A stretch of DNA of 35,662 bases from Victivallales bacterium (GTDB taxonomy: Bacteria > Verrucomicrobiota > Lentisphaeria > Victivallales > GWF2-38-69): NCBI GenBank assembly GCA_021733985.1, contig JAIPJT010000027.1, forward strand, positions 1 through 35,662, written 5' to 3'. This document shows, one piece after another, positions 1 to 35,662 of this stretch. Both the position numbers and the translations under genes were made by a program. Each line of letters starts with the position of its first letter. The first letter of the stretch is position 1. The notes under the pieces are model-generated. The model saw only the letters and a list, made by a program, of their open reading frames with translations. It was not told the origin of the DNA and did no database searches.

Positions 1-29
1 AGAAATTGAGCATCAAATTTTAGTGTATG

Positions 30-119
30 GTTGGAGTTCAAGCTCTTGTCGTGTCGAATGACGTGATTAGCTTGTCTGGCTGAATATTCTGCCTAACACA
101 CTAAAGTGCGAACTCCAAC
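30..119. repeat. 10-bp inverted repeat, possible MITE end
   Basis: GTTGGAGTTC at 30-39 is exactly complemented by GAACTCCAAC at 110-119, with about 70 bases between. Just beyond it, at 121-140, lies a TCTTAATTCAA...CATTG segment that recurs with two changes near 20990-21010. I infer the end of a small non-autonomous element or a decayed insertion. No gene is visible between the arms. Confidence 0.4.
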
Positions 120-157
120 GTCTTAATTCAACGGCATTGGTTTATTACTTACTATTT

Positions 158-1102
158 TTATTCAAGGGCCTTCACCAGTTTTTTTAAATCTTTCTTTCTG
201 CCATCCACATTTTTACTGAAGCCTTTTAATTCTTTGTTTTGTTTATTTTTGGGTACATTTTGTTTTGGAGTGTTATTTCTCTTTACCGTTTTCTGTTTTT
301 GAGTGGAAGGCTGCTGTGTACTCCTCTGTTTATTTTCCTTCATAACTTGAACCAAATAATATTTATAAATCATAGAAGCAACATTTTCAGGCGTTCTCCA
401 GTTATGCCATGCTTTTATATATCCGGCATCTTCGTTCTCTTTATCAATTTTCTTTATATTTTTTTTAATAAGTCCCATTTGATAATTTTCTTTATTTTCT
501 AAATATTCTTTAATATTTTCTCTGACATACTTTTCCCTTGTTAATTCCCTGAAATCTTTATTGAATTTTACTTTGTCTTCCGGTAAAAGGTCAAAAACTG
601 GAACAACTTTTCTGCCGACTTTTATTCCGTTATGATACCTGTTTAAACCCCTGTATACTCCTGCGACTTTTATTATTTTATCATATCCCATTTTATATTT
701 TACATTTACTTTTTCATTTAATTTCGCTGGAGTAAACTTTTCTTTAGCTTCTTTTTTGTATTTTTTTCTGAGTTCTTCAGTTGTTAACGGATACTTATTT
801 TGGGTCTTCCTTTCAGCTCTTTCTTCTATTTTGCTAAAGTTAATTTTTTTTATTTTACTGCCTTTTTCTAAGGGAAAAACATCTTTTACTTCATCTATAA
901 TGGCCTCTTTTATTGCATTATAATCAGTACTGTCAGAGTCCTGTTTAAACGCTCTTTTTACAATTCGTTCAATTCGAAGTACTTTTTTGTCTGATTCTGT
1001 TTCAACTTTTCTTCCGCCCAAAACCCCGGCACTTACAGTATCAAACATAAATATTAGGACGAACATTAGCAAAACAGTAAAATTCTTTTTTTTGTCAAAC
1101 AT
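158..1102 (-). CDS. Secreted lysine-rich protein of unknown function
   Basis: This is a 314-residue protein that I do not recognise. It starts with a typical signal peptide: MFDKKK, then a hydrophobic stretch to about residue 22, with probable cleavage after VSA near residue 25. The mature part is very rich in Lys and Glu and has no transmembrane segment. The C-terminal 60 residues are low-complexity, rich in Lys, Gln, Asn and Thr, and probably disordered. The start is supported by AGGAG (complement of 1108-1112) a few bases before the ATG at 1102. It is probably exported to the periplasm or cell surface. No catalytic motif is visible and the neighbouring gene gives no clue. It could be a lineage-specific structural or nucleic-acid-binding protein, but that is a guess. 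Confidence 0.75.
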   Translation of the reverse strand: MFDKKKNFTVLLMFVLIFMFDTVSAGVLGGRKVETESDKKVLRIERIVKRAFKQDSDSTDYNAIKEAIIDEVKDVFPLEKGSKIKKINFSKIEERAERKTQNKYPLTTEELRKKYKKEAKEKFTPAKLNEKVNVKYKMGYDKIIKVAGVYRGLNRYHNGIKVGRKVVPVFDLLPEDKVKFNKDFRELTREKYVRENIKEYLENKENYQMGLIKKNIKKIDKENEDAGYIKAWHNWRTPENVASMIYKYYLVQVMKENKQRSTQQPSTQKQKTVKRNNTPKQNVPKNKQNKELKGFSKNVDGRKKDLKKLVKALE

Positions 1103-1138
1103 AACTTCTCCTGTATTTTAAAATGGTTTTGTAAATTT

Positions 1139-1435
1139 GTTTATTTGTTGAGCTTTTTAGGCTCAAAACACAATTTAAGATTTCTACTTTCCTCAGAAAA
1201 ATGCTTCTCCCCTCATTTTTCTATATTTTTATGCTATAAAATCAAGAGAAGTCTCAATGCCATAAGCTCTAATTTAAAACAAGGAGACGCTCTCCTGAAA
1301 ACAAATATTTTAAAACTGGTAAAACGGTTTGTTGCTTTTTATAATTTCATGCGTCCGCATTTAATATTGAAAAGCAGAGTTCCTGTTCCGCTTGAATGCT
1401 TCAAAGGTTTTGAACTGCATCCAAGAATGTAGACT
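1139..1435 (+). pseudogene. Transposase C-terminal remnant, copy 1
   Basis: A 95-codon open frame (1145-1432) ends in AFYNFMRPHLILKSRVPVPLE. This resembles the C-terminus of DDE transposases (typically YNFIRPHxxLxxxTPAE), but no catalytic core lies upstream. The DNA from 1139 to about 1403 is closely matched in inverted orientation at 21208-21473, so it is a dispersed repeat. A perfect palindrome, AGGAGA-CGC-TCTCCT, lies at 1282-1296 and is kept in both copies. The sequence looks like a solo fragment of an insertion sequence. Whether the short frame is translated is doubtful. The transposase reading rests on this one motif. Confidence 0.55.
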
Positions 1436-1986
1436 ACCTTTAAAATATTAGTCTAATAATAACCTCAACTACAATCTTTTCTAATAGCATCTATTCAGTT
1501 GTTGCTATAAATTTCAATTTGTGTTGTATGTCAAGATAATATATTTTAATTAGACAGTCCACGAAAAGGAGTTTCAGAGCTTTGATTTTTCTTTTATTAT
1601 GATAATCATATCACAGGATTTCCGTTTTTTCACAGCCGTCTAATTATAAATTAAATTTTATTAAACCATGCCAGTATTTTAATGTGAAGATATTCGGCTC
1701 AACTGCTGATCTGTCATTTCCTGCTTTTCATAAAAAATTTACATTATTTCAGTAACTATGTCTGTTGAATCGTTGAAATCAAATAATAACTATGATAAGA
1801 ATATACTCATTGAATTTGCCCTTTCTTTTGTGCCTGAGTTTAAAGTATATTATATAATATATTGTAATTTAAAAATCAGTTTTCTTATGTATACTTAATA
1901 TATATTATACTATATTTATTTTAAAAAAAACTTTTTTACACCCGAGTCTAATTTAACTATGTAAATTAAAATACACCCTTTATATT
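1433..1986. other. Gene-free AT-rich spacer before rnhC
   Basis: I see no open frame worth calling in these 550 bases. TAATTAGAC at 1547-1555 is mirrored exactly by GTCTAATTA at 1638-1646, giving a 100-bp segment bounded by 9-bp inverted repeats that could be a MITE relic. The last 130 bases are extremely AT-rich and presumably contain the rnhC promoter, but no convincing -35/-10 pair stands out. Confidence 0.4.
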
Positions 1987-2940
1987 ATGAATAAAAAAAA
2001 ACAATTAACAAATTATGTTCAACAAGTTACTGCCTCTCAGTTGTCTAAATTATATCGCGAACTTATAAAAAGAGGTTTTAGTTTTGAAAAATTGCCATAT
2101 ACACACTGGAAGGCAAAACAGGGAAAGCTCAATATTACAGCTTACCAAAGTGGAAAACTCGTTATCCAGGGTAAAGGTACAGAAGATTTTGTTTTATTTA
2201 TTCTTGAACCTTTAATCCTTAAAAAAGCTGAATGTGGTTACGAAGAAATATTAAATCCTCAAAAGAGCAAAAAAAATATTTTTACTCCCCATATTGGAAT
2301 AGACGAAAGCGGTAAAGGAGATTTTTTCGGACCGCTTGTTATTTCTGCAGTGTACACAGACAATAAATCCTCTGAACAGCTTGAAAAGTTAGGCGTAAAA
2401 GATTCTAAGCTGATCAAAAATGACAGCAAAATATTGGATATAGCAAAAAAAATCAGAAACACAGTAAATGGGAAATTTACCGTAGTGGCCATTGGTCCGG
2501 AAGCATATAACAGAATTTATAAAAACTTTAAAAACCTAAACAGGCTTTTAGCCTGGGGACACGCCAGAGCTCTCGAAAATTTGCTCGATAAAGATATAAA
2601 CTGCAAATATGCTCTTTCTGATAAATTCGGTAACGAAAAGTTAATCCTTGATACTCTTTTTGAAAAAGGGAAGCAAATTGAACTGCAGCAGAAAACTAAA
2701 GCGGAATCTGATATAGCTGTTGCTGCCGCATCCATTCTCGCAAGAGCGGATTTCATAACCAGAATGAAAAAGATAGGAGAAAACATTGGAACAAACCTGC
2801 CTAAAGGAGCGGGAAAAAATGTTTTGGAAACCGCTGTTGAAATTATTAACAACAAGGGTATTGATTCTTTGGAAGCTGCAGCAAAAATGCATTTTAAAAC
2901 CTACGAAACGGCAGTAAACAACAGTTATCTTAAGTTATAG
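1987..2940 (+). CDS. rnhC: Ribonuclease HIII
   Basis: This 317-residue protein is an RNase HIII, which cuts the RNA strand of RNA-DNA hybrids in the cytoplasm. Residues about 1-90 form the N-terminal TBP-like (DUF3378) substrate-binding domain typical of HIII and absent from HII. The catalytic domain begins with GIDESGKGDFFGPLV at about 103-117, which carries the first acidic metal ligands (D, E). It continues with VKDSK, and with the KAESDIAVAAASILARA block at about 239-255 that holds the last conserved aspartate. Length and motifs fit the Bacillus/Chlamydia enzyme. No strong ribosome-binding site precedes the ATG. It converges with ftsY across a 41-bp gap with no clear terminator. The identification is firm. 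Confidence 0.95.
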   Translation: MNKKKQLTNYVQQVTASQLSKLYRELIKRGFSFEKLPYTHWKAKQGKLNITAYQSGKLVIQGKGTEDFVLFILEPLILKKAECGYEEILNPQKSKKNIFTPHIGIDESGKGDFFGPLVISAVYTDNKSSEQLEKLGVKDSKLIKNDSKILDIAKKIRNTVNGKFTVVAIGPEAYNRIYKNFKNLNRLLAWGHARALENLLDKDINCKYALSDKFGNEKLILDTLFEKGKQIELQQKTKAESDIAVAAASILARADFITRMKKIGENIGTNLPKGAGKNVLETAVEIINNKGIDSLEAAAKMHFKTYETAVNNSYLKL

Positions 2941-2981
2941 TTCTAACTGACTTGCAAATATAAAAAAATATAATGTAATTT

Positions 2982-3908
2982 TTATGCTAAATCTTCGAAA
3001 AGAGCATCTGTAAAAAGTTCGGGATTAAATTCCTGGAGTTCCTCTGGCTTTTCTCCGAGACCGATGTAATAAACTGGAATATCAAATTCGTCTTTAACTG
3101 CAACGACCATTCCGCCCTTTCCGGTTCCGTCAAGTTTTGTACAAATTAGACCTGAGACGTCTGTTACTTTTGAAAATTCTTTGGCCTGCATCAATGCGTT
3201 TGACCCTACATTGCCGTCAATAACCAGCCATGTTTCATGAGGTGCTGAAGGATAGGCCTTAGAAATGGACCTTTTCATTTTGGCAAGTTCTTCCATGAGA
3301 TTCTCCCTGTTATGCTGTCGTCCGGCAGTATCTAAAATAAGGAAATCACAGTTCCTGGACAAAGCGGACTTAACAGCATCAAAAGCAACTGCAGAAGGAT
3401 CAGCACCATATTTTGAAGACACAACATAAGTATCAGTTTTTTTTCCCCAAATTTTCAATTGTTCCGCTGCAGCGGCCCTGAATGTATCACATGCCGCAAG
3501 CATCACTTTGTGTCCCTGTTTTTTATATTTAAACGCCAATTTACCGGCTGTAGTTGTTTTCCCGGAGCCGTTAACCCCAACTAAGAGGATTACAGAGAGT
3601 TCATCTTGAGAAAAATTCGGTATTTTTTTTTCGCCGATAATTGAAAGTAACTGTTCTTTTGCTACATCAATTATATCCTCGTTTGAGGATATTTTGCCAT
3701 TATTATATTTTTCACGTATACTTTCTGTAATTTTCAAAGTGGAATTTATTCCAAAATCAGCGCTTATCAGCCCGGCTTCCAGTTCCTCATAAGTTTCTTC
3801 ATTCCAGAGTTTATTTTCAGAAAAACAGCTCCCGACTTTTCTTGATAAAGATACTGCTGTTTTGCGAAGTCCATTATGGAATAAGTTGAAAATTGATTTC
3901 TTTTTCAT
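2982..3908 (-). CDS. ftsY: Signal recognition particle receptor FtsY
   Basis: This is the SRP receptor GTPase that docks Ffh-bound ribosomes at the inner membrane for co-translational insertion. I use the ATG at 3908 (308 residues); an in-frame TTG at 3917 could add three residues. A short NG-type helical N domain (about 1-95) leads into the GTPase: the G1 loop GVNGSGKTTT, then the characteristic DTFRAAAAEQL insertion-box motif, DTAGR (G3), TKLDGTGKGG (G4 and following) and the C-terminal GEKPEEL. The long acidic A domain of E. coli FtsY is missing, as in many bacteria with short FtsY. It lies 21 bp downstream of nusB on the same strand and is probably co-transcribed. The family call is certain. 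Confidence 0.97.
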   Translation of the reverse strand: MKKKSIFNLFHNGLRKTAVSLSRKVGSCFSENKLWNEETYEELEAGLISADFGINSTLKITESIREKYNNGKISSNEDIIDVAKEQLLSIIGEKKIPNFSQDELSVILLVGVNGSGKTTTAGKLAFKYKKQGHKVMLAACDTFRAAAAEQLKIWGKKTDTYVVSSKYGADPSAVAFDAVKSALSRNCDFLILDTAGRQHNRENLMEELAKMKRSISKAYPSAPHETWLVIDGNVGSNALMQAKEFSKVTDVSGLICTKLDGTGKGGMVVAVKDEFDIPVYYIGLGEKPEELQEFNPELFTDALFEDLA

Positions 3909-3929
3909 AGTTATCAAATGATATTTATT

Positions 3930-4424
3930 TTATTTTAAAGCTTCACGGAAAGGCCTGTCAAGGGTGTTTTTAATAGAATTTAGTATTCCATTTATGAAAG
4001 AAGCTGAATTTACAGTCCCGAACATCTTACCTATTTCAACTGCCTCATTTATACTTACTATCGGGGGGACACTATTACAGAACAGCATTTCATAAGTTGC
4101 TACTCTCATTATATTTCTATCAACTGTATTCATCCTGTCAATAGACCATTTCGTTGAAAATGCAGCTATTTTTTTATCGATAATTTCTCTGTTTTCAATA
4201 ATACCGTTTATTATCTCTTTTGTTGTTTTCAAAGCTTTGTTCTGAACTTTTAAAGGCACAACGCTGGTTTGCTCATCCATTTCAGTTATTTGATTTAAGA
4301 AATTATCTATAACAGAATCGAGTGTAGGTTCTGCATTCAAATCTATCTGATACAGGAACTGCATAGCCCATTCTCTTGCAAATCTCTTAACATGTTTAAT
4401 AGAACTGTTTTTATTTGTATTCAT
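3930..4424 (-). CDS. nusB: Transcription antitermination factor NusB
   Basis: This 164-residue all-helical protein matches NusB, which binds boxA RNA with S10 (NusE) and supports antitermination of rRNA operons. Visible signatures are RFAREWAMQFLYQIDLN near residue 15 (the usual R..A.q.LY..d), then VDRNIMRVATYEML at about 117-130 and PPIVSINEAVEIGKMFG at about 135-151, which correspond to the conserved DR.iLR.a.yEl and P..v.INEaVelak.f blocks. The end, SASFINGILNSI, is the typical FvNGvLd.i motif. It is followed closely by ftsY. The upstream spacer is long and holds a GC-rich structured island. Confidence 0.95.
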   Translation of the reverse strand: MNTNKNSSIKHVKRFAREWAMQFLYQIDLNAEPTLDSVIDNFLNQITEMDEQTSVVPLKVQNKALKTTKEIINGIIENREIIDKKIAAFSTKWSIDRMNTVDRNIMRVATYEMLFCNSVPPIVSINEAVEIGKMFGTVNSASFINGILNSIKNTLDRPFREALK

Positions 4425-4918
4425 ATTTTTTCATTTCATTTATTTTATTGTTCTAACAACTACTTTTCTGATGAATAGTAAAAAATCAAATGTTTCCGAA
4501 AACGGACATTATATATGCTACTTTTTCATAATGAGTGAAGCTTTTAGCGCAATATCTCTCCTGAAACATCAATTATTATTCCGGGGTAGATTTTCTATTT
4601 GATTGTAAAAATATAACACATTTATAAATAGTGCTTTATTTACGGCGCGCTAAGGCGTCGCCCCCGGAATCGAGGGGCTATGGCTCACCCTGCTACATAC
4701 CGTTTAGGCACTACGCAGGGCAGGCAGGTTTTTAGTCTTAACTATATTCGAGTATTACGCCAAAATTTCGCACCCTACCAATTTGTTTCAAATAGGATTA
4801 AACTTCATCATACGAAGATCAACGCTAATTAGAGCTAATCTGAAAAGGGTAAGAGGATTATTTTGAACCTTTCCAGAAATAATCTAATTAGATGCCTTTT
4901 AAAACGATTGTCTAATCA
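4425..4918. other. Intergenic region between nusB and HPr gene
   Basis: These 494 bases hold no credible gene. A short hairpin, TCCG-AAAA-CGGA, lies close to 4495-4507. The middle carries the GC-rich island described separately (4643-4728). The rest is AT-rich and featureless to my eye. Confidence 0.5.
4643..4728. other. GC-rich structured island, unknown element
   Basis: By my count 57 of 86 bases are G or C, against about 30% around it. Three hairpin-capable inverted repeats follow one another: GGCG 4644-4647 with CGCC 4659-4662, GCCCC 4660-4664 with GGGGC 4674-4678, and CCCTGC 4688-4693 with GCAGGG 4715-4720. The first two share bases, so they may be alternatives. A TTTTT run follows at 4729. 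It could be a small structured RNA, a REP-like palindromic element or a fragment of foreign DNA. Nothing in the sequence decides which. Confidence 0.4.
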
Positions 4919-5197
4919 TTATATTCTTGGCGGGAAGTCAAATTCATATTCGAACAGACTGGCAATTTCTTCACAAATTCTGTTATTGTCAGGTCCTTCG
5001 ACCTTTACAGTTACCTTATCACCCTTCTGAAGCCCGAGACTCATAAGACTCAAAATACTTGAAAGATCCGCGGATCCCCTTGTTGTTTCAATTAGAAAGG
5101 TACAATCCGGATACTCCATTACTTTCTGCATTATCCGGCTTGAAGGCCGGCAGTGAATGCCTGCTTCATTTTTTACTTTTACTGTTTTTTCAGCCAT
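4919..5197 (-). CDS. HPr-family phosphocarrier protein
   Basis: This 92-residue protein has the HPr fold of the phosphotransferase system. The phosphorylated histidine lies in NEAGIHCRPSS (His at about 15, matching the GlHaRPa consensus). The regulatory serine region reads ADLSSILSLMSLGLQKGD (about 43-60), so both the catalytic His and the Ser46-type site are retained. It would accept phosphate from enzyme I and pass it to an EIIA, or act as an HPr-kinase-controlled regulator. No enzyme I, HPr kinase or EII gene is nearby, so which role applies cannot be told. The gene stands alone, with no strong Shine-Dalgarno sequence before the ATG at 5197. Confidence 0.9.
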   Translation of the reverse strand: MAEKTVKVKNEAGIHCRPSSRIMQKVMEYPDCTFLIETTRGSADLSSILSLMSLGLQKGDKVTVKVEGPDNNRICEEIASLFEYEFDFPPRI

Positions 5198-5459
5198 CTA
5201 TAAGTCCGATAACAGAATTAATTATAATTTAAATCATAACCCTTAAAATATATTAGAGCCTGCATAATATTCAAATAAAATAGCTTAGTAAGTGAAGTAT
5301 TTTTAATAAGGTTACTTTTAAAGCTCCTTAATATTGAAAAATTTCCTTCTCATATTCTATTAGTTTAATGAATGACAAGGACAATAGTATCAGTATTTCC
5401 GTATAAATTACTCAAAAGTTTAAAATTCATTTTAACTTTATAGAAAAAGGAGCTTGACT

Positions 5460-6863
5460 ATGTATTCCGGTAATCCAGAAAAAAAAGATAGAGCAATTTG
5501 TAATTTTACTTATGCAGAAAGATGGGAAACAGAACCGATATCGCATAGTAAAATCCCTGAAAACATGCATGATCCGAGAGCGGCCTATCAAATAATACAT
5601 GACGAACTTAATATGGATGGTAATCCCTCACTGAATCTTGCGTCTTTTGTAACAACCTGGATGGAGCCTGAGGCAGAAAAATTAATGGTAGAAGCAGCAA
5701 ACAAAAACTATATTGACCAGGATGAATATCCACAGACAAAAATTATTCACGACAGAGTAATCACTATGATGTCGGACCTGTTTAACGCACCTGCTCCAGA
5801 CAAAGCAGCCGGCGCGGCAACCATCGGGTCTTCCGAAGCAATAATGCTTGCCCTGCTTGCACATAAATGGAACTGGAAAAACAGGAGAAAAAAAGAGGGG
5901 AAAGATTATTCTAAACCGAATGTGGTTTTTGGAGCCGATGTTCATTCCTGCTGGGAAAAGTTTGCTTTGTACTTTGATGTTGAAATGAAAATTGCTCCAA
6001 TGGAAAAAGGGAAATACACACTAACAGTGGAAGATGTCAAAGAGCGTATAGATGAAAATACTATTGCAGTTGGAGTTGTTCTTGGGACAACTTTCACCGG
6101 ACAGGTGGATGATATAAAAGGAATCAATGAATATTTAATAGATGTTAACAAAAAAAATGGATGGAATATTCCCATACACGTAGACGGAGCCAGCGGAGGC
6201 TTCATCGCCCCGTTTGTCTATCCTGAAGTGGAGTGTGATTTTAGATTGGAATGTGTAAAATCGATAAATATATCAAACCACAAGTTCGGGCTGGTTTACC
6301 CGGGAATGGGGACTGTCCTTTTCAGGGAAAAAAAATGTATTCCTAAAGATTTGGTCTTTGATATTAATTATTTAGGCGGGTCAATGCTTAATTACAGCCT
6401 GAACTTTTCAAAAGCCAGTTCACAGGTACTGCTGCAATATTACAATTTCATAAGGCTCGGACGTAAAGGCTACAGCAAAATTATGAATAATATAATGAAA
6501 AATGCAGTGTATCTTGAAAAGAAACTTCTGGAGCTCGGATTTTTTGAGATACTTACCGACACTAAATATCTTCCGGTTGTTGCTTTGAAGCTTAAGGATA
6601 CATCAAAGTATACTGTTTTTGATATATCTGATGAATTAAGAAAAAAAGGCTGGATCGTTCCGGCTTATACTCTTCCACCAAATGCTGATGAAATTGCGGT
6701 GCTGAGAGTTGTTGTAAAAGAAAACTTCAGCAGAGATATGTCAGAAATATTTGTTAATGATATAAAAACAGCGCTGAAGAAACTCAAAGCAGCAACTCCA
6801 CTGCAGGAAAATAAAAAAACTTCAGATACGGGGAAAAAAACTAAACCACATCATGTATGCTGA
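5460..6863 (+). CDS. gadB: Glutamate decarboxylase, PLP-dependent
   Basis: This enzyme converts L-glutamate to GABA and CO2, consuming a proton. I take the ATG at 5460 (467 residues) because AGGAG at 5448-5452 is well spaced from it; an upstream in-frame TTG (5454) is less likely. Features of group-II PLP decarboxylases appear in order: [17 protein letters not shown] near residue 122, [13 protein letters not shown] near 240 with the PLP-pairing aspartate, and [15 protein letters not shown] near 270, where the lysine after His is the Schiff-base lysine. The length equals E. coli GadA/B. The tail after about 440 is a Lys-rich extension ending PHHVC. No glutamate/GABA antiporter is adjacent, so the classical acid-resistance pair is not evident here. 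Confidence 0.94.
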
Positions 6864-6947
6864 TTCACAAAGCAGTTATTGCTGAACCCTTATAGCCCAG
6901 ATTATGCATTGCACTGTATTTGCAGCGTATGAGAGAAACACATCCAA

Positions 6948-6966
6948 CCTTTCTGTTTCAGAAAGG
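6948..6966 (+). terminator. Perfect hairpin, possible gadB terminator
   Basis: CCTTTCTG-TTT-CAGAAAGG forms a perfect 8-bp stem with a 3-base loop about 85 bases after the gadB stop. The downstream run (ATTGAACATCTTCTTTT) is T-rich but not a clean U-tract, so it may be a terminator or simply a stable 3' hairpin. Confidence 0.4.
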
Positions 6967-7085
6967 ATTGAACATCTTCTTTTACAAAGTTAAAAATTTT
7001 GTTTTCTTTCGTGCTTACTTCTAACCTGAATTATTCATGTGTCGGATTTGCTGTAGCTACAAGGCAACAAAACGAAGCCATGTGC

Positions 7086-7133
7086 TGTCGTATGCCTGGT
7101 ATGCAGTACAAAGTACATACCAGTCATACGACA
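7086..7133. repeat. 48-bp near-perfect palindrome
   Basis: TGTCGTATG 7086-7094 pairs with CATACGACA 7125-7133, and CTGGTATG 7096-7103 pairs with CATACCAG 7116-7123. The arms are interrupted only by one C/T mismatch, and the loop itself contains TAC-AAA-GTA. The structure is far longer than a typical terminator and has no U-tract. It resembles a mobile palindromic unit or MITE and lies in the convergent gadB/mnmA spacer. Confidence 0.55.
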
Positions 7134-7283
7134 CAGTTAACGAAGTAGATACGGTAAAACCGGCACACCTTTGGTAAAAAAGCGAAAAAAACTAAGAAAA
7201 ACAAAGTTCTTCGCATAAAAAGATATTACAACGTTATAATAAATAACTAATATCATTTTTCACTTTTTTATGAATAGATCAGG

Positions 7284-8363
7284 CTAAATATATTGTTCAT
7301 ATTTACCATAACTTTTTATCCAGCCCCCGCCGAGGAGGATATCATCATCATAAACTGCAGCAACCTGCCCTCTTGTTACAGCCCTCTGGGGCTCTCTAAA
7401 ATTTATGAGGACTTCATTATTTTCAAGTAATACGATTCTGGCTTCTGCAGGTTTATGTCTGTATCTTATCTGTACAAAATATTTTTTATTTAAATCAATA
7501 TCTTCTTTACTGCAGAACCAGTTGAAATCGACAGCAGTTAAAAAGTTGCTCATTAGGTCATCTTCATCAGTACTCAGGAATATTTCATTTTTATTAGAGT
7601 TAATATGGGAAATAAATGCAGGTTTACCCATTGCTATATTCAACCCCTTTCTCTGGCCTACTGTATACTTGTAAATACCTTTGTGTCTGCCAAGAATATT
7701 ACCCTCTTTATCGACAATATTACCCGGCGGCGGAGAATAGTTAAAAATTTCGGCAAGAACATCCTGAAAATTCTGATTTTTCTGTATATAGCATACATCC
7801 TGGCTCTCTGCTGACTCTGCTGTTTTCAGTTTTAGCTGCTTAGCTTGTTCCCGGACTTCCTTTTTAGACAAATCACCGAGAGGAAATTCAATTCTTTTTA
7901 ACTGATTTTTTGTTAATCTGCTTAAAAAATACGACTGATCTTTTCTGTAATCTTTCCCTCGTTTAATAAAACAAACACCGTTTTTATCCATTATTTTTTT
8001 TGTATAATGCCCTGTTATAACAGTGGACGCATTATACTTATCGGCTAATTTCAGCAGTTCGGCAAACTTAAAGTTTCTATTGCAGTAGGCACATGGATTT
8101 GGAGTACTGCCGGATTTATATTTATCAAAAGAATACTTAAGTACAATCTTTTTAAATTTCTCCGAGCATTCCAGATAAACATGTTTAATGTTAAGAAAGC
8201 TGCAAATTTTTGCGGCATTAATTTCCTCAACCGAAAGGTCTTTATTACTTGAATTTAATAGAGTTACTGCAATAATATTATAATTCTTTTTTTTATATAA
8301 GGCTGTAGCAACGGATGAATCAACACCGCCGCTGAGAGCTGATATGACATTTTTAAAACCCAT
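7284..8363 (-). CDS. mnmA: tRNA-uridine 2-sulfurtransferase MnmA
   Basis: This 359-residue enzyme adds the 2-thio group to the wobble uridine of Lys, Glu and Gln tRNAs in the cytoplasm. The PP-loop ATP site is SGGVDSSVA at about 10-18. The two catalytic cysteines are in TPNPCAYCNRNFKF (about 94) and AESQDVCYI (about 192). YTVGQRKGL (about 235) and the C-terminal beta-barrel ending in VTRGQVAAVYD...LGGGWI are also typical. All functional residues look intact and the length is normal. The sulfur donors (IscS/Tus) are not in the window. The Shine-Dalgarno sequence is weak. Confidence 0.96.
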   Translation of the reverse strand: MGFKNVISALSGGVDSSVATALYKKKNYNIIAVTLLNSSNKDLSVEEINAAKICSFLNIKHVYLECSEKFKKIVLKYSFDKYKSGSTPNPCAYCNRNFKFAELLKLADKYNASTVITGHYTKKIMDKNGVCFIKRGKDYRKDQSYFLSRLTKNQLKRIEFPLGDLSKKEVREQAKQLKLKTAESAESQDVCYIQKNQNFQDVLAEIFNYSPPPGNIVDKEGNILGRHKGIYKYTVGQRKGLNIAMGKPAFISHINSNKNEIFLSTDEDDLMSNFLTAVDFNWFCSKEDIDLNKKYFVQIRYRHKPAEARIVLLENNEVLINFREPQRAVTRGQVAAVYDDDILLGGGWIKSYGKYEQYI

Positions 8364-8456
8364 TTTACTTATTTCTATTATTATTATAGTTTTTTGCTTT
8401 TTTGACCCGAAATTCCCAGTAACTCAGTGCGTTACCGCATTCTAAGATAACATAGT

Positions 8457-8491
8457 ACACCTGATAAAGGTGTAGTCGTTCTGATAAACGA
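8457..8491. repeat. Two tandem hairpins sharing a CTGATAAA repeat
   Basis: ACACCT 8457-8462 pairs with AGGTGT 8468-8473, and TCGTT 8476-8480 pairs with AACGA 8487-8491. The octamer CTGATAAA occurs at 8461-8468 and again at 8481-8488, exactly 20 bases apart, occupying the loop and right side of each hairpin. It may be a protein-binding site, a leader structure or a repeat relic. Confidence 0.35.
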
Positions 8492-8618
8492 GCAGCAACT
8501 GCATAATTCCTTCATGACAAACATACACAATGCAACAATGTATCCAATTCTGCTTAGTTAAAACTTAAATAAGTTATATAAAAAATTCGATAATTCCAAT
8601 TTAATTTATATCAAGGTG

Positions 8619-8647
8619 TTGCTGTATTTAAATATATTATGTATAAT
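8619..8647 (+). promoter_or_regulatory. Sigma70-like promoter for the reductase gene
   Basis: TTGCTG at 8619-8624 is followed, after exactly 17 bases, by a perfect TATAAT at 8642-8647. The predicted start near 8654 leaves a leader of about 50 bases before the ATG at 8707. The -35 box matches the consensus in only three of six positions. Confidence 0.5.
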
Positions 8648-8706
8648 AGTTAAAATAAAGTTGTAGATTTATAAAAAAATAACACAAAAAGGATATATAT
8701 AGTTCA

Positions 8707-9816
8707 ATGAAAATATTGATGTCTGGAATAACCGGCTTAGTAGGGAGTGCATTTGTTACTGAGCTTTTTCGAAATCGGGATGATGTTGAAATTATAGCTC
8801 TTGTGAGGGGAAAGGGCCCCGCAGGCGCCAAAGAAAGAGTTGACTCAGTTATTAAAGAACAGCTTAACTATGACAAAGAAGGAGGTTCAGCTGAAAAAAT
8901 ACTTAAAAAAATAACTGTTGTTCCTCATGTTGCACCTAATCCTTTTACAGAAGAACAGTTTGCATTATTCAGTGGAGTAGATACTATCTTTCATTGCGCC
9001 GCTGATGTTAATCTGGGTAAAGACAAAAAGGGGTTGACATATAAGTGCAACTTCGAAGGTACTAAAAATATGGTCGAAACCGCTAAAAAACTAAATGTAA
9101 ATAAGTTACATTTTGTAAGCACAGCATATGTAGCCGGAAAAGCCCAGGGAATTATCAAAGAGGACGGTCTTGTTCCTAATAATGAGTTTAACAATCCATA
9201 TGAAAGAAGCAAATATGACGCCGAGACTTTATTGAGGAATTCCGGTATACCTTTTAACATATACAGACCTTCAATTATCATCGGCAGCCTGTCTGATGGC
9301 AGAATCAGAAAACCCCTCGCTTTTTACAGGCTTTGTGACTTTATGGCAAAAATAAAAAAGCTTATGTCTGCAAAAAAATTCATGAGTCCAAAAAAAGAAA
9401 TTTATCTGCCAATCAGAATTGAATCACATATGTCAAAAAGTGTATATTTTGTCCCTATTGATTATGTACAGAGAACTATTACTAATTTATTTTTAAAAGG
9501 GATAAAAAATAAGACTTACCACATTACAGGAGAAGGCCCGGCTTCTGTGAAGGACATACAGGATGTAGTCTGTTCAATACTGAAAATCAAAGGACTTAAA
9601 GTTGTTAAAGAAATTAAGAATCCAACCTCCACTGAGAGGCTGATGCATAAATATATCGGCGATCTGCTCCCCTACTTTTCAGCAGAAATGAAATTTGATA
9701 TCAGCAATGTAAAAGAAGAGTTAGGAGAGAATGATCTAAATTGGGAAGTTTCTTATGATACATTATATGGAATACTGAAAGAATATTTTCATACCAGGTT
9801 CCCGGAACTGTTTTAA
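8707..9816 (+). CDS. NAD(P)-dependent reductase/epimerase, SDR superfamily
   Basis: This is a 369-residue extended short-chain dehydrogenase. The N-terminal Rossmann motif is GITGLVGSAF (about 7-16; the TGxxGxxG pattern), followed by a VRG segment like that of thioester-reductase or male-sterility (NAD_binding_4) proteins. The catalytic Tyr and Lys are in NPYERSKYDAE (about 160-170), and a serine lies upstream in HFVSTAYVAG. The C-terminal third probably binds the substrate. Family members reduce fatty-acyl thioesters or epimerise sugars; the sequence alone does not choose between them. The gene is alone behind its own promoter, so context does not help. No membrane segment is evident. Confidence 0.85.
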   Translation: MKILMSGITGLVGSAFVTELFRNRDDVEIIALVRGKGPAGAKERVDSVIKEQLNYDKEGGSAEKILKKITVVPHVAPNPFTEEQFALFSGVDTIFHCAADVNLGKDKKGLTYKCNFEGTKNMVETAKKLNVNKLHFVSTAYVAGKAQGIIKEDGLVPNNEFNNPYERSKYDAETLLRNSGIPFNIYRPSIIIGSLSDGRIRKPLAFYRLCDFMAKIKKLMSAKKFMSPKKEIYLPIRIESHMSKSVYFVPIDYVQRTITNLFLKGIKNKTYHITGEGPASVKDIQDVVCSILKIKGLKVVKEIKNPTSTERLMHKYIGDLLPYFSAEMKFDISNVKEELGENDLNWEVSYDTLYGILKEYFHTRFPELF

Positions 9817-10278
9817 ACTAATATTTAACCCTGGTACTGTTTTATACTTTTCTGAAACATTAATAATTATATCAGGGTAAGTCTTTTATTTAATTGAAAA
9901 AATATAGTCGATTTACAAGCAAATAAACGAATCTGTTTGTCACGTTATAGATATAGTCGAAAGCAGAGAAGATTTTTTATCATTCACCCTGCCTGCCGGT
10001 TATGAAAAAATAAGTTATATTTCCTGAATGTCACTGCTTGGGTTTTATATACCCAAAACGATTTGGTTTATATATCCGTATCGAATGATATGTTCGAAAA
10101 ATAAAGTTTATGTCCAAGTTCATTTACGAAGGACAAAAACCATTCCGACTTCGTCTTCGCTATTGCGGAACTACGCCGGATTAAAAAAATCGCATACACT
10201 TGTGTATAACTTCAATAAAAAACCTCCGGGCGGCAGCAAATAATACCTGAATACAAATATAATCAGTTTTTTGTATTA
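9817..10278. other. Spacer after reductase gene, mostly repeat
   Basis: No convincing gene lies here. A 71-codon open frame at 10028-10243 is made almost entirely of the dispersed repeat at 10038-10210, so I do not call it. CACCCTGC at 9985-9992 resembles one arm of the GC-rich island near 4687. Confidence 0.5.
10038..10210 (+). repeat. Dispersed modular repeat, copy A
   Basis: The element begins with the hairpin TTGGGT...ACCCAA, then carries ACCCAAAACGATTTGGTTTA and ends with ATACAC-TT-GTGTAT. It matches copy B (32237-32377, opposite orientation) in blocks. Relative to B it lacks a 22-base palindromic module and has about 40 extra bases (10140-10182) containing TTCCG/CGGAA arms. Confidence 0.6.
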
Positions 10279-10662
10279 CTATTCGAAATCATCCAAAAGG
10301 CTGTACTCTTTAGGTGTCAGAAGCAGTTCGAGTTCATCTACATCATCATATTCCATTTCAAACAGCCAACCATCTTCATAACATGACAAATGTAGCGGTT
10401 TTGTATCATGTCTTAGAATATTATTTATTTTGGTCACCCGGCCGGTAAGTGGAGCATATATTTCCTGTACTCCACCGGGATAGTGAAGAATTCCGCATTC
10501 TATTTCCATTTCAAGCTCGTCATTTCTCCTTGGGAACTCTACTTCATCTATAGCTCCGAGAATATTTAAAAGTTCTTCAGTAACTCCTACAACGGCTGTA
10601 TCCTCTTCTATTTTTAACCACAAGTGATATTTAGTATATAGCAAATCTTCAGGAAATAACAT
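10279..10662 (-). CDS. GcvH-fold protein lacking the lipoyl lysine
   Basis: This 127-residue protein has the glycine-cleavage H protein fold. The YTKYHLWL start matches YT..HEWl, then VGVTEELLNILG matches VGIT..A...LG, and IYAPLTGRVTKIN matches iyaP.sG.v.evN, followed by GWLFEM. The usual ESVK segment that carries the lipoylated lysine is replaced by ECGILHYPGGVQE, longer by about five residues and without lysine, so it cannot be lipoylated at the normal place. I choose the ATG at 10662 because GAGG lies just upstream; GTG at 10668 is the alternative. No other glycine-cleavage gene is near. It lies 138 bp downstream of the pseudokinase-EAL gene on the same strand and may share its transcript. 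Its function is unknown; a regulatory or scaffold role is inference. Confidence 0.75.
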   Translation of the reverse strand: MLFPEDLLYTKYHLWLKIEEDTAVVGVTEELLNILGAIDEVEFPRRNDELEMEIECGILHYPGGVQEIYAPLTGRVTKINNILRHDTKPLHLSCYEDGWLFEMEYDDVDELELLLTPKEYSLLDDFE

Positions 10663-10807
10663 TCTCACCTCTTTTTTTTGTCTTTATAATTAGATGAAAC
10701 AAAGTTTGAAGCCTTTTCAACAAACAATTAAATCATGCATTGATTAGGATATTATAAGTTAGCTGTAAGGATTTCAAATCCCAAAAAGACAAAACAAATA
10801 AATTATT

Positions 10808-12604
10808 TCACTTTTTCTTTTGCTTTAAAAGTAGTTCTGTAATTTCATTTTCGGTTTTGGGTGCATAAAAATAATACCCCTGGGCGAGTGAACAGCCAAT
10901 TTTTGAAAGAAAATTAACCTGTTTTCTGTTTTCAACTTTTTCCGCTATTGTCGGTACTGAAAGAAAGTTTCCGAAAGCTATAATACTGTCAAAAGCTTCC
11001 TGCTGTTTCATCGCTTTTTTAATATCTTTTATGTAACTCTCATTAATTTTCAAAGAATGCAAGCGCAAACTCGAATGTTCTTTTTTTATAGACTGAAACT
11101 TGTTTGTTAAATCAGCCAGAGAAATTCTCGTATTAAAAAATTTTGCAAAATCAGCATATCTACTTTTTGATAAACTTACTTCAGGTGATGAAGAGAGCTC
11201 GGATATCTCAAATACAAGCTGTTTGTAATCTATATTATATTTATCAATAATCTTTAAAAAAGTATCTTCAAAACCTTTATCCCTTAACTGTGAAGGCGAA
11301 ATATTTATAGTAATATAAATATCATTTATCCCTAACCTTGTCCACTTTGCAATTTGAGCACATGCAGAGTCCAGAGCCCATATACCAAGTTCATTTATTA
11401 AATCTTCCTTTTCAGCCTGGGGTATAAAATTTGCAGGTGGAATCTTGCCAAGAGGTGAAAACCATCTTAGATACGCTTCAACTCCAACTATTTTGTTGTA
11501 TTTTAATTCCACAATAGGCTGATAATGCAATGTTAACTCTTTTTTCTTTATTGCATTTTTCAAACTAGGATTCCCCATGTCAATTACAGCTTTCTCTGTC
11601 CGCGATTTAATATTATTATATATTTTCATTTTTTTTTGTTTTTCCAGTGTTGCTTCGATAAAATTCAACCTTGCTATAAATTTAGCCGCAGTAGGACGCC
11701 GGACAGGATATGGTTCAAGCATTGATTCAATTAATTCTGCATATTCAGGGGCAATATCATTTCTTATGAGATCTATACTTACCGGCTGTTTATAAGGTAT
11801 TTGTTTTTTCTCAGTACTATCTCCATTGGGTCTTCTGATTCTTGTATATATTATCTGGTCATCAGTATCACCTTCAAATGGATATTTCCCTGTTAATATA
11901 TAATAAAGCATGACCCCAAGACTAAAAATATCACCTTTGTTCTCCTCTTTATTCTTTTCAGCCTTTTCGGGACTGATATAGTATTTAAGTTCCGGAAAAG
12001 AAGTTTTTATTTTTGTCTTATGTAAATAAGTAACTCTGCTTATAAGAAGATTTTGTATTTTAACTTTTCCTTCATTGTCAATTATGATATTATCCGGGCA
12101 TATATTGTGATGAACAAAGCCTTTATTATGCAGATAATTCAAAATGCTTCCAATAGTTTTAAAAGCACCGAAGACACTTTCTGCCTCAAACTCCCCTAAC
12201 TCGTTTGGATTGTAATCGGAAAATTTAAAATATTCAAAATCCGGTTCTGTAGTGTAAAATGTATTTTCCAGCTCCCCATAATCCAGAATTGGAGGAATAC
12301 CGGAATGTTGGAGAATATGAAAAATATCACTTGTTTCATTTTTACAGTATCCTAGACAATCACGAAAACCGGAAAATTTTTTCTTAAGAACTGTAAGAAT
12401 TATATTTTTTTTACTTTTTGAATCATACCCCTTATATTTGTAAAAAAAATCATGCTCTTCAAGCACTTCGGTAAGCTGAAAGTGTCCATAAATCATAGGA
12501 ACAATGAGTTCTGTATTGCATTTTCTGCATTTTATTCTGGTAAACGGCTGCAGTTTTTCAAAGTTATTAACTGTATTACAATTAGGGCAAATTCCCGAAA
12601 CCAT
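10808..12604 (-). CDS. Zinc-ribbon, pseudokinase and degenerate EAL fusion protein
   Basis: This is a 598-residue cytoplasmic multidomain protein. A zinc ribbon has C6, C9, C26 and C29. A Ser/Thr-kinase-like domain (about 40-315) keeps the fold signatures SPE (211-213), GDIFSLGV (224-231) and RRPTA. It lacks the glycine loop, the VAIK lysine (ILTVL instead), the HRD aspartate and catalytic lysine (HHNICPDN, 165-172) and the DFG aspartate (KIQN). An EAL domain (about 347-597) keeps E376, N434, E555 and QGY, but the DDFG metal site is degraded to LADLT and KID is KIN. Both enzymes are therefore probably inactive, and the protein may sense or scaffold, perhaps through c-di-GMP. AGGAG precedes the start. 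Confidence 0.85.
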   Translation of the reverse strand: MVSGICPNCNTVNNFEKLQPFTRIKCRKCNTELIVPMIYGHFQLTEVLEEHDFFYKYKGYDSKSKKNIILTVLKKKFSGFRDCLGYCKNETSDIFHILQHSGIPPILDYGELENTFYTTEPDFEYFKFSDYNPNELGEFEAESVFGAFKTIGSILNYLHNKGFVHHNICPDNIIIDNEGKVKIQNLLISRVTYLHKTKIKTSFPELKYYISPEKAEKNKEENKGDIFSLGVMLYYILTGKYPFEGDTDDQIIYTRIRRPNGDSTEKKQIPYKQPVSIDLIRNDIAPEYAELIESMLEPYPVRRPTAAKFIARLNFIEATLEKQKKMKIYNNIKSRTEKAVIDMGNPSLKNAIKKKELTLHYQPIVELKYNKIVGVEAYLRWFSPLGKIPPANFIPQAEKEDLINELGIWALDSACAQIAKWTRLGINDIYITINISPSQLRDKGFEDTFLKIIDKYNIDYKQLVFEISELSSSPEVSLSKSRYADFAKFFNTRISLADLTNKFQSIKKEHSSLRLHSLKINESYIKDIKKAMKQQEAFDSIIAFGNFLSVPTIAEKVENRKQVNFLSKIGCSLAQGYYFYAPKTENEITELLLKQKKK

Positions 12605-12758
12605 ATTAATTCTCCTCTAAACAAAATAAATTCATTTTGGATATTGTTCTTTTAATTCTCGTTCAAACATATTATAATAATTCAAATATTAAAATAATTT
12701 GTTCTATAATTTTATATCCCGATTATTTTTAAATTAATCTGCAATCAGTTAAGTAAAA

Positions 12759-13436
12759 ATGCAATTCACTGTATATTTAAAAAATAAAAAATTTGGCCCG
12801 GTCAATCGCTCCGTTTTGGCAAAATGGGTCAAAGAGGGTAGAGTACTTCCAAATACTAAAATAAACAACATCTCAGAAGGACGCATTTACAGAGTACGGG
12901 ATTTAAATTTTCTGGAAGATGCTTTTGACTGGCAGGCGAAAAGTTTTGAGTCGCCACTGGCCGGGAATCCCGACCTCTCAGAAAATTTAGCTGAAGATTT
13001 TCAAAATAACGGCGAAGATTTTACTCGAAGATGTACTAAAACTGTTCCCGCTCCTTTTTATATTAGACTCGAAGCAGCATTTTTTGATGTATTAATACTC
13101 ATATCAGTGAATTTACTTATCGCAATTGCAGTTTTGTCTCAACAACTGAATAATTCCGATATATTTCCCTATATTACAATTCCAATAATTTTTTTTACTG
13201 TAATAATTTACTATACTTTCTGCCTAAACTTTTTTAAATGCACATTAGGTATGAGAATCTTAGGATTAAAGTTAATTTCATTTAGAGAAACGGCCCGAGA
13301 AAAAAAAATATTCAGGGTGTATATATATACGATGATTATGATTGTCTGCTTTTTTCTGAATTTAATAACTGTTGTTTTATTAAATACAAGGTGGCTCTGC
13401 CAGGATATCATTACCGGTATGACAGTTTGTAAATAG
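12759..13436 (+). CDS. GYF-like plus RDD-domain membrane protein
   Basis: This 225-residue protein has two parts. Residues about 1-55 (FTVYLKNKKFGPVNRSVLAKWVKEGRVLPNT) look like a GYF_2/DUF4339-type domain, a small soluble module usually placed before membrane proteins. After an acidic linker, residues about 98-225 form an RDD domain with about three transmembrane helices, with RLEAAFFD opening the first, CTLGMRILGLKLI in the middle loop, and QDIITGM at the end. RDD proteins are poorly defined; some are implicated in sodium or proton transport. It is divergent from the pseudokinase-EAL gene across a 154-bp shared regulatory space. The Shine-Dalgarno sequence is weak. Confidence 0.8.
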   Translation: MQFTVYLKNKKFGPVNRSVLAKWVKEGRVLPNTKINNISEGRIYRVRDLNFLEDAFDWQAKSFESPLAGNPDLSENLAEDFQNNGEDFTRRCTKTVPAPFYIRLEAAFFDVLILISVNLLIAIAVLSQQLNNSDIFPYITIPIIFFTVIIYYTFCLNFFKCTLGMRILGLKLISFRETAREKKIFRVYIYTMIMIVCFFLNLITVVLLNTRWLCQDIITGMTVCK

Positions 13437-13665
13437 GATTTTACTGCTCCCTAGTAATTTCCTTTAAAAAAAGCAACAGTGCAATAGTTTTTATGTCAAT
13501 ATTCCTGAATATTATAAAAAAAAACAAAAACTAGTTTTAGTTTTATATGTTTTTTTATTACAGTATTTGCAACTTTAAAAATTTGATTTATATTCGTAAG
13601 CTCTGTTTTAAGGTTAGATTATTATAAATTAAAATTAATATAACAGTTTTAAAGGAGAACGTTTA

Positions 13666-13980
13666 ATGTATGCGATAATAGAAACAGGCGGAAAACAGTA
13701 TAAAGTAAATTCAGGAGATATTATCAATATAGAACGACTGGAAGATAATGAGCCGGGTAAAAAAATAGAATTTGACAAAGTACTTGCTGTTGGTGAAGGT
13801 AATGATTTAAAAGTTGGCACCCCTTACGTAAATGAAGCAAAAGTTGAGGCAGAAATATTAGAAGAATTTCGCGGCAACAAAGTTATTGCTTTTAAAATGA
13901 AAAAGCGCAAAGGGTATCGCAAGACTAAGGGTCACAGACAAAATTTATTGAAAGTAAAAATATCAAACGTAACAGTATAA
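13666..13980 (+). CDS. rplU: Ribosomal protein L21
   Basis: This is the 104-residue large-subunit protein L21. It opens with the diagnostic MYAIIETGGKQYKV and contains the family's RNA-binding segment KMKKRKGYRKTKGHRQ near residues 81-96. The start has a clear GGAG ribosome-binding site at 13654-13657. In most bacteria rplU is followed by rpmA (L27) and often obgE. Here a strong terminator follows at once and the next gene is LpxC-like, so the usual cluster has been broken up. The 228-bp upstream spacer is AT-rich and presumably holds its promoter. Confidence 0.97.
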   Translation: MYAIIETGGKQYKVNSGDIINIERLEDNEPGKKIEFDKVLAVGEGNDLKVGTPYVNEAKVEAEILEEFRGNKVIAFKMKKRKGYRKTKGHRQNLLKVKISNVTV

Positions 13981-14010
13981 AAATTACAGTTAATACATAT
14001 TTTTATTTCA

Positions 14011-14035
14011 AGCAGCTTTAAGCTGCTTTTTTTTT
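14011..14035 (+). terminator. Rho-independent terminator of rplU
   Basis: AGCAGC-TTTA-AGCTGCT forms a compact stem immediately followed by a run of T residues to 14035. It lies 30 bases after the rplU stop codon. Confidence 0.9.
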
Positions 14036-14138
14036 ACCTATACAACAGTTTTTTTTCATTTTGATTATTTTTATTTAATGCTTATCTTTAATATAATAGT
14101 TTACAAAATTAAATTCAGAAATTGAAGGTTGGATTTAT

Positions 14139-15173
14139 ATGAGACCTTACGGAAAAGTCTTAAAGGGAAATTTAAATCAAATTGAACAAGATTTTGCTGA
14201 GTTTTCAAATATCAAGCTCGATTTAAATCTATTAAGTGAGCAGCAAGGTTCTCATGAATTAAATCAAAAACAGCATACTATATCAAAAGAAGTGATGGTT
14301 TCCGGAAAAGGAACCTTTAACAGTAAAAAAAACAGAACACTTAAGTTTTGTCCGACAGACAAAGAGGGCTGGTGGTTTAAGAGAACAGATATTTCAGGGC
14401 AGAATCTTATAAAGGTTGATTACTCCAACGCATCAACTGCAAATTTTGGCGGAGTAAACAATATAACCCTCAGCAACAGCCAAAACAGTGACGCATTCGT
14501 CAGGCTTACCGAACACATTATTGCCTTGAAAACAGCTGTTGGAATAGATAATCTTATTATCGAAATAAATTCCATGGACCCCCCCTTATTTAATAAAGGA
14601 AGTATCGATATTATTGAAACATTAAAGAAAGCAGGTCGAAAAAAACAGGATAAAAAGCTAAAATACCGCAGCGTAAAAGAAAGAGTTATTATGGGATTCG
14701 GAAATAGAGGTTTTTTAATGCTCGAACCACCCCAGAAAAATAACAAAACGCTGGAAATAGACTGTGCGATCAATTACCCGGATAATATTATCGGGAAACA
14801 AAGAATTAGGATTCCTGTAACAGCAAAAATTTTTAAAAAAGGCGCTGTAGCAAGGACAAATACTTCTTTGAAACATGCAGCTTTATGTAAAACCATCGGT
14901 AAACTGCACCCTTCTACATCTAATCTCGGTTATAATTCAAAAAATGTTTTAATATTTGGTAAAAAAAAGTACTACAATACTCCGAGGCTTATAGAAAACA
15001 ATAAAGTGCTTGAACCAATCTGGCATAGAGCAGTGTTGGACCTGCTTGCCGCAGCAGCTTTAATCCCTGACGGTATTCTAATAGGTAAGCTTACTTCATA
15101 TAAAGCAGGCCATACCCAGGACGTCGAATTTATAAAAGAATTATACAATAACGAAATGCTTGTTAGATGCTAA
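14139..15173 (+). CDS. Divergent LpxC-family deacetylase homologue
   Basis: LpxC removes the acetyl group from UDP-3-acyl-GlcNAc in the first committed step of lipid A synthesis. This 344-residue protein aligns along its length. After a 45-residue N-terminal extension come HTISKEVMVSGKG (QrTl...v.G.G), TEHIIAL with E125 and H126 (catalytic Glu and first zinc His), and GIDNLIIEI. The C-terminus has EPIWHRAVLD (H296, D301) and KAGH (H325). Oddities are that the HSG motif after GxG is lost (TFNSK), the second His and the Asp are spaced HxxxxD instead of HxxxD, and the lysine after the His is Arg. It may be a genuine but divergent LpxC or a paralogue with another substrate. It overlaps the next gene by 7 bases. 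Confidence 0.78.
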   Translation: MRPYGKVLKGNLNQIEQDFAEFSNIKLDLNLLSEQQGSHELNQKQHTISKEVMVSGKGTFNSKKNRTLKFCPTDKEGWWFKRTDISGQNLIKVDYSNASTANFGGVNNITLSNSQNSDAFVRLTEHIIALKTAVGIDNLIIEINSMDPPLFNKGSIDIIETLKKAGRKKQDKKLKYRSVKERVIMGFGNRGFLMLEPPQKNNKTLEIDCAINYPDNIIGKQRIRIPVTAKIFKKGAVARTNTSLKHAALCKTIGKLHPSTSNLGYNSKNVLIFGKKKYYNTPRLIENNKVLEPIWHRAVLDLLAAAALIPDGILIGKLTSYKAGHTQDVEFIKELYNNEMLVRC

Positions 15174-15874
15174 AAAAGGAAAATTGGAAATTATTTAATG
15201 ACATTAAACATTCTCCCTATGAAAATATGGCTATAGATGAGTCTATACTTGAGGAATGTTTTAAAATAAAAACACCTATACTAAGATTTTACGGGTGGGA
15301 TAGAAAATCCGCTTCTGTAGGTTACATCCAGAAATTTTCCGCCGTTCCTGAAAACCTGGGTTATACGGTAGTAAGACGCCCTACAGGAGGAGGTGTCGTT
15401 TACCACGATATAGATATGACCTATACTGTAACAGTTCCTAAAGGACATTGGATAGAAAATTTAAACAGAATCGAAAGCTATCATATAATCCACAAAACTA
15501 TTATTAAATCTTTTTACTCTCTTGGAATAGAAAGTTCTCTCGTAAATTATGATACTAAAAATGAGAACAGAATGACTACACAGTGCTTTGTCTCTCCAAC
15601 AAAATATGATGTTGTGCTTAACAATGAGGTTTCATCAAAAGCGGCCGGAGCTGCCCAGCGAAGAACTAAACACGGTATTTTGCATCAGGGCAGCATAGTT
15701 TTAAAAAGTATTGACATAATTAAACCGAATTTGAAGGATAAAATAATTCAGTCATTTTCAGAGGACCTCTGTATTAAATTTGAAGAATTTACCTTGAATG
15801 AAATATTAAAAACAAAAATAAAAGAGCTTGTTGAAAAAAAATATTCTTCCGATAAATGGAATAGAATGCGTTAA
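15167..15874 (+). CDS. Lipoate/octanoate-protein ligase family protein
   Basis: This 235-residue protein belongs to the biotin/lipoate ligase (LplA/LipM/LipL) family, which attaches lipoate or octanoate to carrier-protein lysines. The signature VVRRPTGGGVVYHD lies at about 67-80. A second conserved block, CFVSPTKYDVV then SSKAAGAAQRRTKHGILHQGSI (about 140-178), contains the conserved lysine and the cysteine seen in LipM-type octanoyltransferases. The C-terminal accessory domain of full LplA is absent, so an octanoyl/lipoyl transferase role is as likely as ATP-dependent ligation. Its ATG lies inside the end of the LpxC-like gene (ATGCTAA), so the two are translationally coupled. The only candidate carrier in the window lacks the lipoyl lysine. 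Confidence 0.88.
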   Translation: MLKKENWKLFNDIKHSPYENMAIDESILEECFKIKTPILRFYGWDRKSASVGYIQKFSAVPENLGYTVVRRPTGGGVVYHDIDMTYTVTVPKGHWIENLNRIESYHIIHKTIIKSFYSLGIESSLVNYDTKNENRMTTQCFVSPTKYDVVLNNEVSSKAAGAAQRRTKHGILHQGSIVLKSIDIIKPNLKDKIIQSFSEDLCIKFEEFTLNEILKTKIKELVEKKYSSDKWNRMR

Positions 15875-15983
15875 TTTAGAACTATTCGGAAAAAGTTAAT
15901 GCTCTACAAAAGCGGTTTATATCTTTTTATGAGATATACGACGCTGCAATATCAATTATTTATATAATTTAATTTTTTATATT

Positions 15984-17798
15984 ATGCCAAATTTAAAATC
16001 CAATAATGTTTTTCTAATAAAAAACAGCTACTGGCTTATCCCGCTTGTTGCAGCTCTTTTTGTAAGATTATTTTTTTTTAATTACTTTATTACTTCTCCA
16101 TTCAGCTTTTATCATATGATCGAAGGCCTGGATATGTATACTATTTACAGCAGATTCCCGTATTACACTCCGAGTATCTATTCTCTATTTCTAAGAATTC
16201 TCAGCCTGTTATTACCTGAGGCATATTTTGTTAATGGAATTATTTTTATACAATTAATAATGGGGATTTTAACATGTCTTCTGACTGTATTTATTTGTTA
16301 CTATTTATGTCGGAATAAATTGGCATCATGTATTTCAGGGGTTATCTTCAGTGTTTATGGACCTGTTATTATTTATGAGGGCTTTATTCTTAAGGATTCC
16401 TTTTATTTATTTACTGCGACTTTTGTTCTTTTTATATGTTTTTATATTGCAGCAAAGAAATTTTCCGGCTTAAGTGTTTTCACACTCGGTATTATGCTGT
16501 TTATACCTGCTTTTATCAGGAGCATTGGTAGTTTCTTAGCCCTGCTCTTATGCTGCTGGTTTTTGTATACTCTGATAAATTTCACAGTTAGAAATAGAAC
16601 AAATCTTAAGGAAAAGTTTTCTTTTATTATTTTCAGGCTGGCGTTTTTCCTGCTTGGAACAGCCATTACAATCAGTACAATATATTTTTCTTGCGGCAAA
16701 ACACTGCCGGCTATAGTTTCTTCATACACTAATTTGTCTTATTACTACACAGTGGGACAACAAAAAGATTTTAAAAGTATAAATACTCCCCACACAAATA
16801 TTACCACCAAAAACAGCAAAATAAAAAATGCACAAAATAAATCAGTTACTTCATATCTTTTCAGCTACATGGAAAATTACAAAGATTTTATAAAAAACTA
16901 CCTCCGTAATTTTCTATTTACATTCAGAGCCTATGAAATTCCCAATAATGTTAACTACTATTTTATAAGGAAATTTTTATTCCCGGTCAGCTTCATGCCT
17001 GGACCGATTATTCTATTCCCTTTTGCTCTGGCCGGTTTACTTTTTATATTCATATATAGGAAAAAGTATAATAATACTGTGCTGCTTCTGCTTTTTATAC
17101 TGCCGGTTGCTGCAGCCTGTACTTTTTTTGTTCCGATAGCCAGATACCGTATAGTGCTAATCCCGGTTATGGCTGTAGGAGCCGGGATTCTATTAAAGAA
17201 TTTATTGTGTTTTCTGTTTGACAGAAAGTATATAAAACTTTTTTTTGCATCAATAACGGTAGCCATATTTGCTTTATTACAGTATATGTCCATGGAAAAT
17301 AACTATTATAGGGCATCTGACTATGTAGCTTATGGCCAGGCTATGAGATGGCAGAACAGCAAAAACCCTTTGATCCTGCCACTTTTTAAAAAAGCTTTCA
17401 CTATTAGACCGGATTTAAAATTCACTAAAAAAAATCTCATAATTGAATGTTTAAGAAACGGAAATTTCAATTCTGCGAAACAGCTTCTTCAACCTGAATA
17501 CAAAAAAAATCCGAGAAACTTTGATACTGCAATAAATTATGCTTCGTCACTCCTTGGCTGTAAAAAGTTTAACAAGGCATATGAAGTTCTTTCTAATATA
17601 GAAAAAACTGATTCACCCGAAAGAAAAAAGAAACTCTACTTCAATTTAGGTGAGTATTACTTTCTGACAGGACGTTATAACAAAGCAAAAAACTGCTATA
17701 CAGTACTTTTAAATTTAACTGATAGTCAAAATATTCATGCTCGAGAGGTTGCAGAAAAACGGCTGTTGCTGATAAAGCAGAACATAATGGAAAAATAA
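15984..17798 (+). CDS. GT39-like membrane protein with C-terminal TPRs
   Basis: This 604-residue integral membrane protein has about ten to twelve hydrophobic segments between residues 15 and 435. It resembles bacterial relatives of protein mannosyltransferases (PMT_2/GT39) that take sugars from polyprenyl-phosphate carriers. The first long loop (about 33-65) includes GLDMYTIYSRFPYYTPS, the region where such enzymes hold their acidic catalytic residue. After the last helix, residues about 445-600 form soluble helical repeats with TPR-like signatures, including FNLGEYYFLTGRYNKAKNCY. Family and topology are reasonably clear, but donor and acceptor are unknown. It probably acts at the outer face of the inner membrane. 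Confidence 0.75.
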   Translation: MPNLKSNNVFLIKNSYWLIPLVAALFVRLFFFNYFITSPFSFYHMIEGLDMYTIYSRFPYYTPSIYSLFLRILSLLLPEAYFVNGIIFIQLIMGILTCLLTVFICYYLCRNKLASCISGVIFSVYGPVIIYEGFILKDSFYLFTATFVLFICFYIAAKKFSGLSVFTLGIMLFIPAFIRSIGSFLALLLCCWFLYTLINFTVRNRTNLKEKFSFIIFRLAFFLLGTAITISTIYFSCGKTLPAIVSSYTNLSYYYTVGQQKDFKSINTPHTNITTKNSKIKNAQNKSVTSYLFSYMENYKDFIKNYLRNFLFTFRAYEIPNNVNYYFIRKFLFPVSFMPGPIILFPFALAGLLFIFIYRKKYNNTVLLLLFILPVAAACTFFVPIARYRIVLIPVMAVGAGILLKNLLCFLFDRKYIKLFFASITVAIFALLQYMSMENNYYRASDYVAYGQAMRWQNSKNPLILPLFKKAFTIRPDLKFTKKNLIIECLRNGNFNSAKQLLQPEYKKNPRNFDTAINYASSLLGCKKFNKAYEVLSNIEKTDSPERKKKLYFNLGEYYFLTGRYNKAKNCYTVLLNLTDSQNIHAREVAEKRLLLIKQNIMEK

Positions 17799-17849
17799 TA
17801 CATGTTGCAGGATATTATTTAATTAATTTAAAAATAATGAAAATAAAAC

Positions 17850-17895
17850 TTGCAAATGAGTGTTAAAATAGATATTCTAACTATAAAGTATAGTT
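17850..17895 (+). promoter_or_regulatory. Promoter with overlapping palindrome before GPP34 gene
   Basis: TTGCAA at 17850-17855 and TATTCT at 17873-17878 are 17 bases apart, a plausible -35/-10 pair with four of six matches each. Directly downstream, AACTATA 17879-17885 and TATAGTT 17889-17895 form a perfect 7-bp inverted repeat around AAG, covering the expected transcription start. This is the position of a repressor operator. Confidence 0.4.
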
Positions 17896-17968
17896 AATTA
17901 TGAATGTTAACAATAATAACAAAAGTATTTTTTAATGCTTAGTTTTTAAGACAGGTGGAGGTAAAAAA

Positions 17969-18613
17969 ATGCTAAGTTTTGCTGAAGAAATTTATTTATT
18001 GGCACTGGATGATGTTACAGGTAAAATTTCTACTTACTCCGAAGAAGTTTCTTTGAGTTATGCTTTAATAGGAGCTGTTCTATGTGAACTTTCGTTTATG
18101 AATAAAATAGACACAGATCCAGATCATTTATATGTTATTGATAAAGAACCGACCGGCAACAAAATCCTTGACTTTGTGCTCAAAACTATTTCTGAATCCG
18201 AAAAGCCTATGCCTATTTCATACTGGCTGAAAGTTTTACTTTCAGATGCTTCGAGAACTGAAGATTTAGTTTTAAACCATCTTATTGAAAGAGGTATACT
18301 GAAAAGAGTCGATGAAAGGATATTCTGGGTCTTCCATACAAGAAGGTATCCTGTTATTAACAACAAAGAAATTAAAAATGTTGAAGAACGTTTAAGAGAG
18401 CTTGTTCTCGGAGATGAAATACCTGAACCACGTGAAGCAGTTCTTGTAAGCTTAGTTCAGGCATGTAACCTTTTCGAGGATATACTTTCACCAAGAGAAA
18501 AGAAAAGAGCAGAAAAAAGGATCCAGGCAATTGCCAAGCTCGACATTGTCGGTAGAGAAGTTGTTGAAATGATAAAGGAAATTAAAAATTTCAACCCAAG
18601 TATTTTCTGTTAA
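17969..18613 (+). CDS. GPP34/GOLPH3-family protein
   Basis: This 214-residue protein matches the GPP34 family, known from eukaryotic GOLPH3/Vps74, which binds phosphatidylinositol-4-phosphate and retains glycosyltransferases in the Golgi. The family is also found in some bacteria, mainly actinobacteria. Characteristic elements are SFAEEIYLLALDDVTGK at the start, the helix GAVLCELSFMNKID, LIERGILKRVDERIFWVF, and RRYPV followed by VEERLRELVLG. No membrane segment is present, so it would be a peripheral membrane or soluble protein. A strong AGGTGGAGG lies upstream of the start. It follows a GT39-like membrane glycosyltransferase, which makes a role in membrane glycosylation attractive but unproven. 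The bacterial function is not established. Confidence 0.85.
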   Translation: MLSFAEEIYLLALDDVTGKISTYSEEVSLSYALIGAVLCELSFMNKIDTDPDHLYVIDKEPTGNKILDFVLKTISESEKPMPISYWLKVLLSDASRTEDLVLNHLIERGILKRVDERIFWVFHTRRYPVINNKEIKNVEERLRELVLGDEIPEPREAVLVSLVQACNLFEDILSPREKKRAEKRIQAIAKLDIVGREVVEMIKEIKNFNPSIFC

Positions 18614-18628
18614 AATAATCACATCCTT

Positions 18629-18664
18629 AAAAGCGGAAATTCCCAAAGAGTTTTCGCTTTTTTT
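18629..18664 (+). terminator. Terminator between GPP34 gene and selB
   Basis: AAAGCGGAAA pairs with TTTTCGCTTT (one G-T pair) around an 11-base loop, followed by T residues to 18664. It lies 16 bases after the GPP34 stop and touches the selB stop codon, so it ends the rightward transcript and may serve selB in the opposite direction. Confidence 0.8.
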
Positions 18665-20657
18665 ATGCCTCAGCATAAAGGAATCTCATATCATTTTTCC
18701 TAAAAGTAGTTTTCTCTTTATCATAAATATTTAAAAGTAACAAGCATATTTTGCGGTTACCTTTCACCAGGTCTCTAAATTCAGAAACAGTTATTCCCTT
18801 ACCTGGATCTTTTCTTAAAAATTCAATAAGTAAATTTCTACAATAGTCAACTATTTTTGAATGAATATATGAGTCGTCTATAAAGTATAATCTTTTTTGT
18901 CCTGCAAGGTGTTTTAATATTTGCTGCATTTGAGTTTCGGATATATCCGCTTCTCTACAGTAAGCTTTTAAATTATTCAGAATCGGTACACTCATGTCAC
19001 AGTTTAAAATATATTTTTCGATAGCCTCTATCTGCCCTCGCAGTTGCGGGGATATGTCGATCTTATGTGTTGACAATATCCATGTTCCTTCAGAGTAACT
19101 AACCTTGCCTTCCGTTTTTAGCTTATTCAATATATATTCTGCAAGCTGAAGCCCACATTTAAATTTTAAAAGTTCAGCCTCTCTTGCAATAGCCTTTGTT
19201 GTTAATCCTTTCTCAGATAGAGGAAGTTTTATATGATGTTTTTTTATAATATTCGGTATACTTTTATATTTTTGCCTCAAGACATTTCTATATACTATAA
19301 TATTTCTATTAATTATGGTAAACTTTTGGGAGTCGGCATGAATATATTTTTTAGTCTCTGAAGGTGAAAAATTTTGAATTTCAGCAATTGTTTTATAATC
19401 GGTTACTCCCTGTTTCTTTTCTAACTCTGTCGTTATTATTCCACTAAAACCTTTCTTATCAATTTCGGAGAAAAGATTATACAGCTTTAATGTTTTTTTC
19501 CGATGTTTCAAAGGTGCCGGATCAAGTATTTTCCCAAATCCGATAGTTTTACTTTCTGAAGTATTACGCAAAATAAATCTGTTTTCGCATCTTGTTATGC
19601 ATTTCTTCTCTAAAAATATCTGAACATAATAACTTCGGTCATTATTATACATATCACATTTTTTTTCAAATAAAACATGAATCTTTACATGTGTGTTTAA
19701 ACTTCCTAAGAGAAGGGCCGCATTAACAACATATTGAATTTTGTTATTAGCCTTAGTAACTGATGACACAGAATACTCCGAATCAAAAAATGTAATAACA
19801 GCATCGATGATACTTGTGCTGCGTAGAAATCTGTCTGATAATACAGTTTTTCCTTTCAAATCATCCTTTTTAATACCGGTTATATTAATAGCAGCCCTTT
19901 CGCCGGGATAAACAAACTCTGCGAAATTTTTGTACTTTTGAATACTTCTGATTTTAGCTTTTTCTTTATTGAGTGTAGGAAGTAAATATACTGAATTATT
20001 TATGTTTAAAGTTCCTGTTGAAACGCTTCCTGCTATCACAGTGCCTGTACCTTTTAAAGAAATAATCCTATCGATATTCATAGTAAATGGTGCATTTTCT
20101 GAATATATAACAGTTGTCTCATTTATAATTAATTCAGTTAAATTATAAATTTCTTTTTTAAGATTGTTTATCCCCTTGCCTGTCTTTGCGGATACTTCAC
20201 AAATCTTAGCATCTTTGAGAAATGTATTCTCTACCAATTCTTTTATCTCTTCTTTAGCAAGATCAACAAGGTCAGGCTCAACCAGGTCTGTTTTAGACAG
20301 TACAATGATTCCATGTTTAACACCTAAAGCATTGATTATTTTTAAATGCTCTCTTGTCTGGGGCATTATTCCGCTGTCAGCTGCAATTACGAGCAGAACC
20401 AGGTTAATTCCTGAAACACCTCTAACCATTGTGTTAATAAAATCTTTATGGCCGGGAACATCAATTACTCCAATAGTGTAGCCGTTGGGGTGAGTTAAAT
20501 AAGCAAATCCGAGATTTATTGTAATTCCACGTTTCTTCTCTTCCTTATGTGTATCGCATTGAATATCTGTTAATGTTTTAATTAATGCAGTTTTACCGTG
20601 GTCAATATGCCCGGCAGTTCCTAAGATAAAATTTGTTTTGGATCGGTCTTGCTTCAT
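18663..20657 (-). CDS. selB: Selenocysteine-specific elongation factor SelB
   Basis: This 664-residue translation factor delivers Sec-tRNA to UGA codons marked by a SECIS hairpin. The EF-Tu-like GTPase has GHIDHGKT (about 16-23), RGITINLGFA (switch I), DVPGHKDF (about 66-73, G3) and SKTDLV (G4). Two beta-barrel domains follow to about 380, and the C-terminal 280 residues are the winged-helix repeats that bind SECIS RNA and that EF-Tu lacks. Length is normal. No selA, selD or tRNA-Sec gene is visible in the window, and no certain selenoprotein either. The start lacks a Shine-Dalgarno sequence. Its presence implies selenocysteine use elsewhere in the genome. Confidence 0.96.
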   Translation of the reverse strand: MKQDRSKTNFILGTAGHIDHGKTALIKTLTDIQCDTHKEEKKRGITINLGFAYLTHPNGYTIGVIDVPGHKDFINTMVRGVSGINLVLLVIAADSGIMPQTREHLKIINALGVKHGIIVLSKTDLVEPDLVDLAKEEIKELVENTFLKDAKICEVSAKTGKGINNLKKEIYNLTELIINETTVIYSENAPFTMNIDRIISLKGTGTVIAGSVSTGTLNINNSVYLLPTLNKEKAKIRSIQKYKNFAEFVYPGERAAINITGIKKDDLKGKTVLSDRFLRSTSIIDAVITFFDSEYSVSSVTKANNKIQYVVNAALLLGSLNTHVKIHVLFEKKCDMYNNDRSYYVQIFLEKKCITRCENRFILRNTSESKTIGFGKILDPAPLKHRKKTLKLYNLFSEIDKKGFSGIITTELEKKQGVTDYKTIAEIQNFSPSETKKYIHADSQKFTIINRNIIVYRNVLRQKYKSIPNIIKKHHIKLPLSEKGLTTKAIAREAELLKFKCGLQLAEYILNKLKTEGKVSYSEGTWILSTHKIDISPQLRGQIEAIEKYILNCDMSVPILNNLKAYCREADISETQMQQILKHLAGQKRLYFIDDSYIHSKIVDYCRNLLIEFLRKDPGKGITVSEFRDLVKGNRKICLLLLNIYDKEKTTFRKNDMRFLYAEA

Positions 20658-21207
20658 AAATCAAATTTGTTTTTTTTAAATACAAATAATTAAAACTATA
20701 TCCTCAAACAAAGAAATTTCGAGAATATTTAACTTTAGATATACAAAAACTCTGCACAAACTGTATAATTTTTTTCAATATATTCAGATGTAAAAGATCA
20801 CATAAGCTCTAACAAAAAATCAATGCTCTTGAATTTAGGATTATGCTTTCATAATCAACAGCCGTCGTACAGAAATTGCTGTACTATGGCCGACAAAGAA
20901 GGATCGATTTCCTCCACAAAATATACAGGATCCGTTGCGGAGGAACCAGTCCCTGATTCCGTAAACGAAGCAAAATCAATTAATTTTGTCTTAATTCAAT
21001 GACATTGAATAAAAAAATAATTAACAGTATGGGCCAGTTTTAAAAATTAATCCTGGATGTGCAGCCAAAAAACATTTGATATTTAATAACTATGCTGTGT
21101 TAAAAATAAAATAAAAAGTGATGAATAGAACATTTTGATGATCAAAAGCTTTTGTTTATTTGTTGAATTGCTGATTCGTTTAATCGTTTGAATCATATTG
21201 CGGCAGG
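20658..21207. other. Gene-free spacer with palindromes upstream of selB
   Basis: No gene is seen. The spacer contains the hairpin cluster at 20864-20945, a TTCAAT-GAC-ATTGAA palindrome near 20995-21009 within a segment that recurs near position 121, and then AT-rich DNA leading into the transposase remnant. The selB promoter should lie near its start, but I cannot point to it. Confidence 0.5.
20864..20945. repeat. Cluster of two hairpins, repeat relic
   Basis: GTACAG 20867-20872 pairs with CTGTAC 20879-20884, with a GTCG/CGAC outer closure. TTCCTCC 20909-20915 pairs with GGAGGAA 20939-20945. Locally it is richer in G+C than its surroundings. It resembles the palindrome at 7086-7133 in layout but not in sequence. 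Confidence 0.4.
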
Positions 21208-21473
21208 AATTCAAGCGGAACAGGAACTTTGCCCTTCAATGTTTTAAATACGGACGCATGAAATTATAAAATGCAACAAAACCATTTTACCAGTTTTAAA
21301 ATATTTGTTTTCAGGAGAGCGTCTCCTTGTTTTTAAATTAGAGCTTATGGCATTGAGACTTCTCCTGATTTTATAGCATAAAAACATAGAAAAATCAGCG
21401 GAAAAGCATTTTCTGAGGAAAGTAGAAATCTTAAATTGTGTTTTGGGCCTAAAAAGCTCAACAAATAAACAAA
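21208..21473 (-). pseudogene. Transposase C-terminal remnant, copy 2, frameshifted
   Basis: The complement of this stretch closely matches copy 1 (1139-1403). Frame is lost compared with copy 1: the A-run after AATTT has five As instead of four, and a further T is added in the following FVAFYNF region, so the shared frame is broken. The AGGAGA-spacer-TCTCCT palindrome persists at 21313-21327. Next to it, at 21463-21492, is a short run of AAATAAAC-type repeats. No transposase core or terminal inverted repeat is visible, so this is a decayed relic about 20 kb from its inverted partner. Confidence 0.6.
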
Positions 21474-21569
21474 TACACAAATAAACAAATAACCGCACCT
21501 TGTGCGATGTTTTGAGATAATTTTATTTATAAAATTTAGATAAAACCTAAATATATAAAGGGAAGGTTT

Positions 21570-22910
21570 ATGAAAAGAGAAGGTTTTGCTTCAAGGCTCG
21601 GTATGATCGCAGCTGCTGCCGGTTCTGCTATTGGACTTGGTAACATCTGGAGATTTCCATATATAACTGGAAAAGGAGGCGGTGCAGCTTTTATAGTAAT
21701 ATATCTTATATTTATAGTGTTTATCGGTATGTCATGCCTTCTGACGGAATTTGTAATAGGTAGACGGGGACAAAGTGACGCTATCGGCTCTTTTCTCAAG
21801 CTTTCTCGAAACAAGTACTGGTCTGTAGGAGGGTGGTTGTGCGTTATTACAGTATCATTAATTTTTTCATTTTATATTGTAGTTTTCGGATGGACGATTA
21901 ATTATCTTGTTAAATCTATATTTAATATATTCGCAGATAAAACGCCTCAGGAAATCGGTATACTTTTTTCGACAACAACTTCATCTGTATTTTCACCTAT
22001 CGTATATGCATATATAGGATTAGGCATAACCGCCTTTGTAGTTGTAGACGGCATTGAGCACGGCATCGAAAAATGCTCAAAAATATTAATGCCGTTATTA
22101 TTCGCGCTTATGGTAATCCTGCTGTTACGTTCTTTAACTTTACCCGGCGCCGGTAAAGGTATTGCTTTTTTATTGAAACCGGATTTTTCTAAAGTCACTA
22201 CAGAAGTTATTTTAATTGCACTTGGTCAGGCTTTTTTTACATTAAGCCTCGGAGCCGCGGTCATGATAACATACGGTTCATATATTAACAAAAAAGAAAG
22301 AATGGGTTCTGCAGTCGTTCAGATTTGTTTTATAAACTGTTCAATTTCTCTTCTCGCGGGATTTGTCATTTTCCCGGCAGCCTTTACTTTCGGAATAAAC
22401 CCGGGAGAAGGGCCGGGCCTTGCATTTGTAACTTTACCCAATATTTTTCAGCAAATGACTGGTGGATATTACTTCGCTATTATATTTTTTCTACTATTGA
22501 CTGTTGCTTCATTGACATCGACCATTTCAATGCTTGAAGCAATAGTCGCATGTATCAGAGAACAAATAATGTTAACAAGGAAACAGGCTATTGCAATCGG
22601 TATAACAATTGTTGCAATTCTCTGTATCCCATGCTCGCTTTCATTCGGTCCTATGAATAACACAAAAATATTCGGTCATACATTTTTTGATATCTGTAAT
22701 CTTATTACTTCAAATTACGGTATGCCTATCGGCAGTCTTATTTTCGTTTTTTTTGTAGGTTGGTTTTTTGGGAAAGATAATGTTAAAGATGAATTATCAA
22801 ATAGCGGAAAACTGCCAGTAAGGTACTTTCCTTATTATTTATTTACAATAAGATTTATAGTGCCTATAGCAATTTTAATAATTTTTCTTACTAAGCTCGG
22901 GGTCTTTTAA
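21570..22910 (+). CDS. Sodium:neurotransmitter-symporter family transporter
   Basis: This 446-residue, roughly 11-12-helix inner-membrane protein is of the NSS (SNF, LeuT-like) family, which imports amino acids or related amines with Na+. The diagnostic first-helix region reads SRLGMIAAAAGSAIGLGNIWRFPYIT (residues 8-33), containing the unwound substrate- and sodium-binding segment and the WRFPY motif. LLTEFVIGRRG (about 51-61) and the GQAFFTLSLGAAVMITYGSY region (helix 6 equivalent, about 218-237) are also typical. The bacterial length is normal. AAGG precedes the ATG. The substrate cannot be deduced. It stands alone after the transposase relic. Confidence 0.93.
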   Translation: MKREGFASRLGMIAAAAGSAIGLGNIWRFPYITGKGGGAAFIVIYLIFIVFIGMSCLLTEFVIGRRGQSDAIGSFLKLSRNKYWSVGGWLCVITVSLIFSFYIVVFGWTINYLVKSIFNIFADKTPQEIGILFSTTTSSVFSPIVYAYIGLGITAFVVVDGIEHGIEKCSKILMPLLFALMVILLLRSLTLPGAGKGIAFLLKPDFSKVTTEVILIALGQAFFTLSLGAAVMITYGSYINKKERMGSAVVQICFINCSISLLAGFVIFPAAFTFGINPGEGPGLAFVTLPNIFQQMTGGYYFAIIFFLLLTVASLTSTISMLEAIVACIREQIMLTRKQAIAIGITIVAILCIPCSLSFGPMNNTKIFGHTFFDICNLITSNYGMPIGSLIFVFFVGWFFGKDNVKDELSNSGKLPVRYFPYYLFTIRFIVPIAILIIFLTKLGVF

Positions 22911-22935
22911 CTTTATACTTTGGAATTTAACTTTT

Positions 22936-23649
22936 TTATTTCTCATTTTTCATTCCCGTTATATTCCCATATATATAAACAATATTTAAAACTTTTGATT
23001 TGGACATTCCACCCGGATTAAGACCGGGCGCCCCTTCCGGTACAGAAGTTTTCAGCTTTTTAAAATACTCTTTCCATATTTTGAAAATTTGTTTTGTGCC
23101 GGGTTTTCTAAACGTCATTGGGTGAAGCTTGAAAAGCATTTTTCCCATATTAGCTTTTTTAAAACAATAATAAACAAGCTGTGAACAGTAAAAAGCTTTA
23201 TTGTCTTTAATATTGAATGTATCATTATAAGGTAGGCCTACTAAACTCTTAGCTGTTTTTACTGCCTTAGGAACTAACTTTATATACTGTGTTTTTACTC
23301 TTCCGACAATTACTCTTGGACGATTTCTATCATCTTTACTACGTTCCAGAAATTTTTTTAATGGAGTTTTCCTTACTTTATCTTTTGCTTCAATAATATA
23401 TGGTGTCCTACTGTAAAAAGCTAAAATCCCTACGTGTGACAATTTTGCTCCTTTATAACCAGAAGTTACAGATTGAACAGCTTCTGTAAAGGGATTTTTT
23501 TTTCCTTCCTGAAAAAAGATATCTCCATTTTCAGGAGTGTAGCTATGGAAAAGGCTGCTTTTCTCAATATGTGCAGCAAAAGCAACAAAAACATTATTTA
23601 GTAAAAATACACCGAAAATAATTTTCAATAACAATTTTCTGTAAGACAT
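22936..23649 (-). CDS. Secreted YiiX/NlpC-P60-like papain-fold hydrolase
   Basis: This 237-residue protein has an N-terminal signal peptide (to about residue 26, FVAFAA) and a circularly permuted papain-like domain of the YiiX/YebB (peptidase C92) type. Visible signatures are NGDIFFQEG (about 41), KLSHVGIL (about 69-76) with the probable catalytic His, VGLPYNDTF, and FYCSQLVYYCF (about 153-163) with the probable catalytic Cys. PEGAPGLNPGGMSKSKVL near the end is also usual for the family. Such enzymes act on amide or ester bonds in the cell envelope; substrates are mostly unknown. It is convergent with the NSS transporter gene. Confidence 0.82.
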   Translation of the reverse strand: MSYRKLLLKIIFGVFLLNNVFVAFAAHIEKSSLFHSYTPENGDIFFQEGKKNPFTEAVQSVTSGYKGAKLSHVGILAFYSRTPYIIEAKDKVRKTPLKKFLERSKDDRNRPRVIVGRVKTQYIKLVPKAVKTAKSLVGLPYNDTFNIKDNKAFYCSQLVYYCFKKANMGKMLFKLHPMTFRKPGTKQIFKIWKEYFKKLKTSVPEGAPGLNPGGMSKSKVLNIVYIYGNITGMKNEK

Positions 23650-24065
23650 TAAAAAGTTCTCCTTTGTTTATTTTATTTGCATAACTCCAGCATCTGTTTA
23701 AAAGTAAAACAGTTTTTATGGGGTTTCCTGTTGTACGGTTACTCTCATTGCAATATAATTTCTTTAAGATTTTTTTAATTTTTTTATATATAAGTTATAT
23801 TTGCCCTTTTTTGAAAAGATCTCTGATTTTTGAAAAATATTGAATACAAAAGACGGTGCATCTAAAAGGTTACTTGTATCCTGGATGTTTTTAATATATT
23901 TTATCTTCTATATTTCGATTTTAACATTCGATACAGGTCATACCGTATGGTGTGATGGATAAATAAATTTAAAGGTATTTGTATATCACAAAATAAATCT
24001 ATTTTTTATAAATTATCTCACGAATTTGTATTATATTAATTTTATGTTAAAAAGAGAATAATAAA
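23650..24065. other. Spacer upstream of cmk with repeat copy
   Basis: There is no gene. It contains dispersed repeat copy C (23862-23975) and AT-rich sequence that should hold promoters for cmk and for the YiiX-like gene. No single promoter is convincing. Confidence 0.45.
23862..23975 (-). repeat. Dispersed modular repeat, copy C
   Basis: It shares TTACTTGTATCCTGG and the downstream ACATTCGATACAGGTCATAC segment with copy D (33345-33465, opposite orientation), and the GGTCATACCGTATGGTGTGA palindromic module with copy B. The strand is given relative to copy A. Confidence 0.6.
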
Positions 24066-24746
24066 ATGTCTGAAAAAATAAAAAATGTGATTGCCATTGA
24101 CGGTCCTGCTGCCTCCGGCAAGAGTACTATTGCACAATTAGTGGCTGAAAAAATGAAGGCCTACTATATTAGCACTGGAAATATGTATAGGGCAATTGCT
24201 TACAAAATTCTCGAAAATAATATCAAAGCTGAATCTGCAGAGGAAGAGACTTTCGAGAAAGTACTTAGCAATATTAAACTGGACTTTAAAAAAGATTCTG
24301 ATGACAACCTGATTATGATATTGAACGGGAAACCGCTCGGCCAAGAAATTAGAAAACCGGAAGTTGCAAATATTGTCAGTTATGTAGCTAAAAGTCCTGC
24401 AGTAAGAAAATGGCTTCTTGATAAACAAAGGTCTCTCACCCATCTGGGTCTAATTGTTATCGAAGGACGCGATATAGGGACTGTTGTTTTCCCGGATGCA
24501 AAATTTAAATTTTTTCTTACTGCATCTCCCACTGTCCGAGCAAAACGCAGATTAAAGCAGGATGGGGAAAATGCTTCAGATGCTACCGTGGAAACTGTTT
24601 CAAAAGCTATAGCACAAAGAGATAAAATTGATTCAAACAGAAAAATAGCACCTCTAAAACAGGCAGATGATGCTGTGCTTGTTGACAGCAGTAATATGAA
24701 TAAAAATGAAGTAGTTGAGTATATTGTATCTAAAATCAATACATAA
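24066..24746 (+). CDS. cmk: Cytidylate kinase
   Basis: This 226-residue enzyme phosphorylates CMP and dCMP with ATP in the cytoplasm. The Walker A loop is IDGPAASGKST (about 10-20), followed by the CMP-kinase STGNMYRAIAYKI (about 37-49), then VIEGRDIGTVVFPDAKFKFFLTA (about 131-153) with the GRDIGT signature, and RAKRR in the lid. Length and motifs are standard. In many genomes cmk precedes rpsA or ispH; here it is followed by a small gene and tpx instead. Confidence 0.96.
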   Translation: MSEKIKNVIAIDGPAASGKSTIAQLVAEKMKAYYISTGNMYRAIAYKILENNIKAESAEEETFEKVLSNIKLDFKKDSDDNLIMILNGKPLGQEIRKPEVANIVSYVAKSPAVRKWLLDKQRSLTHLGLIVIEGRDIGTVVFPDAKFKFFLTASPTVRAKRRLKQDGENASDATVETVSKAIAQRDKIDSNRKIAPLKQADDAVLVDSSNMNKNEVVEYIVSKINT

Positions 24747-24767
24747 TAAAATTCTAAAGAATCAAAC

Positions 24768-24789
24768 AAACGATATTTCACGTTTTTTT
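24768..24789 (+). terminator. Weak terminator after cmk
   Basis: AAACG 24768-24772 pairs with CGTTT 24781-24785 and T residues continue to 24789. The stem is short and AT-rich, so this is a weak candidate. Confidence 0.3.
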
Positions 24790-24859
24790 GTCATAATCAT
24801 AAAAAACAGAGATCTCAGTTTCATATCAAACATTTTTTTGGGACAATAAGTCTCTTATT

Positions 24860-24914
24860 ATACCAAAGTTTGTGTTATAATAAGCCCATTTTATACCAAT
24901 ATTATTAATGGTAT
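24860..24914 (+). promoter_or_regulatory. Extended -10 promoter flanked by ATACCA boxes
   Basis: TGTTATAAT (24873-24881) is a perfect extended -10 element (TGNTATAAT). ATACCA occurs directly at 24860-24865 and 24893-24898, and inverted as TGGTAT at 24909-24914, so the boxes bracket the promoter and expected start. That layout suggests a repressor binding site. It drives the small gene at 24955. Confidence 0.4.
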
Positions 24915-24954
24915 GAATAATGCTTCATTATAAAATAAAAAGGAGGTATAAAAA

Positions 24955-25119
24955 ATGAAGGAAGAAGAAAAAATTAATTATAAAGAAAGAGCAAGGACTA
25001 TCGTTAAAAATATAATAGAATTAAACAAATTATTTAATACTCAAATGTATGCCCCGGAAATGTCCATATATAATAATGACGAAAACGAAAAAAATAAAAA
25101 AACAGGGACCGTCCGTTAG
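24955..25119 (+). CDS. Small 54-residue charged protein, unknown
   Basis: This is an open frame of 54 codons preceded by a near-perfect AGGAGGT ribosome-binding site at 24941-24947, seven bases before the ATG. It starts MKEEEKINYKERARTIVKN and continues as an amphipathic, highly charged helix, with an Asn/Lys/Glu-rich tail. No signal peptide or membrane segment is present. The last codons fall in ACAGGGACCGTCC, a GGAC-C-GTCC palindrome of a kind common in dispersed repeats, followed by a GTCTCG/CGAGAC hairpin (25119-25144), so the original C-terminus may have been replaced by a repeat. It has its own promoter signals. I do not recognise the family; the strong translation signal is the main reason to call it. 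Confidence 0.6.
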   Translation: MKEEEKINYKERARTIVKNIIELNKLFNTQMYAPEMSIYNNDENEKNKKTGTVR

Positions 25120-25144
25120 TCTCGTATCATACATGAGTCGAGAC
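25119..25144 (+). repeat. Hairpin at 3' end of the small gene
   Basis: GTCTCG 25119-25124 pairs with CGAGAC 25139-25144 across a 14-base loop. No U-tract follows. It adjoins the GGACCGTCC palindrome and may be part of the same repeat element. Confidence 0.35.
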
Positions 25145-25219
25145 AAACTAAAAGCATTAATTTATTATGTATAATAATTTCAAAAGTTAAAATAGTAAAA
25201 TTTAAAAAGGATTTAAGTT

Positions 25220-25723
25220 ATGGCTAAAGTCACATTAAAAGGTACACCGGTTTCAACATTTGCTAATTTACCGGAAACGGGAACAGATGCTCCCGATTTC
25301 AAATTTGTAAAACGAGATTTATCTGAAATTACACTTAAAGACTGCGAAGGTAAAAGAATTGTTTTAAATATATTCCCGAGTATTGATACTCCCACATGTG
25401 CTATGTCAGTCAGGCAGTTTAATAAAAAAGCAACAGATATCCCGAATACAACAGTCATCTGTGTTTCGGCTGATTTACCATTTGCAGCCCAAAGGTTTTG
25501 CGGTGCGGAAGGAATTGAAAATGTTGAAACCGGATCTGTTTTCAGGTATCCCGAGTTTGGCAAAGATTATGGTGTCGAATTCACTACCGGCCCTTTAGCA
25601 GGTTTACTGTCCAGAGCTGTTGTTGTTATAGATAAAGAAGGAAAAGTGATATACACTCAACAGGTCCCGGAAATAGCGGATGAACCAAATTATGATTCAG
25701 TACTGAAAGCCTTAAAAGAATAA
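25220..25723 (+). CDS. tpx: Thiol peroxidase Tpx (atypical 2-Cys peroxiredoxin)
   Basis: This 167-residue periplasm- or cytoplasm-type thiol peroxidase reduces hydroperoxides using thioredoxin. The peroxidatic cysteine is in FPSIDTPTCAMSVRQFN (about 52-68; the P-x-x-x-T-x-x-C pattern) and the resolving cysteine in AQRFCGAEGIENV (about 93-105), the spacing typical of Tpx. It has an ordinary cysteine codon, not UGA, at the active site. No signal peptide is seen, so it is probably cytoplasmic. An AAGG ribosome-binding site and a TATAAT at 25170-25175 lie upstream. Confidence 0.95.
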   Translation: MAKVTLKGTPVSTFANLPETGTDAPDFKFVKRDLSEITLKDCEGKRIVLNIFPSIDTPTCAMSVRQFNKKATDIPNTTVICVSADLPFAAQRFCGAEGIENVETGSVFRYPEFGKDYGVEFTTGPLAGLLSRAVVVIDKEGKVIYTQQVPEIADEPNYDSVLKALKE

Positions 25724-25737
25724 AAATATTTTAAAAT

Positions 25738-27019
25738 TCATGTAGATATTAAATGATAAAAATTATCTATTTCATTGTTTTTAAGACAGCAGGATACAAG
25801 GTTTCTGAACTTTTTTAAAAGTTCTGCTTCAGTCATCGGATTATTACTGCCGCCTTTTGCTTCTACAATGCCGGAAGTAGTTGTTTTACCGGAATCCAAC
25901 ACGATTTCAACTTCTGATGAGCACACTTGCGGGAAATTTTTATCGAAACGTTTATCGGCTTTAACTACAATTTTCGGGATAAATTTAATTAATTTCTGAT
26001 CAGAGTAATTACACTCCATAAGCTGTTCGGGCCAGAACTTACCGAACAGAACAGTAGAAGCTACGGGAAATGATATATTATACTGTGCTTCAATACTGTT
26101 TTCGGGTATTGTTGAATTCAGAGCAGCACTTTCCCTGAATGTATAAATTATTATTTTTTCAATTTTGTCCGGTGAAATTTTATTATTTTTCAGTATTTTA
26201 AGGACTCCGGTTATTCCGGGCTGGGCCCACCTGCAACATGCATACGGCTTAAAATAAAGTTCCATAATGTTATAATATTTACCTATTGAATCTATGTGTT
26301 TACTATATTTTTGGTAACCAAGCAAACTTGGGCAGCCTGTAAAACCTTCCCTGGCCATCAATGCTGGAGAAACGCCTGCCGTGCATCCCCAGCCTATTCC
26401 GTCCTTACACATAGAAGGAGTATCAATACACCGCATCATTGGATTTACCGGAGCCTGCCATTCGGCAATACCGAGAGAATTGTATACTTGTTCTGTGCTG
26501 AAGCCTGAAAGTTTAGCTGTTACTGCTGCAGAAGTAATTGAGCCCCAGGTGCCTGAACTATGATATACGGGATAACAATCAATCGTGCCATATTTCTCCG
26601 GCCCTTGTTCCGATTTCGTAACCAAGGATTACTGCTTCAAGTAGTTCCTGGCCGGAATTGCAATTATGTTCAGCTGCAGCTATAGCAGCCGGAACAACAG
26701 CAGCGCCCGGGTGGCCTTTTGCGGGACGGTAGCCATCATCAATATCAATTGCATTTGTTGAAACGAATTTGCAAACGCAGCACCTATTAAATTTGCCTTC
26801 CCTCCTCCTGCTCCGATAACAGTCAGGCTACCGGAATAATATTTCTGTGCAAAGCTTGCCGCGAGCTGTGAAGACCTGGATGTAGTGCCGGCAAAAACTG
26901 CACCCAGTAAATCAAGAAAACAGAATTTTTGCATGTTTTCTGACCTTTTCCGGAACATTGTCATAGGAAAAATCTTTAATTTTTTCCGAAAGCCTGTAGT
27001 TTTGTTTTTTCAGAGTCAT
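25738..27019 (-). pseudogene. Frameshifted MmgE/PrpD-family gene
   Basis: The MmgE/PrpD family contains 2-methylcitrate dehydratase and relatives. Family sequence runs through the whole stretch but in changing frames. It starts at ATG 27019 (MTLKKQNYRLSEKIKDFS), shifts before FLDLLGAVFAG, shifts back near 26765 to give NAIDIDDGYRPAKGHPGAAVV and GYEIGTRAGE, then shifts again near 26600 into YHSSGTWGSITSAAV, which stays open for the remaining 290 residues. Each segment is well conserved, so the decay is recent or the shifts are sequence errors. The start is only 3 bases past the GltS-like stop, so the two formed an operon. If intact it would be about 425 residues. Confidence 0.8.
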
Positions 27020-27022
27020 GAA

Positions 27023-28420
27023 TTATTTTTTTTCGAAACTGAAGAGTATCTTCCACAGGGAATAATTGCCGGTTTTCACTTTTTGCCTTAAAGGAGAATA
27101 CCTGTAGTAAGAACTGCTTAAAAGTATTAACCAGAAAATTAACAGCATAATTCCGGTTAATAGTCCAAAACCTTTGGCTACTAACATAGGAGTAAGTGAT
27201 ACTATAATAATTTCGAATATTGCAATAAAAACATATGCCATACCATATTTATCAAGTGTTTCTGTCCTAAACTCAGGATCTACGATTCTAAGCAGTGTAA
27301 TCCCCATAGAAACAACACCGGTTGTCCAGCCGTAAGTAAATATTCCTCTTTCAAACCAGTATTTTTCAAAGAAATTTTTAGATATGAAAAATAGATAAAA
27401 TAAGGAATATGAAATACCAATTAATATTAAAATTATCAAAGGAATCGCATATTCAACAACTATATTCGGATCAATAGCTGCTATTCCAAAACCGACAAGA
27501 TAATCAGTGGATGTACTTCCGATACGAGTGACAGCTTCCTTGTCAATATACCTGGCCATTTTTAATAACTTCATAATAAAGACAAGCCCAACTCCCGCCA
27601 GCATAGAAAGACACATCATTGCAGGTGTATAACCCGCAAGGTAAATTCTAAGAAAGTGGTAGGAATAATATCCGCCGGCTGTAGCTATCAGAATCAGGCA
27701 AAAATGCCAGGCCAAGGGATCAAGAGCTATTGAATGCACTGTAGCCATGCCTAACGGTTTAGTTTCTTCAGCAGGAATAAAACCGGTTTTCATATGTTCA
27801 GGAAGGTCTGAAGTTGTTTTTATTATCTTAGTCTGACCTATGCGTACTGCTATGTTAATCAGAACAATTCCCCCGAATACACTGGAAAGTATTCCGATAG
27901 TTGCAAAGGTCTGACCAATAGTTAAGGCTTCAGCCCAACCGCTAATCTCCATCAAAGAACCGCCAATTGCCGCTGCATAACCGTGCCCGCCGCAAAACCC
28001 TGCAGGCATTAATAAAGTAAATCCATTATGCAGTTCCGGAAAAAAGAAATGAAAAATTATCCCACCGATAGTTAAAGCCATTGCAAACTGACCTACTTCA
28101 GCGGCTAGGTTTAGAAAAAAAACATTTCCACAGTCATCGATAACCCTTTTAAGTGAAATTTTTCCTGCACTTTGTCCTAAAAATAAAGAACCAAAAAGAA
28201 ATACTATAAGTAAATAAGGATAATCACTTATATCATTACTGAAAGGTATTATATTAAAAAAATGTTTACCGCAAAATAAACCCAAAAAACCGGCCATAAC
28301 GGACGACGGCAGAAAAAGGTTCTGCATCATTCGCACCTTAGATCTTAAAATCTGAGCCACTACAAGCAATAATGACATTAAAGCAAAGTCCATCATCATA
28401 TTATACGGTGTAAATACCAT
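27023..28420 (-). CDS. GltS-like sodium/glutamate symporter family protein
   Basis: This 465-residue protein has about 11-13 hydrophobic helices, resembling the GltS sodium:glutamate symporter family. The pore-type signature GFCGGHGYAAAIG (about 142-154) corresponds to the GGHGTAAAxG loop of GltS. A second half-repeat, after a soluble loop near residues 205-230, has the usual inverted symmetry. It is longer than E. coli GltS (about 400) and rather divergent, so the substrate is open. The start is well supported by GGGGGAG upstream. It forms an operon with the frameshifted MmgE/PrpD gene, hinting at import of an organic or amino acid that a PrpD-like enzyme would process. Confidence 0.8.
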   Translation of the reverse strand: MVFTPYNMMMDFALMSLLLVVAQILRSKVRMMQNLFLPSSVMAGFLGLFCGKHFFNIIPFSNDISDYPYLLIVFLFGSLFLGQSAGKISLKRVIDDCGNVFFLNLAAEVGQFAMALTIGGIIFHFFFPELHNGFTLLMPAGFCGGHGYAAAIGGSLMEISGWAEALTIGQTFATIGILSSVFGGIVLINIAVRIGQTKIIKTTSDLPEHMKTGFIPAEETKPLGMATVHSIALDPLAWHFCLILIATAGGYYSYHFLRIYLAGYTPAMMCLSMLAGVGLVFIMKLLKMARYIDKEAVTRIGSTSTDYLVGFGIAAIDPNIVVEYAIPLIILILIGISYSLFYLFFISKNFFEKYWFERGIFTYGWTTGVVSMGITLLRIVDPEFRTETLDKYGMAYVFIAIFEIIIVSLTPMLVAKGFGLLTGIMLLIFWLILLSSSYYRYSPLRQKVKTGNYSLWKILFSFEKK

Positions 28421-28477
28421 AATATCTCCCCCTGTTTAATTTACTCAACTTACTAATCTATACACACTACAATTGAT

Positions 28478-28503
28478 TTTTATTTATCCATCATGACTTG
28501 TGC
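28478..28503 (+). repeat. Possible truncated repeat fragment, copy E
   Basis: TTTATTTATCCATCA, followed by TGACTTGT, matches the start and part of the middle of the dispersed repeat (complement of copy C) with the CCATACGGTA part missing. The exact match is only 15 bases, so chance cannot be ruled out. Confidence 0.3.
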
Positions 28504-28628
28504 TGTATAGCCTAAGGAAATTTTCTTAAAATAAATCGTTAACATGTAATATATAATTCTTGTCGTTTACACTCCAATAATCCGGAAATTTTACAATAAT
28601 TAAACCCGTTCAAATGCTTGCACCTATA

Positions 28629-30341
28629 TTATTTTCTGTTTAAATAATAAAACTTTACAATATTTTTCGTTTTTTTCTGAATATATTCTAAGTGTTTAGC
28701 TTTTAAATCGAGCCCCGTAAAAACCAGTAGAGCCCCTGACAAAACTTTATTATCTTTCGACGTAACAGGATATCTAAACCAGGAGTTCAAAATAATAACT
28801 TTATTATATCTCAAATTTTTAATTAGATTATACTTCACTAAATCCACTGAAGATTTCAAGTTTAGAGGAAAAGAAGCAAAAATAATTTTTTTGTTGATAT
28901 CTCCATCTATTTTTTTCAATTGTTTTAATTTATAAACAAACAGTTTATTCCCCTTATGTTTAAATATTTTATATGAATCAGATAAAACTATTTTACCTAT
29001 ATTCCCTTTGATATTTATTCCCTCAATAAATCCTTTTGTCTCGTAGACTGCTATATATTGTGTTTTATAGGAAGGCAGCCTGATATAATTTTGTGTTATA
29101 GAATACATATTCTTATAACTAGCAGGCAGGCCATCTCCGGCCGGAAAACTTATATAATAATTTTTTGGTAAATTTTTACATAATACATTGTATATTTTTT
29201 TAAAGTCAGGAGGTGTCCACTTTTTTAATTGCTTTGGAAAAACATTACTAACCCACAACAGGGATACAGCAACAACAACAAAACTTAATATTTTTTTGTT
29301 ATTTACCAATATTTTCATATAATAAAAAAAACTTCCACATGAAGAAACAATAAAGACAGGAATTAAAGGCAAATACACTCTATTAGGACCGCTTTTAAAC
29401 AATACTGCAGTGAATAAGATAAAAATATAAATTAACAATGCTCCAAAACAGACAAATCTAGTGCGTTTTAAAAATAACCCAAAAAATGTCAGTAAAAATA
29501 ATGGTATCAGTACAACATTATATGTTAACCTACGAAAAAAAAACCAAAAAGAATTTAGACTATCTATTGAATTTCCAAAGCTTTGTGCGGCTTTAAATTG
29601 ATTATAATTTAAAAGCAGCCAGGAAACTATTGCAATATAGGACAATATAATTAAAACAAATTTCTTGTTCGAAACTAAATCAACTATCATACATCTAAAA
29701 TTTAGTTTTTCTCTGTTTCTCCAAACTCTAAAAAATTTTATCAAATATAGAGCTGTAATTGGGATAATAAACAAAACTGAAGTAGGCAATATTAACACAG
29801 ATAGGATTGGAAGTAAAAACAGTCCAAAAAACATAACTGAAAATTTATTTCTTTCTGAAGTTTCTAAATATATCAGAAAATATGCATAGAGCACAATGAT
29901 GAATGTCTGAATTTCATAACCTCTTGCAGTCTGGGAATAATGCACCAAGGCACCGTTAAATGATACTAAAATTAAGACTAAAAAAGCAATTACTTTATTA
30001 TGAAAAATCCTTTCACTAAGAAGAGCTGTGAAAATCATTAACAAAAAGCCTGCCAGCAAGACTGGAAATCTAATTGCTAAATTGTTTACACCAAAAAAGG
30101 CTGTTGATATTTTTATAAGCAAACTATTCAAAGGATGATTATTTGGAGTGGCTAGTTCTGTGAAGATTATATGCAGAGATTTGCTGGAATAATTACTTAA
30201 TGTCCAAATCTCATCATACTCTAAATTTCTGGAAATTATTCCCTTTAGGCGAAAATATACTCCCAAAATAAGTATGGAAATGAAAGCTGAATAAATTAAT
30301 ATTTTCTTATGTGTTATAGGTTTTTTAAAAGCATTTAACAT
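28629..30341 (-). CDS. GT39-like membrane glycosyltransferase
   Basis: This 570-residue polytopic membrane protein is of the PMT_2/ArnT-like (GT-C) superfamily. After the first helix comes a periplasmic loop with RNLEYDEIWT (about 35-44), where the acidic residue is the likely catalytic base, and TPNNHPLNSLL (about 61-71), as in other GT-C enzymes. About eleven helices follow to residue 365, then a soluble C-terminal domain of about 200 residues with no motif I recognise. It would transfer a sugar from a polyprenyl-phosphate donor at the periplasmic face. It has no strong Shine-Dalgarno sequence. Its ATG overlaps the stop of an upstream frame (TAATG), pointing to former translational coupling. 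Confidence 0.82.
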   Translation of the reverse strand: MLNAFKKPITHKKILIYSAFISILILGVYFRLKGIISRNLEYDEIWTLSNYSSKSLHIIFTELATPNNHPLNSLLIKISTAFFGVNNLAIRFPVLLAGFLLMIFTALLSERIFHNKVIAFLVLILVSFNGALVHYSQTARGYEIQTFIIVLYAYFLIYLETSERNKFSVMFFGLFLLPILSVLILPTSVLFIIPITALYLIKFFRVWRNREKLNFRCMIVDLVSNKKFVLIILSYIAIVSWLLLNYNQFKAAQSFGNSIDSLNSFWFFFRRLTYNVVLIPLFLLTFFGLFLKRTRFVCFGALLIYIFILFTAVLFKSGPNRVYLPLIPVFIVSSCGSFFYYMKILVNNKKILSFVVVAVSLLWVSNVFPKQLKKWTPPDFKKIYNVLCKNLPKNYYISFPAGDGLPASYKNMYSITQNYIRLPSYKTQYIAVYETKGFIEGINIKGNIGKIVLSDSYKIFKHKGNKLFVYKLKQLKKIDGDINKKIIFASFPLNLKSSVDLVKYNLIKNLRYNKVIILNSWFRYPVTSKDNKVLSGALLVFTGLDLKAKHLEYIQKKTKNIVKFYYLNRK

Positions 30342-30471
30342 TAGTTAATTTTAGATTCTTTGACTAATTTCCCATCCAATCCAAAGTATAAGTGCCGACC
30401 TTTACTCTTGTAGTCCCCGGGTTCAATACTAATCAAGCAAATATTTTCATTATATGACTCATCTAATCTAC
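30341..30471 (-). pseudogene. Possible 3' remnant of a lost gene
   Basis: In this gap an open frame without a normal start ends LISIEPGDYKSKGRHLYFGL and then DGKLVKES, a sequence that looks protein-like. Its TAA overlaps the ATG of the GT39-like gene as TAATG. I infer that an upstream operon member has been deleted except for its tail, leaving the thioesterase gene fused next to it. I do not recognise the family. Confidence 0.35.
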
Positions 30472-30996
30472 CTCTTCATGCTGGCATGCATCAATAAAAC
30501 GCTCAAACCTTTTTAGACTTTTCTCTGTAAGTAAATTCAGCCTTCTTGCCAGTTTAATTGGAAATAACTTATATATTCCTGTACCTCTTGCACATAATTC
30601 ACCTTTTAAATCGTAAATATCAGAAGACATCACTGCTTCTCTTGGGTTTCTTATCGTTTCTATCCAGCTTTTAGCTCTAATTTGTGTTTCTACATGGATT
30701 GGATTTAGATAATCAATTGTCATGGTCTTGGTAAACACCAGCTGCGCTGTAAAATAAACAGCAGCCCATGCCATCACCTCATCAAGTATTGTAGATGTCA
30801 TACCGCCATGAACAAGGTTATCCCAGCCATGCTTACTTGCAGGTATAATAAAATCACTGAAAATACTCTTTTCATCTGTATAAAACCTCATTTCCATACC
30901 ATCAAAGCAATCGACACCACATGGGATGTAGTGACTTTCTATAATATGCGTTGGTAAATATTTACTTTTTTCTGCCATTTTATCTTTTTCTGCCAT
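30463..30996 (-). CDS. PaaI-like hotdog-fold thioesterase
   Basis: This 177-residue hotdog-fold protein probably hydrolyses acyl-CoA or a similar thioester. The PaaI-type motif VHGGMTSTILDEVMAWAA lies at about 67-84, with the HGG turn and the acidic residue on the long helix. The following strands (TIDYLNPIHVETQIRAKSWIE) fit the family. I choose the ATG at 30996. A second ATG at 30978 lies in an 18-base tandem duplication (MAEKDK/MAEKSK), and a TTG at 31020 would overlap corA. It starts one base after the corA stop, so the two genes are co-transcribed. The long C-terminal tail is unusual and of unknown role. Confidence 0.82.
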   Translation of the reverse strand: MAEKDKMAEKSKYLPTHIIESHYIPCGVDCFDGMEMRFYTDEKSIFSDFIIPASKHGWDNLVHGGMTSTILDEVMAWAAVYFTAQLVFTKTMTIDYLNPIHVETQIRAKSWIETIRNPREAVMSSDIYDLKGELCARGTGIYKLFPIKLARRLNLLTEKSLKRFERFIDACQHEEVD

Positions 30997-30997
30997 T

Positions 30998-31930
30998 TTA
31001 AAACCATCTTCTATATACAAATAATAAAACCCCTATAAATGAAAGCCCAAAAGACATTACCATCGTTATTAAAAAGGCATGAGGTGAATTTTGAAATGGC
31101 AAGGCAACATTCATTCCATAAATACTTGCAACTAATGTAGGAAACATAAGTATTATAGAAATGGATGTTAAAAACTTCATTACAACGTTTAAGTTGTTTG
31201 ATATTACAGAAGCGAAGGCATCCATCATACCACTCAAAATATTACTGTAAACATTAGCCATCTCTATTGCCTGTCTATACTCAATAATGACATCATCAAG
31301 AAGATCCTTGTCATCAGAGTTTATTTTAAATTTTTTTACAGAGGAAAGTCTCCCAATCATTATTTCGTTGGCCTTAAGTGCCGTAGTAAAAAAAACAAGA
31401 CTTTTTTCTAAATCAAGAAGTCTTATAAGCTCCTGATTTTTCATTGACTTATGAAGCTCATTTTCAAGATTATTAGTCAAATTACTTATCTGTCTTAAAT
31501 ATTTGAGATACATTATTGCGCTTCTCAAAAAAATCAGAAAAATAAACTTTTCCTTGTTTTTAAGAGATAGATTTTTCATTTTTTTGGACTTAAAACTTGA
31601 AAGAATATCGTTTTCTCTTGAAGAAATTGTAACTATACTGTTTTCTGAGTAAATTATTCCCAGCGGAACTGTATTATACGGTACTTCCGGATGTTCCCTA
31701 TCATAAAAAGGAACTCTTAGTATTATAAGAATATAACCATCTTCTACTTCTATTCTTGCTCTTTCATCAACATCCAACGGGTCAGTCAAAAATTCTTCAG
31801 GAATGCCGAGAGTTTTGCTGATTTCGCTAAGTTCAACATAATTTGGCTCTACTGCATTAATCCAGCAATCCTTCTGTATCGTGTCGATTTTCTCAAGCCC
31901 TTCATCGCTTTTTTTGTAAATATCAATCAT
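30998..31930 (-). CDS. corA: CorA-family divalent metal transporter
   Basis: This 310-residue CorA-type Mg2+ (or Co2+/Ni2+) channel works as an inner-membrane pentamer. The soluble cytoplasmic domain (about 1-245) contains the long stalk helix (about 140-250). Two C-terminal helices follow, the first ending in the strict SIYGMNV signature (about 272-278; the GMN selectivity filter) and the second ending VYRRWF at the extreme C-terminus. The short N-terminus fits the smaller CorA types. GGAAGAAC lies upstream of the ATG. It is followed within one base by the thioesterase gene. Confidence 0.93.
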   Translation of the reverse strand: MIDIYKKSDEGLEKIDTIQKDCWINAVEPNYVELSEISKTLGIPEEFLTDPLDVDERARIEVEDGYILIILRVPFYDREHPEVPYNTVPLGIIYSENSIVTISSRENDILSSFKSKKMKNLSLKNKEKFIFLIFLRSAIMYLKYLRQISNLTNNLENELHKSMKNQELIRLLDLEKSLVFFTTALKANEIMIGRLSSVKKFKINSDDKDLLDDVIIEYRQAIEMANVYSNILSGMMDAFASVISNNLNVVMKFLTSISIILMFPTLVASIYGMNVALPFQNSPHAFLITMVMSFGLSFIGVLLFVYRRWF

Positions 31931-32539
31931 AAAAAAGTTCTTCCATTACGTAAATGAGGTATATAATAATAGTTTCCATAAATAACTTATCGCTCTGCAG
32001 CTTCATAAAAATAATTTATCAATAATAATCCAAACAAGGCTCTAAAATACAAATTATCTTTATCTGTATAAATTGACTCTGCTTAGTAATTTCTAATTAT
32101 TATAAAGGATTAATCCAAGTAAATCTATAACCAACAGCTAATTATTAAGCAAGATTCTAAAATGTTAATATACTTGAAACTAAAATTTCGTTTTATGTTT
32201 TAAAACATTATGTGTATTTAAACTTTACCGTTTTATAACTATACACAAGTGTATGCGATTTTATAGTTTTTGTCCTCTGTAAATGAACTTGAACATACAC
32301 TTTATTTTTCGACCTTATCATTCGTTACAGGTCATACCGTATGGTGTGACGGATAAATAAACCAAATCGTTTTGGATATAACTCAGCAAAATTTTCAAAT
32401 AAACGATTATAAATCGTAATTATTCAAGTTTAACTTTCAATAGAAAAACTATCTATATTATAATTTGAATTTGTAAAGTCTGACAGTATTTTTATATATA
32501 CTAATTGTGCTTCACAAAATTAATAAATGAGGTAATGCG
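31931..32539. other. Divergent spacer with repeat copy B
   Basis: There is no credible gene in these 609 bases. It is strongly AT-rich, with the dispersed repeat copy B at 32237-32377. Promoters for corA and for the small membrane protein at 32540 should lie here, but none is convincing by eye. Confidence 0.5.
32237..32377 (-). repeat. Dispersed modular repeat, copy B
   Basis: It matches copy A in inverted orientation: ATACAC-AA-GTGTAT at one end, then GTAAATGAACTTG, and ACCAAATCGTTTTGG at the other end. It carries a 22-base palindromic module, AGGTCATACCGTATGGTGTG plus AC, at 32329-32350 that copy A lacks, with AC dinucleotides at the junctions. Confidence 0.65.
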
Positions 32540-32830
32540 ATGGCTCAAATAGCAGGAACAACATTCGGATCAATCTTCTTTGTCGTTATAATAATAATTA
32601 TTATTACGTTAGCTTTCCTTGCAATTTTAACACCGGTTTTTATATGTTTAATAAACTCAAGAGTGAAAGAGTTATTATATGAACAAATAAAATCCAATTA
32701 CAATTTAAATGAAGAAATACAGAAAAATAACGAAAGAATAGATGAACTGCAAAAAACCACATTTCTTATTCTGTCAGAACAGAAAAAAATAACCTCATCG
32801 ATGAACACTAATACTTCTAATCAAAAATAA
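32540..32830 (+). CDS. Small membrane-anchored coiled-coil protein
   Basis: This 96-residue protein has a single transmembrane helix at about 12-38 (an Ile-rich stretch), followed by a short basic segment and a charged heptad-like coiled coil at about 45-80 (QIKSNYNLNEEIQKNNERIDELQ and onward). The tail is Ser/Thr/Asn-rich. A GAGGTAA ribosome-binding site lies shortly before the ATG. The small size and topology resemble envelope-stress or scaffold mini-proteins, but no homologue comes to mind. It is isolated, with spacers of about 600 bases on the left and about 200 on the right. Confidence 0.7.
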   Translation: MAQIAGTTFGSIFFVVIIIIIITLAFLAILTPVFICLINSRVKELLYEQIKSNYNLNEEIQKNNERIDELQKTTFLILSEQKKITSSMNTNTSNQK

Positions 32831-33048
32831 ACCTGATCTATTTATATTGTCTGTTTAGTAGAAATTATTATAATATTCTGTACGTTGGTTAACATATAAA
32901 TGCAACAGTCATAACTAATATTATCAATACCGATAATATGTATTATAACAGACCTTAAAATAGAATTTTCAGAAAGATGCGATTATAATACCTGCAACTA
33001 CTTTAGACAACCCTTTTAACAGTCCCGTCATTTAACAAATGAACAATA

Positions 33049-33216
33049 TTAACATTCCACACCACTTGTACCTGGTATCGGTGTGTTTTCAAACATATCT
33101 TCCGCATTGATACTGTCTTCTTCTTTTTTATCTTTCCAAGACAGATCTCCAACTGGCGTTAATACGTCGTTAACCGGATTATCTTTTATTTTTTCATTCT
33201 CTAACATTTTTCCCAT
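33049..33216 (-). CDS. Small 55-residue ORF, unknown
   Basis: This is a 55-codon open frame from ATG 33216 to TAA 33049, or 52 codons from ATG 33207. It begins MGKMLENEKIKDNPVNDVLT and ends in PGTSGVEC with a C-terminal cysteine. It is acidic and hydrophilic with no membrane segment. No strong Shine-Dalgarno sequence precedes either start. The balanced composition and a non-repetitive sequence in an otherwise AT-rich gap make it plausible. I do not recognise it; the lack of a ribosome-binding site lowers confidence. Confidence 0.4.
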   Translation of the reverse strand: MGKMLENEKIKDNPVNDVLTPVGDLSWKDKKEEDSINAEDMFENTPIPGTSGVEC

Positions 33217-33344
33217 ACTTCATAAACAGTTAATAAAAGTTTGACGACACCGAAAAGTGTAAATCGAAAAAATCAAGACTTTTTGCCTTTCTAAACTTAG
33301 CAAAAATAAGCTTTTGAAAGCAAACTTTGGATTATACAAAAGCC

Positions 33345-33465
33345 GATTTAATTTCTTTATCCATCCACCATACGGAATGACCTGTATCGAATGATAAAGT
33401 CGAAATATCAGTACTTAAAATATATTGAAATCACCCAGGATACAAGTACCTTTTTAATCTACGGC
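33345..33465 (+). repeat. Dispersed modular repeat, copy D
   Basis: CCATCCACCATACGGAATGACCTGTATCGAATGATAAAGTCGAAATA-type sequence, followed by CCAGGATACAAGTACC, matches copy C in inverted orientation over about 100 bases, including the palindromic CATACGG module. It lies in the gap before the SstT-like gene's 3' end. Confidence 0.6.
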
Positions 33466-33507
33466 CTTTGATATCTAATATTTTACAAAATTCTCAAAAA
33501 ATCAATC

Positions 33508-34773
33508 TTACTTTTTATAATTTAAAGCTTCAGTCTCAAATCTAAACTTTTTTGGTATTAACTTACCCATTTTTCTCCACCCTCTATACTCAGCAGTTGC
33601 AGTAAATAGTACATCTGTAGATGAATTAAGTCCAGTCTCACATGAATCCTGAATGACTCCAATTATAAAACCTATACCAACCACCTGCATCGCAATATCA
33701 TTAGGCACTCCAAAAAGACTGCAGGCCAAAGGTATTAGAAGCAATGAACCACCGGCAACACCTGATGCTCCGCAAGCACTCACCGCTGCAAGTAAGCTTA
33801 ATATAACAGCAGTAGGAAAATCAATGTGAATTCCCATTGTAAATGCAGCAGAAAGTGACAATACTGATATAGACACAGCAGCTCCGGCCATATTAATTGT
33901 AGCACCTAAAGGAATAGAAACAGAATATGTATCTTTATCAAGTCCCAATCTTTCACATAAGTTCATATTCACAGGAATATTTGCAGCTGAACTTCTTGTA
34001 AAAAAAGCGGTAATTCCACTTTCTTTAAGACACCTGAAAACCAGTAAATAAGGATTTTGCCTTATTGCTATAAATACAATAAACGGATTTACCACCAATG
34101 CAACAAAAGTCATACATCCAATCAAAAGCAAAACTAATTTTCCATATCCTAATAAAGCTCCTATACCCTGCGCTGCAATAGAATTGAAAACCAATCCCAT
34201 GACTCCAAAAGGTGCTAAATTTATTATCCACTTAACAACTTTTGAAATAGCATCAGAAATATTAGCAAAAACTATCCTTGTATTCTCTGAACCTGCCTTT
34301 AATGCAAGCCCCATCAGAATAGCCCAAAAAAGAACTGCCACATAATTTGCATTAACAATAGCGTCTAATGGATTATCTGCAATTTTTAAAATAACGGATT
34401 TTAACACTTCACTTATCCCACTGGGTGCGGTTGCTCCTCCGATACTCTCTCCAAGTTGAAGCTTAATTTTAAAAATAAAACTCGCTATAACACCTGTCGC
34501 CCCGGAGAAAAAAGTACCTAAAACATATAAAATAATTATTGAAGTCATATTTGTCCTCTCCCCGCTTTTGTGTTGTGATATAGCAGAGATGACCAGAAAA
34601 AATACCAATATTGGAGCTATAGCCTTTAACATGCCGACAAAAAGTGTGCCTAAAATTGGTACAAAACTAAATGTTTCAGGTGCGGTAAAAGCAAGTACTG
34701 TCCCGAAGATTAACCCTAATATAATTCTTTTAACCAAACTAAGTTGATTCCATCTTCCAATAAAACTAATCAC
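33508..34773 (-). CDS. sstT: SstT-like sodium:serine/threonine symporter
   Basis: This 421-residue dicarboxylate/amino-acid:cation symporter (DAACS family) imports serine or threonine with Na+. It aligns with E. coli SstT from the start: [17 protein letters not shown], then LLGTLFVG-type IIGTLF region, [14 protein letters not shown], and the C-terminal [19 protein letters not shown], which is the SxxxPLGATxNMxG substrate-binding loop. I choose GTG at 34773 because GGGGGAG lies just upstream and the length then fits the family. An in-frame start at 34827 would overlap the phosphopantetheinyl-transferase gene and add 18 residues. The last family-typical segment is [18 protein letters not shown]. 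Confidence 0.9.
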
Positions 34774-34807
34774 AATCTCCCCCTGAATTAAGTTATTATT
34801 TCTATAC

Positions 34808-35482
34808 CTATAAATGGGTAATATCAATATATTCCAAATTCAAATTCCCGGTAAATTTCCCCTTTTCACAAATAGCTGCCGGAAATAATCTATCAAAACT
34901 TTTAACTTCTGTAAAATACCATTTACTCCCCATATAATTCAAAATATTTCCATCAGATATGTTTAAAGGAACATCAAATTTATCTAAACCTAATGATACT
35001 CCTTGGCCAATTGCTTTGATAAAACTTTCTTTTTTTGTCCAAATTTTATAGAAAACTTCTATTTGCTCTTTTTCATTTTTAATTGAAGTCAAGTAAGTAT
35101 ATTCATTAATAGAAAAAAATCTTTTGGCAATATCTATAAAATCTCTGAAAGGTTTTACGAATTCTATATCAACTCCTATTTCAACTTCTGAAACTGCGGA
35201 TACCACATGATTTTCTGAATGTGAAACATTAAAATAATTGTCATAATAGTTTTCTATATAAGGTTTGCCATAATTATTTTTGATTATTCTGTACTTTTTT
35301 AAATTAAAGATTTTTTCTATAACGAACTTTTTCAATAATATTGATATTGCCTCTATGGCTCTACACTTATCAAATTTATACTGATTAACCAATTGCTGCT
35401 CAAAAGCATTAAGTTTTCTGTAAAGAATATTTAAAGCACTTATATAATCTTTATCTTCAATTTTAGTGAACAATAATTTCAT
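34808..35482 (-). CDS. Sfp-type 4'-phosphopantetheinyl transferase
   Basis: This 224-residue enzyme moves phosphopantetheine from CoA to a serine of carrier proteins. The Sfp-type pattern is complete: NNYGKPYIE (about 68-76), [15 protein letters not shown] (about 83-97, with the SHS motif), [11 protein letters not shown] (about 101-111, with the Mg-binding D and E), and [23 protein letters not shown] (about 148-170, with the WxxKES/A..K.G.G motif). The length suits the Sfp class and is larger than AcpS. No polyketide or nonribosomal peptide genes are in view, so it may serve fatty-acid ACP or an operon elsewhere. It is followed closely by the SstT-like gene on the same strand. Confidence 0.92.
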
Positions 35483-35605
35483 GAGAGCTTAAACTGAATT
35501 TTCTGTTAGTAACAACTATTATATAAACGGTTATTATTTAAGATAAAAGCATTAATCTTCTTAATGATAAAGTACTTATAATGAAATAAAATTTCATTTT
35601 ACTGG

Positions 35606-35662
35606 CTATGGCAATTTGACTTCCAGTAAATTTAGTATTTCCTGCTGTTCGTTGTCCGGTAT
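35606..35662 (-). CDS. Possible 3' end of a gene cut by the window
   Basis: In this frame the last 18 codons before a TAG at 35606-35608 read IPDNEQQEILNLLEVKLP, a credible protein C-terminus that runs off the window end. The rest lies outside. A TGAAAT-AAA-ATTTCA palindrome at about 35582-35596 follows it and could help termination. Too little is visible for a family call. Confidence 0.35.
   Translation of the reverse strand: MPDNEQQEILNLLEVKLP

Follow-up and report, generated by a model that had tools for sequence, protein, structure and literature searches.

The window, the whole 35,662-nucleotide stretch of DNA that was analysed, carries an open reading frame of 598 amino acids (positions 10808–12604, reverse strand) that joins a putative zinc ribbon, a pseudokinase and a degenerate EAL domain in one protein. 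The first-pass annotation had described such a fusion here, and the open reading frame, its coordinates and its three modules were all borne out. Its framing as a single odd protein, however, misses a conserved family of stand-alone pseudokinases to which the kinase half belongs. We suggest that a duplicated pseudokinase with an acquired, non-hydrolysing EAL domain may form a candidate c-di-GMP receptor that modulates the contacts of the pseudokinase, a reading based on residue patterns that we favor tentatively.

The 598-codon frame is uninterrupted, and all positions given below for this protein are on the reverse strand. The putative zinc ribbon, an N-terminal CxxC...CxxC motif, lies at residues 6–29 (12518–12589); its four cysteines are invariant in 17/17 members of the pseudokinase family and in the canonical kinases of the class, and a Pfam search of the window protein itself returned no zinc-ribbon match. 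The pseudokinase domain extends over about residues 39–318 (11651–12490), and residues 136–310 matched Pfam Pkinase with an E value of 3.4e-24 and 86.1 bits against a gathering score of 31.7, as expected of a Hanks-type protein kinase fold. It is followed by a linker (residues 319–344; 11573–11650) that is predicted, with low confidence, to be helical, and the fusion point is located about where the stand-alone paralogue terminates. The EAL domain occupies residues 348–582 (10859–11563) and matched Pfam EAL with an E value of 1.2e-52 and 179.1 bits against a gathering score of 31.3, so that both domain assignments are far beyond chance. Sequence matches in the PDB agreed, with PknA, PknB and Aurora chains for the kinase half and EAL phosphodiesterases for the other half, and the family profile of the pseudokinases matched the kinase 4eqm at 5.3e-29 and also PknB chains. 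The EAL part of the structural model, which is partly confident, matched the EAL domain of BifA in Foldseek at 5.1e-22, and the EAL domains of BifA, MucR and FimX were all matched at probability 1. AlphaFold2 models of the kinase half were of low confidence, with a mean pLDDT of 34.5 from the single sequence and 52.9 from a 3-row alignment.

Residues of the kinase half were called from an alignment that combined 17 members of the family with six canonical zinc-ribbon kinases of the class. The VAIK lysine, the HRD aspartate and the DFG aspartate, which the first-pass annotation had reported missing and an active Hanks-type kinase would carry, are indeed replaced: T71 (12392–12394) stands at the VAIK lysine, N167 (12104–12106) at the HRD aspartate, and N185-L186-L187 (12044–12052) in place of DFG. 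The HRD motif, which is HHD in the kinases of the class, reads HHN in the window protein. In addition, C169 replaces the catalytic-loop lysine, and the glycine loop is missing, all P-loop glycines being gone. The alphaC glutamate, the catalytic asparagine, APE, the aF aspartate and the aI arginine are retained. From these residues, the kinase half is probably non-catalytic.

To define the family, we required a score of at least 232 bits with the family profile A1, the four zinc cysteines and the lack of the VAIK lysine. The profile gave 18 matches in 14 of the 198 genomes of the class, and a gap separates the family, at 232 bits or more, from other kinases, at 186 bits or less; no further member was found outside the order in a 388-genome sample of the phylum. 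The weakest match, at 232 bits, is partial (in genome G015) and was left out of the residue counts, which cover the 17 inspected members. The window protein scored 426 bits, though it is itself a row of A1. Family members are mostly stand-alone proteins of ~370 amino acids, and the window member is the sole one with a frame longer than 415 amino acids. Both the VAIK lysine and the catalytic-loop lysine (HRDxK) are gone in 17/17 members, and the DFG aspartate is kept in only three; at the HRD aspartate, nine members keep the residue and eight have asparagine. The zinc cysteines, APE, the aF aspartate and the aI arginine are present in all 17. Loss of the catalytic positions while the structural ones are fixed indicates a long-standing pseudokinase lineage and not a recent accident.

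In the tree, the pseudokinases form one clade apart from the canonical zinc-ribbon kinases (100/100). The window copy is sister to a stand-alone copy that the same genome carries on contig 34 (G000:C34), with 100/100 support, and with 98/96 in a second tree, so one genome offers a natural pair of a fused and a stand-alone pseudokinase. Profile searches found no pseudokinase in G001 and G002, which represent two other genera of the same taxonomic family. The C-terminus of the family has a conserved TKTRAIPxM-like tail (around T342 and P346 of L039:5797-6852, the first sequence of A1), which is a possible docking motif; in the window copy, other sequence stands in for most of it at the fusion point. 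More widely, the 18 matches in 14 genomes make up a conserved bacterial pseudokinase family for which no described function was found.

The EAL domain was claimed to have lost both the DDFG acidic pair and the KID aspartate. We found that only the first aspartate of the pair is lost; the equivalent reads L-A497-D498-L, with A497-D498 at 11111–11116 and the second aspartate retained as D498. The loss of the KID aspartate stood, as the motif reads K519-I-N521 (N521 at 11042–11044), and this KxD aspartate is presumably the equivalent of Asp183 of PA3825. In PA3825, the first aspartate of the pair binds metal M1, and the second aspartate and Asp183 bind M2 (PMC5301497). Replacement by A497 and N521 would thus remove one ligand from each of M1 and M2, a broken metal site as in degenerate-EAL receptors of the LapD/FimX type. 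Within the residue set of active EAL phosphodiesterases (E, N, E, DD, KxD, E), A497 and N521 are the replacements and the rest are present. Overall, 11/15 tabulated signature positions are kept (Q362, E376, R380, N434, E466, E469, D498, K519, E555, E558 and Q575), and the four changed are the first aspartate, the KxD aspartate, and the phenylalanine and glycine of DDFG. These replacements suggest that the EAL half can no longer hydrolyse c-di-GMP. Loop 6 is altered from DDFGTG to ADLTNK and the glycine of IAEGVE is replaced by lysine (IAEKVE), changes that could spoil the c-di-GMP pocket.

With the correction for D498, the proposed double loss of kinase and phosphodiesterase residues in one chain holds, and the fusion is as unusual as had been supposed: it is unique among the 198 class genomes and the 388-genome phylum sample, and the window copy is the only EAL-bearing pseudokinase among the family matches. 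EAL domains are themselves rare, occurring in 6/198 class genomes and 12/388 genomes of the phylum sample, and the other EAL frames examined contained no kinase domain detectable by the profile of family and canonical kinases. Contigs from other bacterial phyla were covered by short patterns only, which returned two EAL-only relatives, and a kinase-EAL fusion could exist elsewhere; viral scans gave no match. On a Sphingobium plasmid, tblastn had suggested a fusion of kinase and EAL, but the region holds three separate genes, for GGDEF-EAL, LysM-TPR and HAMP kinase proteins, in tight succession (L140:694-4744). A limited search of the open-access literature found neither this domain combination nor the pseudokinase family described, and no paper on a pseudokinase, an EAL domain and c-di-GMP together. 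Each half is nevertheless of a known kind, as pseudokinases and degenerate EAL receptors.

The EAL domain of the window grouped with an EAL protein of its own genome (C23) and one of G001 (C49) with 98/97 support; this kinship to GGDEF-EAL proteins from within the taxonomic family points to a native origin. KIN and an E-D pair are likewise found in the closest EAL domain of G001, so the decay may in part be older than the fusion. In the genome of the window, two further EAL proteins (L041 and L043) have DNFG for DDFG, and additional EAL decay is therefore likely. Both halves of the window protein have long end branches, 1.37 for the kinase and 1.32 for the EAL domain.

Under the proposed mechanism, a lineage-specific, non-catalytic zinc-ribbon pseudokinase would have been duplicated in this lineage; one copy would have remained stand-alone (G000:C34), and the other would have gained, from the GGDEF-EAL proteins of its taxonomic family, a C-terminal EAL domain with a broken metal site. 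The EAL domain, with much of its pocket kept, would bind c-di-GMP without hydrolysis, and binding may change the docking of the pseudokinase to a partner protein; either of the two zinc-ribbon kinases that are intact in this genome is a possible candidate. This reading draws on the analogy to LapD (PMC3032553) and FimX (PMC7148300) and on the retained pocket residues. The genome has 15 GGDEF, six EAL and three MshEN matches, and no PilZ match in the profile search. Its two intact kinases, C16 and C38, both have an N-terminal zinc-ribbon-like motif, and C38 (L142:3957-4961) lies in a cluster of pilus or type II secretion genes, together with two ATPases that bear MshEN. This setting makes a c-di-GMP link plausible; the MshEN proteins are also other possible c-di-GMP receptors, which counts against the receptor reading, as do the occurrence in one genome and the long branches, such as relaxed constraint would also give. 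The more specific version, in which c-di-GMP sensed by the dead EAL domain would switch a dead zinc-ribbon kinase, which in turn regulates an active kinase of the genome, is unlikely. If it were true, second-messenger and Ser/Thr-kinase signalling would be linked via two pseudoenzymes in one chain, and c-di-GMP binding by the EAL domain would in itself connect c-di-GMP directly to kinase-type signalling.

The changes in loop 6 and in IAEGVE also fit a protein whose EAL half has lost c-di-GMP binding and acts in protein contacts, the whole being a c-di-GMP-independent scaffold. One such contact module is RflP (YdiV) of E. coli, itself a degenerate EAL protein. A study of protein-protein interaction networks included RflP and other degenerate EAL proteins (PMC5635695). 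A structural-only module should, however, need fewer than the 11/15 signature positions that are kept, which include the EAL-motif glutamate and the ExLxR arginine, and we regard this alternative as somewhat unlikely, although it ranks first among the rivals. Next comes a recent fusion that is being lost, joined without a dedicated function and under relaxed constraint, as the single genome, the long branches of both halves and the lack of a pseudokinase in G001 and G002 would suggest; given the intact frame and the retention of zinc cysteines, of structural positions in the kinase and of most EAL residues, we consider it rather unlikely. Residual catalysis, by an EAL domain with a rearranged metal site or a kinase with a noncanonical mechanism, ranks lower still and appears improbable: some kinases without canonical residues are active, and the EAL-motif glutamate, the asparagine, both glutamates, D498 and E555 persist, but each metal site is short of one ligand and the kinase has lost four catalytic positions at once. 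An assembly artefact joining two genes, conceivable in a draft genome of 71 contigs with a fusion seen once, can practically be dismissed, as the halves are in frame within a 35.7-kb contig and each has its nearest relatives within the genome or the taxonomic family.

We also compared the genes around the fusion. A GcvH-like gene is located downstream across a 139-bp gap (10279–10668, reverse strand), and its product, as the first-pass annotation had stated, lacks the lipoyl lysine; there is no lysine at the motif, and it scored 77.9 bits against the NCBIfam gcvH cut-off of 115.85. Orthologues in G001 and G002 are 45–46% identical and have no pseudokinase beside them, so a GcvH operon was rejected as a conserved link. 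This paralogue without the lipoyl lysine (window; L113:9511-9894; L114:8828-9214) is conserved in all three genera examined from the taxonomic family, and each of them also encodes a canonical GcvH at another place in the genome. On the other side, across 154 bp of intergenic DNA, a divergent membrane protein (12759–13436, forward strand) had been read as GYF/RDD; the RDD family was recovered (2.5e-08), while no GYF domain was reported at E<=1. A recurrence of these neighbours in related genomes, which had been raised as a check, was not seen, and the neighbours of the pseudokinases differ between families. At five f3 loci (L011, L054–L057), a stand-alone pseudokinase has as its neighbour a gene for a Kdo/WaaP-type lipopolysaccharide kinase; in two f7 genomes, G021 and G008 (L062, L063), the pseudokinase is downstream of gcvPA-gcvPB, and in G009 it is beside an adenylate/guanylate cyclase gene. 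At the G008 locus, gcvH is located upstream.

Several known systems resemble parts of the window protein. EssB/YukC provides a bacterial non-catalytic kinase fold that acts as a structural part (PMC9600267); it is a component of type VII secretion, and its likeness to the window pseudokinase may be one of analogy. The zinc-ribbon Hanks-type kinases of the class (C38 and C16 of the genome itself; L025 and L028) share the N-terminal CxxC...CxxC motif and the kinase fold, but they keep the VAIK lysine, the HRD aspartate and the DFG aspartate (C38 reads YRD and DYG) and fall in a separate clade (100/100). RflP is likewise a degenerate EAL protein without a GGDEF partner, but it is a stand-alone EAL domain, whereas that of the window protein is joined to a zinc ribbon and a pseudokinase. 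LapD has a degenerate EAL domain that binds c-di-GMP without catalysis (PMC3032553), and the window protein shares with LapD and FimX an EAL fold whose catalytic metal site is broken, which makes it a candidate non-hydrolysing receptor (PMC3032553, PMC7148300). Unlike these two, it has no GGDEF, HAMP or membrane part, and its N-terminal partner is a pseudokinase; it also keeps the EAL-motif glutamate where LapD reads KVL, and its c-di-GMP binding is putative.
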